The notes beneath the pieces were generated by a model. It saw nothing but the letters and a program-made list of their open reading frames with translations. It was not told the origin of the DNA and searched no databases. From NCBI RefSeq assembly GCF_021491375.1, contig NZ_JAKEVY010000003.1:682001-746000 (forward strand): 64,000 nt of DNA, in the 5' to 3' direction. The DNA comes from Flavihumibacter fluminis (GTDB taxonomy: Bacteria; Bacteroidota; Bacteroidia; Chitinophagales; Chitinophagaceae). Made by a program: the position numbers and the translations under genes. Shown here one piece after another: positions 1 to 64,000 of the stretch (position 1 is the stretch's first letter; each line of letters begins with the position of its first letter).

Positions 1-273
1 ATCCGGATTGGAGGCATGGATGTATTTGCTCTCCACCACCCAGATGCTAATCCCTTCCTGGCGACGCGTATATACATCCCTTGCGTTTTCAATCGCCATC
101 TGGGCATCTGCTGCATGCAAACTCCCCACATGTTTGTGATCTAACCCCATCTTGCTGCGGATGAATACTTCCCACAATGGCCAGTCGGCCTGGTTTTGAG
201 TTGCCCCTTCCGCTTTTACCGGTTCGCGATCACCATAATCGCCATATCGTTGTATCTGGATAACTATTTTCAT
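1..273 (-). CDS. paaB: Phenylacetyl-CoA epoxidase subunit PaaB (3' end beyond window)
   Basis: The reverse strand from the ATG at 273 reads [15 protein letters not shown] and continues through the family signature [13 protein letters not shown] and [12 protein letters not shown] to the window edge, 91 residues. PaaB is the small non-catalytic subunit that holds the PaaA/PaaC complex together in the multicomponent 1,2-phenylacetyl-CoA epoxidase. Its start codon overlaps the paaA stop by four bases (ATGA), so the two are translationally coupled. Being the last visible gene of the tetR-paaE-paaA-paaB run, it implies that paaC, paaD and others lie to the left. The C-terminus is not seen. Confidence 0.93.
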
Positions 274-1226
274 GCTACTGCTGCGCTTTGTTTTTGAGCT
301 CGTTTAGTTGCGAATGCGGTTGCTGCTTCCCGCACCCAGGCACCTTCTTCATGTGCTTTTACTCTGGCGGCAATCCGCTCCTTGTTACAAGGGCCGTTTC
401 CACTGATCACCTGCCAGAATTCCTCCCAGTTGATTTTTCCAAAATCATAATGTCCTCTTTCGGCATTCCATTTCAACTCCGGATCCGGTAATTCCATGCC
501 CAGGATTTTCACCTGATCAGCACAGATATCAACAAATTTTTGCCGCAGTTCATCGTTGGTAAAACGTTTGATCTTCCATTTCATGCTCTGCGCAGTATGA
601 GGTGATGCGTCATCAGCAGGACCGAACATCATGATACTGGGCCACCACCAGCGGTTGATCGCGTCCTGGCACATAGCTTTTTGCGCTTCGGAACCTCTGC
701 TCAGGGTCAGCAAAATCTCAAACCCCTGACGCTGGTGAAAACTTTCCTCCTTGCAAATCCGTACCATCGCACGGGCGTAAGGTCCATAGGAAGTGCGACA
801 AAGTGGAACCTGGTTCATAATTGCAGCTCCATCTACCAGCCAGCCAATAGTGCCGATATCAGCCCATGTGAGCGTGGGATAATTGAAGATGCTGGAATAT
901 TTTGCTTTTCCGGTGTGTAGCTGGTCGATCATTTCAGCGCGACTGATACCCAGGGTTTCTGCAGCGCTGTAGAGATAGAGTCCATGACCCGCTTCGTCCT
1001 GCACTTTTGCAATCAATGTCGCCTTCCTGCGCAGTGATGGGGCTCGGGTTATCCAGTTGCCTTCCGGTAACATGCCTACAATTTCGCTGTGTGCATGCTG
1101 GGAAATCTGACGGATCAGAGTTTGACGATATTTATCCGGCATCCAGTCTTTTGGCTCAATGCGGATATCCTGATCAACACGGTCCTGGAACTGCTGCTCC
1201 AGGTTAATAGTTGCCTGCTTTTCCAT
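270..1226 (-). CDS. paaA: Phenylacetyl-CoA epoxidase catalytic subunit PaaA
   Basis: This 318-residue protein is the di-iron oxygenase subunit that epoxidises the ring of phenylacetyl-CoA in aerobic phenylacetate catabolism. Iron ligands of the ferritin-like fold are visible: Glu48 in HSEIVG, Glu78 and His81 in the DEAGH motif, and the second Glu/His pair in KEESFHQ near residue 165. The length matches the family (about 310-330). It follows paaE with a 52-base gap that holds an inverted repeat at 1256-1271, and overlaps paaB by four bases. Electrons should come from PaaE encoded just upstream. Identity is secure. Confidence 0.97.
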
Positions 1227-1255
1227 AGCGTAAAAATAGCATTTTAGGCGTAAAA

Positions 1256-1271
1256 ACTAACAACTGTTAGG
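1256..1271. promoter_or_regulatory. TetR-type operator in the paaE-paaA gap
   Basis: The dyad ACTAAC-AACT-GTTAGG has two 6-base arms around 4 bases and lies 30 bp upstream of paaA. It has the same arm sequence and spacing as the dyad at 2967-2982 in front of the tetR gene. Two matching dyads in one operon suggest that the operon's TetR protein binds both. No clear -7 box is seen between this site and paaA, so the promoter itself is not located. Confidence 0.6.
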
Positions 1272-1278
1272 GGATTGC

Positions 1279-2361
1279 TTATTTCTGGTCAAAATCGATC
1301 AACAGCTCTGTGCTTCTTGGGTGGCTTTGGCAGGTAAGGATAAAACCTGCTTCTAACTCATCGGGTTCCAGGGCATAATTGGTATCCATGGTTACTTCAC
1401 CCGTCACCAGTTTGGCTCTGCAGGTACAACAAACCCCGCCCTTGCAGGCATAGGGCAAGTCGGCACCTGCCTGGAGGGCTGCATCCAGGATAGCCGGACC
1501 CTCGAAAGGAACCTGTAATTCAAGTGACCGGCCATCGGCTTTAATGGTCACTTTTGCGAGTTGTCCAGGTTCGGTGGAAGCAGTTGTTTGCCTGGTCTTG
1601 GTTGCGGAATCCTGACCGGGCGTGGTAAATAACTCAAAATGGATGCGATCAGCTGGCACTTTTTTTTCCTGCAGATAATCGCGCACTGAAAAGATCAGTT
1701 GTTCTGGTCCGCACAGAAAATAGTGATCCACCTGCTTCCATTCCAGTAGTTTATCTCCCAGTGCTTCACATTTGGCAGCATCGATGCGTCCATGCAATAG
1801 TGGGGCATCGGTTTTTTCCCGGCTCAGAATATAAATCAGCCGAAAGCGATCCATGTATTTATTTTTCAATGCTTCGAGTTGTTCCCGGAAGATGATGGAT
1901 GCCCTGTTACGGTTTCCATACACCAGCGTGAACCGGCTCTTCGGTTCTGAAGCAAGAACAGTTTTAATGATCGAAATAATGGGCGTAATACCACTGCCTG
2001 CTGCAAATGCCATGTATTCTTTGGAAGCTGCTCTGTCAATAGGCGTATAGAATTTGCCGGTGGGTGGTAAGACGTCCAAACGATCGCCCTTTTTAAGTTG
2101 CGTATTGGCGTAATTGGAAAAACGTCCGTCTGCAATTGCTTTCACTGCTATACGCATTTCATCCTCCAGCGGTGAACTGCATACGGAGTAGGAACGTCTT
2201 ACTTCTTCACCATTGATGGTGGCCCGCAGGGTGATATTCTGCCCTTCACGAAAACGATACTGCTCTTTAAGATCTTCGGGAATTTCGAATGCAATGGATA
2301 CACATTCATTCGTTTCAGGTCGGATATCGCTGATGGTCAGCTTGTGGAAATGCATGGTCAT
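1279..2361 (-). CDS. paaE: Phenylacetyl-CoA epoxidase reductase PaaE
   Basis: This 360-residue two-domain electron-transfer protein passes electrons from NAD(P)H to PaaA. The N-terminal ferredoxin-NADP reductase half shows the FAD motif RRSYSVCSSP and the nucleotide motif GSGITPI. The C-terminal plant-type 2Fe-2S domain carries CKGGVCCTC with a fourth cysteine further on (LTCQSH). Its ATG at 2361 overlaps the tetR stop (2358-2360). A second in-frame ATG lies two codons in. Placing paaE directly behind the regulator and in front of paaA is consistent with one co-regulated transcript. Confidence 0.95.
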   Translation of the reverse strand: MTMHFHKLTISDIRPETNECVSIAFEIPEDLKEQYRFREGQNITLRATINGEEVRRSYSVCSSPLEDEMRIAVKAIADGRFSNYANTQLKKGDRLDVLPPTGKFYTPIDRAASKEYMAFAAGSGITPIISIIKTVLASEPKSRFTLVYGNRNRASIIFREQLEALKNKYMDRFRLIYILSREKTDAPLLHGRIDAAKCEALGDKLLEWKQVDHYFLCGPEQLIFSVRDYLQEKKVPADRIHFELFTTPGQDSATKTRQTTASTEPGQLAKVTIKADGRSLELQVPFEGPAILDAALQAGADLPYACKGGVCCTCRAKLVTGEVTMDTNYALEPDELEAGFILTCQSHPRSTELLIDFDQK

Positions 2362-2948
2362 GCTTTCAGTCCTTCAATCATGATCAACACCATATTTTCT
2401 TCGAGTTGTTTGGCAGAGATTTTTTCCCTGCTTCGATGCCAGCTTTCAATACCGTTTACGGCATGCAGCATGATCAATACAACAGTGGGAGCGTCAACTT
2501 GTTTGATCTCGCCGGTCTGGATTCCCTTCTCGATAATTCCTGCCAGGCGTTTGCGATATGTGCGGCGCTGGTTGTGAAAATTGGAAAGATAGGGGTCGGA
2601 GAGGTGTTTCCAGTCGCGATCTGCCACCAGTACCAGCTCGTAGTGTTCCAGCATCTGGCGGATATGAAAGCGCAATATTGCTTCCACTTTTCGGATCGCC
2701 GGCAGTTCACTGGATTCAATGGTATCCAGGTGCTGATTAAAGGTGTTGGCCACCTTGAAACAGATTTCCTGGAGTAATTCTTCCTTCGATTGAATATGAT
2801 TGTAAAGGCTGGCTGCTTCTACACCTACAGCTTCCGCCAAATCGCGCATGGAAGCGGCTTTAAAGCCTTTTTCGCGGAACAACCGGGTAGCGGCTTCTAC
2901 GATCACTTCCTTTTTAGTGCCGTTGTTTTTGCTCTTGATCTTCGCCAT
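2358..2948 (-). CDS. TetR family regulator of the paa operon
   Basis: This is a 196-residue TetR/AcrR regulator. The N-terminal helix-turn-helix is clear: VEAATRLFREKGFKAASMRDL followed by VGVEAASLYNHIQSKEEL. The open frame extends to 2996, but the ATG at 2948 (MAKIKSKNNG) is preferred because the longer form would include the promoter and operator. A -7 box TATATTTG lies at 2956-2963 on the minus strand, only about 8 bases from this ATG. A dyad at 2967-2982 sits directly upstream of that box, as expected for autorepression. Function as a PaaR-like repressor released by phenylacetyl-CoA is inferred from the operon. Confidence 0.88.
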   Translation of the reverse strand: MAKIKSKNNGTKKEVIVEAATRLFREKGFKAASMRDLAEAVGVEAASLYNHIQSKEELLQEICFKVANTFNQHLDTIESSELPAIRKVEAILRFHIRQMLEHYELVLVADRDWKHLSDPYLSNFHNQRRTYRKRLAGIIEKGIQTGEIKQVDAPTVVLIMLHAVNGIESWHRSREKISAKQLEENMVLIMIEGLKA

Positions 2949-2955
2949 ATGACCC

Positions 2956-2982
2956 CAAATATACATACGAACAAACGTTAGT
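2956..2982 (-). promoter_or_regulatory. tetR-paa promoter with TetR-type operator
   Basis: Minus-strand -7 box TATATTTG (2956-2963), matching the Bacteroidota consensus TAnnTTTG. The dyad ACGAAC-AAAC-GTTAGT (2967-2982) lies immediately upstream. The half-sites agree with those at 1256-1271 (AC[G/T]AAC n4 GTTAG). No -33 TTTG at the usual distance was seen. Transcription would start about two bases before the ATG at 2948. Confidence 0.6.
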
Positions 2983-3100
2983 GCATCCGGCTTCAAAATT
3001 TTCGGGTACTTTTGCGCGCGTTCACTTCATCCGCCATCCGCTCTGGGAGGAATGGAATCCCCGCTGGCGGAATGGTGGAGTAAAGCAAAAACACACAAAT

Positions 3101-4027
3101 ATGTCTTTAATCGTTGTAGGTACGATGGCTTTTGATGCCATTGAAACGCCCTTTGGAAAAAGCGGACAGATCATCGGAGGTTCCGCCACTTATGTTGCCT
3201 ATGCTGCTTCCAATTTTGTGAAGCCCGTAAACCAGATCTCCGTAATCGGGTATGATTTTCCAGAAGAGGAACTGGAAGAATTGAAAGGGAGAGGGGTTCA
3301 GATGGATGGCGTGCAGGTGAAACAAGAGGAAAAATCCTTTTTCTGGGCCGGTAAGTACCACCTCGATATGAATACCCGCGATACCCTGGATACCCAACTC
3401 AATGTACTGGCCAGCTTTGAACCGAAAGTGCCGGATGCCTACCAGGGATCGGAATTCCTCATGCTCGGTAACCTGATGCCAAGTCTTCAACTGAGCGTTA
3501 TCCGTCAATTGAAAAACCGTCCGAAATTGATCGTGATGGACACCATGAACTTCTGGATGGATACGGCCATGGCTGACCTGGAAATTGTGCTAAAAGAAGT
3601 GGATGTACTGATGGTGAATGATAGCGAGGCGCGCCAGTTAAGCGGTCAGTTCTCCCTGGTAAAAGCAGCCAAGGAAATCATGAAAATGGGACCGAAATTC
3701 CTGGTGATCAAAAAGGGCGAACATGGTGCCCTGCTCTTCCACGAGAATGAAGTTTTCTTTGCACCGGCATTGCCCCTCGAAGAAGTCTTCGACCCAACAG
3801 GCGCAGGTGATACATTCGCAGGCGGATTTGTAGGTCATCTTGCAGCCACCCAGGATATTTCCTTCAACAATATGAAAACGGCCATTATCAAAGGTTCCGC
3901 GCTGGCATCTTTTTGTGTTGAGAAATTTGGCACAACCCGGATGAAGGAAATCAATGCGGCTCAAATTGATGAACGCATTCAGCAATTTGTGGACCTGGTG
4001 AACTTCGAGATCAAACTCGCAGAATAA
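3101..4027 (+). CDS. PfkB/ribokinase family sugar kinase
   Basis: This 308-residue kinase has the two PfkB signatures: an N-terminal GGSATYVAYAASNF motif and the C-terminal DPTGAGDTFAGGF motif that forms the anion hole and carries the catalytic Asp. It should phosphorylate a sugar or nucleoside with ATP in the cytosol; the substrate cannot be read. The open frame begins at 2981, but the ATG at 3101 (MSLIVVGTMAFD) starts exactly where the fold starts and leaves room for a plus-strand -7 box TACTTTTG at 3007-3014. A strong terminator at 4057-4090 ends the unit. Confidence 0.9.
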   Translation: MSLIVVGTMAFDAIETPFGKSGQIIGGSATYVAYAASNFVKPVNQISVIGYDFPEEELEELKGRGVQMDGVQVKQEEKSFFWAGKYHLDMNTRDTLDTQLNVLASFEPKVPDAYQGSEFLMLGNLMPSLQLSVIRQLKNRPKLIVMDTMNFWMDTAMADLEIVLKEVDVLMVNDSEARQLSGQFSLVKAAKEIMKMGPKFLVIKKGEHGALLFHENEVFFAPALPLEEVFDPTGAGDTFAGGFVGHLAATQDISFNNMKTAIIKGSALASFCVEKFGTTRMKEINAAQIDERIQQFVDLVNFEIKLAE

Positions 4028-4040
4028 AGCTTGGCTCGGT

Positions 4041-5741
4041 TTAATATTTTTTACCCAACGTTACCGCCAGCCGGTAACGTTTTGTTTTTCCGGAAAGATG
4101 CCAGGCATCCACCACGATTATGTACAAACCATTAGCTACAAGATGATGTTTATCATTCCTTCCATCCCATTTAAAACTTCCTTTCATCGCACAAATGCCA
4201 TTGTTAATAAACATTCGATGCGGATTTCCCAAGTGGTCAAAAATCCGGATGCTTACCTGGTATCCTGGTTGTGCAAACTCGTATTGTATTTCACAGTAAT
4301 CCTGGTGGCCGTCACCATCTGGACTCACCACCTGTTCAGTTAAAAATACCCGGTCCGGATCATCAGGAATACCTGCTTGCGAATTTTCATAACCTGGCGT
4401 ACCATAACCGGCATGCGCAGCCGCGGATGTCCAGTTCAAGGCTGACAGACTGGAAACTGCCGGATCCCTGCGCTCCAATGAAACATTCTCCGTGTTCCGA
4501 AGCATCTCATGGTGCCAGGCTGCATCGTATTGGACCTCATCTATCACTTGCTGCATCGCATCCAGGAGTACGACTGTTCCTTTGTCATTCGGAAAGGAAG
4601 GCAGGGAGGCCAATTCCACCAAACAGTTGGGATGTTTCACCAGGTATTGTCGCTGTATCCAGTTTGCATCCGTAGTTACAACCAGGAAATCTCCCGGATA
4701 GAGGAAACGAGGACCCGGAACCAAGGCCCTGAGGCCTGACAAATTTCCATTGCTGTTTCTACTGGCAATCTGCCATCCTTCGAGTTGAACCGGCGCCTTA
4801 CCAAAATGAAAGAGTTCAATAAAATCACTACCTCCGTTTATTGGGTCTGCTAAAATCTCATTTATAACGATGGCTTTCTCCGTAGTATCCGCTAAACCAA
4901 CTTTTAACTTTCTGAACCCTGCTCCCTGCTCAGGATCTTCATCACACCCTGGAATAGCGGCTACTTGCAGTGTATAAATTTTTCCTGGCTCAAGGGCGTT
5001 TCGCAAATGTAGCAGCATCTCCTGTTGGAAAGGTGCCAGCAGTTCCACTTTTTCCACTTCCGGTCCGGCCTCCAGCTTATACAACGCAGCCTGTTCGGCA
5101 ACCAACTGGTGAATTCTATCGGTGAAGGCTATTCGAATCGTGTACTCATCCGGGCACCAGGCATGAATTGGATCCACAACGGGTAATGTAACAATTGAAG
5201 GTGAATGACTATTGGTTTTGCCCGGGCTTCCTCCCGATGTATCCAAACTGGCGCGCCAGTTGTTTATCTGTCTGCAGGTCTTTTCTTTGTTCACCATTTC
5301 GAGGGACCAGCCCCCATCTGCTTTCTCGTCTTTCAAAAGAGAAGGAAGATAGGCGGCTGCAAACACCAGTTCATCTTTTTCATTCAACAAGAACAGGGTA
5401 TCGCCAGCATTGGAAATCGCAGGAAATGGGCTTAGACCGATGGTGCGCCCATAGGAAGTAAAGAGGTTAATCGCTCTGGCCGGACAAAGAATCAATATTT
5501 CACCGGGAGCCATGCGAACACTGTCTCCTAACCTTCCAATTGTTCTGCCATTGGAAAGTTTCCATCCACTCAAACTGATCTCAAGAGTACTAACATTGGT
5601 TAGTTCTACAAACTCTTCTGCAGGCAACCCAACGCTGGGTAAAGGATCCCCCATGATCTCTGTAATAACAACCGGAAATCCTTGTCCATAAAGGGTTTCA
5701 AAAGAAAATACAAGCACCGCAAACTGCATCCATTTCCACAT
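4041..5741 (-). CDS. Secreted lamin-tail-domain protein with gliding-type C-terminus
   Basis: This 566-residue exported protein begins with a signal peptide (hydrophobic FAVLVFSFETLYGQ). A lamin tail domain follows (VITEIMGDPLPSVGLPAEEFVELTN), then a second lamin-tail-like copy near the middle (INEILADPINGGSDFIELFHFG). The C-terminal about 90 residues (VVSPDGDGHQDY, then IFDHLGNP and FKWDGRND) resemble the CHU_C/FlgD-like Ig domain common at the end of Bacteroidota surface proteins. Lamin-tail proteins of this sort are thought to bind extracellular material; no enzyme motif is seen. It stands alone, convergent with the PfkB gene. Confidence 0.8.
   Translation of the reverse strand: MWKWMQFAVLVFSFETLYGQGFPVVITEIMGDPLPSVGLPAEEFVELTNVSTLEISLSGWKLSNGRTIGRLGDSVRMAPGEILILCPARAINLFTSYGRTIGLSPFPAISNAGDTLFLLNEKDELVFAAAYLPSLLKDEKADGGWSLEMVNKEKTCRQINNWRASLDTSGGSPGKTNSHSPSIVTLPVVDPIHAWCPDEYTIRIAFTDRIHQLVAEQAALYKLEAGPEVEKVELLAPFQQEMLLHLRNALEPGKIYTLQVAAIPGCDEDPEQGAGFRKLKVGLADTTEKAIVINEILADPINGGSDFIELFHFGKAPVQLEGWQIASRNSNGNLSGLRALVPGPRFLYPGDFLVVTTDANWIQRQYLVKHPNCLVELASLPSFPNDKGTVVLLDAMQQVIDEVQYDAAWHHEMLRNTENVSLERRDPAVSSLSALNWTSAAAHAGYGTPGYENSQAGIPDDPDRVFLTEQVVSPDGDGHQDYCEIQYEFAQPGYQVSIRIFDHLGNPHRMFINNGICAMKGSFKWDGRNDKHHLVANGLYIIVVDAWHLSGKTKRYRLAVTLGKKY
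4057..4090 (+). terminator. Intrinsic terminator of the PfkB gene
   Basis: Perfect 9-bp stem AACGTTACC (4057-4065) / GGTAACGTT (4073-4081), loop GCCAGCC, followed by TTGTTTTT. It lies inside the last codons of the convergent gene at 4041-5741, so the coding sequence and the terminator share the same bases. Confidence 0.75.
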
Positions 5742-5789
5742 GATCTAAAACTACTCAGTCTGCCAACTATTGTCAAGTCCAAATAATTA

Positions 5790-5821
5790 TTTGGGTGAAA
5801 AAACCCTTCGCATTAATTTCG
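5790..5821 (+). promoter_or_regulatory. Promoter of the asd leader transcript
   Basis: A -33 box TTTG (5790-5793) is separated by 20 bp from TAATTTCG (5814-5821), a 7/8 match to TAnnTTTG. Both elements and the spacing fit the Bacteroidota sigma factor. Transcription should begin around 5827, at or just before the leader-peptide ATG at 5828. Confidence 0.65.
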
Positions 5822-5827
5822 TGCACC

Positions 5828-5890
5828 ATGATTACAATGAAACATACTACGAAGACCAAGAAACAGCTCCCACAAGTGGAAGGTGTGTGA
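5828..5890 (+). CDS. Putative leader peptide of the asd attenuator
   Basis: This is a 20-codon open frame starting MITMKHTTKTKK. Of the first 12 residues, 11 are Met, Ile, Thr or Lys, all made from aspartate semialdehyde, the product of the enzyme encoded next (asd). Thr codons are at 3, 7, 8 and 10; Lys codons at 5, 9, 11 and 12. The frame ends with TGA at 5888-5890, inside the segment that can form an antiterminator. Together with the promoter, terminator and alternative hairpin, this reads as a ribosome-stalling leader of the thrL kind. No Shine-Dalgarno site is seen and the mRNA may be leaderless. Expression is inferred. Confidence 0.65.
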   Translation: MITMKHTTKTKKQLPQVEGV

Positions 5891-5925
5891 TCTCGTATAT
5901 GTTCACTAAATAACACAGGCCTTCC
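5878..5925 (+). promoter_or_regulatory. Antiterminator pairing in the asd leader
   Basis: GGAAGGTGTGT (5878-5888), the last codons of the leader peptide, can pair with ACACA (5913-5917) and CCTTCC (5920-5925). This gives 11 base pairs with a single 2-base bulge (5918-5919). It consumes the 5' arm of the terminator at 5919-5946, so the two structures exclude each other. A ribosome that reaches the stop codon would cover 5878-5888 and favour termination. One stalled at the Thr/Lys codons (5846-5863) would leave it free. Confidence 0.65.
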
Positions 5926-5946
5926 CAAGTAGGGAAGGCTTTTTTT
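5919..5946 (+). terminator. Attenuator terminator upstream of asd
   Basis: Perfect 8-bp stem GCCTTCCC (5919-5926) / GGGAAGGC (5932-5939), 5-base loop, and seven T. It lies between the leader peptide and asd, 26 bp before the asd start, with no plus-strand gene upstream other than the leader peptide for it to terminate. Confidence 0.85.
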
Positions 5947-5972
5947 ATAACCAAAATGCAAGCAAAAACGCA

Positions 5973-6965
5973 ATGAAAGTCGCAGTTGTAGGGGCCACCG
6001 GACTGGTTGGAACCAAAATGTTACAAGTATTGGCTGAACGGAATTTTCCCGTTACCGAATTGATTCCAGTAGCTTCTGAAAAATCAGTGGGTAAGGAAGT
6101 GGAGTACCAGGGTAAAAAATACAAAGTGGTTAGCATGACAGATGCCATCGCAGCCAAACCCGCGGTGGCGCTCTTTTCTGCCGGCGGAAGCACCTCCCTT
6201 GAGTGGGCTCCCAAATTTGCAGCTGCGGGTATTACTGTTATCGATAACTCTTCTGCATGGCGCATGGACCCTGCCAAACCCCTGGTAGTGCCTGAACTGA
6301 ATGCCGATATTCTTACTGCCACTGATAAAATCATTGCCAATCCGAATTGCTCAACCATTCAAATGGTAGTTGCATTGAATCCGCTGCATAAAAAATACGG
6401 TATCAAACGGTTGGTGGTATCCACTTACCAGAGTGTAACCGGTACCGGTGTAAAAGCGGTTGACCAATTGATGAATGAGCGTAAAGGTATTCAGGGTGAA
6501 ATGGCCTATAAATATCCGATTGATCTTAATGTGATTCCACAAATCGATGTATTCCTTGACAATGGTTACACCAAGGAAGAAATGAAAATGGTGAATGAAA
6601 CCAAAAAGATCATGCGGGATGAAACGATCCGTGTTACTGCCACTACGGTTCGGATTCCGGTAATGGGTGGGCACTCTGAAAGTGTGAATGTGGAATTTGC
6701 GCAGGACTTCGATCTGAACGAAATACGTTCTTTGCTTTCTTCTGCACCTGGTGTTGTACTGGTAGATGATCCTGCCAACGCACAATATCCGATGCCAAAG
6801 GATGCACACGAAAAGGACGAAGTTTTTGTTGGTCGTTTGCGTAGGGATGAATCTCAACCCAATACACTGAATATGTGGATCGTCAGCGATAACCTGCGCA
6901 AAGGTGCCGCCACCAATGCGGTTCAGATTGCTGAATATCTTCAGCAAAAAGGATTATTGTCCTGA
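5973..6965 (+). CDS. asd: Aspartate-semialdehyde dehydrogenase
   Basis: This 330-residue enzyme reduces aspartyl-4-phosphate to aspartate semialdehyde with NADPH, the branch point to lysine, threonine, methionine and isoleucine. It shows the NADP-binding GATGLVG (residues 7-13), the catalytic Cys126 in NPNCSTIQ, and the substrate-binding segment RIPVMGGHSE. Length is typical (about 330). It stands as a single gene behind the attenuator-like leader at 5790-5946 and is followed by a strong terminator at 6974-7010. Confidence 0.97.
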   Translation: MKVAVVGATGLVGTKMLQVLAERNFPVTELIPVASEKSVGKEVEYQGKKYKVVSMTDAIAAKPAVALFSAGGSTSLEWAPKFAAAGITVIDNSSAWRMDPAKPLVVPELNADILTATDKIIANPNCSTIQMVVALNPLHKKYGIKRLVVSTYQSVTGTGVKAVDQLMNERKGIQGEMAYKYPIDLNVIPQIDVFLDNGYTKEEMKMVNETKKIMRDETIRVTATTVRIPVMGGHSESVNVEFAQDFDLNEIRSLLSSAPGVVLVDDPANAQYPMPKDAHEKDEVFVGRLRRDESQPNTLNMWIVSDNLRKGAATNAVQIAEYLQQKGLLS

Positions 6966-6973
6966 TAATATAA

Positions 6974-7010
6974 ACAGCCGAACCTTTCTGCGCGGGTTCG
7001 GCTGTTCTTT
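6974..7010 (+). terminator. Intrinsic terminator after asd
   Basis: Perfect 11-bp stem ACAGCCGAACC (6974-6984) / GGTTCGGCTGT (6995-7005), then TCTTT. It ends asd just before the convergent gene at 7018. Confidence 0.85.
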
Positions 7011-7017
7011 ACTTTTA

Positions 7018-7683
7018 TTACTCCAAACTTCTCTTGATAAATGCCAGGAGTGGTTGGAGCGTTTCAAAGGACTTAAGTATTTTTTTACTGATGCCAGGGT
7101 CGGTTAATTCCTTATCTGTAAGCGGCATCATGGCTACATAACTTTTGTACACCAGGTAATCGGCTGCCGGAGAGTCTTTATCAAATCCCTGCGGCACACG
7201 GGAAAGTTTCATTCCCTCGCCATCCGATAATCCGCCAAAAGTTGAAACAAAGGCCTTCGATTTCAAAATTTTTTCAAACTCTTCCGCATTGTAATCAATT
7301 TCCTGCCGCACTTTTTTTAGTTCGGGTGGCATCGGCATGTAAATACCTCCACCAGCAAAACTATTACCCGGTTCTATGTGTATATAGTATCCCCCTGCAA
7401 GCGCTTTCTTTCCTCCCTCATTGATGCTGGCTCCGAAATTCGTTTTGTAAGGTGATTTGTCTTTACTGAAGCGCACATCCCTGTTAATACGGAACATACA
7501 TTTTTTCGCCTCCAGTTCCGCGATGCCCGGATCTTTTTTCGCATGTGCATCAATGATAGATTGTACAAATTGCTCTACATCTTTTCGGGCTGCTTCATAA
7601 GCCGAACGGTTCTCGTCGAACCAGGATTTGTCGTTGTTTTTTTTCAATCCCTTCAGAAAGGATAAGGTGCGTTGTTGTATCAT
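7018..7683 (-). CDS. DUF2461 (TIGR02453) family protein
   Basis: This 221-residue cytosolic protein belongs to the widespread DUF2461 family, recognised by an N-terminal FLKGLKKNNDKSWFDENR, the central RINRDVRFSKDKSPYKTNFG and the GGYYIHIEPGNSFAGGGIY segment. Biochemical function is not known to me. It starts four bases after the stop of the UbiD-type gene (7688-9529), so the two form one transcript on the minus strand. That link is positional only. Confidence 0.85.
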   Translation of the reverse strand: MIQQRTLSFLKGLKKNNDKSWFDENRSAYEAARKDVEQFVQSIIDAHAKKDPGIAELEAKKCMFRINRDVRFSKDKSPYKTNFGASINEGGKKALAGGYYIHIEPGNSFAGGGIYMPMPPELKKVRQEIDYNAEEFEKILKSKAFVSTFGGLSDGEGMKLSRVPQGFDKDSPAADYLVYKSYVAMMPLTDKELTDPGISKKILKSFETLQPLLAFIKRSLE

Positions 7684-7687
7684 AGAA

Positions 7688-9529
7688 TTATTTTAATGCG
7701 CCATACAAACTTCCCCCTTTATCGAATAGGCGTTCTACTTTTTTCTCTACCTCCGGATCGGTTACTACCGCAGGAGCATGATGCGGTTTAATACGGGCAT
7801 CAATGATCAGTGGTCCGCGACACCCCCAGTGTTTATTTTCCGTAAATGCATCAATGCCATATATGTCATGTGAGGGATTGCTGCGGGTGAAACTTACCCA
7901 GAGCCAGTTCCGCAGATTGGCAGCCGTGAATGCTGCATCATCACACCAGATCATCAGCGGCAGTCCGTTTAATTCATCAATTGATGACCGTAAGTAAACA
8001 TCCATTTCCTGGATGGTTTCTCTTGCGGCCCCCGCTCCCGAATAGGCAGAGGTTTGAAAAGCCACTACACCCGGCATTACCCATCGGGCATCTTTTACAA
8101 AAGGCAACCTGCCCATCACCTCCGGCACTGATTGGCAAAGTGTACGCACCGGCTCACCATAGGCTGCAAACACTACTTTACTGCCGGTATTCAGGCCGGT
8201 GCCAGAATAGTCAAGGGTATCAATGGTGGTATTGGTATGGAAATGAACATCGCGGTCGAGATGAATCCGCTCCAGCAGATATTCAAAAAAAGCCTGCTCA
8301 TGATGGGTGCTCACCCGGTTCTGGTCGTCGGCTGTAATAAACAGAAACTTGGCCAAACTTAATTGCCCTGTGCCCAGCACATGATTGGCAATGGTGAGCA
8401 GTTCGGCCGGTTGTTTGGTTGGCAGGTAAGGAGTATATCGCTCGCTTCCAACGGCCAGCAATAAAGGGTGTACACCAGCTGCATCCACGGCATGCACTTC
8501 TTTTAATCCTGGGATCTCCTGAGGAATGGCGTCTCCGGTGATTTCATGAATCAATTGTCCAAAGCTGGTATCTTCCTGGGGAGGGCGACCTACCACAGTA
8601 AATGGCCAGATCGCATTTTGACGTGCGTACACTGCTTTTACCCGCATCAGCGGGAAATCATGTCGCAGGCTATAATATCCGAGGTGATCTCCAAAAGGTC
8701 CTTCCGGTTTATTCTCTTCCGGATACACTTCTCCGGTTATCACAAAGTCTGCATCGGTGCTGATACAAAACCCATCCCGATACGTATACCTGAAACGTCT
8801 ACTGCCCAGCAAACCTGCAAATGTCATTTCACTCATGCCTTCCGGCAAGGGCATAACGGCCGAAACTGTGTGGGAGGGAGGTCCACCTGCAAATACAGAT
8901 ACTTTAAGCGGTTGACCCTTCCTGTTAGCCTTGGTCTGGTGTACGCCAATTCCCCTGTGCAATTGATAATGCAGCCCGATTTCTTTATCCTGCACGTACT
9001 CATTTCCGGATAACTGGATACGGTACATACCCAGGTTAGCTTTCATAATACCTGGTTGATCGATGTCTTCTGTATATACCTGTGGGAGTGTAACAAAAGC
9101 ACCACCGTCCATTGGCCAGTGGTGTATCTGCGGTATTTCGCTTATGCGTATCTGTTGGTATAAAACCGGCTTGTTAAGTGGATTTTTTAATGGCAATGCT
9201 TTTAATGCCGCCCATCCTGCACCCGCATACTGAAAGGGATGCTTGAGCGCTTTCATGGGATCGTTTTTAAGCCGGATGAGTTGCTGTACCTGGTTCAGAC
9301 TTTCCCTGAAAAGAAAGCGGCTTCGGTCCAGTGTTCCAAATATATTGGAAGCAGCCCGAAACCTGCTGCCCTTTACACGTTCAAAAAGAAGTGCCGGTCC
9401 GCCGGCTTCATATACCCGAAGGTGAATAGCCGCCATTTCCAGGTAAGGATCCACTTCCTCCCGAATCCGAACCAGTTGCCCGGTTCGCTCCAAATCCAAT
9501 AGTGCTGCTTCCAGTGAAGAGTATGCCAT
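7688..9529 (-). CDS. UbiD family prenylated-FMN decarboxylase
   Basis: This 613-residue protein belongs to the UbiD family, which uses prenylated FMN to decarboxylate aromatic or unsaturated acids. Recognisable parts are the N-terminal EEVDPYLEMAAIHLRVYEAGGPALLFE, the E-x-P-FGDHLGYYS segment (EGPFGDHLGYY) with catalytic-type acidic residues, and VVGRPPQEDTSFG. The size is that of the long Bacteroidota form often annotated as a menaquinone-pathway decarboxylase; the actual substrate is not certain. A -7 box TACCTTTG (minus strand, 9547-9554) lies upstream. Confidence 0.88.
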   Translation of the reverse strand: MAYSSLEAALLDLERTGQLVRIREEVDPYLEMAAIHLRVYEAGGPALLFERVKGSRFRAASNIFGTLDRSRFLFRESLNQVQQLIRLKNDPMKALKHPFQYAGAGWAALKALPLKNPLNKPVLYQQIRISEIPQIHHWPMDGGAFVTLPQVYTEDIDQPGIMKANLGMYRIQLSGNEYVQDKEIGLHYQLHRGIGVHQTKANRKGQPLKVSVFAGGPPSHTVSAVMPLPEGMSEMTFAGLLGSRRFRYTYRDGFCISTDADFVITGEVYPEENKPEGPFGDHLGYYSLRHDFPLMRVKAVYARQNAIWPFTVVGRPPQEDTSFGQLIHEITGDAIPQEIPGLKEVHAVDAAGVHPLLLAVGSERYTPYLPTKQPAELLTIANHVLGTGQLSLAKFLFITADDQNRVSTHHEQAFFEYLLERIHLDRDVHFHTNTTIDTLDYSGTGLNTGSKVVFAAYGEPVRTLCQSVPEVMGRLPFVKDARWVMPGVVAFQTSAYSGAGAARETIQEMDVYLRSSIDELNGLPLMIWCDDAAFTAANLRNWLWVSFTRSNPSHDIYGIDAFTENKHWGCRGPLIIDARIKPHHAPAVVTDPEVEKKVERLFDKGGSLYGALK

Positions 9530-9546
9530 GCGATTGATTGAATGTG

Positions 9547-9554
9547 CAAAGGTA
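9547..9554 (-). promoter_or_regulatory. Promoter -7 box of the ubiD-like operon
   Basis: Minus-strand TACCTTTG, a perfect TAnnTTTG match, 17 bases before the ATG at 9529. No clear -33 TTTG was found at the standard distance. Confidence 0.5.
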
Positions 9555-9577
9555 AAACAGAATCGCAGGCATCTTGT

Positions 9578-10141
9578 TTACTTCACCTTGGACCAGTTTT
9601 CGCCACTTTTAATGCGATAGAGTGTCATTTCACTGACCCCATACTTTTCAGCCAGCTGGCGGATGGTCAGTTTACGGTTTTTGCTTTCCAGTGTTTTCTT
9701 GATGGAACGAACCTGGGTAGCATTCAGTTTTAATCCGTTGGAACGGTTGGCCTGGACTTTTTTATAAGCCACTTTAGCCGGACTGCTTTGCTGGTGTTCA
9801 ATCATTTCTTCCAGGGTTGCCCATTTCAGATTCTTAACAGAATTATCAGTTTTGTTATGATTCAGGTGAATCACATACCGATGCTTCGGAGAAGGTTTCT
9901 TGAGGAAGAGGCGTGCAATTTCACGATGTACGTACAAGGTGCCATTATTTCCCGGACGGTGCAGGTTCAATGTTTTGTAACCGGTGGTCAGGGAACCATT
10001 CAACAGTTTACCATCTTCCAGCACATTTTCAGAATAGCTGGCAATGCGACCGTTAGAAGACAAGGCATACTGTTTGCGAAGGTGTTTCCATCCCGGAAAC
10101 TGAAGTGGCTTCCATACTTCGCCAGATATTGATTTGATCAT
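9578..10141 (-). CDS. Free-standing NUMOD4/HNH-like protein with C-terminal HTH
   Basis: This 187-residue protein has three parts. An N-terminal NUMOD4-like motif (EVWKPLQFPGW, then YALSSNGRIAS) comes first. A central HNH-like segment (YVIHLNHNKTDNSVKNLKWAT) corresponds to the H-N-H nuclease region of homing endonucleases. A C-terminal helix-turn-helix (LTIRQLAEKYGVSEMTLYRIKSG) is preceded by a basic linker. Such proteins resemble phage or intron HNH endonucleases. Here it lies between the ubiD-like gene and ligA with no intron or intein in either neighbour, so it may act as a DNA-binding or nicking protein, or may be a domesticated homing enzyme. Confidence 0.75.
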   Translation of the reverse strand: MIKSISGEVWKPLQFPGWKHLRKQYALSSNGRIASYSENVLEDGKLLNGSLTTGYKTLNLHRPGNNGTLYVHREIARLFLKKPSPKHRYVIHLNHNKTDNSVKNLKWATLEEMIEHQQSSPAKVAYKKVQANRSNGLKLNATQVRSIKKTLESKNRKLTIRQLAEKYGVSEMTLYRIKSGENWSKVK

Positions 10142-10194
10142 CGTACCCTTTTTTTTAAAGTTACGAAAAGATATGACCCAAATTCATTATGCGT

Positions 10195-12288
10195 TTATTC
10201 TTCCTCCATCATTTTTAAAAAATCTTCTTCCGAGAGGATCCTGATCTGGGGAATCTTCTTTGCTTTCTCCAGTTTTGAACCTGCATCTTCCCCAACAACG
10301 AGGTAATTCAGCTTACTGCTTACCCCGCTGAGCAGCTTTCCCCCACGGGCTTCCACCATCTCTTCGGCTTCTGATCGCTTTAATCGGTTAAGGGTACCCG
10401 TGAACAGGAAGGTTTGTCCGGATAATGATCCTCCTTCCACCGGACCCTTTTTCTCTGTTTGCATGGAAAGTCCGAGGCTTTCCAACTCCCGGATCAACTC
10501 CACATTCGAGGGGTTCTTAAAAAACTGGTAAATACTGTTGGCTACTTTCACCCCCACATCCTCCAGCGATTGCAGGTCTTCCAGGCTCATACGGCTCAGG
10601 TCATTCAGGTGCGTGATCGATTGTGCCAGGGTCTTTGCTGTAGTTTCACCCACATACCGGATCCCAAGGGCAAATATCAACCGGTGCAGGGGCTGTGATT
10701 TGGACTTCTCAATATTTGTTTGCAGGTTGGTGATGGATTTCTCCCCAAAACCTTCCAGCTTTCTCATTTCATTAAAGGGAAGGCGGTAAATTCCCGGGAT
10801 ATCTTTGAGCCAGCCCAGCTCATAAAACTTGCGCACATTCGCCTCTCCGAAACTCCGGATATCCATGGCATCCTTGGAAACAAAGTGTATGATGCGTTCT
10901 ACTACCTGGGCCGGACAATCAATATTAATACAGCGCCAAACGGCCTCCCCTTCTTCACGGAAAAGGGGCGATTCACAACGCGGACAATTCCGCGGAAACA
11001 GAATCGGTTGTTCTTCCCCGTTACGCAGTTCTGCCATTGATTTTACAATGTATGGAATCACATCACCGGCACGCTCTACCAAAACGGTGTCACCGATCAT
11101 CAGGTCCTTCTCCCTGATCACATCTTCATTAAACAGGGAAATCGATCCAACCGTAACACCTCCGATTGGAACCGGATCTATTTTAGCAACCGGTGTAATG
11201 GCTCCGGTTCTGCCTACCTGGAATTCAACTCCCCGTAATTTACTGGTGGCCTGCCGTGCTTTAAACTTATAGGCAATGGCCCATCGGGGGTGGTGGGTAG
11301 TCATGCCTAACCGGTCCTGCAATTCCGCACTGTTTACCTTGATTACCATACCATCAATTTCATAAGGCAAATCATCTCTGCCCGCCTCAAAATCCTGGCA
11401 ATATTGTATCACGTCCTGAATTCCGTTGAAAACGCGTTTTTCTTTAGCCGGACTACGGAATCCCAGCTCCCAGAGCAAATCCAGCGCCCCACTATGGCTA
11501 AGCAAGGCTTCTGGTGGAAGATTGTTCTGATCTACATGATAACTTACATGGTATAAAAAAGCTTCCAGGTTTCGACGCCTTACTTCTTCCGGATCTTTAA
11601 TGCGCAGGGAACCGGAAGCTGCATTCCGTGGATTGGCCAACGGAGGTAAATTCTGTTCCGCCAGTTTATCATTGAAAGCCTTGAAATGCTTTTTTGTAAG
11701 CAAGACCTCACCTCGTATTTCTATTTGAGTAATACCGTAATCCGAAAATTTTGCTGATAAGGGCACTGACCGTATCTGGCGAATATTGGTGGTGATATCA
11801 TCTCCCTGTACACCATCACCCCTGGTAGCCCCGCGTACCAGGATATCATTTTCGTAAATCAATGAAATACTTGCTCCATCAAATTTGGGCTCTACGCAGT
11901 ATTCAATGATATCCCTGCGCGCACCTTCCCGCACCCGGCGGTCCCAGTCGACCAGGTCATCCGCATTGTAAGAGTTATCCAATGACAACATGGGCACCAG
12001 GTGGGATACAGTTGGAAACGCACTGTTTAAACCACTTGCCACCCGTTGTGTAGGCGAATCAGGCCGAATCAGCTCCGGATGCGCTTTTTCAATTGCTTCG
12101 AGTGCCTTATACAATTGATCGTATTCGTAATCTGCTATCAGCGGTGTGTCCAGTACATAATACCGGTATTCATGAAAACGCAAGACATCTCTTAACACCT
12201 CCACTTTCGACTCCGCTATGGCGGGCAATTGTTTCAATAAGGTATTGGTCCTGTTTTGAAGATCAATGGTTTGTTGTTCCGTATACAT
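10195..12288 (-). CDS. ligA: NAD-dependent DNA ligase LigA
   Basis: This 697-residue ligase seals nicks using NAD. Domains in order are the Ia NAD-binding domain (YEYDQLYKALEAIE), the adenylation domain with the catalytic lysine in EPKFDGAS (KxDG), the OB fold (GRTGAITPVAK), the four-cysteine zinc finger (CPRC and, about 20 residues later, CINIDC), helix-hairpin-helix repeats, and a C-terminal BRCT domain (LSGQTFLFTGTL). Length is in the normal 650-700 range. It is divergent from the amylase gene at 12359, with the 17-bp Sus-type operator in the shared intergenic region. Confidence 0.98.
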   Translation of the reverse strand: MYTEQQTIDLQNRTNTLLKQLPAIAESKVEVLRDVLRFHEYRYYVLDTPLIADYEYDQLYKALEAIEKAHPELIRPDSPTQRVASGLNSAFPTVSHLVPMLSLDNSYNADDLVDWDRRVREGARRDIIEYCVEPKFDGASISLIYENDILVRGATRGDGVQGDDITTNIRQIRSVPLSAKFSDYGITQIEIRGEVLLTKKHFKAFNDKLAEQNLPPLANPRNAASGSLRIKDPEEVRRRNLEAFLYHVSYHVDQNNLPPEALLSHSGALDLLWELGFRSPAKEKRVFNGIQDVIQYCQDFEAGRDDLPYEIDGMVIKVNSAELQDRLGMTTHHPRWAIAYKFKARQATSKLRGVEFQVGRTGAITPVAKIDPVPIGGVTVGSISLFNEDVIREKDLMIGDTVLVERAGDVIPYIVKSMAELRNGEEQPILFPRNCPRCESPLFREEGEAVWRCINIDCPAQVVERIIHFVSKDAMDIRSFGEANVRKFYELGWLKDIPGIYRLPFNEMRKLEGFGEKSITNLQTNIEKSKSQPLHRLIFALGIRYVGETTAKTLAQSITHLNDLSRMSLEDLQSLEDVGVKVANSIYQFFKNPSNVELIRELESLGLSMQTEKKGPVEGGSLSGQTFLFTGTLNRLKRSEAEEMVEARGGKLLSGVSSKLNYLVVGEDAGSKLEKAKKIPQIRILSEEDFLKMMEEE

Positions 12289-12328
12289 GGGGGTAAAGTT
12301 TCAACAAAATTTGGTTAGAAAGTTTTAA

Positions 12329-12345
12329 TGTGTATTTTTAACACA
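12329..12345. promoter_or_regulatory. 17-bp Sus-locus operator, copy A (GH13 promoter)
   Basis: TGTGTATTTTTAACACA, the core of a 21-bp sequence with perfect 7-base arms (AATGTGT/ACACATT), ends 13 bp before the amylase ATG. It matches the dyad at 16118-16134 in 14 of 17 positions. A poor -7 box (TTGCTTTG) directly follows, so a protein bound here would overlap the promoter. Confidence 0.65.
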
Positions 12346-12358
12346 TTATTGCTTTGCC

Positions 12359-15256
12359 ATGAGAAAGACTGCTTATCTCTTTTTATTGCTGTTCCTGGTT
12401 TGCCGTGTTCAGGGCCAGATTTCGGTGAATCCTTTTTTTCCAACTGACGACAAAGGGGTAATCATTACCTATGATGCCTCTAAAGGCAACAGGGGGTTAC
12501 TGAACCATACCGGCGATGTTTATATTCATACCGGAGTTATCACGGATAAAAGCACCAGTAATACCGACTGGAAATATGTAACCACCACCTGGAATACCAA
12601 TGATGCTGCTGCCCGCATGATAAAAGGTTCGGGATCTACGTATCAATTCACCATTCCGAATATCCGGACTTATTACAACGTTCCAGCAGGCGAAACCATT
12701 CTGAAGATTGCGATGGTTTTCCGGTCGTATAATCCAACCGGAAACGCCCTGGAGGGAAAAGCATCTGATCTGGCTGTTGACCAGGGAAATATATACTGGG
12801 ATGTATACCCGACCGGTAAAGCAGCCATCCGGTATACCAAACCTGAATTTGAGGCCAGGTACAAACCTTTCCTCGCACCGCTGAATCTGAGCATTGGTTC
12901 AACGATTGAAATTGAAGCGCGCAGTAACCAATACCAGAAACTTGTTTTGCAGCGAAACGGCAATACACTTGCAACCGTTAATAACGATACCATTATCCGG
13001 CACACGGCAACGATTCCTGCTGCCGGTGAGCATGTATTTATTGTAAGTAATCCCGATAATGCTACAGTTGCAGGCGATACCTTTCGGGTCTATGTTGCCC
13101 CTCCCACAACGGAGGCGCCACTTCCTGCAGGTGTAAAAGAGGGCATCAACTATGAAGCCGGAGGAACTGCTGCTACACTGGTTTTATTCGCGCCTGGAAA
13201 AAACCGGGTGAATCTGATTGGTGACTTTAACAACTGGCAGGAATCCCTTCCTTACCAGATGAATAAAACACCGGATGGAAATTATTTCTGGTTACGGATT
13301 ACCGGGCTCACCCCCGGCACGGAATACGGCTATCAATACCTGGTAGATGGTACGCTTAAAATTGGTGATCCATATTGTGAAAAAATATTGGATCCCTGGA
13401 ATGACTCCTTTATTGCTGCCAGTACCTATCCTGGCCTCAAAGCCTATCCAACGGGTAAAACTACCGGTATTGTGAGTGTTTTGCAATCCAATGCGCCCGC
13501 TTATAACTGGGAAGTGACCAATTTCCAACGGCCAGCCAAAGAGAAACTCGTGATCTATGAAGTGTTGCTGCGTGATTTTGTGGAAAAACACGACTGGAAC
13601 ACCCTGAAAGATTCGATTAACTATTTCAAATCGTTGGGCGTAAATGCCATTCACCTGATGCCGTTCAATGAATTTGAAGGGAATATCAGCTGGGGCTATA
13701 ATCCATCTTATTATTTCGCACCGGATAAATATTATGGTCCTAAAAACACACTGAAAGCGTTTATAGATGCCTGTCATAAAAACGGGATAGCCGTAATCAT
13801 GGACATGGTTTTAAATCACTCTTTTGGTCAGTCGCCCATGGTACAACTGTATTTTGATGGAGCGAATAACCGTCCGGCTGCCAATAATCCCTGGTTCAAT
13901 CCCGTTGCTAAACATGCATTCAATGTTGGATATGATATGAACCATGAAGCCTCTGCCACCAAACGTTTCTTCAGCAATGTTTGTGCATTCTGGTTGCAGG
14001 AGTACAAACTGGACGGATTCCGATTTGACCTATCGAAGGGGTTTACGCAAACCAAAACCTGTGACGATAATGGCGGCAACTGTGATGTAAACGGATGGAG
14101 CGCCTACGATGCCAGTCGCGTTGCCATCTGGAAAGCCTATTACGATACGCTGCAACAAAAAGCTCCCGGATCCTATGTTATTCTTGAACACCTGGGTGTC
14201 AATAACGAGGAAAATGAATTGTCAAATTATGGTATGATGCTATGGGGAAATATGAATTACAACTTCACAGAAGCCGCGAAAGGTCAGATACCTAATTCCA
14301 ATTTCAGTGGCGCTTTGCATACGGTTCGTAACTGGCAGAAACCCCACCTGATCAGTTATATGGAAAGCCACGATGAAGAACGCTCCATGGTAAAATGTAA
14401 AACGGAGGGTGTTAGCGTAAGCGGTTACAATATCCGTGACGAAGCCATCGCCCTCAAACGAAATGAACTGGCGGCAAGTTTCTTATTGGCTATGCCCGGA
14501 CCAAAACTGATCTGGCAGTTTGGGGAACTGGGATATGATTTGTCGATTAATTATTGTCCGGATGGAACCGTAAACAACAATTGCCGTACAGATCCCAAAC
14601 CAATTCGCTGGAATTATTACCAGAATGCAAACCGGGTTCAGTTGCGAAATGTGTACAAAGCCATGCTGGACCTGCGGAACAATCCGTATTTTGAAAAGCT
14701 GTTTATTGCCGGAGATGTGCAGCAAGACCTGGCAAATGCCACCAAATGGCTTCGTGTAACCAGCGATAGTTCCAAAATTGTGGTAGTGGGAAATTTCGGA
14801 ACCAGCCAGGCTCCGGTGCAGATTTCCTTCCCGCAGGCGGGGATTTGGTATGAATTATTCACAGGTGAACCTTTTGCGGCTACCGGTGGTTCACAAAGCA
14901 TAAATTTGCCGGCGGGTGGCTACAAAGTGTACCTTAACAGGAATCTCAATGGAACCACGCCCACACCCGTTCGGGATATTGAAACAACGGATATATTCCG
15001 CTTGCGGATGAGTCCGAACCCGGTTCAGTCGAGCTCCATTATCCGTTATGAATTGCCGGAAGCAGGAAGGGTTGAGTTTACCCTGATGGATTTGAATGGA
15101 AGAACGATTGGAACACTGCCGGTTGGCAACAGAGCGATGGGTTCCCACCAGGCCAGACTGGATCCGGCATGGATGGGAAGTTTGAGAAAAGGCGTGTACC
15201 TGTTACAGCTAACGGTAAACGACAAGCGAAAAATTATAAAACTGCTGGTGCAGTAA
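12359..15256 (+). CDS. Secreted GH13 alpha-amylase-family enzyme with T9SS sorting domain
   Basis: This 965-residue exported enzyme starts with a signal peptide (LFLLLFLVCRVQGQ). A DUF4961-like region follows (PFFPTDDKGVIITYDASKGN), then a CBM48-type domain (VNLIGDFNNWQ) and a GH13 barrel. The barrel shows conserved regions MDMVLNHSFG, FRFDLSKGF (nucleophile Asp), VILEHLG (acid/base Glu) and MESHDEE. The last 75 residues (MSPNPVQSSSIIRYELP to KIIKLLVQ) are a type IX secretion sorting domain, so it should reach the cell surface and act like SusG, cutting starch for the SusCD importer at 16207-20793. An operator copy lies in its promoter. Confidence 0.93.
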   Translation: MRKTAYLFLLLFLVCRVQGQISVNPFFPTDDKGVIITYDASKGNRGLLNHTGDVYIHTGVITDKSTSNTDWKYVTTTWNTNDAAARMIKGSGSTYQFTIPNIRTYYNVPAGETILKIAMVFRSYNPTGNALEGKASDLAVDQGNIYWDVYPTGKAAIRYTKPEFEARYKPFLAPLNLSIGSTIEIEARSNQYQKLVLQRNGNTLATVNNDTIIRHTATIPAAGEHVFIVSNPDNATVAGDTFRVYVAPPTTEAPLPAGVKEGINYEAGGTAATLVLFAPGKNRVNLIGDFNNWQESLPYQMNKTPDGNYFWLRITGLTPGTEYGYQYLVDGTLKIGDPYCEKILDPWNDSFIAASTYPGLKAYPTGKTTGIVSVLQSNAPAYNWEVTNFQRPAKEKLVIYEVLLRDFVEKHDWNTLKDSINYFKSLGVNAIHLMPFNEFEGNISWGYNPSYYFAPDKYYGPKNTLKAFIDACHKNGIAVIMDMVLNHSFGQSPMVQLYFDGANNRPAANNPWFNPVAKHAFNVGYDMNHEASATKRFFSNVCAFWLQEYKLDGFRFDLSKGFTQTKTCDDNGGNCDVNGWSAYDASRVAIWKAYYDTLQQKAPGSYVILEHLGVNNEENELSNYGMMLWGNMNYNFTEAAKGQIPNSNFSGALHTVRNWQKPHLISYMESHDEERSMVKCKTEGVSVSGYNIRDEAIALKRNELAASFLLAMPGPKLIWQFGELGYDLSINYCPDGTVNNNCRTDPKPIRWNYYQNANRVQLRNVYKAMLDLRNNPYFEKLFIAGDVQQDLANATKWLRVTSDSSKIVVVGNFGTSQAPVQISFPQAGIWYELFTGEPFAATGGSQSINLPAGGYKVYLNRNLNGTTPTPVRDIETTDIFRLRMSPNPVQSSSIIRYELPEAGRVEFTLMDLNGRTIGTLPVGNRAMGSHQARLDPAWMGSLRKGVYLLQLTVNDKRKIIKLLVQ

Positions 15257-15266
15257 CAACAACAAC

Positions 15267-15971
15267 ATGAAACAGATTTCGAGATTCAGTCACTTTGGTG
15301 AATTGAGCGACAAAGATTATTTCCGGATAGCCCTTTCTGTGGATTGCGTAATTTTTGGCTTCGAGGACGATGAATTAAAAGTACTGGTGATTAAATGTAA
15401 TATCAAGGAATACAAAGGCATGTGGTCCTTGCTTGGAGACCTGGTAAGACCGGATGAAGACCTGGACTCCGCGTCCTATAGAATTTTGAAGGATAGAACC
15501 GGTTTGGATGATGTATACCTGGAGCAGGTTCAAACTTTTGGAAAGGTGAACCGGCACCCTGCCGGAAGGGTAATTACCACCGCTTATTTTTCGCTTGTGA
15601 ACATCAAGGATCACCAGTTGAAACTTTCCGATAACGAACTGCACTGGCATCCGGTAAAGGAAATTGCCGAGATGGCCTTCGATCATAAGAATATCCTGGA
15701 TACCTGTTTGGAGCGCCTGCGGGAAAAAATCCAGGATCACCCGGTAGTGTTCAATCTGCTTCCAAAGAAATTCTCCCTGAGGGAGCTTCAGAGTGTGTAT
15801 GAAGCGGTACTCAATTGCGAACTGGATCGCCGTAATTTCCGAAAGAAATTTTTCATGATGGACTGGCTCATTGATCTCAATGAACTGGAGGAAGATGTAC
15901 CGCACCGCCCGGGTAAACTCTACAAGTTTAATGCAGCCAAGTTTGCCAAAAAGACTAAAAAAGTTTCCTGA
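15267..15971 (+). CDS. Nudix-HTH transcriptional regulator (NrtR/AraR-like)
   Basis: This 234-residue protein has an N-terminal Nudix domain (residues about 20-150) followed by a winged helix (FSLRELQSVYEAVLNCELDRRNFRKK). The Nudix box is degenerate: the expected REUxEExG is replaced by YRILKDRTGL. It is therefore likely a ligand sensor without hydrolase activity, as in NrtR-family regulators of sugar genes in Bacteroidota. It starts 10 bases after the amylase gene and lies just upstream of susC. It is the natural candidate to bind the three 17-bp dyads at 12329, 16118 and 16141. Ligand unknown; a sugar or sugar phosphate is inferred. Confidence 0.85.
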   Translation: MKQISRFSHFGELSDKDYFRIALSVDCVIFGFEDDELKVLVIKCNIKEYKGMWSLLGDLVRPDEDLDSASYRILKDRTGLDDVYLEQVQTFGKVNRHPAGRVITTAYFSLVNIKDHQLKLSDNELHWHPVKEIAEMAFDHKNILDTCLERLREKIQDHPVVFNLLPKKFSLRELQSVYEAVLNCELDRRNFRKKFFMMDWLIDLNELEEDVPHRPGKLYKFNAAKFAKKTKKVS

Positions 15972-16117
15972 TCGGCTGTAAAAAAATTTCTGTTTAACCT
16001 GATAAGCTGATTCTCACAGTCTTAATGGCGCTTGTTGAAAGCTCCTGTCCACAGGCCATTCTGGCCAAAAAAAAATCTTACACAAAAGTTAACAACAAGA
16101 AAAAATAATTATATGTT

Positions 16118-16134
16118 TGTGTACTTTGTACACA
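16118..16134. promoter_or_regulatory. 17-bp Sus-locus operator, copy B (perfect dyad)
   Basis: TGTGTACTTTGTACACA, perfect 7-base arms around TTT, 73 bp upstream of susC. It is the best of the three copies and sits six bases from copy C, so the two centres are 23 bp apart, about two helical turns. Confidence 0.7.
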
Positions 16135-16140
16135 TTTTAA

Positions 16141-16157
16141 TATGTAAAAAGTACACA
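16141..16157. promoter_or_regulatory. 17-bp Sus-locus operator, copy C
   Basis: On the minus strand this reads TGTGTACTTTTTACATA, matching copy B in 15 of 17 positions. The paired arrangement with copy B suggests cooperative binding of a dimeric regulator on one DNA face. Confidence 0.6.
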
Positions 16158-16206
16158 AAGTAAGATTAACGATTTCTTCATTATAAAAAACGCAACACGT
16201 ACGATT

Positions 16207-19173
16207 ATGTCATTGAAACGTCTGCTTACGATTGCCTTGCCGTTGTTGTTCCTAACACTTCTGCAGCAGGGCGTTTATGCACAAACAAAAACTATTTCCG
16301 GTAAGGTAACAGACAGTAAGGATGGCTCACCCATTGTTGGTGCCACGGTGCTGGTGAAAGGAACCAGTTCCGGTGTACAAACGGGTGCTGATGGATCCTT
16401 TACCATTACTGTTCCGGCATCCGCCAAAACGCTGGTTATTTCTTCGGTAGGCTTTGCCAGCCAGGAAATTTCCACTTCCGCAGCAAGTTTCGCAATTGCG
16501 CTTGGGCCTGATAACGCTGCCCTTGGGGAAGTGGTGGTAGTAGCTTACGGAACCCGGAAAAAATCCGATCTCACGGGTGCTGTTACCTCGGTTACTGCGA
16601 AGGAATTTCAAAAGGGTGTAATTAACTCTCCGGAGCAATTGCTCACCGGTAAAGTTGCCGGTTTGCAAATCACAACCGGAGGTGGTGCTGCTGGTGGTGG
16701 AAGCCGGATCCGGATTCGTGGAGGTGCCTCCCTTAACTCCAGTAATGATCCCCTGATTGTAATCGATGGAGTTCCTGTTGATGGTGGTGGTGTGGCAGGT
16801 TCTGCCAACATCCTGAATACGATCAACCCCAATGATATTGAATCGATGAACGTGTTGAAAGATGCAGCGGCTACGGCGCTGTATGGTTCACGTGCGTCAA
16901 ACGGGGTATTGATTGTTACCACGAAGAAAGGCACAAGCGGTAAACCAAAATTCAATTTTAATTCTACGCTTTCGTTGGGACAGTTGACTGATAAAGTTGA
17001 TGTGCTGTCTGCCGGTGAAATAAGAAGCCTCATTCGTGAAGAAGGAAATGAATCCTTTTTGCGTTTGCTTGGATCAGCCAATACCGACTGGCAGGATCAG
17101 ATTTTCCAGGATGCCGTTGGATTCGATAACAACTTTAATGTAAGCGGTTCGCTTGGAAAAAAATTACCATACCGGTTGTCTGTAGGATACCTGAACCAGG
17201 AAGGAACGCTCAAAACCAACGAATTTGATCGTTTCTCTACTTCACTGAATCTGAATCCTAAATTTTTTGATGACCATTTAACACTAAACGTTGCGGTTAA
17301 AACAGCTACTACCGCGAATCGTTTTGCAGACGAAGGTGCCATCGGTGCAGCTGTTACTTTTGACCCGACTCAACCCGTATTCAGTGGTAAACAGGAATGG
17401 GGTGGCTATTATGAGTGGCTTCAAAGTGATGGACTGCCCATTAACCTGGCAACCCGTAACCCGGTTGGTTTATTAAACCTTCGTGACAACCGTTCCAATG
17501 TTTTCCGTTTTATCGGTAACGTACAGGCAGATTATAAACTGCATTTCTTCCCTGATCTGCATGTGTTGGTTAACCTGGGTGTTGAATACAATGAAGGAGA
17601 AGGACGTGATATTTTTGACCGCCGTTCTGCCACTAATTTCCGCACCAATGGACGTGTTTCTCAATATCGCCAGATGAAACGTAACCAACTGGCAGATGTT
17701 TCACTTTTTTACACAAAAGACCTTCCTTCCATCAATAGTAAACTGGATGTATTGGTAGGACATAGTTACCAGGATTTCCTGATTAAGAATTACAATTTTG
17801 CTGCCTTTGGACAGGATGGCAGACAGATTCCTGGAACAACTCCTAACTTTCCTTTTGATGAGCCGCGTTACAGGCTGGAGTCTTATCTGGGACGTTTGAA
17901 CTACACCCTGGCCAATAAATATTTACTGACTGCTTCCATCCGTCGGGATGCGAGCTCCAAGTTCTCTCCTGATACCCGCGTAGGTTATTTCCCCGCGGTA
18001 GCTGTGGCCTGGAAAATCAACGAAGAGTTTTTCCGCAACAGTAATACCCTGAACGACTTGAAACTTCGTATGAGCTGGGGTGTTACCGGTCAGCAGGATA
18101 TTGGTGATTTCTATTCCTACCTGCCCCGTTATACGGCCAGTAACCAGACTGCACAATACCAGTTTGGAAACAGTTTCTTTTCTTTCCTGCGTCCTGCCGG
18201 ATATGATCCGAATATCAAATGGGAAACAACTGAAACCTATAACCTTGGTTTGGATTTCGGTTTCCTGAACAATCGTATCTCCGGTAGTGTGGATGTATAC
18301 CAGAAAAAAACCAGGGACCTACTGAGTACTGTTCCGGTTGCTCCCGGTTCCAATTTTGTAAACCTGATTACCACCAACGTAGGTAACATTGATAATAAGG
18401 GTGTTGAATTTGTATTGAATACGGTGCCGGTTCGGACAAACAATCTGACCTGGGATTTTGGCTTCAATGTAACTTACCAGGACATCAAAATCACGAATCT
18501 GTTGAAACAGGAAGATCCTGCGTTTACCGGAATTGATGTGTTGGGTATTCAGGGTGGTACCGGAAATACCATCGCGAAACATGTAGTAGGATACAGACCC
18601 TATACATATTTCGTCTACAAGCAGGTGTATGATCCGGAAACCAATAAACCCATTGAAGGTTTGTACGAAGATCTGAACCGCGATGGTGTTATTAACCAAT
18701 CGGATCGCTACCTGACTCAGCAGGGCGCACCAAACTTCCTGTTTGGTATTAATACACAGATTAACTACAAGCGTTTCATGTTTGGATTAGCAGGACATGG
18801 AACAACTGGTAACTACATTTACAATAACGTAAATTCTGAAAGAGCTGCATTCCGTAATGTTCAGAATCCGATCAATTTTGTTCAGAATACTACCCGTAGC
18901 TATTTCAATACCGGTTTCTTTAATAACCAGTATTTATCAGATCACTACATCGAGAATGCATCTTTCTTCCGTCTGGATAATATCAACCTCGGCTATACGG
19001 TTGGTAAGGTATTGCAGGGTAAGGCGAATATGCGCCTGGGTGTAAGTATTCAGAATGTGTTTGTTATAACCAAGTATTCAGGTCTTGATCCGGAATTGGC
19101 AAATGATGGTGTGGACAATACCATCTATCCCCGTCCCCGAATTTATTCACTGGGTATGAACCTTGATTTTTAA
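16207..19173 (+). CDS. susC: SusC/RagA family TonB-dependent outer-membrane transporter
   Basis: This 988-residue transporter imports bound oligosaccharide across the outer membrane. It has a signal peptide ending at VYAQ, then a carboxypeptidase-D-like regulatory domain (ISGKVTDSKDGSPIVGATVLVKG). Next comes the SusC signature plug (LGEVVVVAYGTRKKSDLTGAV, given here in part, and DAAATALYGSRASNGVLIVTTKKG) and a long beta-barrel ending in an aromatic residue (LGMNLDF). SusD follows 18 bases later. With the amylase and SusE/F-type proteins it forms a starch or maltooligosaccharide locus; the substrate is inferred from those partners. Confidence 0.95.
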   Translation: MSLKRLLTIALPLLFLTLLQQGVYAQTKTISGKVTDSKDGSPIVGATVLVKGTSSGVQTGADGSFTITVPASAKTLVISSVGFASQEISTSAASFAIALGPDNAALGEVVVVAYGTRKKSDLTGAVTSVTAKEFQKGVINSPEQLLTGKVAGLQITTGGGAAGGGSRIRIRGGASLNSSNDPLIVIDGVPVDGGGVAGSANILNTINPNDIESMNVLKDAAATALYGSRASNGVLIVTTKKGTSGKPKFNFNSTLSLGQLTDKVDVLSAGEIRSLIREEGNESFLRLLGSANTDWQDQIFQDAVGFDNNFNVSGSLGKKLPYRLSVGYLNQEGTLKTNEFDRFSTSLNLNPKFFDDHLTLNVAVKTATTANRFADEGAIGAAVTFDPTQPVFSGKQEWGGYYEWLQSDGLPINLATRNPVGLLNLRDNRSNVFRFIGNVQADYKLHFFPDLHVLVNLGVEYNEGEGRDIFDRRSATNFRTNGRVSQYRQMKRNQLADVSLFYTKDLPSINSKLDVLVGHSYQDFLIKNYNFAAFGQDGRQIPGTTPNFPFDEPRYRLESYLGRLNYTLANKYLLTASIRRDASSKFSPDTRVGYFPAVAVAWKINEEFFRNSNTLNDLKLRMSWGVTGQQDIGDFYSYLPRYTASNQTAQYQFGNSFFSFLRPAGYDPNIKWETTETYNLGLDFGFLNNRISGSVDVYQKKTRDLLSTVPVAPGSNFVNLITTNVGNIDNKGVEFVLNTVPVRTNNLTWDFGFNVTYQDIKITNLLKQEDPAFTGIDVLGIQGGTGNTIAKHVVGYRPYTYFVYKQVYDPETNKPIEGLYEDLNRDGVINQSDRYLTQQGAPNFLFGINTQINYKRFMFGLAGHGTTGNYIYNNVNSERAAFRNVQNPINFVQNTTRSYFNTGFFNNQYLSDHYIENASFFRLDNINLGYTVGKVLQGKANMRLGVSIQNVFVITKYSGLDPELANDGVDNTIYPRPRIYSLGMNLDF

Positions 19174-19191
19174 TCAACAATTGTTTGCAGT

Positions 19192-20793
19192 ATGAAAAAG
19201 ATGATCTTATCAAAATTTACGATAGTGGCGTTGGGAGCAACATTGTTGGGCTCCTGTGCCAAAAAACTCGACCTCTTTCCAACAAATGATTTAACTCCTC
19301 AAACAACCTACGCAACTCCGGAAGGCTATAAAGCGGTACTGGCAAAAATTTACGGTGGCATGTCAACCACAGGTAATGCTGGTCCGGCTGGTGCCTCCGA
19401 TATCCAGGGCCTTGATGAAGGTTCACAGGCGTCCTTTATCCGTGGATTTTTTAACTGCCAGGAACTGCCTACAGATGAAGCGGTGGTTGCCTGGAACGAC
19501 CAGACGATTCAGGATTTTCATGCGCTTCGCTGGACAGCCGGTGATCCGTTTTTACTGGGTATGTATGCACGCCCTGTATATAATATCACCATCTCCAATG
19601 AATACTTACGTGAAGCCACAGACGAAAAAATTGCATCTCGTGGCATTACAGGTGCCGCGGCTACAGAAATTGCAAATACACGTTCAGAGGTTCGATTCCT
19701 GCGTGCCTTCAATTACTGGGTAATGCTGGATCTGTTTGGAAAATCAACCTTCGTAACTGAGGCAGATCAGATTGGTACGGCGCTTCCAAGAGAGATATCC
19801 CGGGAGGAATTATTTGCCTACATCGAAACCGAACTGAAAGCAATTGAAACAGAACTTCAGCCGGCAAGATCCATTGAATATGGGCGGGTAGACCAGGGTG
19901 CAGCCTGGGCATTGCTGGCTCGTTTGTACCTGAATGCAGAAGTATACACAGGAACTGGCCGTTATTCAGATGCGCTTACCTATGCAAAGAAAGTGATCGA
20001 TGCAGGGTATGAATTACATCCGGATTATCGGGAGGTTTTCATGGCAGATAACGACAAGGCTGCCAATGAATTTATGTATGTAATCAATTGCGATGGACTG
20101 AGAACACAGAGTTACGGTAATACCACCTTCTTTATTCATGCTGCAGCAGGCGATAATTTTGCCGACTATGGAACCAATGGTGGCTGGTATGGATATCGTG
20201 CGACTTCTGCGTTGACTAACAAATTTGCCGATTTATCAGGTAATACCGACCAGCGTGCCATGTTCTCTAACCTGAGCAATGCTACCATCAATGCACTGAG
20301 CGATTTCAGCCAGGGAGTATGGGTTCGCAAGTACGTGAATATTCGTTCCGATGGCGGACAGGTAAGTGATGTTAACCGTGAGTTTTCAGATGTAGATTTC
20401 CCTGTTTTCCGTTTATCTGAAATGATCCTGATTTATGCTGAAGCACATTTACGCGGCGGCGGTGGCGACCTTGCAACAGCGCTGGCACAGTTAAACCGTA
20501 TCCGTTTCCGTGCCTATGGACAGAGCTATGGTCCGAATGATGTGGGAAGAATCCTGAGTTCAGATCTGAACCTTCAATTTATTCTCGATGAAAGAGCGCG
20601 TGAATTATTCTGGGAGGGGCATCGTCGTACTGACCTGGTTCGCTACAATCAACTGACTACAGGAACTTATCTCTGGCCCTGGAAAGGTGGTGTTGCATCC
20701 GGAACTGCAGTGGATGATAAATTCAATCTTTTCCCGATTCCGGCAACCAATCGTACGGCAAATCCGAACCTTAGTCAGAATACTGGTTATTAA
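19192..20793 (+). CDS. susD: SusD/RagB family starch-binding lipoprotein
   Basis: This 533-residue surface lipoprotein forms the lid of the SusC transporter. The lipobox is LLGSC, with the lipidated Cys near residue 22, followed by the typical KKLDLFPTNDLTPQTTY start. Family features include TPR-like helices (EVRFLRAFNYWVMLDLFG; GAAWALLARLYLNAE) and the C-terminal LNLQFILDERARELFWEGHRRTDLVRY segment. It lies directly behind susC and ahead of two SusE/F-type genes, the classical order. Confidence 0.95.
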   Translation: MKKMILSKFTIVALGATLLGSCAKKLDLFPTNDLTPQTTYATPEGYKAVLAKIYGGMSTTGNAGPAGASDIQGLDEGSQASFIRGFFNCQELPTDEAVVAWNDQTIQDFHALRWTAGDPFLLGMYARPVYNITISNEYLREATDEKIASRGITGAAATEIANTRSEVRFLRAFNYWVMLDLFGKSTFVTEADQIGTALPREISREELFAYIETELKAIETELQPARSIEYGRVDQGAAWALLARLYLNAEVYTGTGRYSDALTYAKKVIDAGYELHPDYREVFMADNDKAANEFMYVINCDGLRTQSYGNTTFFIHAAAGDNFADYGTNGGWYGYRATSALTNKFADLSGNTDQRAMFSNLSNATINALSDFSQGVWVRKYVNIRSDGGQVSDVNREFSDVDFPVFRLSEMILIYAEAHLRGGGGDLATALAQLNRIRFRAYGQSYGPNDVGRILSSDLNLQFILDERARELFWEGHRRTDLVRYNQLTTGTYLWPWKGGVASGTAVDDKFNLFPIPATNRTANPNLSQNTGY

Positions 20794-20814
20794 TTCAAAA
20801 AAATTATCTGAGAT

Positions 20815-21639
20815 ATGAAACGCTTGTCAATTTTTTTACTTCTGGGTGTTTTGCTGACCAGCCTTTGGTCCTGCGAAAAAGAAGAGAATCGCGTTTATTT
20901 CGAAGGCGGTACTCCCCCTGCTTTAACTGTAAACAATGCTTCACCTGGTTTACGATTTGAAGACAGTGATAAAGAAGCTATTCGCTTTAACTGGACTAAT
21001 CCTGATTTTAAATTCAATACCGGAATAAGTTCACAGGATGTCAACTACATCCTTGAAATGGATACCGCAGGTGCTAACTTCAGCCGGCCTACCAAAGCTT
21101 CGGTTAGTGTTAACCGTGAGTTGAGCCGCAGTTTCACTGTTTCCCAGTTCAATGATGTTCTACAGAATACCATGCTGCTGGCGGCCGGTAAAGAACACAA
21201 TCTTGAAGTAAGGGTTCGTGCATCTATCGGAAATACGGCTACCGCTGTATTTTCCAATTCAATTTCCATAAAGGCAACTCCCTATGCGCTGCCCCCCAAA
21301 ATAGCTCCACCAACTACAGGAGCCCTTTATATTGTGGGAAGTGCAACACCTGGCGGATGGAACAACCCGGTGCCTGTACCCAGTCAGCAGTTCACCAGGG
21401 TTAGTGAAACGCTGTATGAGATTACGCTTGATATGGTTGGTGGTGGAGCCTATCTGTTGATTCCAACAAATGGACAGTGGGCAAAATACAATGTGAATGA
21501 TGATACCATTCCTGGTATCGCAGAGGGCGGCGATTTCTTCCGTGAAGGAAGCAAGGATATTCCTGGGCCAGCTGCTGCGGGTACTTACAAAATCACGGTT
21601 GATTTTCAGCGTGGCAAATTCACCGTAGTAAAACAGTAA
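20815..21639 (+). CDS. susE: SusE-type starch-binding outer-membrane lipoprotein (one CBM)
   Basis: This 274-residue lipoprotein (lipobox SLWSC) has an N-terminal SusE-type Ig-like domain (FNWTNPDFKFNTG; VNYILEMDTAG) and a single C-terminal starch-binding module starting LYIVGSATPGGWNNP and ending FTVVKQ. Family members sit on the cell surface and hold starch near the transporter. The next gene has two copies of the same module, so the pair differs in CBM number. Assignment to susE by order is reasonable but not proven. Confidence 0.85.
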   Translation: MKRLSIFLLLGVLLTSLWSCEKEENRVYFEGGTPPALTVNNASPGLRFEDSDKEAIRFNWTNPDFKFNTGISSQDVNYILEMDTAGANFSRPTKASVSVNRELSRSFTVSQFNDVLQNTMLLAAGKEHNLEVRVRASIGNTATAVFSNSISIKATPYALPPKIAPPTTGALYIVGSATPGGWNNPVPVPSQQFTRVSETLYEITLDMVGGGAYLLIPTNGQWAKYNVNDDTIPGIAEGGDFFREGSKDIPGPAAAGTYKITVDFQRGKFTVVKQ

Positions 21640-21665
21640 TTAACCAGAACTAAAAGTATTTTGCG

Positions 21666-22814
21666 ATGAAGCATCTATTTAAAATTTTATTTAATTCCCT
21701 GCTGGCAGCGATAGTGCTGACAGCTTGTGAAAAAGCGGAAGACCTTCCGTTTTACGAAAATGGCACAGCTCCGGCAGTTACTGCATCTGCGAGTACGATT
21801 GCGCCGATTCCTGCTGATTCATTGGCAGCGGGACTGATACTCAACTGGACTAACCCGGCTTATGCGGCTGACTCCGCAACTTATAAATACATAGTAGAGA
21901 TCGACCGGGCTGGAAATAACTTTGCTCAAGCTGCTCAACGTGTAATTACAGGTTCATTGAGTACAACTTACCTGAACAAGGAGTTGAACAATATCCTGAT
22001 CGATAAGGGCCTGGAATTTGGTACTGCCTATGATATGGAAGTGCGGGTGATCTCATCTTATTCCAATAACAATGAGCGGCTTATTTCAAATGTGCTGCCC
22101 ATTAAAATGACTCCATATAAAATTCCTCCGCGAGTGGAGCTTCCCTCTTCAGGTAAACTTTTTCTGGTAGGTAGTGCAACCGGTAGTGGGTGGAATAACC
22201 CTGTGCAGACTCCGGAGCAGGAGTTTACACGCCTGGATGAAACTACGTTTGCAGGTGTCTTTAATTTGAAGGGGGGTAATGAGTACCTCGTGCTGCCGGT
22301 GAATGGGCTTTGGGATCAGAAATATTCAGTGGCAAATAAAAATCTCCCAGGCCTGGCAGAGGGTGGGGATTTTGGTTTTGGTCTGAATGATAACATTCCA
22401 GGTCCTGCTGCTGATGGTATGTACAAAATTGTACTGGATTTCCAGGCAGGTAAGTTTATAGTAACACCCTATACGGAAAATAACCTGCCATCAGCGCTCT
22501 TCATGGTAGGTGACGCTACCCCAGGAGGATGGAATAATCCTGTTCCTACTCCTTCACAGCAATTTACCCGCCTTAATTCTTCGGAGTTCGAATTAACCCT
22601 AGAGTTAACGGGTGGCAAACAATATCTTTTCCTGCCAGTGAATGGTGATTGGAGTACAAAATATTCTGTTCAGGACAATACCCTTACAGGATTGGCTGAA
22701 GGTGGTAGTTTCGGTTACAACCTGCCCCAGAATTTCCCTGGTCCCGCAACTGACGGTACGTACAAAATCAATGTAAACTTTGCTACCAGCAAATTCTCAG
22801 TAGTCAAACAATAA
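21666..22814 (+). CDS. SusE/SusF-type lipoprotein with two starch-binding modules
   Basis: This 382-residue lipoprotein (lipobox VLTAC) has a SusE-like N-terminal domain (LNWTNPAYAADSATYKYIVEI). Two tandem modules follow, each beginning L-F-x-V-G-x-A-T-x-x-G-W-N-N-P and ending with a conserved N/D-IPGPAADGxYKI-type strand. The modules are closely similar to each other and to the one in the upstream gene, which points to internal duplication. It is the last gene of the Sus operon and is followed by a long hairpin at 22822-22859. It fills the place of SusF. Confidence 0.85.
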   Translation: MKHLFKILFNSLLAAIVLTACEKAEDLPFYENGTAPAVTASASTIAPIPADSLAAGLILNWTNPAYAADSATYKYIVEIDRAGNNFAQAAQRVITGSLSTTYLNKELNNILIDKGLEFGTAYDMEVRVISSYSNNNERLISNVLPIKMTPYKIPPRVELPSSGKLFLVGSATGSGWNNPVQTPEQEFTRLDETTFAGVFNLKGGNEYLVLPVNGLWDQKYSVANKNLPGLAEGGDFGFGLNDNIPGPAADGMYKIVLDFQAGKFIVTPYTENNLPSALFMVGDATPGGWNNPVPTPSQQFTRLNSSEFELTLELTGGKQYLFLPVNGDWSTKYSVQDNTLTGLAEGGSFGYNLPQNFPGPATDGTYKINVNFATSKFSVVKQ

Positions 22815-22821
22815 ATGTCCG

Positions 22822-22859
22822 AAGTATCAGGTACCTGTTTAGGCAGGTATCTGATACTT
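22822..22859. terminator. Long hairpin between susF-type gene and HD gene
   Basis: Arms 22822-22837 and 22844-22859 pair over 16 bp with one G-T wobble, around a 6-base loop, and end in TTT. It overlaps the last codons of the convergent HD-domain gene and probably terminates transcription from both sides. Confidence 0.65.
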
Positions 22860-23438
22860 TAAAATAAAATCAATTACTTCCTCCAAACTAAGATTCGTAC
22901 GCCCGATTGCATCATTGATTTCATCCCGGTTTACCTGGGCTGCGAAAGAGGGGGTCTTTAATTTCTTCAATACGGATTTCACATCCATTCCTTCATAACG
23001 GGTAGGCCGAATCAGTGCTGCGGCATGTATAAAACCCGACAATTCGTCAAATACATAAATCATTTTTTCCATCGTGCTTTCCGGTTCCACTCCAAAATGC
23101 CGGGGACCGTGGCAGGCGATTGTGCGGATTACAGTTGGATCAATCTGTCGCGTTTCAAGTTCTTGGATAATTCGCCGGCAATGTTCTTCCGGGTATTTCT
23201 CCCAGTCGGCATCATGTAGTACACCGGCCAGCCACCATTTATGAGCTTCTGATTCCGGTAGGTTTTCGCGTTCCAGGGCCCAGGTTTTCAGCAATGCACC
23301 TACCTGCCGCATATGCAGGCGGAGCCGCTCATTAGGTACCCAATCTTCCAATAATTGCAATGCTTCAGCTTCTGTTAAAACCCTCCCGCTGTTGGCAGGA
23401 TCCCCAAATTGGGTCCTTCCGAGCTGTAAATTTGCCAT
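22839..23438 (-). CDS. HD-domain hydrolase family protein
   Basis: This 199-residue protein has an HD-type metal site: His in RLHMRQVGALL, HDADWEKYPEEH in the centre and a downstream His in CHGPRHFG. Such predicted HD-superfamily proteins are phosphohydrolases, but the substrate is not indicated. It stands alone on the minus strand between the Sus operon and the ribosomal protein operon. Confidence 0.75.
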   Translation of the reverse strand: MANLQLGRTQFGDPANSGRVLTEAEALQLLEDWVPNERLRLHMRQVGALLKTWALERENLPESEAHKWWLAGVLHDADWEKYPEEHCRRIIQELETRQIDPTVIRTIACHGPRHFGVEPESTMEKMIYVFDELSGFIHAAALIRPTRYEGMDVKSVLKKLKTPSFAAQVNRDEINDAIGRTNLSLEEVIDFILKYQIPA

Positions 23439-23517
23439 CTATGAAAATTTATTGTAAAAATATTTATTGATTATCAATTGATTACAAAAGGTGCTACAAA
23501 AATTTCATCCCAAATAA

Positions 23518-23549
23518 TTGGTGAAATGCAGTGCATCGGCCTACCTTTG
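23518..23549 (+). promoter_or_regulatory. Promoter of the rplM-rpsI-rpsB operon
   Basis: TTG at 23518-23520, 21 bp spacer, and a perfect -7 box TACCTTTG at 23542-23549. The start site would fall near 23555, giving a leader of about 58 bases before rplM. Confidence 0.65.
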
Positions 23550-23572
23550 CGCTCCGAATTATTTCATCATTC

Positions 23573-23596
23573 CCGTTACCGGGATGGCGGTAACGG
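23573..23596 (+). promoter_or_regulatory. Hairpin in the rplM 5' leader
   Basis: Perfect 8-bp stem CCGTTACC (23573-23580) / GGTAACGG (23589-23596) with an 8-base loop, 16 bp before the rplM start and inside the predicted transcript. It has no T-run, so it is not a terminator. A ribosomal-protein autoregulatory leader is possible, but no known motif was matched. Confidence 0.45.
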
Positions 23597-23612
23597 ACTA
23601 AATTAAGTTTAA

Positions 23613-24056
23613 ATGAGCAAATTACATTTCACCACCAAGCATGCGAACGAGGCTACCGTACAGCGTAACTGGTACGTTGTAGATGGTACCAATCAAACCG
23701 TAGGACGCATGTGTGCCAAAATCGCGGCCGTACTTCGTGGTAAGAACAAAGCGTATTTCACTCCCCATGTAGATTGCGGAGATTTCATCATTGTTATCAA
23801 TGCTGATAAAATTCAGTTTACCGGACAGAAGCTGGATCAGAAAGTGTATGAGAACTTCAGTGGCTATCCTGGTGGACGTAAGGAAGAGGTTGCGAAAGAC
23901 TTGTTGAAGCGTCGTCCGGAAGTGATCATCGAGCGTGCTGTAAAAGGTATGTTGCCGAAAAATCGCCTGGGTCGCAAAATGTACAAGAAGCTTTTTGTTT
24001 ATGCCGGAGACACGCATCCGCATGCAGCTCAGCAACCCAAAGAACTGAAATTCTAA
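23613..24056 (+). CDS. rplM: 50S ribosomal protein L13
   Basis: This 147-residue L13 (uL13) protein of the large subunit shows the family core WYVVDGTNQTVGRMCAKIAAVLRGK, FTGQKLDQKVYENFSGYPGG and AVKGMLPKNRLGRKMYKKLFVYAG. Length is typical. It starts the conserved rplM-rpsI-rpsB-tsf block, with rpsI 30 bases downstream. Confidence 0.98.
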   Translation: MSKLHFTTKHANEATVQRNWYVVDGTNQTVGRMCAKIAAVLRGKNKAYFTPHVDCGDFIIVINADKIQFTGQKLDQKVYENFSGYPGGRKEEVAKDLLKRRPEVIIERAVKGMLPKNRLGRKMYKKLFVYAGDTHPHAAQQPKELKF

Positions 24057-24086
24057 TCACCAATCATTATCTCAAATTCCAAATAG

Positions 24087-24476
24087 ATGGAAAAGCAAAA
24101 AAATGGATTAGGCCGTCGTAAGGAAGCCGTGACCCGTGTATTCCTCAGTAAAGGCGAAGGCAAAATCACAGTAAACGACAAAGACTATAAAGTATATTTT
24201 CCACTGGTTTACCTGCAAAACCAGGTAGAAGCTCCGTTGAAGGCGATTGAAGCCCTTGACAAGTTTGATGTGATCATCAACGCTACCGGCGGTGGTGTGA
24301 AAGGTCAGGCGGAAGCTGCAAAGCTGGGTATTGCCCGTGCACTGCTGGAAGTGAATGCAGAATATCGTCCAACCCTGAAGGCTGCTGGTTTTCTGACCCG
24401 TGATCCCCGTGGTGTTGAACGTAAAAAACCAGGTCGTAAAAAAGCACGTAGAAGCTACCAGTTCAGCAAACGTTAA
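24087..24476 (+). CDS. rpsI: 30S ribosomal protein S9
   Basis: This 129-residue S9 (uS9) protein has GLGRRKEAVTRVFL at the N-terminus and the conserved C-terminal tail RKKPGRKKARRSYQFSKR. The final arginine reaches the P-site tRNA in the ribosome. It is cotranscribed with rplM. Confidence 0.98.
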   Translation: MEKQKNGLGRRKEAVTRVFLSKGEGKITVNDKDYKVYFPLVYLQNQVEAPLKAIEALDKFDVIINATGGGVKGQAEAAKLGIARALLEVNAEYRPTLKAAGFLTRDPRGVERKKPGRKKARRSYQFSKR

Positions 24477-24518
24477 TCTGTCTGCTTCAACCTTCAAACA
24501 AATTTTAATAAGACTACG

Positions 24519-25379
24519 ATGGAAAATAATACATCCTTACAACAGCAACTTCTCGATGCAGGTGTTCACTTCGGTCACCTGAAGAAGAAGTGGAATCCTA
24601 AAATGTTGCCTTACATCTTCGCAGAGAAGAAAGGTATCCATATCATCGACCTGAACAAGACTACTGAAAGTTTGCAGGAAGCAGCAGCTGCTCTGAAGCA
24701 GATTGCCCGCAGCGGTAAGAAGATCATGTTCGTAGGTACGAAGAAACAAGCGAAAGAAATCGTTACTCAATGTGCTCAGCGCGTGAATATGCCTTATGTT
24801 ACTGAGCGTTGGCTGGGTGGTATGCTCACCAACTTCAATACCGTTCGTAAGAGCGTAAAGAAGATGCAGAGCATCGAAAAAATGCTGGGTGACGGTACGC
24901 TTGATAACATCACCAAGAAAGAACGTCTGACCCTGACCCGCGATAAAGAGAAGATGGAAAAAGTGCTGGGTGGTATCGCTCAACTGGGTCGTGTACCTGC
25001 TGCTTTGTTCATCATCGATATCGGTCATGAGCACATCGCATTGGCTGAAGCAAAGCGTCTCGGTGTTAATACCTTCGGTATGGTAGATACCAACTGCGAT
25101 CCGAACAAGGTTGACTTCCCGATTCCTGCGAACGATGATGCTACAAAGTCAATTGCTATTATCGTTGAATACATCACAGCAGCTATTGCTGAAGGTCTTG
25201 CTGAAAGACAAGAAGCAAAAGATTCTGATGTAGAAGAAAGCAGCGATGAGAACGAAAGACGTGCAGCTCGCCTGGAAGCAGAAGCGCAGGCTGAAGCCGC
25301 CCGTGGTGGCCGCACTCGTGGAACCAACGCTCCAAAGCGTCGTGTTCCCAATAGTCCGAAGCGCACCGGAGCGAGATAA
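24519..25379 (+). CDS. rpsB: 30S ribosomal protein S2
   Basis: This 286-residue S2 (uS2) protein has QLLDAGVHFGHLKKKWNPKM, IHIIDLNKT, TERWLGGMLTNFNTV and GMVDTNCDPN. The C-terminal 55 residues are an acidic then basic, Ala/Arg-rich extension, usual in Bacteroidota but absent from E. coli S2. It lies 42 bases after rpsI; tsf follows after a 106-base gap with a hairpin. Confidence 0.97.
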   Translation: MENNTSLQQQLLDAGVHFGHLKKKWNPKMLPYIFAEKKGIHIIDLNKTTESLQEAAAALKQIARSGKKIMFVGTKKQAKEIVTQCAQRVNMPYVTERWLGGMLTNFNTVRKSVKKMQSIEKMLGDGTLDNITKKERLTLTRDKEKMEKVLGGIAQLGRVPAALFIIDIGHEHIALAEAKRLGVNTFGMVDTNCDPNKVDFPIPANDDATKSIAIIVEYITAAIAEGLAERQEAKDSDVEESSDENERRAARLEAEAQAEAARGGRTRGTNAPKRRVPNSPKRTGAR

Positions 25380-25396
25380 GTAATTTCTAGTAAATG

Positions 25397-25450
25397 GTGA
25401 ACAGTGAATGATTACCGGGCCTCTCGGCCTGAATACCATTCACTTTTCAC
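25397..25450. repeat. Composite hairpin in the rpsB-tsf gap
   Basis: Nested arms: GTGAA 25397-25401 with TTCAC 25446-25450; AGTGAATG 25403-25410 with CATTCACT 25437-25444; GGGCC 25417-25421 with GGCCT 25426-25430. No T-run follows, so it is not a standard terminator. It may be an mRNA processing or partial attenuation element, or a dispersed palindromic repeat. Confidence 0.5.
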
Positions 25451-25485
25451 TATCTATATCATTTACAATATAAAACCTCTATACA

Positions 25486-26322
25486 ATGTCTACTGTAACA
25501 ATTACAGCTGCGGATATCAATAAACTGCGCCAGGCAACCGGTGCAGGTATGATGGATTGTCGTAAGGCACTGACCGAAAACAATGGTGATTTTGAAGCAG
25601 CGATCGACTGGTTACGTAAGAAAGGTGCGAAAGTAGCTGCCTTGCGTAGCGATCGTGAAGCAAAAGAAGGTGTAGTATTGGCAAAAACTACTGCCGATAA
25701 CAAAACCGGTATCGCTGTTTGCGTTAGTTGCGAAACTGACTTCGTTAGTAAGAATGCTGATTTCGTTGCCTTTGCTCAAAGCATCATGGATGCAGCGATC
25801 GAGAACAACGTTAAATCTGTAGAAGAACTGAATGAGGTAGCAATCAATGGTCAGAAAATTGCTGATCTCGTGAACGACAAACTGGCTTCTATTGGCGAAA
25901 AAATCGGTATCTCCAAGTTTGAGCGTGTGGATGCTCCATATGTTGCCTCCTATATCCATGGTGCTAACCGTATGGGTGTACTGGTAGGTTTGAATAAGGA
26001 AGCTGCTGAGGCTGGTAAGGATGTTGCCATGCAGATCGCGGCCATGAACCCAGTAGCCGTGGATGCTGATGCGGTTCCTGCTGATATCGTTGCCCGTGAG
26101 AAGGCAATCATTACTGAGCAGGTTGCTGCTGATCCCAAAATGGCTGGTAAGCCGGCAGAAATGATCGAAAAGATCGCTGCAGGTAAACTGGGAGCTTTCT
26201 TCAAGGAAAATACCCTCACTGCACAGGCCTTCGTTAAAGATGGTGGTATGAGTGTAGGTGATTATCTGAAAAAAGCAGGTGATGTAGTGGTGTCCGAATT
26301 CAAGCGCGTTGCGTTAGGTTAA
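25486..26322 (+). CDS. tsf: Elongation factor Ts
   Basis: This 278-residue EF-Ts exchanges GDP for GTP on EF-Tu. The N-terminal UBA-like region reads LRQATGAGMMDCRKALTENNGDFEAAIDWLRKKG; the core contains CETDFVSKNADF and YIHGANRMGVLVGL. Length fits the family. It follows rpsB as in most bacteria and is closed by a strong terminator. Confidence 0.98.
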   Translation: MSTVTITAADINKLRQATGAGMMDCRKALTENNGDFEAAIDWLRKKGAKVAALRSDREAKEGVVLAKTTADNKTGIAVCVSCETDFVSKNADFVAFAQSIMDAAIENNVKSVEELNEVAINGQKIADLVNDKLASIGEKIGISKFERVDAPYVASYIHGANRMGVLVGLNKEAAEAGKDVAMQIAAMNPVAVDADAVPADIVAREKAIITEQVAADPKMAGKPAEMIEKIAAGKLGAFFKENTLTAQAFVKDGGMSVGDYLKKAGDVVVSEFKRVALG

Positions 26323-26345
26323 TCCAACTTCGGTTTATAAATACT

Positions 26346-26381
26346 AAGGGGCTGTATGGTTAATTCCATTCAGCCCCTTTT
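26346..26381. terminator. Bidirectional terminator between tsf and the ABC permease
   Basis: AAGGGGCTG (26346-26354) pairs with CAGCCCCTT (26371-26379), with an inner ATGG/CCAT stem and flanking T on one side and A on the other. It serves tsf and the convergent permease gene. Confidence 0.8.
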
Positions 26382-28056
26382 AATTTGTAGCAACTTCCGG
26401 CCATGAAATTCTGGCAATTCGCTGATAAACCAGCCATACCGCTACACCACTCAATACCACAGAAATCAGGACTACTATCGGAAATCCATAAACGAAGTAG
26501 TGCGCTACTCCGAAAGCTCCATTGAAAACAAGCATTAGTAAGCCACGTAAAAAATTCCCTGTTCCATCTGCTTTATTTGCGGGCAGAGAGGCTGGTAATT
26601 TTTTATAATTAATTAGTAATAGTAGTCCTGATATCAGCAAAATATTGGAGAACCCCAATAACAGATTGGGTACCACTACCCAGCCCTTCCAGGCAAATCC
26701 AAGTCCGCTGACCACTATTGCAAGCGGCAGAAAGAATTGCGCCAGTAAGGCTTTCAACATGCCAAGCAGGATCGGTCCGGGTGCTGAAACCGGCGCGCTG
26801 TAAAAGATCCAGGAGGCTTTGTACTCATCAGCCTGACTTATCTGTTGAATGGCACTGATAAAAATGAAACAACTCAGGTAAATAAGTCCGAGTAAACCTG
26901 CAGCACTCCCCTTCAAACCAGTTTCACCTGATTCTCCCAACTGAAAGACATTCCGGTAAATACTGATCACAAACCAAACCAGAATATATCCTATTGCGGG
27001 GTACACACGCATCCGGAATCCGCGATTTCGCAAAGCCCATTTCCAGGTAAATAAAAAGCCCGCACGCTCTACCGTTCCAGCTGTTAGAATTCCTGCGAGG
27101 CGTTTCACATAGCCAGTTTCGCTAGCCAATGATCCCGTGTTTTTTTTCTGCGATACCAAACTTTCTGAACTGCCTCCCAGCATCGCCAGTTTTTGGTTAA
27201 ACCTTGGAGCCAGATAGCGTACTACAATCCAAACGCTCAGCAAACTTGCTATCGAACTAACCAGCAGCCACCACCAGGCATGCACAACCGAAGCTGCAAA
27301 CCAGTAGGGTGGCAGGAACCGCACATAACTGTAATCCGATACCGTAAATTGCTGCAGGTTCTCCATTGCAGTGGCCCTGGGCATTACCTGGTAGGCTCCA
27401 TATATCAGGATCATAAACCCGATCTGGAACCAGGCAATGATGGATTTAAATCGCTCTGGCGTGGTAACACGAATAATCAACAGATATAAAGCATTGATAA
27501 AAAAGATAGCCATCAGGCTGGCCAGTGCCGCTGAAATCAAAAACCTGATAACCACTGCTAAATTGTATTCAATTGCCAGGTAAACAATCGCAGGAAGCAG
27601 CATCGGCACAATCACCCTGAATAGATGTACCATGATGTGCAGGATCCGGGCCAGTAAGAAGGTTCGGTCATTTACCGGTTTGGGCAGCAATATCTGGGTG
27701 TCCCGCGGGTCAATCAATACCGAGGTGAAGTCACTGATAAGGGTTGCCGATAAAAGGAACAGGAAGAAGGAAAAGTAAATGGTAAAATAAGTGATATCAT
27801 CCGCCCCCATGGCAAAAGCGATCAGGTTCAGCAGCCCCATAAACAGTGCAATCAGCATGGTGCCATAGGTGGCCCTGCTCACCCCTTCTTTCTTCCGGTT
27901 GACCTGTGTTTGCTGAAAGGTATTGGGCCGGCGATCATCCATAATCAGCTTGTAACGCAGGATCAGCGCCAGTTGTGACCGGTTGGCTCCCATCTGTTCA
28001 TACAACTTTGCCGGCAACATCGCCAGCCAGAAAAATAAGGCACTGATCTTATTCAT
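26380..28056 (-). CDS. ABC-2 type exporter permease
   Basis: This 558-residue multi-pass membrane protein has about 12 hydrophobic segments and partners the ATPase encoded just upstream. The open frame runs to 28083, but the ATG at 28056 (MNKISALFFWLAM) is preferred: a GGGAGG motif stands five bases in front of it, and the start overlaps the ATPase stop by eight bases. The export substrate is unknown. The soluble stretch RPNTFQQTQVNRKKEG lies before the first transmembrane cluster. Confidence 0.82.
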   Translation of the reverse strand: MNKISALFFWLAMLPAKLYEQMGANRSQLALILRYKLIMDDRRPNTFQQTQVNRKKEGVSRATYGTMLIALFMGLLNLIAFAMGADDITYFTIYFSFFLFLLSATLISDFTSVLIDPRDTQILLPKPVNDRTFLLARILHIMVHLFRVIVPMLLPAIVYLAIEYNLAVVIRFLISAALASLMAIFFINALYLLIIRVTTPERFKSIIAWFQIGFMILIYGAYQVMPRATAMENLQQFTVSDYSYVRFLPPYWFAASVVHAWWWLLVSSIASLLSVWIVVRYLAPRFNQKLAMLGGSSESLVSQKKNTGSLASETGYVKRLAGILTAGTVERAGFLFTWKWALRNRGFRMRVYPAIGYILVWFVISIYRNVFQLGESGETGLKGSAAGLLGLIYLSCFIFISAIQQISQADEYKASWIFYSAPVSAPGPILLGMLKALLAQFFLPLAIVVSGLGFAWKGWVVVPNLLLGFSNILLISGLLLLINYKKLPASLPANKADGTGNFLRGLLMLVFNGAFGVAHYFVYGFPIVVLISVVLSGVAVWLVYQRIARISWPEVATN

Positions 28057-28864
28057 GCGCACCTCCCTCTTTACGAAAAGCACCTATCAGTTCAGAAGCA
28101 GTATCACTTAGGTTATCCGTTGCCGTTAGCTGGGAGAAAATCCGTTCCAGGCTGCCTGCTCCCATTTGTTCCTGCAGCGATTCAAAACTGCCATCCGCCA
28201 GTATGCTGCCCTGGTTGATGAGCACTATCCGGTCGCTCACTTTTTCCACCACATCCATCATATGGCTACAGTAGAAGATGGTTTTTCCTTCTTTTGCAAG
28301 CCGGCTGATCAGTTCTTTCACAATAATTACGCTGTTGGCATCCAATCCACTCAGTGGCTCATCTAATATGATAATCGATGGATCGTGTAGTATACCTGCA
28401 ATGAGCAATACTTTCTGCCGCATGCCCTTGCTGAAAGTGTCCATCCGCTGCTGCATATTTGCTCCCAGTCCGAATGCCAGTAACATTTTCTCCATCCGCG
28501 GCCGGCTTATTGCAGGATCCAACTGGTACAGTCCTGCCATCAATTCCAGGAATTCCAATGGTGTCAATACTTCATATAACTCCGCGAGTTCGGGAACATA
28601 TCCGATCATTTTTTTCACCGCCACAGGATCCTGCTGAATATTCACTCCATTTACCAGCACTTCGCCTTCAAAATCGGAAATGAGTCCGCATAAAATTTTA
28701 ACCGTAGTACTTTTTCCCGCACCATTCGGGCCGATATAACCGATCACCTGTCCGGGGTAAATAGCTAAATCAATATTGTTCAATACCTGTTTGGCACCAT
28801 ACGACTTGCTCAACCCGCTGATCCTGATCACGGGGTTCACTGATTCATTACCTGTTTCCGTCAT
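28049..28864 (-). CDS. ABC transporter ATP-binding protein
   Basis: This 271-residue ATPase of the ABC-2 exporter class has Walker A GPNGAGKST, Q-loop YVPE, signature FSKGMRQKV (FSKGM form), Walker B IIILDEPLSGLD and the switch His in CSHMMD. The ATG at 28864 (MTETGNESVNP) is chosen over longer options, which would run through the divergent pyrH promoter region. It forms a two-gene operon with the permease. Confidence 0.9.
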   Translation of the reverse strand: MTETGNESVNPVIRISGLSKSYGAKQVLNNIDLAIYPGQVIGYIGPNGAGKSTTVKILCGLISDFEGEVLVNGVNIQQDPVAVKKMIGYVPELAELYEVLTPLEFLELMAGLYQLDPAISRPRMEKMLLAFGLGANMQQRMDTFSKGMRQKVLLIAGILHDPSIIILDEPLSGLDANSVIIVKELISRLAKEGKTIFYCSHMMDVVEKVSDRIVLINQGSILADGSFESLQEQMGAGSLERIFSQLTATDNLSDTASELIGAFRKEGGAHE

Positions 28865-28916
28865 TTCGGAAAGATAAAAATTCCTTTCTTTGCACCACAC
28901 TGTAAAAAGAGCGCAC

Positions 28917-29642
28917 ATGCAACCCAAGTACAAAAGAATCCTGTTGAAACTATCGGGCGAAGCCCTGATGGGGGAGGCCGGCACCAATGGTTACGAGCCC
29001 CTGAATTCAGCCATCATCGCCCAGTATGCCAAAGAAATCAAAGCGGTTGCAGCAGCCGGAGTAGAAGTAGCCCTGGTAATTGGAGGTGGTAATATCTATC
29101 GTGGTATGAATGAAGCGGAAACCGGCATTGAACGCGCCCATGGCGACTATATGGGCATGTTGGCTACCGTTATCAATGGGATGGCCCTGCAAGCCGGACT
29201 TGAAAAGGAAGGCCTTTTCACCCGTCTTCAAAGTGCTATTAAAATGGAACAGATCGCGGAACCCTATATCCGCAGACGCGCTATCCGCCACCTTGAAAAG
29301 CACCGGATCGTGATTTTTGGTGCCGGAACCGGTAACCCTTATTTCACCACCGACACGGCCGGCTCCCTAAGAGCCATTGAAATAAAGGCGGATGTGATCC
29401 TGAAAGGCACCCGCGTGGATGGCATTTATACAGCTGATCCTGAAAAAGACCCTACCGCTACCAAGTTTGACAGCATCACTTTTAAAGAGTGTATTAGTAA
29501 AAATCTTAAAGTGATGGACATGACGGCTTTTACTCTATGTATGGAGAACAACCTGCCAATCATCGTGTTCGATATGAACAAACCGGGGAACCTGATGCGG
29601 GTGGTAATGGGCGAGGGGGTAGGCACCCTGGTTAAGGGTTAA
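28917..29642 (+). CDS. pyrH: UMP kinase
   Basis: This 241-residue bacterial UMP kinase of the amino-acid kinase fold converts UMP to UDP. It shows the phosphate loop [30 protein letters not shown] and the C-terminal [14 protein letters not shown]. The ATG at 28917 ([14 protein letters not shown]) is preferred to the upstream in-frame one. In many bacteria frr follows pyrH; here it does not. A terminator lies at 29711-29739. Confidence 0.96.
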
Positions 29643-29710
29643 TGCGTAGTTTTACTCGAAAGCCGCGTCCGGCTTGCATAATTCAAGGAAGCGTGCTATT
29701 TTGCATACTG

Positions 29711-29739
29711 AAAAACCACCTCTTGCAGGGTGGTTTTTT
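29711..29739 (+). terminator. Intrinsic terminator after pyrH
   Basis: Stem AAAAACCACC (29711-29720) / GGTGGTTTTT with 8-base loop and a run of six T. Clear rho-independent form. Confidence 0.85.
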
Positions 29740-29806
29740 AATCCCTCGTCTAAAGATCCTCTGGAAGCCCACGAATTAGGATGTACTCCGAAAAACTCCG
29801 ACCATT

Positions 29807-30871
29807 ATGAGGACGTTATTGAATTTATTGGTAACCGACATTTCCGTGGGAATAGCTGAAATCATCATTTTCCAGCTGGGCGCTATTGCGCTTGGATTTG
29901 CTATTCATTTATTTATTACCTCACGCAGAAATACCAAACTTCAGATCGGTGAAACTGGCCCCGGGTCTGCCTTACAGGAGGCGGATGAATGGAAGCTGAA
30001 ATATTTCAACGATACGGAAGAGCTGGAAAAGAGAATTCAAAAACAGCAACAGGATCTTGCCAGGTATCAGCATGAATTAAATAAGGTGAAGGAAAACGAG
30101 GAATTTCTTTCCATGGAAATCGAATCCCTTCGGGCTGAACGGGAAGAGTTGCTGGAAACACAGGCTACGCTTTCAAAGGCTGCTGCTCCAAAAGAAGAAA
30201 ATCAGTTGGATTACCTTGGCCAGCTGCGCGAAACACAACAGCACGTGCAGCAGTACAATCAGCATATCACACAGTTACTCGGACAAATAGATCAGCTCAA
30301 GGCGATGGAACTCAAACACCAGGAGCTGACCCTGCAGAATGAAACACTCAACCGCCAGGTGAGTGAAATGCGCGTGAGTCTTGTAGAGAAAGAACAGGAG
30401 ATTCGCGGACTGCGTCAGCAGAATCGCTTGGGTGAGGAAATGCAACAGCGACTGGAGAAAGTGTACGCAGATTATAACAGCCTGCTGGAAAAAATGCATA
30501 AACTGGAATCACATGTTTCTCATTCGCAGAAGGAGGGAACCAGTTATGCCGAGTTGCAGGATTCCTATTTTAAAGTGACCAAAGAACTGGATGAATTCAA
30601 ATTGAAATACCTGCACCTGCTCGAAGAAAACCAGCGCCTCACACGCTCTGTTGCTGATCTGGAAGACAAACTGCGGGAAACCAATTTCCAGCGCCAGCAA
30701 TTGCAGAAAAAAGCAACTTATCTCGAAGAGCTGAACCAGGATCTGCAGCAGGTTGCCGAGCAACACAACAAATTACACAGCCAGATGCGTCGAATCGCTG
30801 AAATCGAACAGCTGCTGGCCAAAGCCACGCAATTATCCGGATCCACTGACAGGGAAGATCCGGCTATCTGA
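29807..30871 (+). CDS. Membrane-anchored coiled-coil protein of unknown function
   Basis: This 354-residue protein has one hydrophobic segment near the N-terminus (IIIFQLGAIALGFAIHLFI). From about residue 60 to the end it is almost pure heptad-rich coiled coil, high in Glu, Gln, Leu and Lys. No enzyme motif is present. The layout (short N-terminal anchor, long cytoplasmic rod) resembles scaffold or cell-envelope spacer proteins. I do not recognise a named family. It stands between pyrH and pdxH without shared promoters. Confidence 0.75.
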   Translation: MRTLLNLLVTDISVGIAEIIIFQLGAIALGFAIHLFITSRRNTKLQIGETGPGSALQEADEWKLKYFNDTEELEKRIQKQQQDLARYQHELNKVKENEEFLSMEIESLRAEREELLETQATLSKAAAPKEENQLDYLGQLRETQQHVQQYNQHITQLLGQIDQLKAMELKHQELTLQNETLNRQVSEMRVSLVEKEQEIRGLRQQNRLGEEMQQRLEKVYADYNSLLEKMHKLESHVSHSQKEGTSYAELQDSYFKVTKELDEFKLKYLHLLEENQRLTRSVADLEDKLRETNFQRQQLQKKATYLEELNQDLQQVAEQHNKLHSQMRRIAEIEQLLAKATQLSGSTDREDPAI

Positions 30872-30912
30872 TAAACAGCTAAAATCAACATGGAATTTGG
30901 CAGCAGGTTGAA

Positions 30913-30920
30913 TAACTTTG
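30913..30920 (+). promoter_or_regulatory. Promoter -7 box of pdxH
   Basis: TAACTTTG, perfect TAnnTTTG, 15 bases before the ATG at 30936. A TTTG lies at 30896-30899, but only 13 bp upstream rather than about 20, so the -33 element is uncertain. Confidence 0.5.
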
Positions 30921-30935
30921 CTGCCAAATTTTTGT

Positions 30936-31583
30936 ATGTCCCACCACTCCATTGCTTCCATCCGGAAAGATTACAAGCAACATCGTTTAACTGAAGCGGA
31001 TGTTGCGAAAGATCCTATCACGCAATTCACCAACTGGTGGCAGGAAGCGCTGAAAAGTGAAATTGATGAAGTGAATGCAATGACCCTGGCTACAGCTTCA
31101 GCAGATGGGTTTCCTTCCGCGCGGATTGTATTGCTGAAGGGGTACGATAGCAATGGATTTGTTTTCTATACCAACTATCACAGTTTCAAAGGACAACAAT
31201 TGGAAGAGAACCCCAGGGCCTGCATTGTATTTTTCTGGAAGGAATTGGAACGCCAGGTACGCATCACCGGTCTTATTCACAAAGTAAGCAGTGAAGAGAG
31301 TGATGAATACTTTCACAGCAGACCGGAAGGCAGCCGCATCGGGGCCTGGACATCACCTCAGAGCCAGGTGATCGAAAACCGGGAACAACTGGAAAAAAAG
31401 GAGAAAGAATTAAAAAAAGCCTTTGAAGGAAAGGAAATTCCAAGACCGCTGCATTGGGGTGGCTATTGCGTGAAGCCACTAATCGTGGAATTCTGGCAGG
31501 GCAGACCAAGTCGGTTGCACGACCGGATCCAATATACAATGGAAGATAATGGTGGATGGAAGATAGAACGCCTGGCACCATAA
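30936..31583 (+). CDS. pdxH: Pyridoxine/pyridoxamine 5'-phosphate oxidase
   Basis: This 215-residue FMN enzyme oxidises PNP or PMP to pyridoxal phosphate. Family motifs include ARIVLLKGYDSNGFVFYTNYHSFKGQQLEENPRA, VRITGLIHKV, SRIGAWTSPQSQ-type (GSRIGAWTSPQSQVI) and the C-terminal EFWQGRPSRLHDRIQY with W...ERLAP end. The ATG at 30936 (MSHHSIASIRKDY) is chosen over 30918, which would overlap the -7 box. Confidence 0.96.
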   Translation: MSHHSIASIRKDYKQHRLTEADVAKDPITQFTNWWQEALKSEIDEVNAMTLATASADGFPSARIVLLKGYDSNGFVFYTNYHSFKGQQLEENPRACIVFFWKELERQVRITGLIHKVSSEESDEYFHSRPEGSRIGAWTSPQSQVIENREQLEKKEKELKKAFEGKEIPRPLHWGGYCVKPLIVEFWQGRPSRLHDRIQYTMEDNGGWKIERLAP

Positions 31584-31604
31584 CCATCCAACCATTCAAC
31601 CTCT

Positions 31605-31724
31605 TTACGCTTTCTTCTCAGCAGCGGCTGCTTTTTTAGCCTGAGCTGGACGAGCCGGACGGCTTTTGCCAAAAGAACCTTTGAAGATTTTACCTTTCTT
31701 GGTTTTTTTATCTCCTCTACCCAT
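31605..31724 (-). CDS. 30S ribosomal protein THX
   Basis: This 39-residue very basic protein starts MGRGDKKTKKGKIFKGSFG, the conserved core of the THX small ribosomal protein first seen in Thermus and common in Bacteroidota. The rest is an Ala/Lys-rich tail. It binds the head of the 30S subunit. The ATG at 31724 follows a -7-like TACCTTCG (minus strand, 31743-31750). The gene ends 21 bases from the convergent pdxH stop. It is easily missed by gene finders because of its size. Confidence 0.9.
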   Translation of the reverse strand: MGRGDKKTKKGKIFKGSFGKSRPARPAQAKKAAAAEKKA

Positions 31725-31802
31725 AATAAAAAATTTAGACGGCGAAGGTACATAAAAAACAGAAAGGGAACAGGTAAAACCTATTCCCTTTCCCCGGAAA
31801 GC

Positions 31803-31821
31803 GGCATCTGCAGGAGATGCC
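31803..31821 (-). terminator. Hairpin after the HU gene
   Basis: GGCATCT (31803-31809) / AGATGCC (31815-31821) around a 5-base loop, six bases beyond the HU stop on the minus strand. The following T content is modest, so the terminator call is moderate. Confidence 0.5.
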
Positions 31822-31826
31822 TCCGA

Positions 31827-32096
31827 TTATAATTTAGAAGACAGTTCTTTACCAGCCTTGAAGCGGGCAACTTTTTTAGCCTTAATCTTGATAACTGCCC
31901 CGGTCTGAGGGTTACGGCCATTACGTGCGGCTCTTTTGCTAACAGAGAAGGTACCGAAACCTACCAGAGTAACTTTACCACCACCTTTCAGCGTTTTGGT
32001 AACTGCCTCGATGAAAGAATCCAGGGCAGCATTCGCCTGTGTCTTGGTAATTTCTGCATCTTCAGCAAGTTTCGCAATTAATTCAGCTTTGTTCAT
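31827..32096 (-). CDS. hup: HU family DNA-binding protein
   Basis: This 89-residue histone-like protein bends and compacts DNA. It has the whole HU pattern: [26 protein letters not shown] at the N-terminus, then [40 protein letters not shown] in the arm and C-terminal helix, with the DNA-intercalating proline in RNPQTG. Single gene with its own promoter at 32126-32155. Confidence 0.97.
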
Positions 32097-32125
32097 AGTG
32101 TGAAATTTTAGAATTTTAAGCAGAA

Positions 32126-32155
32126 CAAATATATACGGTTTTTACATCCAGCAAA
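32126..32155 (-). promoter_or_regulatory. Promoter of the HU gene
   Basis: Minus-strand -33 TTTG (32152-32155), 18 bp spacer, perfect -7 TATATTTG (32126-32133). Predicted leader about 24 bases. Confidence 0.7.
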
Positions 32156-32226
32156 TCTTTTTTCAAATTTATTTATCCTCTTTTAGATCGCTGGAACCCG
32201 CATCTATGCTGCATTGTAGCGAAAGT

Positions 32227-32544
32227 CTAGGATTTGTTGGGGAAAACCTGCTGCATGACCGAACGAAATGCAATGAACTGATCACCCCAACGATCGAAAC
32301 TTTTTTTTCTCAATGCTTCAGCATGATTACTGATATACCGATTATACATGGCTTTAGATGGCGACATATACTGTGCCGCATAAGTTGGACCATCTGTTTC
32401 ATCCACTTCCACGAGTCGCAATAAACGACTGCTTTCAAAACAGCCGGTGGCCACAACTTCAGGCATATGTTCTGCTGTCATCCACCTGAGCCATTCTTCA
32501 TGTATGCCCCAGGTTAGCTGGATGGTTACATTGTAGATAAACAT
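32227..32544 (-). CDS. DUF4286 family protein
   Basis: This 105-residue soluble protein starts MFIYNVTIQLTWGIHEEWLRWMTAEHMPEVVATGCF, typical of the DUF4286 family of small alpha/beta (dimeric barrel-like) Bacteroidota proteins. No catalytic residues are known to me. It starts two bases after the exonuclease III stop, so it is translated from the same message. Confidence 0.75.
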   Translation of the reverse strand: MFIYNVTIQLTWGIHEEWLRWMTAEHMPEVVATGCFESSRLLRLVEVDETDGPTYAAQYMSPSKAMYNRYISNHAEALRKKSFDRWGDQFIAFRSVMQQVFPNKS

Positions 32545-32546
32545 AG

Positions 32547-33314
32547 TTAATAGTTGATTTTAAGATATACAGGACAGTGATCACTGTGTTTTACATCCGG
32601 ATAGATTTCGGCATCGAGTAATTGTTTCTTCAACTCTTTGGTCACGTTAATGTAATCAATGCGCCAGCCTTTATTATTCAGGCGTACACTGGGGAAACGC
32701 TGACTCCACCAGCTATAACGATCTGGTTCGGGATGAAATTCGCGGAAACTGTCCACCCATCCGGCTTCAAAGAATTTATCCATCCAGGCACGTTCCTCGG
32801 GTAGAAATCCGGATGATTTTTTATTGCCTTTGGGATCATGTATGTCAATCTCTTTGTGTGCAATATTCCAGTCGCCACATACAATCAGCTTCGGCCTTTC
32901 TTTTCGTAACTGTTCTGTATAACCGAAAAACTCTTCCAGCCATTGATATTTATACAATTGTCTTTCATCACCGGATGTGCCGGAAGGGAAGTAGGCATTA
33001 ATCAGGGTAACATCTCCGTAATCTGCACGGATCACACGACCTTCTGCGTCACTTTGCATGAAACCATTTCCCATTTGAACCAGGTCTGGTTTGATTTTGG
33101 AAAAGATCGCTACGCCACTGTACCCTTTCTTTTCGGCAGAGTACCAGTAATCATGATAGCCAAGCTCTGTGATAGCTGCATGATTTACATTATCCTTATG
33201 AGCTTTTGTTTCCTGGACACAGATAATATCAGCGGGATCTGTTTTCAGCCAGTCGACAAATCCCTTGTTCATGGCTGCTCTCAACCCGTTGACATTGTAA
33301 GATATAATTCGCAT
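32547..33314 (-). CDS. xth: Exodeoxyribonuclease III / AP endonuclease
   Basis: This 255-residue enzyme of the ExoIII family cuts DNA at abasic sites in base-excision repair. Motifs are SYNVNGLRAA, ICVQETKA (metal Glu), YSGVAIFSK, CGDWNIAH (Asp/Asn), WRIDYI and the C-terminal SDHCPV with the catalytic His. The ATG at 33314 (MRIISYNVNG) is favoured over one four codons upstream. A -7 box TAAATTTG lies at 33351-33358 on the minus strand. The LOG gene is divergent. Confidence 0.95.
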   Translation of the reverse strand: MRIISYNVNGLRAAMNKGFVDWLKTDPADIICVQETKAHKDNVNHAAITELGYHDYWYSAEKKGYSGVAIFSKIKPDLVQMGNGFMQSDAEGRVIRADYGDVTLINAYFPSGTSGDERQLYKYQWLEEFFGYTEQLRKERPKLIVCGDWNIAHKEIDIHDPKGNKKSSGFLPEERAWMDKFFEAGWVDSFREFHPEPDRYSWWSQRFPSVRLNNKGWRIDYINVTKELKKQLLDAEIYPDVKHSDHCPVYLKINY

Positions 33315-33363
33315 AACCCGTTTCATTTATTATATTGGTTTCAGATTGTTCAAATTTATTGAA

Positions 33364-34095
33364 ATGGCGCCTCAACAACCGATAATTCCTCCAAAAGAAC
33401 TTTTTTACCTCGATGGACCCAAGCCCCGTAGTTATGAATTGGGCTTCGCTTTTAAAGTTTTCAGGCAATTTATCAAAGGGTTCCGGACCCTGCACTTTGT
33501 AGGCCCCTGCATCACCGTATTTGGGTCTGCGCGTTTTCAGGAAGATCATCCCTATTATGAACTTGCAAGAGAATGCGGGCGAAGAATCGCGGGACTGGGT
33601 TTTACTACCATGACAGGCGGTGGACCAGGTATTATGGAAGCTGCCAACAGGGGAGCATTTGAAGTGGGTGGCTATTCAGTGGGTTGTAATATCCAGCTTC
33701 CTTTTGAACAAAAGGCGAATCCGTATCTGAATAAATCGATCACGTTCGAACATTTTTTTGTACGGAAAGTGTTGCTGGTGAAATACTCCTATGCCTTCAT
33801 CATTATGCCGGGTGGCGTAGGAACCATGGACGAATTTTTTGAAACACTGACCCTGGTTCAAACCAAAACAATCATTCAGTTTCCAATCGTGCTGGTAGGC
33901 AAAGCATTTTATCAGCCATTGATGGATTACCTGGAGTTCATGAAAGAACAAAAGACCATTGGGGAACATGATCTTGATCTGGTGTTATTAACTGACGATA
34001 TCGGTGAAGCAATGGATCATATCAACAAATACATTGGTACTAATTACCAAAAGAAACCCCGCAGGAGCTTGTGGTGGTTATTCGAAAAAAAATAA
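33364..34095 (+). CDS. LOG family protein (TIGR00730)
   Basis: This 243-residue Rossmann-fold protein carries the LOG signature PGGVGTMDEFFE with upstream TGGGPGIMEAANRGA. Family members hydrolyse nucleotide 5'-monophosphates to free base and ribose phosphate. The bacterial physiological role is not settled. The ATG at 33364 (MAPQQPII) is chosen. The next gene starts four bases after its stop. Confidence 0.9.
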   Translation: MAPQQPIIPPKELFYLDGPKPRSYELGFAFKVFRQFIKGFRTLHFVGPCITVFGSARFQEDHPYYELARECGRRIAGLGFTTMTGGGPGIMEAANRGAFEVGGYSVGCNIQLPFEQKANPYLNKSITFEHFFVRKVLLVKYSYAFIIMPGGVGTMDEFFETLTLVQTKTIIQFPIVLVGKAFYQPLMDYLEFMKEQKTIGEHDLDLVLLTDDIGEAMDHINKYIGTNYQKKPRRSLWWLFEKK

Positions 34096-34099
34096 CCGG

Positions 34100-34861
34100 A
34101 TGGAAGTAGTAGATGCTGAATATGAATGCAGTTCCTGTGGTGCTGCTTTGCAACCAGAGGAAGTAATCTGTCACCAGTGCGGACAACCCACCATTCCTGT
34201 CGAAGAGTGGGATGGTGCCTATGAACGTTACCGTTTGATGGTGGTTATTTTTTTCAGTATCAATCTTTTTGTGTGCCTTTTGTTTAATTTCTGGCCGCCG
34301 GCAGGAGAAACCATAACTGGTTTGGTGCTGATTGATGGTTTTTTGTTGAGCTGCGGACTTTTTTTCGCTTACCTGTTATGGCCGGAAATTAAACCGCTTT
34401 TGAAGTGGAATCATTTTGCGTGGTGGCGACTCATACTTCTGGTAGTTATGGCAGTTGGGGCAGCATTGGTGGTTAACTATGGTGTGAAATGGATTAATGA
34501 AAAAATATTTGAACGCGAACTCTATTACTATTCTTCTTTCCGTCATCTGCCGTACCCTAAAACAACCATGTTCCTGCTGATTGCATTGGTTCCGGCATTT
34601 TCTGAAGAACTGGCGTATCGTGGAATTATCCAGGCAGGCTTATTAAAAATAATGCACGGCAGACAGGCAGTAGTGCTTACTGCGCTTCTGTTTGCCATCA
34701 TTCATATGAGCCTGATCTCCTTTGTCTGGTTACTTCCTTTTGCCTTATTCCTCGGCTGGTTAAGACAACGAATGAATACACTCTGGTATGGTGTTGTTAT
34801 TCACTTTTGTTTCAATGCAACTACCTGCCTGATGGAATTGTTGGAACTCGGCTTACTGTGA
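34100..34861 (+). CDS. Zinc-ribbon CPBP family intramembrane protease
   Basis: This 253-residue protein starts with a zinc ribbon (CSSCGAALQPEEVICHQC) and is followed by about seven membrane helices with the CPBP/CAAX protease motifs. These are EELAYRG (EExxxR), FAIIHMS (metal His) and HFCFNAT. Such proteins are membrane metalloproteases related to eukaryotic Rce1, often of unknown substrate. It overlaps the convergent SMR gene by nine bases and is coupled to the LOG gene. Confidence 0.88.
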   Translation: MEVVDAEYECSSCGAALQPEEVICHQCGQPTIPVEEWDGAYERYRLMVVIFFSINLFVCLLFNFWPPAGETITGLVLIDGFLLSCGLFFAYLLWPEIKPLLKWNHFAWWRLILLVVMAVGAALVVNYGVKWINEKIFERELYYYSSFRHLPYPKTTMFLLIALVPAFSEELAYRGIIQAGLLKIMHGRQAVVLTALLFAIIHMSLISFVWLLPFALFLGWLRQRMNTLWYGVVIHFCFNATTCLMELLELGLL

Positions 34862-35182
34862 AGAAACGAATTTCAGTCCGATGATGGAAGCGATTAAGGT
34901 TGCCAGGAAAAACAATCTCCAGAACTCAGCCGGCTCCCGGAAATAAAAGATGCCAACCAACACAGTTCCCACAGCACCTATCCCAGTCCAAACGGCATAA
35001 GCTGTACCGATCGGCAGTGTTTGGGTAGCTTTATACAGGAGGAACATGCTGATGGATAGGCATACAAAGAAACCTATCATCCAGTAAGTGGAGGTGAGGC
35101 CGGTTGTTTCCTTTGCCTTCCCAAGGCAGGTTGCAAATCCCACTTCAAAAAATCCGGCAATGATCAGTAAGATCCAGTTCAT
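34853..35182 (-). CDS. SMR family exporter, SugE/Gdx type
   Basis: This 109-residue four-helix small multidrug resistance protein contains the essential Glu13 in helix 1 (GFFEVGFA) and the SugE/Gdx hallmark LPIGTAYAVWTGIGAVGTV. That branch mainly exports guanidinium; no guanidine riboswitch was recognised upstream. The gap to metH is only 21 bases, so it may ride on the metH transcript. Confidence 0.85.
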   Translation of the reverse strand: MNWILLIIAGFFEVGFATCLGKAKETTGLTSTYWMIGFFVCLSISMFLLYKATQTLPIGTAYAVWTGIGAVGTVLVGIFYFREPAEFWRLFFLATLIASIIGLKFVSSQ

Positions 35183-35203
35183 GGTTGGCGAAGTTTTTCA
35201 TGA

Positions 35204-37888
35204 TTAATCTTCCAGGATCGGCCGCAGCCAACGGGTGATTTCTTCTACCGAAAGCCCCTTTCTTCTGGCATAATCTTCTAGCTGATCCTCCTTGATTTTT
35301 CCGACACCAAAATACTGACTTTGCGGATGAGCGAAATACCAGCCGCATACAGAAGCAGCAGGATACATTGCCAGTGATTCCGTAAGTGTAATTCCGGTAG
35401 TCTGCTCTCCGCCCAATAAATGGAATAGCTTGTATTTCTCCGTATGATCCGGACAAGCAGGATAACCTGGAGCCGGACGAATACCTACATATTTCTCTTT
35501 GATCAATTCTTCGTTGGTGAGTTGTTCATCTTTTGCATAACCCCACCAGTCGGTCCGCACTTTGGCATGCAGCCATTCCGCAAGTGCTTCTGCCAGTCGG
35601 TCTGCCAGTGCCTGGAGCATGATTTTATTATAATCATCGTGCTGTTCAATGAAGTGCTGCAGATGCGGTTCAATACCTTCAATCGTTACAGAGAAGGCTC
35701 CGATATAATCTTCTTTACCGGCAGTTTCAGGGGCAATAAAATCAGCCAGGGAGAAATTCGGTTGTCCGGGTGCTTTTTTAATCTGCTGCCGCAAACACTC
35801 CAGGTTATAATAACTTTCATCCGTGTGAAGGCGGATGCTGTTACCAGTTGAAACAGCCGGCCAGAAACCAGCCACTGCTCTTGCATTCAACCATTTTTCA
35901 TCCACTATTTTCTTCAGCAGGGCCTGCGCATCATTGTAAAGTTTAGTGGCTTCCTTACCAATCACTTCATCTTCCAGCAGTTGCGGGAAGCGGCCACCCA
36001 GTTCCCAGGCAATGAAAAAGGGCGCCCAGTCTATGTATGGTACAAGTTCGTTTAAGGGTACCTGTTGTAATACTCTTGTTCCGGTGAATTGAGGTTTCAC
36101 AGGTTCGTAAGACGACCAGTCAATGGCTGTTTTATTAGCCGAAGCTTTTTCGAAATCCAGGTAGGTTTTGATGGTTTTTTTCTTCTCAAAATCAATTCTG
36201 AGCTGTTGGTATTCTGCAACGGTGTCGTTCAATAGTTTATCCCGCTGTTCATTGCTTAACAGAGAACTTGCCACTGTAACACTTCTTGAAGCATCCAGTA
36301 CATGAATTACCCCATTGTCGTATTGCGGTGCGATTTTAACGGCAGTATGCATGCGGCTGGTAGTAGCGCCACCAATCAACAAGGGTTGCTTCATGCCTCT
36401 GCGTTTCATTTCATGCGCTACGTGCACCATTTCATCCAATGATGGTGTGATCAATCCGCTTAATCCGATAATATCAACATTTTCCTTCACTGCTGTGTCC
36501 AGGATTTTATCTGCGGGCACCATTACACCCAGGTCAATGATATCATAACCATTACATCCCAGCACTACACCCACAATATTTTTACCGATATCGTGTACAT
36601 CACCTTTTACAGTGGCGAGTAATACTTTCGCAACGGACCCCTGCTGGGCAGCCGGATTGTTTTTCTTTTCTTCTTCAATAAAGGGAGTGAGCCAGGCCAC
36701 ACTTTTTTTCATCACGCGGGCGCTTTTTACTACCTGGGGGAGGAACATTTTACCGGCGCCAAAGAGGTCTCCCACTACATTCATGCCATCCATCAGGGGG
36801 CCTTCAATTACATCCAGTGGCCTGGGGTATTTCTGTCTTGCTTCTTCTGTATCAATTTCAATATAATCGGTAATGCCATTGATGAGAGAGTGGGTAAGCC
36901 TTGTTTCCACGGGTTCTTTTCTCCAGGCTTCGTCCTTCACGGTTACCTTCCCCTTGGCTTTTACTGACTCAGCAAAAGCGATCAGTTTTTCTGTAGCCTC
37001 GTTATTATCGTTATTCCGATTCAGGATAACGTCTTCGCACAACCGACGTAGCTCTGGTTCGATCTCATCATATACCACCAGCTGACCTGCGTTCACAATT
37101 CCCATGTCCATGCCTGCTTTGATAGCATGAAACAAAAACACACTGTGCATGGCTTCACGCACATGGTCATTCCCGCGGAAAGAGAAAGAGAGGTTACTCA
37201 CTCCTCCACTCACTTTGGTGAGGGGCATTTTCTGTTTGATGATGCGGGTTGCTTCAATAAAATCAACTGCATAGTTATTGTGCTCTTCCAACCCGGTAGC
37301 AACCGCGAAAATATTAGGATCAAAAATGATATCCTGCGGATCAAATCCCACTTCCTTCACCAATATATCATAGGCGCGGGAGCAAATATCCACCCGTCGT
37401 TGCAACGTATCTGCCTGTCCCTGTTCATCAAAAGCCATCACCACTACCGCGGCTCCGAATAGTTTACAGATAATAGCTTCCCGTTTGAATTTTTCAACTC
37501 CTTCTTTCATAGAGATGGAGTTCACGATGCATTTACCCTGCACGCATTTTAAGCCCGCTTCTATGATCTCGAATTTGGAAGAGTCAATCATGATGGGGAT
37601 GCGGGCGATATCTGGTTCGCTTTGCAGGAGGTTCAGGAATTTCGTCATGGCCTGCACACCATCCAGCAATGCATCATCCATGTTTACATCCAGAATCTGT
37701 GCACCGTTTTCCACTTGCTGGCGGGCAACAGAGAGTGCTTCTTCGTATTGATTCTCGCGAATTAGACGCGCAAATTTTTTAGATCCGGTTACGTTGGTGC
37801 GCTCTCCAATATTTACAAAATTTGTTTCCGGACGAACAACCAGTGGTTCTAAACCGGCGAGGCGCAGAAAGGGATAAATCGTACTCAT
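35204..37888 (-). CDS. metH: Cobalamin-dependent methionine synthase, folate/B12/activation part
   Basis: This 894-residue protein is the C-terminal two-thirds of MetH. It has the pterin-binding barrel ([17 protein letters not shown]), the B12 cap ([26 protein letters not shown]), the B12 domain with DVHDIGKN (axial-ligand His) and [13 protein letters not shown], and the SAM-dependent reactivation domain ([17 protein letters not shown]). The homocysteine domain is a separate gene upstream, overlapping by four bases (ATGA). Both halves together transfer methyl from methyltetrahydrofolate to homocysteine. The split form is known in Bacteroidota. Confidence 0.96.
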
Positions 37889-38907
37889 GCTTCAGTTTCA
37901 GTTGCGATGACAGGTAAGGAACGAGGTTTGAATTTTTTTACATGCTCCGCGATATGGCGGATGTGATCGGGTGTAGTACCACAGCATCCACCCACGATGT
38001 TGACAAAACCTTCACGGGCCCAATCTTCCAGGAAATGCGCAGTTTGTTCAGGTTGCTCATCGTATTCACCCATGGCGTTGGGCAAACCTGCATTCGGATA
38101 GGCGGAAGTATAACAGGCCGCGATCTGGCTCAACTCTTCAATATGACTGCGCATATCAGCTGCACCCAGCGCACAGTTCAAGCCAACACTCAGCGGATGT
38201 GCATGCATAACCGAAATATAAAAAGCTTCCAGTGTTTGTCCGGATAAAGTGCGACCAGAAGCATCTGTAATCGTACCACTGATCATGATGGGTAATTCGG
38301 GTTGTCCCGGATGATCCTGGAAATATTTTTTCACTGCGAAGATGGCAGCTTTGGCATTGAGGGTATCAAAGATGGTTTCAATCAGTAAGATGTCAACACC
38401 ACCTTTTACCAGTCCGTCGATTTGTTCGTAATACGCTTCCACTGCTTCATCCCATAGGAGCCCGCGGTAACCAGGATTGTTAACATCCGGGGAGAGGCTG
38501 AGTGTTTTATTCAGAGGGCCAATCGCGCCAGCAACAAAACGAGGTTTGGAAGGATCCTTCGCAGTATAATCATCTGCCGCTTTCCGCGCAATGCGGGCTG
38601 CTGCTACATTGATCTCATGTGCCAGTGCCTGCATGTTATAATCTGCGAGGCTCACCTGTTGTGAGTTGAAGGTATTGGTTTCAATAATATCGGCACCGGC
38701 GTCCAGGTATTCGCGGTGGATGCCTTCGATGATTGTGGGCTGTGTGAGGCAGAGCAGGTCGTTATTGCCCTTCAGATCGGAGGGCCAGTCCTTGAAACGT
38801 TCACCTCGGTAATCTGCTTCGGTTAGGCGATGCCGTTGGATCATGGTACCCATGGCGCCATCAATGATCAGGATGCGTTGCTCCAGTGCTTTTCGAATAT
38901 CTTTCAT
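37885..38907 (-). CDS. metH: Methionine synthase, homocysteine-binding part
   Basis: This 340-residue Zn-dependent homocysteine S-methyltransferase domain corresponds to the N-terminal third of MetH. It shows [34 protein letters not shown], the first zinc Cys in VGLNCALGA, and the Cys pair in [11 protein letters not shown]. It is translated first and coupled to the larger part by an ATGA overlap. The 5' leader (38908-39056) can form alternative structures and is annotated separately. Confidence 0.95.
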
Positions 38908-39056
38908 AATCTCTTAATCAACAGTTGTTATAACCAACAGTTGGCATGCACTATAAACGCGGGGGAAACAGAAAGAGGGAGTTTCGGGAGGCGTTTATTA
39001 GTTCAGTTAAGCGCTGTTGGCGTTGCCAGGTCGAACAATAAACAAATCCCCCTGGC
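38908..39056 (-). promoter_or_regulatory. Structured 5' leader of metH, candidate riboswitch
   Basis: On the minus strand a 6-bp stem GCCAGG (39051-39056) / CCTGGC (39025-39030) encloses a loop containing GTTTATT (39037-39043). That loop segment can pair with AATAAAC (38993-38999) as a pseudoknot. The same downstream segment, ATAAACGC (38991-38998 on the plus strand reads gcgtttat), can instead pair with GCGTTTAT (38953-38960) in a hairpin. The two are mutually exclusive. A GGCAAC string recalls SAM-I riboswitches, but the remaining SAM-I conserved elements were not found, so the class is open. Confidence 0.45.
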
Positions 39057-39060
39057 GGAG

Positions 39061-39068
39061 CAAAGATA
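39061..39068 (-). promoter_or_regulatory. Promoter -7 box of metH
   Basis: Minus-strand TATCTTTG, perfect TAnnTTTG. It implies a transcript start near 39055 and a leader of about 150 bases. No -33 TTTG at the usual spacing was seen. Confidence 0.5.
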
Positions 39069-39085
39069 GGGAAAACGGGGAGAAT

Positions 39086-39130
39086 GGAAGATGGAGGAAA
39101 GGAAGATGGCTGTTCCCTCCTCCATCTTCC
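39086..39130. repeat. Purine-rich inverted repeat between recR and metH
   Basis: Perfect 13-bp arms GGAAGATGGAGGA (39086-39098) / TCCTCCATCTTCC (39118-39130). A further GGAAGATGG lies in the loop, so slippage-type alternatives exist. TTTT follows on the plus strand, though no plus-strand gene ends here. It may insulate the two minus-strand units. Confidence 0.5.
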
Positions 39131-39145
39131 TTTTCTCCTTTCCTC

Positions 39146-39760
39146 CTATACTTTTAGATTCTCCACTGGCATCCTGTGCTGCAGGCTGCGGGCGAGGGTC
39201 ATTTCATCGGCGTATTCAAGTTCACCACCAAATGCGATGCCGCGGGCTATGGTGGTTACCTTCACCGTGGAGGGTTGTATTTTCTTTTGAATGTAGTAGA
39301 TAGTAGTATCGCCCTGGATGGTTGGGTTTAATGCGAAAATTAGTTCCTGTATCCCATCTTCCTGTACGCGTTTAACAAGTGGCTCAATGTAGAGCTGATC
39401 AGGACCCACCCCATCCAGCGGAGAGATGATGCCTCCAAGTACATGATAGGTTCCGTTGTATTGCTGGGTGCTTTCAATTGCAATCACATCGCGGATGGAT
39501 TCCACTACACATATGAGTTCCTGCTTACGCATCGGGTTGGAGCAGATGGAACAAAGCAGGCTGTCGGAGATATTGTAGCAACGCTGGCAGATATGGGTAT
39601 CCTTTCGCATACGTAACAGCGCAGCACCAAACGCCTCCACTTTCTCCGGTTCCTGTTTCAGCAGGTGCAATACCAATCGAAGGGCGGTTTTCTTTCCGAT
39701 TCCGGGTAATTTGCTGAACTCGTTCACCGCTTGTTCCAATAAGGCAGAGGGTAATTGCAT
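39146..39760 (-). CDS. recR: Recombination protein RecR
   Basis: This 204-residue RecR acts with RecO/RecF to load RecA at gaps. It has the helix-hairpin-helix FSKLPGIGKKTALRLVLHLL, the four-cysteine zinc finger (CQRC and CSIC), and the Toprim domain (ICVVESIRDVIAIE, GGIISPLDGVGPDQL). Length is as expected. The Ig-like lipoprotein gene upstream ends 17 bases before its start. Confidence 0.97.
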   Translation of the reverse strand: MQLPSALLEQAVNEFSKLPGIGKKTALRLVLHLLKQEPEKVEAFGAALLRMRKDTHICQRCYNISDSLLCSICSNPMRKQELICVVESIRDVIAIESTQQYNGTYHVLGGIISPLDGVGPDQLYIEPLVKRVQEDGIQELIFALNPTIQGDTTIYYIQKKIQPSTVKVTTIARGIAFGGELEYADEMTLARSLQHRMPVENLKV

Positions 39761-39777
39761 CCTGCAAAATTAAGCAT

Positions 39778-41226
39778 CTACAGGGTGATATCGATCTCGT
39801 TATCCCAGTTGCCTTTGATGGTTATTTTCTTACCAACGGCCTTCACTTTTTCGGGCTGTCTTTTTTCACCGAAGAAACTGCCATAATCCCATTTGCCATT
39901 CTGGTTTTCATCAAAGAGAATGCGGATTTCAAATTCAGCCGGACGGAATCGCGCAATGCGTAATTCCTTACCAGGGATGGGATAGCTGAAAGCGACTTTA
40001 TCATTCTGCACCAGTTGTAATACCGGGTGTAAACTGGTATCAATATTCGGGAAGCGGAACCGGATGCTGCCATAATCACTGTCCTTCATTGTGCGGAATG
40101 AAATGGTATCGGTTTTTAAGATCGATTTGCCCAGGCTGTCTTCTGCCATCCCTTCCTGTGCTATCAGTTTGAAACCCTGGTCGATTGGCCAGTTGTAAAA
40201 CAGAGAGTAAAGTTTACCAGTGCTATCCACTTCCAGGCGGTAGGCCAGGGGCTTGAATTGTTCATCCGTAAGGATCAGTTTGGAACTGTCGAAGCTTTTT
40301 AGGGAATCCGGGAAATTCAACACCAGGGTTTTAAGTACATCGAAGGTGCTGTTTTCCAGGTTGAGACCAAATCTCAACCGGCGATCCTGCTCTTCTTCTT
40401 TTTCTTTTCTTTTGTTGGCGGGTGCAGCAGGTTTCTTAGGTTTCTGTGGTGGTGCGGGTTCCGCGTACGCATAGAGCTGGATGGGTTCCCGCTTCTGTTC
40501 ATTCAATACCAGGGTTTGTCCATAAAAGGCAAACAACTGTGTGGGATCACTGTACTGGGGCACGCCTTCATTCTTCAATGCAAACAGATTATAAGATCCA
40601 GGTGCCAGGTTGTGGAAATGGAAATTACCGGAGCTGTCAACTTTGGTATAATACCTCGGACGTTCTTTTACCACCGCGGAATCATCCAGGTTACGATGCA
40701 GCAACACAATCATGGTAGAATCGTGCTTGCCGGTTTGCGCCAGGATTACATTCCCTGTAAGCTCCAGGGAATCAATAAAATTTCCGGTTGAGAAGGTATA
40801 GGTGAAATTGGTCAGCGGATTGTTTTCATTGACATCGCGGATCGCTTTTCCAAAATTGAGGGTATAAGTAGTATTGGGCTCCAGGGTATCACGCAGGCGA
40901 ACGCTTACTGTGCGCAGGCGAGACTCCACTGTAGGGTTGATTTTGGGAGTCGGACTCACCAGCAGGTTTTGCTGGATCTGGTCGAGGTTCACATATTCAT
41001 TGAAGGTGAACACGATCCTGTTCCCTTTGAAATTCAGGGTGGAATCCTTGGGCTGTAGCAAAACGGGAATCGGGGGAATAGTGTCTTTGGGGCCGCCCAG
41101 CGGTGGAATAATATTCGCGCAGCTTTCTGCCAGGGTAATCAGGAAAAGCAGGGCCAGGAACAGCATGAGGCTGCCGGTGGCCTTTTGTGGAATCTTTTTA
41201 GGTGATCGGGTGAAATTCGCTTCCAT
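39778..41226 (-). CDS. Ig-like (Big_5) domain lipoprotein
   Basis: This 482-residue envelope protein starts with a hydrophobic signal (LMLFLALLFLITLAESC) ending in a lipobox-like Cys. A Big_5-type Ig domain follows (PPIPVLLQPKDSTLNFKGNRIVFTFNEYV), then a SpaA-like carboxypeptidase-regulatory fold (FHFHNLAPGSYNLFALK), a Pro/Lys-rich linker and a C-terminal beta-rich domain. It is conserved in Bacteroidota next to recR but of unknown role. The ATG at 41226 (MEANFTRSPKK) is preferred; the frame extends to 41268. Confidence 0.78.
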   Translation of the reverse strand: MEANFTRSPKKIPQKATGSLMLFLALLFLITLAESCANIIPPLGGPKDTIPPIPVLLQPKDSTLNFKGNRIVFTFNEYVNLDQIQQNLLVSPTPKINPTVESRLRTVSVRLRDTLEPNTTYTLNFGKAIRDVNENNPLTNFTYTFSTGNFIDSLELTGNVILAQTGKHDSTMIVLLHRNLDDSAVVKERPRYYTKVDSSGNFHFHNLAPGSYNLFALKNEGVPQYSDPTQLFAFYGQTLVLNEQKREPIQLYAYAEPAPPQKPKKPAAPANKRKEKEEEQDRRLRFGLNLENSTFDVLKTLVLNFPDSLKSFDSSKLILTDEQFKPLAYRLEVDSTGKLYSLFYNWPIDQGFKLIAQEGMAEDSLGKSILKTDTISFRTMKDSDYGSIRFRFPNIDTSLHPVLQLVQNDKVAFSYPIPGKELRIARFRPAEFEIRILFDENQNGKWDYGSFFGEKRQPEKVKAVGKKITIKGNWDNEIDITL

Positions 41227-41307
41227 TGAAGGTGCAAACTTAACCGATTTGCGCGCATCCTGAACCATTTTCCTGTAATGGGGTTGTTAAAGCAGCAATT
41301 TCAAATC

Positions 41308-41766
41308 ATGGCTGTATACTCTTTAAAAACCGTTCAGGTACTTCCCGTCACCCTGGAGAAGGCCTGGGACTTTTTTTCAAGTCCGGCTAACCTGGCTACC
41401 ATCACGCCCCCACACATGGGCTTCAATATTATTTCCAAACATCATGGAGCTAAGATGTACCCCGGACAAATAATTGAATACACAGTGAAACCCTTGCTGG
41501 GGATTCCCCTGTATTGGATGACGGAAATCACGCATGTGGAGGAGGGGAAGTATTTTGTAGATGAGCAGCGATTTGGTCCCTATAGCCTCTGGCATCACCA
41601 GCACCATTTCCGCGAGGTACCGGGTGGGGTGGAGATGACGGATATCGTGCATTACAAAATACCCCTGTGGATTCTGGGAGATATCGCGAATGCGCTCTTT
41701 GTGCGCAAGCAGCTGAAAGGCATATTTGATTACCGGTATAAAAAGGTGGAAGAGTTGTTTCGCTAA
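41308..41766 (+). CDS. SRPBCC (START/Bet v 1-like) family protein
   Basis: This 152-residue protein has the helix-grip lipid-binding fold typical of the SRPBCC superfamily: PVTLEKAWDFFSSPANLATITPPHMGF at the start and a long C-terminal helix (RKQLKGIFDYRYKKVEELF). It is often annotated as ligand-binding or cell-division-inhibitor-like; no function can be assigned. The ATG at 41308 (MAVYSLKTVQ) is chosen because the SRPBCC fold begins there. Confidence 0.78.
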   Translation: MAVYSLKTVQVLPVTLEKAWDFFSSPANLATITPPHMGFNIISKHHGAKMYPGQIIEYTVKPLLGIPLYWMTEITHVEEGKYFVDEQRFGPYSLWHHQHHFREVPGGVEMTDIVHYKIPLWILGDIANALFVRKQLKGIFDYRYKKVEELFR

Positions 41767-41772
41767 GGAATT

Positions 41773-42423
41773 TTAGCCAGGCATCCTTGCGATATACTTC
41801 TCAATCTGCTTGATCTGATCCGCGATCTGCGGAGTGGTAGGTTTCAGCGCTTTTGCCTTGCGGAAGAAATCCTTGGCAGCGCGGAACTCTCTTTTGGTCA
41901 TCATGATGGAGCACAACTGCAGGTAGGCTGCGGCTTCGTTTTCCTTATCTGGCAGGCCTTTGCGCAGGGCGGACCGGATATAACTTTCACCGGTTTTCAT
42001 GTCGTTTTTCTGTAATGCGATCATGCCCATTTGCAGGAGGGAAGCGCCCTCGGCTTCTTTCATCGGCATACCGAGATCGAGGCCTTTTTTCATCATTTTT
42101 TCAGCCCCGTCATAATCCTGTTTCATCATCGCGATATTACCCTTGAGGGTATAATACACGGAGCGGATGGGCTTATAAAGCAGGTTAGGGTATTTGATCT
42201 GGTTGAGGATACGCTCGGCACCATCCATATCACCTGTTTCCATATATTCCTGAATCAGGCGCATGGGACCGAAGAAGAAATGCCCGAAAATCAGCACAGC
42301 GCCCACCAGGTAGGCGATAAAGGCAGGCCAGAAACCTGCGTAAATATTGGTAACGATAGCGATAGCCAGGAAAAGAAAACCCAGCAACAATCTATAGCGA
42401 ATAACAAAATTGTAAAACTTCAT
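41773..42423 (-). CDS. Membrane-anchored TPR-type protein
   Basis: This 216-residue protein has two membrane helices near the N-terminus (LLLGFLFLAIAIVTNIYAGF and FIAYLVGAVLIFGHFFFG). About 150 residues of helical TPR-like repeats follow (YYTLKGNIAMMKQDYDGAEKMMKKGL; AAYLQLCSIMMTKREFRAAKDFF). It probably faces the cytoplasm as a protein-interaction scaffold. Single gene, function unknown. Confidence 0.75.
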   Translation of the reverse strand: MKFYNFVIRYRLLLGFLFLAIAIVTNIYAGFWPAFIAYLVGAVLIFGHFFFGPMRLIQEYMETGDMDGAERILNQIKYPNLLYKPIRSVYYTLKGNIAMMKQDYDGAEKMMKKGLDLGMPMKEAEGASLLQMGMIALQKNDMKTGESYIRSALRKGLPDKENEAAAYLQLCSIMMTKREFRAAKDFFRKAKALKPTTPQIADQIKQIEKYIARMPG

Positions 42424-42501
42424 AGTTCAGAAATGGACCGCAAAGTTAAGGAAATCAAGTTGGACGTCCGGTCGGGTTTTCCCGCCCGGTAAGTTAGCAG
42501 G

Positions 42502-43023
42502 TTAAAAATCATCATTGATTTCAATCCAATACCCATCCGGATCTTTCAGATAGATCTGCCGGATGCCATCCACTCTTTTTGTAACCGTAAAGGCTTTACC
42601 TGGCCAGTCTTCATAGTGGATGCCTTTGGCTTTGAGTTTTTCAAGCAGTTCATCCATTTTGCCGGTGGAGAAGCAGAGATGGGTGTTTTTCTCCGCCTCG
42701 GGAGGGTTAGCGCGGCCCGAGATCAGGTGCAGGTGGGCGTTTTCGCTAACACTGAACCAGGTGTGTCGGCCATCATGAAAAGGTTCGGGAATGGTATCAA
42801 GGCCAATCACATCCCTGTAAAAATTGGTGCTGGTTTCGAGATTGGTAACATAGAGGGCGATGTGATTGATGCGAATCTGCATAGCGGAGTTGGTTTTGGA
42901 AGGCTTACGGTTTTTTTGTGCCTGCGTTTTGTTGGTCAGGCTCAAACATAGAAATCCTATCGCCAGAGCGATCAGCATCCTGCTGATGCAGGCAGTTGGA
43001 GGGTTGGTTGTTGATGGTTTCAT
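42502..43023 (-). CDS. Exported VOC (glyoxalase-like) family protein
   Basis: This 173-residue protein has an N-terminal signal-like segment (MLIALAIGFLCLSLTNKTQAQ) and one vicinal-oxygen-chelate domain. The domain carries metal-ligand candidates in RINHIALYV (His), the central NTHLCF (His) and the C-terminal YWIEIND (Glu). The domain resembles glyoxalase I, but export makes a standard glyoxalase role unlikely. The start at 43023 is chosen; an inner ATG at 42978 would begin at the signal segment. Confidence 0.75.
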   Translation of the reverse strand: MKPSTTNPPTACISRMLIALAIGFLCLSLTNKTQAQKNRKPSKTNSAMQIRINHIALYVTNLETSTNFYRDVIGLDTIPEPFHDGRHTWFSVSENAHLHLISGRANPPEAEKNTHLCFSTGKMDELLEKLKAKGIHYEDWPGKAFTVTKRVDGIRQIYLKDPDGYWIEINDDF

Positions 43024-43117
43024 ATGCCGGTTTTCAACCCGAAAGCTAGCCAATAAATCAGTTGTTCAACCGGTCAAAACCATTATTTTTGCCAGCCCGG
43101 AATAAAAAAGTTCCGCT

Positions 43118-43192
43118 GGTCCCGTAGTTCAATGGATAGAATAGGAGTTTCCTAAACTCTAGATACAGGTTCGATTCCTGTCGGGACTACCA
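43118..43192 (+). tRNA. tRNA-Arg (anticodon CCT), CCA encoded
   Basis: A 75-base cloverleaf. Acceptor GGTCCCG (43118-43124) pairs with CGGGACT (43182-43188); the discriminator A is followed by an encoded CCA (43190-43192). The anticodon stem is GGAGT/ACTCT with loop TTCCTAA, giving anticodon CCT. The T arm has GGTTCGATTCC. Accessory genes begin just downstream, so this is a likely integration site. Confidence 0.95.
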
Positions 43193-43393
43193 TTGGAAGT
43201 TAGAAGTGAGAAGTATGAATTAGCCCTTTTTGGAGGGTGTTTTTATTTAATAGGTTTGATTTTGAGTTATTTTTTTACGGACTCGTTTACGCTTTTGATT
43301 TACAAATGTCTTGAAGGGAAGGAATCAGGGAGTGTTTGTGGAGCTTTTGAGGAGCAATGTGGAACCTTTGACACCATGTGTTAGCTTTGTACA
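43193..43393. other. AT-rich gap after tRNA-Arg
   Basis: No convincing gene. One TTG-started frame of 63 codons has no family resemblance. A -7 box TAGCTTTG lies at 43382-43389, five bases before the helicase ATG at 43394, implying a leaderless or nearly leaderless message. No integrase or attachment repeat is visible here. Confidence 0.5.
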
Positions 43394-46300
43394 ATGGCTT
43401 TTAATGACGAATACATAAATGTTTTCTACTCCTTATTTAGGGGCCGGGAAAATGTATTTGCTATTCGTTGGGAAAAAGATGGTAAAAGCGGTTACATACC
43501 CGCCTATGATCTGAATTGGGATGAGTTTAGAATACATAAAGCCAAAGGAGGTACTTTAAAAGACTTTCAAAACAAAAGGTATAGTCCACTTACTAAAGAA
43601 AGAATTTTAAACCATTTTGAGGGGAAAGAAGTTGTTGGCATCTATCCGCTATTAGCTGATAATACATCTTGGTTCATAGCCGCCGACTTTGACGAATCAC
43701 TTTCAAGTAAAAAAACCTGGATAGAAGAATGCAGGATTTTTCTGAAAAAATGTGAGGACAATAATATCCCTTCTTATTTAGAAAGATCAAGAAGCGGTAA
43801 AGGAGGCCATGTCTGGATTTTCTTTGATAAGCCTTATCCTGCTCATAAAAGCAGGAAACTTATTCTGCATCTTCTTGAGCAATCCGGAATTATTTCTCCG
43901 TTTGATAAGAACTCCAATTACGACCGCCTGTTCCCCAATCAGGACTATCACTCCGGAAAGGGACTGGGTAATTTAATTGCTGTGCCTTTTCAGAAGGCAG
44001 CACTTGAAAAAGATAACTCCTGCTTTATTGATCCTGAAAATCTACAGCCATTTCCTAATCAATGGGAATATATGAAAGCTATTGAACGTGTATCCACCAG
44101 TCATCTGGATGAAATATATGCCCGGATAAATAACATTTCTGTCCCACTACAGAATTTAAAAACTGATTCAACTTCAACTGATGGAACACTTCAGATTAGC
44201 CTTGCAAACAGTATTGAGTTAAACAGAAATGAGATCGGAACGGGACTGATAAATTTTTTAAGAGAGAGCTTGAACTTTGTTAACTCAGAATACATTATCA
44301 AAAAGAAGCTTGGTAAAAACACTTATGGAACAGAGTCTTATTTCAAGGCTCTTACAGAAAAAGAAGATAAGTTAATTATACCACGAGGATTTGTCGGAAA
44401 ATTATTGAGGTATTGCAAAGAACAAAAAATTCAATACCAATTACAGGACAATCGAAAAAAACTGACATCAATTCAGTTCAATTTCCGGCCATCATTGTAT
44501 GAACATCAGGAACAGGCTGTTGCCGCTGTTGAAAAGAAGGAGATGGGTATTATTGTAGCGCCTCCAGGTTCGGGTAAAACAGTCATTGGTTTGGCAATAG
44601 CAGCTCAAAAGAAGCAACCAGTTCTCATCATAGTACATCGCCAACAACTTTTTGACCAATGGATTGAGCGAATACAATCCTTCATGGGGATTGCGGCAGC
44701 ACATATAGGCAAAATTGCACAAGGCAAACAAAAGATCGGAACTCACATAACCGTTGCCATGATTCAATCTTTAGCGGTTGTTAAACCAGACAACCCACTG
44801 TTTTCTTCTTTCGGCACTATTATAGTTGATGAATGCCATCATGTGCCTGCCAAGACATTCCGAGAGGTAATCAGTCAACTATCTTCTTATTATTTATTCG
44901 GGCTTACGGCTACTCCCATCAGAAAAGGAAATGATGAAAGATTAATCTTTGTTCATATTGGAGACATCATACACGAAATAAAAATTAATTCACAGCAGAG
45001 CCGGAAATTATCAGTTATTATTCGGGAAACTGATTTAATGATTCCTTTTGATTATAAAACTGACCAAACAGAAACACTGTATAAGGCGCTAATTCACGGC
45101 ACCAGCCGAAACCAACTTATTTCAGAAGATATACAGGCAGAAGTAGCAGGCGGAAATAAAGTATTGGTTCTCACTGAAAGAAAAGAACATATTGAGGCGT
45201 TGCAGCAATTTTTGAAAAGTAAATGTGAGGTACTAACTGTTTCCGGCGACGATTCTGCTGCTATGCAGAAAATAAAGATGAAGCAAGTTGCAGACAGTCA
45301 GTTTCAGGTATTGATTACCACCGGACAATTTTTAGGGGAGGGTACTGATATTACAAATATTGATAGCCTTGTTTTGGCTTTCCCATTTTCTTTTGAAGGC
45401 AAGCTTATTCAATATATCGGCAGGGTACAGCGATCCGAAAATATTCCCTTTATCTATGATTACCGGGATAAGCATATCGAGTTCCTGGAGAATCAATTCA
45501 GGCATAGAAACAAGTATTATAGAAAACTCCTGAATTCCGGAAATCTCAAAAAATTTGATCAGCTACTCCTGCTATTTGATGGAGATATTGTCATGATAAA
45601 TTCAGCAGATTGCCTTTTGCCAATAAGCTGCCTGGATATTGAAACACCTATTGAAAGATTTAAAGAAGGGGTTGCCTGGTTAGTACAAGTACTAAACTAC
45701 AACGAGGATACCGGTGAATTAATGACGGAGATTATCAATTACAACGCTCATCCCGAACCTGGCAGTTCCGTACAGGTGGAATTTCAATTTTTACCTATCG
45801 AGAAAATTAAGTTTCGTACCATTAACACCTCCCATTTACTGCATTCCGTTCATCTAAGGCAATTTCCTGTTAGCACCCAAAATGCAGGTCAGTTTAATGA
45901 GCCTGTATTGCAGATAGTACCGCAAAATGTAATGAAAAAATCGGCTTGCTATACGCTTAAAAAAACAATGAAAGTGCCTTTTGTGAAACTTCAGTTTCAG
46001 CAAGCTTTCGTTTCTTTTTCAATCTATATAGAAGAATTGAAACAAGATGTTTTCTTTGAAGTCGAGAACCCAGATATAAGACCGGAATTTGAAGTAGTCA
46101 AAGAGTATTTTTCAAAAGTACTTAAGAAAAAGCTGATAACTACTGAGCTTGAAATAAGATATAATGAGAAAGAGATACTTTCAGTCTCTGCTCGCTCAGA
46201 AGATATTGATCAGATTAATCATAGTATTATTGATAGTGTACGATTTGAGTTTGTAAAACGTGGAGTAATTGGGTTTAACGGCAAAACTGATAACACGCTG

Positions 46301-46762
46301 CATACAATCGATACGCTCCTTCAAAACCCTGTGGGAACAGGAAAACTGTTTGAATCTGATCAAAAACTGGTGGATGATATTCTGGCCGTTAAAAACTCAA
46401 AACATTTCCATCAGCTTAAGTATTTATCATCTCAACATCTTTCCCAGGTTTTGAAACTCAGGTTTATCTTAAATCCCTTTTCCTTCCTGTTTTTATTAAC
46501 CGGAGAATCAAAATACCACCTGGTGTGGGAAACCCTGAACAGTGAAGAAGCAACTTATATCTGGCATTTTGATAAAAACACCGAAGCACTCCGGCTGGGG
46601 TTGAAAGAAGTAGATGCCATATTAAAAGAAATCAGGGAGACCGGAAAACAGGATTATCTGAAGAAAGATCATGCAAATTTCAGTCGTGTTATGCATGATT
46701 ATACCGATGCTAAGAGCGGCTTTGTGAGCTGGAAGGGTATCTTGGAAGCACAGCTAGTTTAA
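43394..46762 (+). CDS. Primase-helicase fusion (TOTE-type predicted conflict protein)
   Basis: This 1122-residue protein has three parts. Residues about 1-245 form an archaeo-eukaryotic-primase-like domain with the metal motif AADFD (Asp98, Asp100) and SRSGKGGHVWIFFD (His139), followed by LGNLIAVPFQ. Residues about 365-690 are an SF2 helicase: Walker A APPGSGKT (389-396), DECHH (479-483), LTATP (504-508), and QYIGRVQR (673-680). The last about 420 residues match no family I recognise and end in a conserved-looking FLFLLTGESKYHLVWETL region. The N-terminal domain fits what InterPro calls the TOTE conflict system primase, proposed for defence. The gene is more AT-rich than the core genes around it. 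Confidence 0.82.
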   Translation: MAFNDEYINVFYSLFRGRENVFAIRWEKDGKSGYIPAYDLNWDEFRIHKAKGGTLKDFQNKRYSPLTKERILNHFEGKEVVGIYPLLADNTSWFIAADFDESLSSKKTWIEECRIFLKKCEDNNIPSYLERSRSGKGGHVWIFFDKPYPAHKSRKLILHLLEQSGIISPFDKNSNYDRLFPNQDYHSGKGLGNLIAVPFQKAALEKDNSCFIDPENLQPFPNQWEYMKAIERVSTSHLDEIYARINNISVPLQNLKTDSTSTDGTLQISLANSIELNRNEIGTGLINFLRESLNFVNSEYIIKKKLGKNTYGTESYFKALTEKEDKLIIPRGFVGKLLRYCKEQKIQYQLQDNRKKLTSIQFNFRPSLYEHQEQAVAAVEKKEMGIIVAPPGSGKTVIGLAIAAQKKQPVLIIVHRQQLFDQWIERIQSFMGIAAAHIGKIAQGKQKIGTHITVAMIQSLAVVKPDNPLFSSFGTIIVDECHHVPAKTFREVISQLSSYYLFGLTATPIRKGNDERLIFVHIGDIIHEIKINSQQSRKLSVIIRETDLMIPFDYKTDQTETLYKALIHGTSRNQLISEDIQAEVAGGNKVLVLTERKEHIEALQQFLKSKCEVLTVSGDDSAAMQKIKMKQVADSQFQVLITTGQFLGEGTDITNIDSLVLAFPFSFEGKLIQYIGRVQRSENIPFIYDYRDKHIEFLENQFRHRNKYYRKLLNSGNLKKFDQLLLLFDGDIVMINSADCLLPISCLDIETPIERFKEGVAWLVQVLNYNEDTGELMTEIINYNAHPEPGSSVQVEFQFLPIEKIKFRTINTSHLLHSVHLRQFPVSTQNAGQFNEPVLQIVPQNVMKKSACYTLKKTMKVPFVKLQFQQAFVSFSIYIEELKQDVFFEVENPDIRPEFEVVKEYFSKVLKKKLITTELEIRYNEKEILSVSARSEDIDQINHSIIDSVRFEFVKRGVIGFNGKTDNTLHTIDTLLQNPVGTGKLFESDQKLVDDILAVKNSKHFHQLKYLSSQHLSQVLKLRFILNPFSFLFLLTGESKYHLVWETLNSEEATYIWHFDKNTEALRLGLKEVDAILKEIRETGKQDYLKKDHANFSRVMHDYTDAKSGFVSWKGILEAQLV

Positions 46763-46808
46763 AACTTTTTGTTGATGGCCTCATAGTACCTCGGCAAGTA
46801 AAAAATGT

Positions 46809-46863
46809 GAGTTATTTTTTGCAAAAAGTAGTGAAAAATGCTACCTTTCGCAAAAAATAACTC
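46809..46863. promoter_or_regulatory. AbiEi operator: two 23-bp inverted arms
   Basis: Arms 46809-46831 and 46841-46863 are inverted repeats identical at 21 of 23 positions, with a 9-base spacer. Each arm contains GTTATTTTTTGC. The right arm ends two bases before the abiEi start. AbiEi antitoxins of type IV systems are known to bind two 23-bp inverted repeats upstream of their own operon and repress it; the arm length here agrees exactly. Confidence 0.75.
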
Positions 46864-46865
46864 TT

Positions 46866-47687
46866 TTGGGGATAGTTAAGCCAAATACAAGTTTGGAGGA
46901 TTGGGTTAGCGACCTGGCTGCTAGAGGCAAATTCTCTTTTTCCCTTGAGATGCTTCGTGATGCATTCCCGGAACAGACCACTGTAGCTGCTAAATATTCT
47001 TTGATGCGTTTAGCGGCAAAGGGCAGTATTTTATCCATTCATAAAGGCTATTACCTCATTATACCTCCGCAGTATAAATCCAAAGGTGTACTGCCGCCAG
47101 CATTGTATCTCGATGCTTTTATGAAAGAATTGAATCGTCCCTATTATCTGGCGCTGCTAAATGCAGCAGTCTATCATGGAGCTTCGCATCAGCAACCACA
47201 GGAATTTTTTGTGGTAACAAACTTTCCTGTGCTGAGGCCTACTGCAAAAAAAGGATTGAAAGTAAATTATATCAGCAAAAAGGAAATACCGGAAGAATTG
47301 CTTGAAAAACGCAAAACAGAAGCAGGCTATCTCAACATATCCAATCCCGTTCTTACAGCAACTGATTTGGTACAATATGCTAAAAGAGTTGGCGGCATTA
47401 CAAGGGTGGCAGAAGTACTGATTGAACTGGTTGACGTAATAAAGCCTGAAGCTTTTAATACTGAATTAGTTGATTATGTTCCTGCGGCCATCTTACAGCG
47501 TTTGGGTTATTTACTGGAAAAAGTATTGCAAAACTTTTCACTTGCAGATGCTTTAGAAAAAGCCATTCAGAAAAATGAAATTACAATGTTTCGTACCCCG
47601 CTTAAAGTAGCAGCGGAAACAAAAGGGTTTCCGGTAAATGAACGCTGGAAAGTAATTGTAAATACTCAGGTTGAACTAAACGAATGA
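46866..47687 (+). CDS. abiEi: AbiEi-type antitoxin of a type IV toxin-antitoxin system
   Basis: This 273-residue protein has an N-terminal winged helix (LEDWVSDLAARGKFSFSLEMLRDAFP, AAKYSLMRLAAKGSILSIHKGYYLIIPP) followed by the AbiEi core (YYLALLNAAVYHGASHQQPQEFFVV; NISNPVLTATDLVQYAKRVGG). It represses its own operon and counters the AbiEii toxin. No ATG is available near the N-terminus: the frame is open upstream, but TTG at 46866 is the best start, directly next to the operator. It overlaps abiEii by four bases (ATGA). Confidence 0.87.
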   Translation: MGIVKPNTSLEDWVSDLAARGKFSFSLEMLRDAFPEQTTVAAKYSLMRLAAKGSILSIHKGYYLIIPPQYKSKGVLPPALYLDAFMKELNRPYYLALLNAAVYHGASHQQPQEFFVVTNFPVLRPTAKKGLKVNYISKKEIPEELLEKRKTEAGYLNISNPVLTATDLVQYAKRVGGITRVAEVLIELVDVIKPEAFNTELVDYVPAAILQRLGYLLEKVLQNFSLADALEKAIQKNEITMFRTPLKVAAETKGFPVNERWKVIVNTQVELNE

Positions 47688-48478
47688 TACCACAGGCATA
47701 TATTACCGAATGGGCCAATTATGTACCATGGCAAACCACCGAGCAGGTGGAGCAGGATCTAGTTATTTGCCGGGCTTTGGTGGAAATATTTTCTGATGAA
47801 TGGCTGGCAAGCCGTCTGGCTTTCCGGGGTGGTACTGCGTTGCACAAACTGTACATTCAGCCGCAACCAAGGTATTCAGAAGATATAGACCTGGTACAAA
47901 TTACAGCCGAGCCTTTTGGCCCGATAGCAGACAGGCTGAAAGAGCGGTTGACATTTTTAGGAGAGCCGCAGCGAAAGCAGAAAGAAAACAATTTCACACT
48001 GCTCTATCGTTTTGAATCCGAACTTCCTCCGGTTGTAAACCTCCGGTTAAAAATTGAAACCAATTGCCGGGAGCATTTTACCGTGATGGGTTATCAGCAA
48101 TTTCCATTTGAAGTAAAATCTGCCTGGTTCACCGGCTCCTGCAGCATTACGACCTATCAAATAGAAGAACTGCTGGGAACAAAGCTTCGGGCTTTATACC
48201 AGCGCCGGAAAGGACGTGATTTATTTGATCTGTATAAGGCCATTTCTGTTATAAATAGGCTGGATATAAATGCCCTGCTGAATTGCTATAACAGGTATAT
48301 GGATTTTGTGGTGGAGCATCCGCCCACGCAAAAGCTATTTGTGCAGAATATGGAACTGAAACTGAAAGATGATGCGTTTTTTGGCGATATAAAAGCGTTG
48401 ATACGGCCAGAGGAGCAATATGAGCAGGAAAAGGCGTATGAAAGGGTAAAAGTAGAAATATTGGAAATGATGAAGTAA
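47684..48478 (+). CDS. abiEii: AbiEii nucleotidyltransferase toxin
   Basis: This 264-residue DUF1814-family nucleotidyltransferase toxin has the motifs RGGTALHKLY (GGxA/S-type phosphate site), RYSEDIDLV (DxD metal site) and LGTKLRALYQRRKGRDLFDL (Lys and Asp). In related systems the enzyme modifies tRNA acceptor ends and gives phage abortive infection. It is coupled to the antitoxin gene. All key motifs are intact, so the system is probably functional. Confidence 0.9.
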   Translation: MIPQAYITEWANYVPWQTTEQVEQDLVICRALVEIFSDEWLASRLAFRGGTALHKLYIQPQPRYSEDIDLVQITAEPFGPIADRLKERLTFLGEPQRKQKENNFTLLYRFESELPPVVNLRLKIETNCREHFTVMGYQQFPFEVKSAWFTGSCSITTYQIEELLGTKLRALYQRRKGRDLFDLYKAISVINRLDINALLNCYNRYMDFVVEHPPTQKLFVQNMELKLKDDAFFGDIKALIRPEEQYEQEKAYERVKVEILEMMK

Positions 48479-48561
48479 ACTATATGTTAAGTACAAAAAT
48501 ATAAATGTAAAGTCACCCAAAATTGAATTTGTAAATTGCTACTTGTAAAGGAAAGAATCAG

Positions 48562-48869
48562 ATGTCGGAAAATAACGGAATACATACAGACTTAACATTC
48601 TTCACGAATGAGCCTGGCCAAACATTACTGGATAGGTTTAAAGCCACACTAAGTGATACTCAATACTTTGATGTGTTAGTAGGCTATTTCCGTTCTAGTG
48701 GTTTTTTTCAATTGTCAGAAACTATCGAACCAATAGATAAGGTGAGAATATTAGTTGGCTTGGGAATAGATGAAGATGCTTTTAATACCATTAACGAATA
48801 TCAAAATCAAACCACATTTGACTTTGAATCGCATCACAATGCCAAAAAGGAATTTCAAAAAAACCTTAA
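48562..48869 (+). pseudogene. 5' stump of a PLD-nuclease/helicase gene cut by the IS element
   Basis: The frame codes for about 103 native residues (LTFFTNEPGQTLLDRFKATL, YFDVLVGYFRSSGFFQL, KVRILVGLG). This is the start of a large phospholipase-D-type nuclease-helicase of about 1000 residues. It runs into the IS inverted repeat at 48870 and stops at 48891. The remainder of the gene is not found after the IS (50330 onward), so the loss involved a deletion as well as an insertion. Family assignment rests on the N-terminal segment only. Confidence 0.75.
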
Positions 48870-50329
48870 CTCTATTTTGTCACATTCGTAAATACAGAGA
48901 ATTTCTTACCAAACGCTTGTCTGGCGGTTGTTTCGATAGGATGTAATCTAATAAATCTTCGATGGTCCTTTTTACAAAATGAAGCGACGATTTGATGGTT
49001 TGTAAAACATCTTGTGTTGTCAGCCATAATTTTTCTTTTTCATAGTGAACTATTTTTTCCTGGTTTAAGAATAATTGTGCCAGCATAATCATGGCCATAT
49101 GTTTTAGCCAGCTTTCTTCACTTCTTGTCTGATATTCGTTCAACCCCAGTTCTTTTTTTCCTTCCCGGAAGGCCTTTTCTATAAAGTAACGTTTGCATTG
49201 CCGGTAAGCTAATTCCTGTAACGAGCATCCCGGGGAATGACAAAAGCTATATTTTATGGTTCCGTCTTTGTCTTCCCTGATCAATAGCGTTACCAGTTGC
49301 TTACGATTGGTCAATGGATTTAAAATATAGATGTCTCTGGAATGGAACCAGGCCTGTAATTTTTTACCACCGCTTTGATGACGCACGGTAATAAATTTCC
49401 ATTGTGTTGGTAACAAACTCGCGGCATATGCCTTAATGGAGACGGAAGGTCGGTTTGGTTTTGCAAGCTTCGATTTGCGACCTCTAGCACCCGGCTGCTG
49501 AACTGGAATGCGCATTTGAAAAGCCTCGAGCCAGATTTGAAGGTTATCCTGAACATCCGCTACGAACTCAATGTCATTTTTAATCAAATCCGCCAGCAGT
49601 GCAGCATCCCGGCCATAAAAAGCGTCAAAGCAAATCCAGCGAACAGGTAGTTTCAGTTCCTTCATTACATGCCGGATGATGCTTTTAGCTTGTTCAATCT
49701 TACTACCATTGGTGGCTGTTCCAAATAAAGAGGCTTGCACCAGATTCACTAGCGAACCAGCACACAAAGCACCAAAAACACCTACCTGACAATTCTCGAT
49801 TTTACCTACCTGACCACAATATTGACGTTTTACACCCGCCGAATGACGTCCTTTTTTAGGATTTCCGGCTTCATCGATAATAAGACAACTGTCTTCTGTA
49901 AGCCCCAGTGATTCGATAAGTTTCCAAAACTGCAGGGTTACTACATCCATGACCTGGCGGACGTTCCATTTAGACTGTGCGATAAAATGATGTAAGCGTT
50001 GTTGATTCGACTCCTGAAGTTCCATGGCCATCTGCTGACAATTGCGGCGACGGCAAAGGAGCAGACCCTTTAAATAAACCAGGGCATTGCCCGATACCTT
50101 ACGGGTAAGTGTGAAAAAAAGAAATTCAAAACGGAGAAGAAAATTCAATAACCGACTCTCTACGAGTCGGAAATTATATATTTTCGTCCCATAGTTTTTT
50201 TTATTTACACCCCGTGAGTTTCTACTCGTGGGGTGTGTCTTTTTTCTGACCGCTAAAGTACGTGAATTCCGCGTCCGGCGTGCGTTTCGTCCCTAAAAAA
50301 TTCAAAGAACTAAATTTGACAAAGTAGAG
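48870..50329 (-). mobile_element. IS701-like insertion sequence
   Basis: About 1.46 kb bounded by imperfect terminal inverted repeats. The left end CTCTATTTTGTCACATT (48870-48886) and the right end, read inward, CTCTACTTTGTCAAATT (50313-50329) match at 15 of 17 positions. It contains one transposase gene. The tetranucleotides outside (TTAA 48866-48869, CTAA 50330-50333) are not identical, so there is no clean target duplication. Between 50149 and 50312, upstream of the transposase start, two hairpins (near 50149-50167 and 50204-50238) may limit read-through transcription. Confidence 0.85.
48880..50148 (-). CDS. IS701-like DDE transposase
   Basis: This 422-residue transposase has the first catalytic Asp in CLIIDEAGNPKKG followed by the typical KRQYCGQVGKIENCQVGVFGA. 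Further DDE residues are near WICFDAFYGRD and the YFIEKAFREGKKELGLNEYQ region (Glu). Its stop codon lies within the left inverted repeat. No frameshift is present, so the element may still be active. The exact ATG is uncertain. Confidence 0.88.
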   Translation of the reverse strand: MNFLLRFEFLFFTLTRKVSGNALVYLKGLLLCRRRNCQQMAMELQESNQQRLHHFIAQSKWNVRQVMDVVTLQFWKLIESLGLTEDSCLIIDEAGNPKKGRHSAGVKRQYCGQVGKIENCQVGVFGALCAGSLVNLVQASLFGTATNGSKIEQAKSIIRHVMKELKLPVRWICFDAFYGRDAALLADLIKNDIEFVADVQDNLQIWLEAFQMRIPVQQPGARGRKSKLAKPNRPSVSIKAYAASLLPTQWKFITVRHQSGGKKLQAWFHSRDIYILNPLTNRKQLVTLLIREDKDGTIKYSFCHSPGCSLQELAYRQCKRYFIEKAFREGKKELGLNEYQTRSEESWLKHMAMIMLAQLFLNQEKIVHYEKEKLWLTTQDVLQTIKSSLHFVKRTIEDLLDYILSKQPPDKRLVRNSLYLRM

Positions 50330-50617
50330 CTAATTCGTTTCGTTCATCCGAATCTGAATGATCGAATCTATGCTGAAGGTTATATTGTTTTCTTCTGCTG
50401 CTTTGAAGAGATTGTTTAATTCATCCCGATTCTGTTTTAATTCATCAATCCTGCTCTGGGATCCATATTCAGGTTTTCCAAATCTTTCCATCAAACTGAA
50501 GTTTTTCATTTGATGGAAATTGATTTTATTGTTTAACAGCGTGATTAAAATATCCTTTGCTTCTTCAGCGGAAAAATTTCCTTTTATCAGGGTAATATTC
50601 TTTGTTGTTTCTGACAT
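50330..50617 (-). CDS. Small protein, paralogue of the next gene upstream
   Basis: This 95-residue soluble protein is not recognised. It begins MSETTKNITLIKGNFSAEEAKDILITLL and contains helical, charged segments. The start of this gene and of the neighbour at 50620-50865 align: L-I-[K/Q]-G-[N/S]-F-x-x-E-[E/D]-A-x-D. They are therefore tandem paralogues. The stop codon TAG (50330-50332) lies exactly against the IS end at 50329, so the native C-terminus may have been lost. Confidence 0.6.
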   Translation of the reverse strand: MSETTKNITLIKGNFSAEEAKDILITLLNNKINFHQMKNFSLMERFGKPEYGSQSRIDELKQNRDELNNLFKAAEENNITFSIDSIIQIRMNETN

Positions 50618-50619
50618 GG

Positions 50620-50865
50620 TTATGCAATTTCAATGTTTGATTGTATAGCTATTCTGTTACTTTGCTGATTGAATTCCTCCCGTAGTTTGGCCAAATCCAT
50701 TTGAAGCTGACGAATCCTTCCTTCCCTTCTTTCAATGTCCTCTTCATTTTCAGAACGACCGATTTTGTTTTCATGGTAACGAATTTTTACCTGAACGAGT
50801 TCGGTGATAAGATCCAGTGCATCTTCCTTTTCAAAGCTGCCCTGGATGAGCTGTAATGGATTCAT
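50620..50865 (-). CDS. Small helical protein of unknown function
   Basis: This 81-residue protein begins MNPLQLIQGSFEKEDALDLITELVQVKIRYHENK and is followed by an amphipathic helix (RRIRQLQ-like, QMDLAKLREEF). It follows icd by 19 bases and precedes its paralogue by two, so all three appear to be one transcript. Presence of two similar copies behind isocitrate dehydrogenase is unexplained. Confidence 0.65.
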   Translation of the reverse strand: MNPLQLIQGSFEKEDALDLITELVQVKIRYHENKIGRSENEEDIERREGRIRQLQMDLAKLREEFNQQSNRIAIQSNIEIA

Positions 50866-50884
50866 GATTTTTAGTTTTACTGGT

Positions 50885-52321
50885 TTATTGGCCCTGTCCC
50901 AGGGAATATCCCTGTTTGCCGTTGAAATTGTAGAGATTTTCAGTTTTGATACTGTCGATTCCCTGTTCTTCTGCGCGACTCAGCAATTGTATGATATGCT
51001 GTTTGCTGATTGGATGACCGTTTACCGGTTTGAAGCGACATCTCCAGTGGTCTGTACAAAATGTTTCTTCAAATCCATCCGGCCATACTTTAATACCGCG
51101 ATTGGTAATCATGCTTAGTGTTACCTCGTTGTCCCCAATTTTTTTAACTTGTTCCGCCAGTTCATTAGGATTAGTACCTGACCAGTGTACAAAAACATCC
51201 ACTCCTACCAGTTCTTTATTTGCTGGCTCCTTACGTTTGTACGTGGGCAGGTTCATCGTTGACCCCTTGGGGAATTGAACCGGTTTTAAAGTTGCCGGTT
51301 GTTGTCCGAGGTTGGCGATTACCGCTTTGGCAAATTCCTTTGTACCTACCAGTTGTTTACTGGTACCTTCTTTATAGATGTCATAAGTGTGTATGCCATC
51401 TTCCATCGTCTTAAGCCAGGCGTTTTGTACTTTCTCCGCCACTTCAGATTGGCCGATATGATTCAGCATCAGGATAGCTCCCTGCAGAAGTCCGGATGGA
51501 TTGGCCACATTTTGTCCGGCTCTTCTGGGTGCTGATCCATGGATCGCTTCAAACATGGCACAAGTTTCGCCGATGTTGGAAGAGCCCGCCAGTCCTACTG
51601 AACCGGTAATCTGGGCTGCTACGTCTGACAGTACATCTCCGTAAAGATTCGGCATTACAATCACATCAAAGGCTTCCGGGGTATCGGCCATTTTTGCAGC
51701 ACCTATGTCGATGATCCAATGTTCATTTTCTATCTCCGGGTATTCGGCCGCTATCTCGTTAAATACCTGGTGAAACAAGCCATCGGTTTGTTTCATGATA
51801 TTGTCTTTGGTAAAGCAGGTTACTTTTTTCCGACCGTATTGTTTTGCGTATTCAAAGGCATATCGTACAATTTTTTCACATCCGGGCCGGCTGATCAGCT
51901 TTAAGCACTGAACTACTTCATCGGTTTGCTGGTGTTCGATACCTGCGTAGAGATCCTCCTCATTTTCCCGGATGATTACGATATCCATAGTAGGGTGCTT
52001 GGTCTTCACATAGGGGTGAAGGCTGAAACAAGGTCTTACATTGGCATAGAGTCCCAGGAATTTACGGGTTGTTACATTCAGGCTTTTGTAGCCGCCACCC
52101 TGGGGGGTAGTGATGGGAGCTTTCAGGAAGATTTTGTTTTTACGGATGCTGTCCCAGGCTTCCGGGGCAATACCTGCTGAATTTCCAGCCAGGTATACTT
52201 TTTCACCGACTTCTATTTCTTCGATTTCCAGTTGCGCACCTGCGGCTAAGATGATCTCAAGAGTGGCATCCATGATCTCCGGACCGATACCATCTCCTTT
52301 TGCTACTGTAATTTTTGTCAT
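50885..52321 (-). CDS. icd: Isocitrate dehydrogenase (NADP-dependent type)
   Basis: This 478-residue enzyme of the TCA cycle oxidatively decarboxylates isocitrate to 2-oxoglutarate. It has the beta-decarboxylating dehydrogenase core: GDGIGPEIM, KSLNVTTRKFLGLYANVRP, ENEEDLYAGIEHQQ, MPNLYGDVLSDVAA (Asp cluster), and AIHGSAPRRAG. The extra C-terminal domain of about 140 residues is that of the long Thermus-like form. This is a core gene and marks the right side of the accessory segment. Confidence 0.93.
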   Translation of the reverse strand: MTKITVAKGDGIGPEIMDATLEIILAAGAQLEIEEIEVGEKVYLAGNSAGIAPEAWDSIRKNKIFLKAPITTPQGGGYKSLNVTTRKFLGLYANVRPCFSLHPYVKTKHPTMDIVIIRENEEDLYAGIEHQQTDEVVQCLKLISRPGCEKIVRYAFEYAKQYGRKKVTCFTKDNIMKQTDGLFHQVFNEIAAEYPEIENEHWIIDIGAAKMADTPEAFDVIVMPNLYGDVLSDVAAQITGSVGLAGSSNIGETCAMFEAIHGSAPRRAGQNVANPSGLLQGAILMLNHIGQSEVAEKVQNAWLKTMEDGIHTYDIYKEGTSKQLVGTKEFAKAVIANLGQQPATLKPVQFPKGSTMNLPTYKRKEPANKELVGVDVFVHWSGTNPNELAEQVKKIGDNEVTLSMITNRGIKVWPDGFEETFCTDHWRCRFKPVNGHPISKQHIIQLLSRAEEQGIDSIKTENLYNFNGKQGYSLGQGQ

Positions 52322-52412
52322 GGTTCAACTTTGTTTGTTGGCTGCAAAGTTGATACCTTAGATACATATAGTTATATTTATAGTTGGTATAGTAAATATA
52401 AAAATAGTTTAT

Positions 52413-53504
52413 ATGCTAATCTTCTTTTCCATACTTGCCATTCTGCTGATTGCCGGACTGTTTTATTTGCAGCAGCCGATTTTTGGCAAAGCACCCGAAG
52501 GTAAACGTCTGGAGCGCATCCGGCAGTCGCCAAATTTCCGGGAGGGGAAATTTCAGAACCTCAGCTATACCCCAAATCTTACAAAAGGGTATTCCTTTGC
52601 GGGCGTGCTGTATGATTTTTTCTTTAAAAAAGTGCCGGATAAAATGCCAGCCGGAACGCTTCCTTCTGTCAAAACTGATTTGCATGAATTACCAGCAGAT
52701 AGCGACCTGCTGGTTTGGTTTGGTCATTCTTCCTATTACTTGCAGGTAAATGGCTTAAGAATATTGGTGGATCCGGTCTTCAGTGGCAATGCCTCACCTA
52801 TTCCGGGAACTACCAGGGCTTTTGCGGGCTCCAATGAATACCAGGTGAAGGATATTCCGGAGCTGGATTATCTGCTGATCAGTCATGATCACTACGATCA
52901 TCTGGATTATTCTACTGTAGTAGCACTTCAGCCGAAAGTGAAAAAAGTGATTACGGGCTTAGGAATTGGAGCCCATCTGGAATACTGGGGGTATGCACCT
53001 GAACAGCTTATTGAAATGGATTGGGAGGATTCCATTAGACTTTCCAATGGCAGCCTTCTGCATGCTTTGCCAGCCCGCCATTTCAGTGGCAGAACCTTTA
53101 CCCGAAACAATACACTCTGGCTAGCGTTTCTGCTGGAGGCGGGATCAAAGAAATTATACCTGGGCGGTGATAGTGGATATGACAGTCACTTTGCTGCTAT
53201 TGGAAAGCGTTTTGGCTCCATAGATCTTGCCATTCTTGAGAATGGTCAGTACAACCTTGCCTGGCAGGCCATTCACTGTTTACCAGAGGAAGTGCTGAAA
53301 GCAGCAAAGGACCTGAATGCGAAAAAAGTGCTGCCGGTTCATAGCTCCAAATTTTCGCTGGCGCTTCACAGTTGGGATGAGCCATTGAAAGAATTGCATC
53401 GCCTAAATGAAACCTACCAGGTCAATCTCCTAACTCCAAGAATTGGTGAACTGGTGAATCTTAACATTGAGGAACATGCTTTCACAAATTGGTGGAGTGA
53501 ATGA
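52413..53504 (+). CDS. Membrane-anchored MBL-fold metallo-hydrolase
   Basis: This 363-residue protein has an N-terminal membrane or signal segment (LIFFSILAILLIAGLFYLQQ) and a metallo-beta-lactamase fold. The fold has HSSYYLQ, the HxHxDH motif SHDHYDHLD, the downstream ligand His in ALPARHFSGR, GGDSGY (Asp) and LPVHSSKF (His). It resembles the NAPE-PLD/UlaG-like lipase or lactonase branch. The substrate is unknown; action in the periplasm is inferred. Confidence 0.85.
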   Translation: MLIFFSILAILLIAGLFYLQQPIFGKAPEGKRLERIRQSPNFREGKFQNLSYTPNLTKGYSFAGVLYDFFFKKVPDKMPAGTLPSVKTDLHELPADSDLLVWFGHSSYYLQVNGLRILVDPVFSGNASPIPGTTRAFAGSNEYQVKDIPELDYLLISHDHYDHLDYSTVVALQPKVKKVITGLGIGAHLEYWGYAPEQLIEMDWEDSIRLSNGSLLHALPARHFSGRTFTRNNTLWLAFLLEAGSKKLYLGGDSGYDSHFAAIGKRFGSIDLAILENGQYNLAWQAIHCLPEEVLKAAKDLNAKKVLPVHSSKFSLALHSWDEPLKELHRLNETYQVNLLTPRIGELVNLNIEEHAFTNWWSE

Positions 53505-53915
53505 TTACCGTATAGGATGAATAAAATAAAATGTCTCTGGCATATTAGTCAGGATAGCCAGACAGGTTGCATTTTCACAATTATAGGTGGGAGGGTTTTT
53601 TGAAATCAGTACTTTAAAAGAACTGGGTTCAAAGTTTCCATCATTGTTTGGATATAGATTGGTATTTGCAAATTCTGAGCAAAGTAACTGGCTTGAAAAC
53701 ACGCCATTGTATTTCTTTCCTTTGTACGTAAAATTCTGTTCTCCGTACTTTTTAAGGGAGTCTTCCTGGATTTCAAAGATAACGGAGCCGCATAGGGCAT
53801 CAATAGCTTTTACAGTAACAATTGCTTCTCCTGTTAGTTCCTGCTGTTGATTTACTTTCTGGCAGGCGGTAAAAAATAGCGTAGTTGTTAATAAGGCAAG
53901 ACAAAGCTTTCGCAT
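53505..53915 (-). CDS. Small lipoprotein of unknown function
   Basis: This 136-residue protein has a lipobox (LFFTAC, Cys at about 18). It has several cysteines beyond the lipobox (LCGSV, LLCSE, YNCENATC), possibly forming disulfides. No family recognised. It ends directly against the convergent MBL-fold gene. Confidence 0.65.
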   Translation of the reverse strand: MRKLCLALLTTTLFFTACQKVNQQQELTGEAIVTVKAIDALCGSVIFEIQEDSLKKYGEQNFTYKGKKYNGVFSSQLLCSEFANTNLYPNNDGNFEPSSFKVLISKNPPTYNCENATCLAILTNMPETFYFIHPIR

Positions 53916-54005
53916 ATATATTAAATTTTGGTTCTCATGTAAAGGTTTGACAAAAGCTTTCCTGATTGCGTTGCATCCCTACCGTATTTATAGTAGTTTT
54001 AAGCC

Positions 54006-55022
54006 ATGGCAACTGTTTCGCTTAAGGATATTGCTGAAAAGGCCGGAGTTTCGGTTACCCTGGTTTCCTACGTGCTAAACAATCAGCATGAAAACAGGAT
54101 TAAAAAGGAAACTGCGGATAAGATTCGGAAAGTAGCTAAATCGCTTAATTACCAGAAAAACATTGTCGCGCGGAGTCTGAAAACCAATAAAACCCAGAGT
54201 ATTGGGCTGATTGTTTCGGATATCGCTAATCCTTTTTTTGCGCAGCTGGCACGTTGTATTGAAGATGAAGCCGATCGCCACGGTTATGCTGTCATTTTTG
54301 GCAGTTCGGATGAAGATCCGGCTAAATTTAAACGGGTACTTGATTTTATGTCCACCCGGCAGGTGGATGGCCTGATCATTGCGGCACCTGCGGGAAGTGA
54401 GACATCCATCCGCAGTTTAAAAAAATCAAAGGTTCCATTCATTTTAATCGATCGCTATTTCCCGGGTATTTCCTGTGATTATGTGGGACTGAATAATTTT
54501 GATGCCGCGCAACTGGCAATCCGGCAATTGCTGTCGCAAAAGAAAACCCGGATTGGTATGCTTGCCTTCAGTAATCCATTGCATACACTTCAGGAGCGAA
54601 CTCGGGGGTATGAAGAAGCGTTGCGATCAGCAGGCATACGGTTGGAAAAATCCAGGGTTAAGCAGTTGGGTACTTCTGTTAGTTATGCTGAGGTAAAAGC
54701 AGCCATGGATGCCTTACTCGACCAACCTAAACCGATCGATGCCATCTTTTGCGCATCCAATCTAATGTCGGGGTATTGTCTGCAATACATTCATGCGAAG
54801 CGAATAAAAGTGCCGGAACGTATTGCCCTGGTAGGGTTTGATAGCCTGGATGATTTTGAATTGTTTGATGCGCCGTATGCGTATATACGTCAGCCTATAC
54901 AACAGATGGGCTCATTGGCCATTCAGCGCCTGCTTTCCAAATTGAATGGTGAAACCAAATCCGCTTTTCTGGAATTGCAGGCAGAGCTCATTGTAAAGCA
55001 ACCGGCAAGAAATCCTGAATAA
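54006..55022 (+). CDS. LacI family transcriptional regulator
   Basis: This 338-residue LacI/GalR regulator has the N-terminal HTH (VSLKDIAEKAGVSVTLVSYVLNN) with hinge helix (NIVARSLKTNKT) and a periplasmic-binding-like domain (SIGLIVSDIANPFFAQLARC). It converges on the MFS gene at 55028-56209. A perfect 18-bp palindrome in that gene's promoter is the most likely target. Effector not known; a sugar or nucleoside is usual for the family. Confidence 0.93.
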   Translation: MATVSLKDIAEKAGVSVTLVSYVLNNQHENRIKKETADKIRKVAKSLNYQKNIVARSLKTNKTQSIGLIVSDIANPFFAQLARCIEDEADRHGYAVIFGSSDEDPAKFKRVLDFMSTRQVDGLIIAAPAGSETSIRSLKKSKVPFILIDRYFPGISCDYVGLNNFDAAQLAIRQLLSQKKTRIGMLAFSNPLHTLQERTRGYEEALRSAGIRLEKSRVKQLGTSVSYAEVKAAMDALLDQPKPIDAIFCASNLMSGYCLQYIHAKRIKVPERIALVGFDSLDDFELFDAPYAYIRQPIQQMGSLAIQRLLSKLNGETKSAFLELQAELIVKQPARNPE

Positions 55023-55027
55023 ACTGC

Positions 55028-56209
55028 TTAATGGGCAGGCAGATAAGCCGCCGGGGAACTTTCTTCTGTCTTGTATTTCAGGATGAAAACTACGCTTAAT
55101 GCCAATCCGCCTAAAGCCATAATAGCACCAGCCAGTGAAGGATAATTAAATCCTAATCCATACGCAAGCGGGAGTCCGCCAAAATAAGCACCCAGAGAAT
55201 TGGCCACATTAAATGCTGCCTGCATGAAAGCGGCACCCATTCGGGCTGAATCTTTTGCTGTGGTAATCATCAGCATGTTAATGGGAGAGGAAACAGCCAT
55301 TGCCAGTAATCCGCAGAGAAAGGTCAGTATCAGGGAAAAGTATTGATTATCGGAAAAGAAGAACACTGCCAGCAGCGTGATAACCTGCAGCAGGAAAAGC
55401 AGTATGGCAGCTTTATCTGCCCGCATTTTATCTGCGAGTATGCCACCCAGGATATTTCCGATGACCATTCCAATTCCGGCGAGTAGCATGATATAAGGAA
55501 CAAAAGAAGGAGAGAAGCGGGATACATGGATAGACAAAGGAGCTACATAACTGAACCAGGCAAAGAGTCCACCGAAGCCGATGGCAGTAATGAGCAGAAT
55601 CAACCAGGCTTTGCCGGTTTTGAAAAACTGCAATTCTGATTTTACAGAACTGGAGGAATCTGCCTGTTGATCTGGTAACCATTTATGGATAAAGAATACG
55701 GTAACAGCACCAATCAATGCTACAAACAGGAAGGCGAATCTCCAGCTGAGTGCTTGTCCCACCAGTGTAACCAGTGGTACCATTGCCAGGTTGGCAACTG
55801 TCAAACCTAAAAACATCATGGCAATGGACTGAGCCTGTTTCCCTTCTTTTGCCATTTGGGAGGCAACCACAGCTCCGATACCAAAAAACGCGCCGTGAGG
55901 CAATCCGGATAAAAAACGCAACAGGATCAGTGAATTGAAGTCAGGTGCGAGTCCGGATAATCCATTGAATAAGGTGAACATTGCCATTAAGACCAGCAAT
56001 GTTTTTTTAGGATTGTGTTTGGTAGACATTCCAACCAGTAAGGGAGCACCAACTACAACGCCCAAAGCATAAGCAGAAATGAGGTAACCTGCAGTAGGAA
56101 TGCTAACACCCATAGCGGCTGCCACTTCTGGCAGCAGGCCCATGATCACGAATTCGGTGGTACCGATACCAAGTCCGCCGAGTGTCAGTGGGAATATATA
56201 CTTGTTCAT
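55028..56209 (-). CDS. MFS transporter, AraJ/sugar-efflux type
   Basis: This 393-residue permease with 12 membrane helices starts NKYIFPLTLGGLGIGTTEFVIMGLLPEVAAAMGVSIPTAG, the DHA1-type signature shared by AraJ, SotB and NepI-like efflux proteins. Motif A-like loop is GMSTKHNPKKTL. It probably exports sugars, nucleosides or drugs. Control by the convergent LacI regulator through the palindrome at 56235-56252 is inferred. Confidence 0.85.
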   Translation of the reverse strand: MNKYIFPLTLGGLGIGTTEFVIMGLLPEVAAAMGVSIPTAGYLISAYALGVVVGAPLLVGMSTKHNPKKTLLVLMAMFTLFNGLSGLAPDFNSLILLRFLSGLPHGAFFGIGAVVASQMAKEGKQAQSIAMMFLGLTVANLAMVPLVTLVGQALSWRFAFLFVALIGAVTVFFIHKWLPDQQADSSSSVKSELQFFKTGKAWLILLITAIGFGGLFAWFSYVAPLSIHVSRFSPSFVPYIMLLAGIGMVIGNILGGILADKMRADKAAILLFLLQVITLLAVFFFSDNQYFSLILTFLCGLLAMAVSSPINMLMITTAKDSARMGAAFMQAAFNVANSLGAYFGGLPLAYGLGFNYPSLAGAIMALGGLALSVVFILKYKTEESSPAAYLPAH

Positions 56210-56234
56210 TTGCCTGCCTGTTTAATATGCGTAA

Positions 56235-56252
56235 TGTTGAAACGTTTCAACA
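56235..56252. promoter_or_regulatory. Perfect 18-bp LacI-type palindrome upstream of the MFS gene
   Basis: TGTTGAAACGTTTCAACA is fully symmetric with the central CG typical of LacI/PurR/CcpA operators. It lies 26 bp upstream of the MFS start. No second copy was found in front of the LacI gene. Confidence 0.8.
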
Positions 56253-56411
56253 AATTTACAACAGATTGTGTAAAATGTACACAAACGGAGTTGAAAAAAA
56301 TGTTAATCGAAAGAGAATGGGCAGGAATGACTTCCACTTTTGAGCCTGTGAAGCATTGATTTACAACCGATAGTAATTTGTTTTAGCAAACCTGTCTAGC
56401 TGCAAAAAAAA

Positions 56412-56455
56412 TTGGAAAAGAAGTCGGAAGTTCTATATTTGCAATAATGTTGCAA
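56412..56455 (+). promoter_or_regulatory. Promoter and Fur-family-like dyad of the metal cluster
   Basis: TTGG at 56412-56415, a spacer of 19 bases after the TTG, and a perfect -7 box TATATTTG (56434-56441). The dyad TTGCAATAATGTTGCAA (56439-56455, 14 of 17 symmetric positions) overlaps the -7 box, the expected start site and the ATG at 56447. A bound repressor here would block initiation. Assignment to a Zur/Fur-type metal repressor is an inference from the gene content downstream. Confidence 0.55.
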
Positions 56456-57154
56456 AAAATTAGATTTCAAATATTGTTGCTTCAGCTCTTATTAGGAAAC
56501 TGGCCAATCACTGCTCAAGTGAGTTCAAATCCATATGGACTCCCAATTCAAACCAGCCTGCAAGAGCTGCGTCAATCGATTCATGCTGACTCCAATAAAG
56601 CAATGGTGAAGCTGAGTGCTATTATTCCAGGCATACAGCTGGATATCAAGTATGCCGGAACTGCAAATATCTTTTATGAACAATTGTACGCCCGGCCGCA
56701 TGCTTATGTACGATTACCCGTGGCCAAAGCATTGGCAGCGGTTCAGCAGGAACTTCGGGAAATGGGACTTGCCCTGAAAATTTATGATGCATACAGACCC
56801 TACTCAGTTACCTGCCGTATGTTTGAGCGCCTACCGGATACCATTTACATGGGGCTTCCACGAACCGGGAGTAAGCACAACCGGGGAATAGCGCTGGACC
56901 TTACATTAATCAATCTGAAAACGGGCAAAGAACTCGAAATGCCAACTCCTTTTGATGCACTAGTGTATGCCTCTCATCCTAACTTTCAACAACTACCCGA
57001 GCAGGTTATTCGAAACAGGGAAACACTTAAAAGTATCATGCAGAAACACGGCTTTGAAGTGGATCCTGTAGAATGGTGGCATTATAATTATAGCGCAGGC
57101 AAGAACTATGAATTGATGGATATAGATCCCGATCTTTTTGAACAACTACGATAA
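56447..57154 (+). CDS. VanX-like D-alanyl-D-alanine dipeptidase
   Basis: This 235-residue exported zinc peptidase of family M15D has a signal peptide (ILLLQLLLGNWPITAQ). It shows the substrate Arg in DAYRPYS, zinc ligands in SKHNRGIALDL (SxHxxGxAxD) and the catalytic Glu/His pair in VEWWHYN. It should hydrolyse D-Ala-D-Ala in the periplasm, more likely for wall turnover than vancomycin resistance. The ATG falls at the predicted transcript start, so translation may be leaderless. It opens the seven-gene plus-strand cluster. Confidence 0.87.
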   Translation: MLQKIRFQILLLQLLLGNWPITAQVSSNPYGLPIQTSLQELRQSIHADSNKAMVKLSAIIPGIQLDIKYAGTANIFYEQLYARPHAYVRLPVAKALAAVQQELREMGLALKIYDAYRPYSVTCRMFERLPDTIYMGLPRTGSKHNRGIALDLTLINLKTGKELEMPTPFDALVYASHPNFQQLPEQVIRNRETLKSIMQKHGFEVDPVEWWHYNYSAGKNYELMDIDPDLFEQLR

Positions 57155-57174
57155 ATGGTAATTCCAGTTAAAGT

Positions 57175-57513
57175 TTGAAATTTTACCTACGATATAAAAA
57201 GCTTGTGGCAGGTGTATTGCTACTGCTTTATGGCTTTATTTCATTACCTGTAATACTGTGGCACGACCATGCTTATTCCGAAACCCAACAGGACTTTAAG
57301 CAAAACAATACAGAATCATTATCCAAACTAAACGAGGGTACCTCTAACTCCTGTTCAATTTGTGCTCATGAATATGCAGCATATACAGATGAACATGGCT
57401 TCCGATTTATTTCAGCAGCAATATATTGGGAAACTACCTCAGCAACAACGATTCATCAGCTAATGTGTTATGAGCTGGCAAATAGGTCGTATCGGGGGCC
57501 TCCTGCTCTTTAA
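57175..57513 (+). CDS. Small His/Cys-rich membrane protein
   Basis: This 112-residue protein has an N-terminal membrane helix (LVAGVLLLLYGFISLPVILW), then a potential metal-binding cluster: WHDHAY, CSICAHEY and DEHGF. It ends in SYRGPP-x-L, a C-terminal motif I associate with small Bacteroidota proteins near TonB receptors. No enzyme. A TTG start at 57175 is required because no in-frame ATG is available. A hairpin with a T-rich tail (57531-57553) follows it. Confidence 0.6.
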   Translation: MKFYLRYKKLVAGVLLLLYGFISLPVILWHDHAYSETQQDFKQNNTESLSKLNEGTSNSCSICAHEYAAYTDEHGFRFISAAIYWETTSATTIHQLMCYELANRSYRGPPAL

Positions 57514-57530
57514 GTTCCTATTCCTGTCTC

Positions 57531-57553
57531 AACTCTAACGGAGTTTTCTTTTT
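57531..57553 (+). terminator. Weak intrinsic terminator inside the metal cluster
   Basis: AACTC (57531-57535) / GAGTT (57541-57545), 5-base loop, then TTCTTTTT. The stem is short, so it may reduce rather than stop transcription into the ABC genes. Confidence 0.4.
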
Positions 57554-57571
57554 CATTCAAAAAATAATGTC

Positions 57572-58273
57572 ATGCCAGTTCTTGAAATGGTCGGACTGTG
57601 CAAGCACTATAATGATGTGCCTGCCCTCAACGACCTTACCCTCCGTATTGAGGAGGGCGAAGTTTATTGCCTGCTTGGTCAGAATGGAGCAGGTAAAACC
57701 ACTACCATTCATCTTATTTTAGGCTTTCTGGAAGCCAGTTCCGGATCTTGTTCAATTAACGGGATTCCTGTTCAGGTAAACCGCACCGAGAGCCGTAAGG
57801 AAGTAGCTTATATTCCTGAAATTGTTCAGTTATACGGACAATTATCAGGCCTCGAAAATCTTGATTTTTTTAGCCGGCTTGCGGGCTTGAAATACCCGCA
57901 GGCAGAATTGAGTGCTTTTCTTTCCAAAGCAGGGTTACAAAAAGATGCCCATACAAAACGGTTAGCCACCTATTCAAAAGGGATGCGTCAGAAAGTAGGT
58001 ATTGCAATCGCCCTCGCGAAAAATGCAAAATTGATTGTAATGGATGAACCTACCAGTGGACTGGATCCCAAAGCAACTGCTGAATTCACTGAGTTGTGTA
58101 AAAAGTTATCAGCTGAAGGCACCACCATATTTATGGCAACCCATGATATTTTCAATGCAGTCAGTTTAGGTACCCGAATAGGAATTATGAAGGAAGGAAA
58201 ACTGGTTCATGAACTTTCTACCAAAACCATCAATGCGGAAGCCCTCCAACAGCTTTATCTGGAAACTATTTAA
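57572..58273 (+). CDS. ABC transporter ATP-binding protein
   Basis: This 233-residue ATPase of the NosF/ABC-2 type has Walker A GQNGAGKTT, Q-loop YIPE, signature YSKGMRQKV, Walker B LIVMDEPTSGLD and the switch His in ATHDIF. Its membrane partners are most likely the two permeases at 60775 and 62233, separated from it by the TonB receptor. The gap to the receptor is 10 bases. Confidence 0.9.
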   Translation: MPVLEMVGLCKHYNDVPALNDLTLRIEEGEVYCLLGQNGAGKTTTIHLILGFLEASSGSCSINGIPVQVNRTESRKEVAYIPEIVQLYGQLSGLENLDFFSRLAGLKYPQAELSAFLSKAGLQKDAHTKRLATYSKGMRQKVGIAIALAKNAKLIVMDEPTSGLDPKATAEFTELCKKLSAEGTTIFMATHDIFNAVSLGTRIGIMKEGKLVHELSTKTINAEALQQLYLETI

Positions 58274-58283
58274 GCTTAATCAA

Positions 58284-60764
58284 ATGAAATATATAGTTCT
58301 CATTACGTCATACATGCTTTTTGTTTTTCCTTGCCTTGCTCAATTTTCAATTTCAGGTAAAGTTGAATCCGAATCAAAAGAACCTCTATCAGGAGCTACC
58401 ATAGAACTTCGATCAAAGAAAAACAGCTATTCAGCCATAAGTAATGATCAGGGAATATTTTCGCTGTCATCTCTTGCTGGTGGCCGTTATATGGTAAAGG
58501 TTTCATCAATTGGATATGAAGAATATATTGAAACAATAGTACTAGATGAAAAAAAGGTATTGGATGATCTGAAAATTCGTTTAATTCAGTCCCATTCCTT
58601 CTTGCAGTCGGTGGAAGTTACCGGAAGAGCATCCAGAAAATATACCAGTGATTATTCATTCGGAGCTACCAAAACAGCAATGCTCAACAAAGATATTCCG
58701 CTTGGAATTGCTACTATCACAAAAGAATTAATACAGGACCGACAGGCTTTTCAATTAGCAGATGCGGTCAAAATAGCCAGCGGAGTAATTCCATCGAGTT
58801 ATTACAATCAATATGCTATTCGCGGTATCAGCCAGAATGAAGAAGGTCAGATTATCAATGGCATGCGTACCCGACAGTTTTATTTTCTTCAACCACTTAC
58901 TACCAATATCGAACGGGTAGAAGTAATTAAAGGTCCGGCCAGTGCAAGTTTCTCCAGCGTGGATCCGGGTGGCAGTATTAATCTGGTAACCAAAAAGCCT
59001 CTGGATGTTTCCAGAAAGAACATTAGTATCAGTGCTGGTAGCTTTAGTACCATACGTGGTACTCTTGATTTTACTGGTCCGCTTAATGAATCAAAAACAT
59101 TACTGTACAGATTGAATGCCGCCTATCAGGAAGCCAAAAGTTTTCGTGATCTGATCGGCCAGAAAAATTTATTACTCTCTCCTTCTTTCAGCTATATCCC
59201 AAATAAAAAGACATCTGTAAATGTTGAGTTGATTTATTCGAACAATGATGGGAAGCTGGATCGTGGTCAACCTATTTTCGGTGCAATTGCTGGCCAGACC
59301 AGATTAAACAGCACCCCCATTGAATTGAATTTAGGTGCACCCAATGATTATTTTAAATCGAAAGAGCTCATTGTCATGGGAAACCTGTCTCATGAATTGA
59401 CAAAAGGTGTCAGCATTATTGCTTCCTACATGAAGCAAACCTGGAATGAGGATTTGCTTGAACACCGAACCACGAATGCTTTTGCAATTGATTTGCAAAA
59501 TCAGCCTGTTACCACCCTGGCAGCCATGCAACTGGTACAGCGGCAACAAAACTGGAATATTGACAATTACAACAGCTATTTGAAGTTTGATTTTTCTACA
59601 GGCGCTGTCAGACATACGTTGCTGGCTGGCTATGACCTCCACAGCTGGCAAAAACTAAAGGGAGGCGGACAGAATGCAGCCCGCGGTTTTTACCTGAAAG
59701 ATGGAACGGTAACCAATAGCTTTAATCCGGCTAATGCTGATAATTATCAAACCATCTTAGTGCGGGGCATTACACTGCCAAGGCCCAATGTGCCACATTT
59801 TGATTTGGAAAATCCAGTATATACCATCCGTAATATCAGCGATTATCAATTCTCCCGAACACAATTGCCACCCGCACTGACAACAACCAATTCAGTATTT
59901 ATTCAGGAACAACTGCAATGGAGAAAGTTTACCTTATTGGCAAGTCTTCGTAATGAGTGGTTCAGGGATTTAACCAATTATAAAAATGCTAATGAAATAA
60001 CTGTCAGGCAGTCCCGCCTGCTTCCAAGAATCGGCTTAACCTATTCCATTCTTCCTGCATTGAATATATATGCCACCTATTTACAGGGATTTCAGCCGCA
60101 GGCAAACACCGTTACGCTTATGCCGGTAGCAGCACCTTCCGGAAGTAGTTTTGCGCCCCTGGAAAGCGATTTGAAGGAAATGGGAATGAAGGCAACGCTA
60201 CTTAAAGGGAAACTCTTTTTAAATGCGGCGATTTATGAAATCAATCAGCGAAATATTTTAATGAATGCCAACGACACGACCAATCCCGATTTACTGGTTA
60301 CCAGGGGAGCTGAACGAAGCAGGGGATTTGAAATGGATGCAGCAGGTTACCTCTTGCCCAATTGGCAAATCAATATTTCTTACAGTTATATTGATGCCAT
60401 TATTGTAAATGATAGGGAAGAATCATTAAAAGGAGCGAGAAAGCAGAATACTCCCTATAACAGCGGCAATCTCTGGACCCGTTACAATTTTGCCAGGGGA
60501 ACTTTGCTGAAGGATTTGGGAGTGGGAATTGGACTGCAATACAATGGGGATCGCATACCATGGTTCAACCGGTCCTTTAAAGTTCCTGCTTACACCTTAC
60601 TGGATATGGCAGTTTACTATAACCCATCGGGCAGTAATATGCAATTGTCCTTACAAGTCAATAATCTCCTGGATGAAACGTACTGGATTGGTGCACAAAA
60701 CTATTTGCGCCTGTTTCCTGGCGCACCCAGAAATCTGATGTTAACTATTTCTTACTCATTTTAA
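58284..60764 (+). CDS. TonB-dependent receptor of siderophore/metallophore type
   Basis: This 826-residue outer-membrane receptor has a signal peptide ending FVFPCLAQ and a carboxypeptidase-D-like domain (ISGKVESESKEPLSGATIELRSK). A plug follows (VEVIKGPASASFSSVDPGGSINLVTKKP) of the ferrichrome/siderophore class, then the barrel ending in LTISYSF. It lacks SusC features and has no SusD partner. The open frame begins at 58209, but the ATG at 58284 starts the signal peptide. It sits in an operon with ABC genes and a CobW GTPase, pointing to metal uptake. Confidence 0.9.
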   Translation: MKYIVLITSYMLFVFPCLAQFSISGKVESESKEPLSGATIELRSKKNSYSAISNDQGIFSLSSLAGGRYMVKVSSIGYEEYIETIVLDEKKVLDDLKIRLIQSHSFLQSVEVTGRASRKYTSDYSFGATKTAMLNKDIPLGIATITKELIQDRQAFQLADAVKIASGVIPSSYYNQYAIRGISQNEEGQIINGMRTRQFYFLQPLTTNIERVEVIKGPASASFSSVDPGGSINLVTKKPLDVSRKNISISAGSFSTIRGTLDFTGPLNESKTLLYRLNAAYQEAKSFRDLIGQKNLLLSPSFSYIPNKKTSVNVELIYSNNDGKLDRGQPIFGAIAGQTRLNSTPIELNLGAPNDYFKSKELIVMGNLSHELTKGVSIIASYMKQTWNEDLLEHRTTNAFAIDLQNQPVTTLAAMQLVQRQQNWNIDNYNSYLKFDFSTGAVRHTLLAGYDLHSWQKLKGGGQNAARGFYLKDGTVTNSFNPANADNYQTILVRGITLPRPNVPHFDLENPVYTIRNISDYQFSRTQLPPALTTTNSVFIQEQLQWRKFTLLASLRNEWFRDLTNYKNANEITVRQSRLLPRIGLTYSILPALNIYATYLQGFQPQANTVTLMPVAAPSGSSFAPLESDLKEMGMKATLLKGKLFLNAAIYEINQRNILMNANDTTNPDLLVTRGAERSRGFEMDAAGYLLPNWQINISYSYIDAIIVNDREESLKGARKQNTPYNSGNLWTRYNFARGTLLKDLGVGIGLQYNGDRIPWFNRSFKVPAYTLLDMAVYYNPSGSNMQLSLQVNNLLDETYWIGAQNYLRLFPGAPRNLMLTISYSF

Positions 60765-60774
60765 AAGTTATTGT

Positions 60775-62229
60775 ATGTTGAGAAGATCAGTTTGCTGGAT
60801 GCTGGCAAGGCATACTTTTTTTTTATCCGCAATTAGCAATCGACCGGTTCAGTTCCTGATAGGACTTATATTGTTATTGTTGTTGTATGCAAACATAAGC
60901 TCCTCTACCCAGTATCGGCAGCAGATTACAACCCAAAACTATTACCGCGAACTGGTTCGCAATCATTGGGAAGAAATGCCGGATAAACATCCGCATCGGA
61001 TGGCACACTATGGATACATTGCCTTTCGTTCGATTGATCCCCTGAGTTTGTTTGACAGAGGCATAGATAATTATGCTGGCAACGCCATTTTTTTGGAAGC
61101 GCATAAACAGAACACTGTCAATTTTTCAGAAGCAGGACTTAGTACCGGTTTACTTCGGTTTGGAGAAATCACGCAATCGATGGTATTACAATTACTGGTT
61201 CCCTTGTTGATGTTTTTTATTGGGTTTGGTGCCATTGCTGCAGATCGGGAAAACGGTACCCTGAAAATACTTTTTAGTCAGGGTACAAGCTGGAAAGAAT
61301 TGCTGCTAGGAAAAAGTTTGGGACTCTGGCTAATTGGAATATTGTTCTTACTGGTTGGTATGTTATTGCTGGTTGGTACATCCCTTTTTATTCCGGAATT
61401 GGAAATGAATTCCGATTGGTGGGTTCGTGTTCTGGTGTTACTGCTTCTATACAGTATCTATTTTTGGATTATAGCTGCCATTACAAGTTGGGTTTCTGCT
61501 AGTTCAAAATCGGCAAAGCTTGCGCTGGTTTCATTGATTGGTATTTGGTTGTTGATGGGAATTATTTTGCCTCGTGCCATACAATCGGGTGCATCCTGGG
61601 TATTCCCAGCACCTTCTAAAATACATTTTGATTCAATGGTTGAACAGGAGCTCATTAAAAAAGGCGATAGCCACGATCCTAATGATCCTTATTACAAAGC
61701 TCTGAAAGATTCCGTATTACGTGCGCACAATGTTAGCACAATAGAAGAGTTGCCTTTTAATTATAGTGGTTTTCAGATGAAAGAAGGGGAACGTATCAGC
61801 ACTGAACTGTACAACAAACAGATGGCTGTTCTCATGGGTATTTATAAAAAACAGAATAACCTAAGCAGTTTGACTGGTTGGGTGAATCCATTTGTCCCAA
61901 TCCGGTTGTGCTCTATGTCATTTGCCGGCACTGATTTTTCATCTTATACAAGGTTTCAGGAAGAAGCAGAGAGCTATCGCTACCGGTTGGCCCAACAGAT
62001 GAATGACTGGCAGATTCAGTATATCTCAAATAAAAAACCAACACCTGGAGAAAAGGGTCCGGCTATTAGTCGCGATTTCTGGAAAGTATTTCCTGAATTC
62101 ACGTATCCCTCTACCAGCTGGAAACAGGGGCTTAATGAAGCTGGCTATTCGGTGCTGATGCTGCTAGCCTGGTTCCTTTTTTCCCTTTGGTTGCTGATTT
62201 TCCGTTCACAAAAATTAAATGCCCTCTAA
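60775..62229 (+). CDS. ABC-2 permease, DUF3526-like (first of two)
   Basis: This 484-residue membrane protein has an N-terminal helix (FLIGLILLLLLYANI), a soluble loop of about 110 residues, and a cluster of about five helices (VLQLLVPLLMFFIGFGAIAADRENGTLKILFSQG is the typical ABC-2 core). A second large soluble part and a final helix follow. The form is that of DUF3526 permeases. It starts 10 bases after the receptor and is followed after three bases by its partner. Confidence 0.8.
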   Translation: MLRRSVCWMLARHTFFLSAISNRPVQFLIGLILLLLLYANISSSTQYRQQITTQNYYRELVRNHWEEMPDKHPHRMAHYGYIAFRSIDPLSLFDRGIDNYAGNAIFLEAHKQNTVNFSEAGLSTGLLRFGEITQSMVLQLLVPLLMFFIGFGAIAADRENGTLKILFSQGTSWKELLLGKSLGLWLIGILFLLVGMLLLVGTSLFIPELEMNSDWWVRVLVLLLLYSIYFWIIAAITSWVSASSKSAKLALVSLIGIWLLMGIILPRAIQSGASWVFPAPSKIHFDSMVEQELIKKGDSHDPNDPYYKALKDSVLRAHNVSTIEELPFNYSGFQMKEGERISTELYNKQMAVLMGIYKKQNNLSSLTGWVNPFVPIRLCSMSFAGTDFSSYTRFQEEAESYRYRLAQQMNDWQIQYISNKKPTPGEKGPAISRDFWKVFPEFTYPSTSWKQGLNEAGYSVLMLLAWFLFSLWLLIFRSQKLNAL

Positions 62230-62232
62230 ACG

Positions 62233-63576
62233 ATGTGGAAGCTTTGTATAAAAAACTTTGTTCGGACCTCCGTCGCCCAGGTAGGTATATCCGCCGTTTT
62301 AATTGCTGGTATCATCAGTTTGCTGATTGGAAGACAGCACCTGGTTAAACAACAGGAAGCAGTTAAGCAAACAATGGTTGCTCAAAACGAGCACATTAAT
62401 CGAAATAAAGAGTTTTTTTCCGCTGAACTTGGATTGCTGTTTTATTATCTGAAGTTCAGTCTTGTCAATGAGTTGGATCCCATAAATGGCCTGAGCATTG
62501 GGCAGCGGGATGTAAATCCTTCTATCCAAAGTGTTACAATCCGGAACCTGGAGAACCAGCGTTATGATACTGACCTGTACAATCCGAATGTATTGCATGC
62601 GGGGAATCTTGATCTGAGTTTTGTTTTACTCTACTTATTCCCATTATTAATCATAGCATCCTGTTATTCTGTTTTGTCGGCAGACCAGGAAGCCGGTACC
62701 TGGAATATGACCCGGGTGCAAGCCCGAAAACCTGCTGCTTTACTTTGGAAAAGCATCGTAATCCGTATGGGCTTTATGTTCTCCTTATTTTTTGTTTTGA
62801 TCGGCCTTGCTTTTGTTTTATTACCCTTATCCATTAATTACAGGATTTTGCTGTTTGTAGGAACAGGGATGGCTTATTTGTTATTTTGGTTTGGCCTTTG
62901 TGCATTCATTATTTCATTGAATAAAAATTCCAGTACGAATGCAATGCTTTTATTGAGCTGCTGGATTTTGTTAGCCATCATTTTACCTGCAGCGGTTAAC
63001 AACTACCTGACCTCCCGCTATCCGGTACCTGAAGCATTATCCACGATGGTAGAACAACGGGAAGCCTATCACGAAAAATGGGATATGGAAAAGACGCCCA
63101 CATTGAAGGCTTTTTACAAGGTTTATCCGGAATATGAAAAATACGGATATCCGCAGGAAAACTTCAGCTGGCTTTGGTATTATGCAATGCAACATTTAGG
63201 TGATGAGGAGTCTAAAGAGCAAAGCGCATCCTTCATGAACAAATTGGCTAAACGGGAAGCTGCTGCCCGATCCATTTCTTTCTTTATACCAACCCTTCAT
63301 ACACAACATCAGTTTAATTCATTGGCTAAAGCCGGATTGGAAAATCATTTGTTGTTTCTGAAGCAAACTGCAAATTTTCATGAGTCTTTAAGAAAACAGG
63401 TTTACCCGCTGATCTTCGAAAACAGGCAGGTCGATGAAGTGAATTGGAAAGCGTTATCGGTTCAGAAATTTGAGGAAAATCAACATAATGATTGGGTGCC
63501 GGTCTTCCTTCCCTTCCTGGTTTTCATCCTGGGATTATTTGGAATCAGTTGGAAAAGATTGCATTCAATGGTATAA
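62233..63576 (+). CDS. ABC-2 permease, DUF3526-like (second of two)
   Basis: This 447-residue membrane protein has the same layout as the preceding one: an N-terminal helix ([17 protein letters not shown]), an outside loop and a helix cluster ([31 protein letters not shown]). A large soluble domain and a C-terminal helix follow. The two probably form a heterodimer with the ATPase at 57572. Substrate unknown; context suggests a metal complex or its export partner. Confidence 0.8.
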
Positions 63577-63592
63577 GTATAAAAATCTAATT

Positions 63593-64000
63593 ATGAATAA
63601 AAAATTACCGGTAACCGTGTTAAGTGGATTCCTGGGTGCAGGAAAAACTACGTTATTGAATCATGTTCTCAAAAATAAAGAAGGACTTAAAGTTGCTGTT
63701 ATTGTAAATGACATGAGCGAAGTGAATATTGACGCGCAATGGGTAAAGAATGAAGAGACACTTCATAAAACAGAAGAAAAGCTGGTCGAAATGAGTAATG
63801 GTTGTATTTGTTGCACGTTGAGGGAAGACTTACTGATTGAAGTTGAGAAGCTGGCTACGGAAAATCGTTTTGACTACCTGTTAATTGAAAGCACAGGCAT
63901 AAGTGAACCTTTACCGGTTGCTCAAACCTTCAGTTACCAGGATGAACAAAGTGGAATTGATCTGGGTCGCATTGCCCGGCTGGATACCCTGGTAACCGTA
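63593..64000 (+). CDS. CobW/COG0523 family GTPase (3' end beyond window)
   Basis: 136 residues are visible. They start with Walker A ([22 protein letters not shown]), then SEVNIDA and the metal-binding [12 protein letters not shown] (CxCC), with [14 protein letters not shown]0523 proteins are GTP-driven metal chaperones, many of them for zinc under zinc shortage. It is 16 bases behind the second permease and continues beyond the window. Confidence 0.92.

Follow-up and report, generated by a model that had tools for sequence, protein, structure and literature searches.

The asd gene of Flavihumibacter fluminis appears to be preceded by a ribosome-mediated transcription attenuator through which it would respond to the level of charged tRNA-Lys and, in Chitinophagaceae, probably also to that of charged tRNA-Thr; we put the probability of this reading at about 0.8. 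Translation of the leader, a partial and regulated termination, and the identity of the signalling amino acid are inferred from the sequence. The element lies in a window of 64,000 nucleotides from contig NZ_JAKEVY010000003.1, for which a preliminary description had proposed an attenuator in front of asd. The elements named there are real, and their coordinates are right to within a few bases.

The controlled gene (5973-6965, plus strand) encodes aspartate-semialdehyde dehydrogenase, its identity being confirmed by the NCBIfam profiles PRK14874 (456.5 bits, cut-off 223) and asd_B (437.7 bits, cut-off 324.2); the nearest named asd, that of Flavihumibacter sp. UBA7668, is 94% identical. The left neighbour, an ORF at 4041-5741, is on the other strand and divergent from asd; we therefore rejected the reading that the terminator at 5917-5946 serves a gene upstream. 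Upstream regions of asd were sampled from 30 genomes of the family Chitinophagaceae (L001-L030), from 80 records (L031-L110) and from 80 more family genomes (L111-L190), three sets that overlap in part. The family regions were taken from the best 150 of 279 asd matches, and the sample therefore favours close relatives. Leader and terminator are found upstream of asd in 131 of the 190 regions (30/30, 23/80 and 78/80 in the three sets, respectively), and after 35 near-duplicates had been dropped an alignment of 96 non-redundant loci (A1) remained. The leader frame, the promoter spacing, the stems and the leader residues recur throughout these 96 relatives, a positive outcome for the check proposed beforehand, that leader residues and stems should be conserved in related Chitinophagaceae. 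The element is missing from the Mucilaginibacter, Pedobacter, Sphingobacterium, Hymenobacter and Flavobacterium records among the 80 and from three records labelled Chitinophaga pinensis, whose asd is only 74-76% identical; one of the negatives (L054) has only 46 nt of upstream sequence.

The promoter can be read directly and is seen again in the relatives. It consists of a -33 element, TTTG (TTTGG), at 5790-5793 and, after a spacer of 20 nt, a -7 element, TAATTTCG, at 5814-5821, with one mismatch to the consensus TAnnTTTG (both on the plus strand). A -7 box was found in 91 of the 96 relatives; TTTG or TTGG ends 19 nt 5' of it in 69 of these 91, and in 86/96 relatives the end of the box lies 4-10 nt 5' of the leader ATG. 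In Flavobacterium psychrophilum the box has been mapped at -12 to -5, according to PMC9723704, and with this position the transcript is predicted to start at 5826, which leaves a 5' UTR of 2 nt in the window and of 0-6 nt in 86/96 relatives. The promoter of the preliminary description thus stands, with its start moved from the leader ATG itself to a predicted site 2 nt before it. Leaderless mRNAs are given as 5.5% in F. psychrophilum (PMC9723704), and 5' UTRs under 10 nt as about 3.7% in Bacteroides thetaiotaomicron (PMC7366714).

The leader ORF, MITMKHTTKTKKQLPQVEGV and a stop, runs on the plus strand from the ATG at 5828 to the TGA at 5890; it has 20 codons and is predicted to be almost without a 5' UTR. 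Direct reading bears out that 11 of its first 12 residues are Met, Ile, Thr or Lys, and it has as many Thr codons as Lys codons (four of each). Across the 96 relatives, these four amino acids make up a fraction of 0.708 of codons 2-12; dinucleotide shuffles give 0.410 (sd 0.012), and the other two frames 0.20 and 0.30. The leader frame had been picked by the most Lys and Thr wherever a choice existed, but a second candidate frame is present in only 2/96 loci, and we rejected frame picking as the source of the composition. A promoter-anchored choice blind to composition, possible in 82/96 loci, agrees on the frame in all but one of them (81 of 82) and yields a fraction of 0.703. Third codon positions are the most variable (0.446, against 0.170 and 0.316). 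Lys is kept at four positions (79, 85, 81 and 86 of 96), with both AAA and AAG in use, and the last two of these positions lie outside the tested helices; in the window they are codons 11 and 12, which are largely free of pairing in the off state. The His, the first Thr and the Arg of the leader are inside the protector helix described below, and the conservation of their codons may come from the RNA helix and not from the peptide. No position conserves Met or Ile in the manner of a control codon, Met reaching at most 32/96 in the ten tabulated codon columns. A short ORF rich in codons for the products of the pathway thus precedes the gene, and its codon pattern gives indirect support to its probable translation.

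The region folds at a z of -3.26, and none of 200 shuffles is as stable. Three helices can be distinguished, all on the plus strand. The intrinsic terminator (regions 3 and 4, 5917-5946) lies between leader and gene and is both predicted by folding and covarying in the relatives. As the preliminary description had it, its arms GCCTTCCC (5919-5926) and GGGAAGGC (5932-5939) form a perfect stem of 8 bp, which becomes 10 bp with A-T and G-T ends, and seven T follow at 5940-5946. In the 96 relatives 99.0% of its cells are paired, 7/9 pairs show two-sided change, and 52 cells are changed on both sides compared with 8.7 in shuffles.

The antiterminator likewise proved to be as described, with GGAAGGTGTGT at 5878-5888 pairing with 5913-5925 over 11 bp with one bulge and using the 5' arm of the terminator. 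Its 5' strand, region 2 (5876-5889), overlaps the leader stop codon and is identified by folding, relatives and simulation; its 3' strand, region 3 (5913-5926), is common to the terminator. When the region is folded with the leader masked, the antiterminator has 12 pairs. The seven inner pairs are formed in 79-95 of 96 relatives and the four outer pairs in only 38-58 of 96. Pairs with two-sided change number 8 against 7.2 in shuffles (193/500 as high) and further pair types 26 against 28.2. The core of the antiterminator is therefore conserved and its column-wise covariation is weak, in a test that is itself weakened by gaps and by the double duty of region 3. We also compared native with cross-species pairing, which is free of alignment columns: the native strands pair better in the antiterminator (-15.3 versus -13.9 kcal/mol, permutation z -6.4) and in the protector helix (permutation z -12.2), both z values being inflated by kinship.

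This protector helix was not mentioned in the preliminary description and completes the classical 1:2 / 2:3 / 3:4 logic. Control codons of the leader (region 1, 5838-5858) pair in the off state with 5888-5905, as judged from the fold and from covariation of the family helix, which in the relatives joins leader codons to a GTATGT stretch. It is paired in 75.5% of cells, and 81 cells are changed on both sides against 36.5 in shuffles; counted by pairs, two-sided change shows no excess (8 against 7.8 in shuffles, 310/500). The protector helix covaries, more moderately than the terminator.

Switching between these structures was simulated in the 96 loci by folding with the ribosome footprint masked. 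The antiterminator has a simulated probability above 0.5 in 96/96 loci wherever the A site is placed from codon 4 to codon 12, and in 2/96 once the ribosome has reached the stop codon. In the window the probability is 0.95-1.00 at codons 4-12, 0.00 at the stop and 0.03 with no ribosome. The near absence of the antiterminator with a ribosome at the stop follows from the geometry of region 2, whose start, relative to the first base of the stop codon, lies between 17 nt before and 6 nt after it in 96/96 loci; both stop-codon classes put the terminating ribosome on region 2. The antiterminator, which excludes the terminator, is thus covered by a ribosome finishing the leader, as had been proposed.

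We suggest the following mechanism. Transcription would start some 2 nt 5' of the ATG of the leader. With ample Lys (or Thr), the ribosome would proceed to the leader stop and cover region 2 (GGAAGG), which would let the terminator (5919-5939) form. When Lys is short, it would stall on a Lys codon among codons 5-12 and mask region 1, region 2 would pair with region 3, no terminator would form, and asd would be transcribed. Were the leader not translated, its codons would pair with 5888-5905, sequester region 2 and so lead to termination. This last branch holds for the window and not generally, since the antiterminator still forms without a ribosome in 73/96 simulated relatives; the protector prevents it in 23/96 overall.

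A covariance model built from A1 (R1) finds the element at E <= 0.01 in 199 of 294 family genomes, belonging to 78 of the 101 genera, and no match at this threshold in the other 95 genomes. In the genome of F. fluminis the asd copy is the one significant place (E 8.2e-11, the next being 0.104), and further copies there were rejected on this basis. A class-wide search matches 65 of 345 genomes, five of them Chitinophagaceae. We read 23 places outside the family: 12 are before asd, five look like attenuator leaders of genes other than asd, and six show nothing convincing. All six have E above 3e-4, and class-level E-values above this figure are therefore no evidence on their own.

Copies before other genes of the pathway bear on the identity of the signal. 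In 15 family genomes of four genera the element also stands before dapA, the first lysine-only enzyme, and each of the 15 DapA proteins scores above the cut-off of TIGR00674. These 15 come from two sets of family places that were read: twenty comprise 13 asd and 7 dapA, and 17 further, weaker ones comprise 8 dapA, 2 asd, 2 hisG with His-rich leaders (both HisG proteins pass their profile cut-off) and 5 with nothing convincing. The dapA leaders (n = 15) have 3-6 Lys and 0-2 Thr, and the 11 distinct asd leaders from four other families contain 4-7 Lys with 0-1 Thr. We note that the asd leaders of one other family (L257, L259-L262, L273) often pair Lys with Cys (KCMKK, ICKNKKH). Since the Lys codons are the most conserved, copies stand before dapA, and asd leaders elsewhere are rich in Lys and poor in Thr, we read the signal at asd as chiefly lysine. 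The leaders match the products of their own pathways, those at asd and dapA pointing to lysine, with Thr plausibly a second input at asd in Chitinophagaceae; for the leader in the window, with its equal numbers of Thr and Lys codons, a double input of Lys and Thr may apply. When the 330 bases preceding the profile matches are inspected by eye, the dapA of F. fluminis has no such leader, and no leader-terminator unit is seen before its two monofunctional aspartokinases.

The preliminary description had gone further and proposed that several end products are sensed together, in that stalling on any Met, Ile, Thr or Lys codon would induce asd. The composition of the leader in the window and the family-wide fraction given above speak for this, as does the position before the last Lys pair, outside the tested helices, which is Thr in 50/96 and Ile in 22/96 asd leaders. 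In genomes that carry both copies, this position is Thr (9) or Ile (3) in the 12 asd leaders, whereas the 15 dapA leaders have Val or Ser (11) or, in the shorter leaders of one genus (g24), Ser or Cys (4). However, asd leaders outside Chitinophagaceae have 0-2 Ile as well as few Thr beside their many Lys, dapA has leaders of the same type, Met is seldom kept at any position, and thrA has a leader of its own for Thr/Ile control. A sensor for the whole aspartate family is thus doubtful; what stands of the proposal is the parity of Thr with Lys in the window, and what does not is an equal part for all four residues, Lys being the most widely kept and Met and Ile not conserved by position.

A strong terminator and competing helices would be present whatever the trigger, and the ORF could be an accident in a leader controlled by a small-molecule riboswitch or an RNA-binding protein. 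We regard this as improbable. At gathering score no regulatory Rfam family matches in the window (tRNA alone is listed) or in 20 related loci, and the lysine riboswitch, T-box, asd motif and Thr_leader were rejected on these grounds. The lysine riboswitch (RF00168), with no match in the window, is found in 0/20 genomes (that of F. fluminis and 19 relatives, some of them incomplete), in a search whose control was detected in 4 of 14 named genomes. Conservation at the level of codons, the one open frame, the synonymous exchange of AAA and AAG, and stop codons of either class that place the terminating ribosome on region 2 all speak against an accidental ORF. It is highly improbable that leader and terminator are a gene in their own right, for a short sRNA or a small protein, and that asd is transcribed from another promoter. 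Promoter, ORF and terminator alone would look the same, and there is a sub-threshold similarity to OmrA-B (24.1 bits, gathering score 40). The exact box TAnnTTTG occurs in 0/96 gaps between terminator and asd, but it precedes only 47/96 leaders, and the search was therefore repeated with a relaxed box. A relaxed -7 box alone is then found in this gap in 7/96 relatives; a relaxed full promoter is found there in 1/96, against 83/96 5' of the leader, and none is found in the 26-nt gap of the window. On this search we rejected a separate asd promoter as unlikely. Moreover, the element keeps its place before asd throughout the family, recurs at dapA and retains its antiterminator core.

Leaders of a similar kind are seen before other amino-acid genes. 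The genome of F. fluminis has a Thr/Ile-rich leader ORF, MAFISTYTTTTTTITTR, upstream of the bifunctional thrA (aspartate kinase/homoserine dehydrogenase; L252, C21:395318-396691, minus strand); folding predicts no terminator there, and we claim the leader alone. It also has a His-rich leader ORF, MKRNSNIHHHHVLLPAR, before hisG (L283, C11:511323-511865, minus strand), with an inverted repeat GGGCTTACC/GGTAAGCCC upstream of the gene, together a putative attenuator of classical look. The five attenuator-like places outside the family that are not at asd lie before hisG (His-rich), bifunctional thrA (Thr/Ile), prephenate dehydratase (Phe), a NirA/sulfite-reductase-like gene (Met/Cys) and ilvE (Ile/Thr/Val, 559 nt upstream). 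The prephenate dehydratase leader, from another Bacteroidia family, is MQKQLNNYFFFFNAMR (L280:123-291), and the Thr- and Ile-rich leader stands directly before the bifunctional aspartate kinase/homoserine dehydrogenase gene (L269:100-260). The leader at L276:1-600 ends in MMCCMMCI, 317 nt before the NirA/sulfite-reductase-like gene, and is possibly a cysteine/methionine attenuator.

Classical attenuation is well known, and the design of thrL joins a leader peptide with control codons, 1:2 / 2:3 / 3:4 logic and an aspartate-family target. The element shares all three features, and the thrL-like logic proposed for it is supported by its parts, their conservation and the in silico switching. It differs in being dominated by Lys, in targeting asd and dapA and in its predicted start with nearly no 5' UTR, and it falls outside the Thr_leader family (RF00506; 14.4 bits, gathering score 55). 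Bacteroid-trp, a trp attenuator, is from the same phylum but concerns another gene and amino acid and has no gathering-level match at the asd element. This motif (RF01692) is presented as a likely cis-regulatory motif of Bacteroidetes in PMC2864571, which also gives the asd RNA motif (RF01732) from Lactobacillales; the latter has only its name in common with our element and does not match the window at gathering score. The lysine riboswitch (L-box, RF00168) is described as controlling asd- and dapA-containing operons in Firmicutes (PMC5584792), a likeness in target, but it is a ligand-binding aptamer without a leader peptide. The attenuator RNA trpL of Sinorhizobium meliloti has its 5' end at the leader ATG, according to PMC7298713, and so resembles the start predicted here, in a Trp operon of an alphaproteobacterium. 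Attenuation in Bacteroidota is known or suggested, with clues of it before amino-acid operons noted in PMC9723704, and PMC1262725 sets lysine and methionine, with riboswitches, against histidine, threonine and phenylalanine, with attenuators.

In the open-access literature searched we found no description of an attenuator for lysine or asd, although surveys of attenuation may hold a lysine case, and none of leader-peptide attenuation in Chitinophagaceae; among the open-access matches listed, none on lysine-codon leader peptides concerns lysine synthesis. The statement that no asd case is described in Bacteroidota agrees with this literature, among the matches listed. The Vitreschak 2004 survey, which takes in some Bacteroidetes, reportedly covers operons for branched-chain amino acids, His, Thr, Trp and Phe, and Lopatovskaya 2010 is said to be a further survey of attenuators. 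As far as could be seen, what is new in the asd element is its amino acid, the gene that it controls and the predicted geometry of its start.

We would go one step further, with a confidence only somewhat better than even, and suggest that a new class of lysine-responsive leader-peptide attenuators plays the part in Bacteroidia that the lysine riboswitch has in other bacteria, with asd as a switch for Lys and Thr, dapA as a Lys-only copy and thrA as the Thr/Ile counterpart, on leaders nearly without a 5' UTR. Control of lysine genes by RNA has been known in the form of riboswitches; a lysine attenuator seen in five families would fill this gap for a phylum whose amino-acid regulation is little studied, and lysine control at asd and dapA would become predictable from sequence. 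With the element, attenuation could be examined in a natural setting on transcripts that are almost leaderless, and the asd/dapA pairs within one genome make the sensed residue directly testable.
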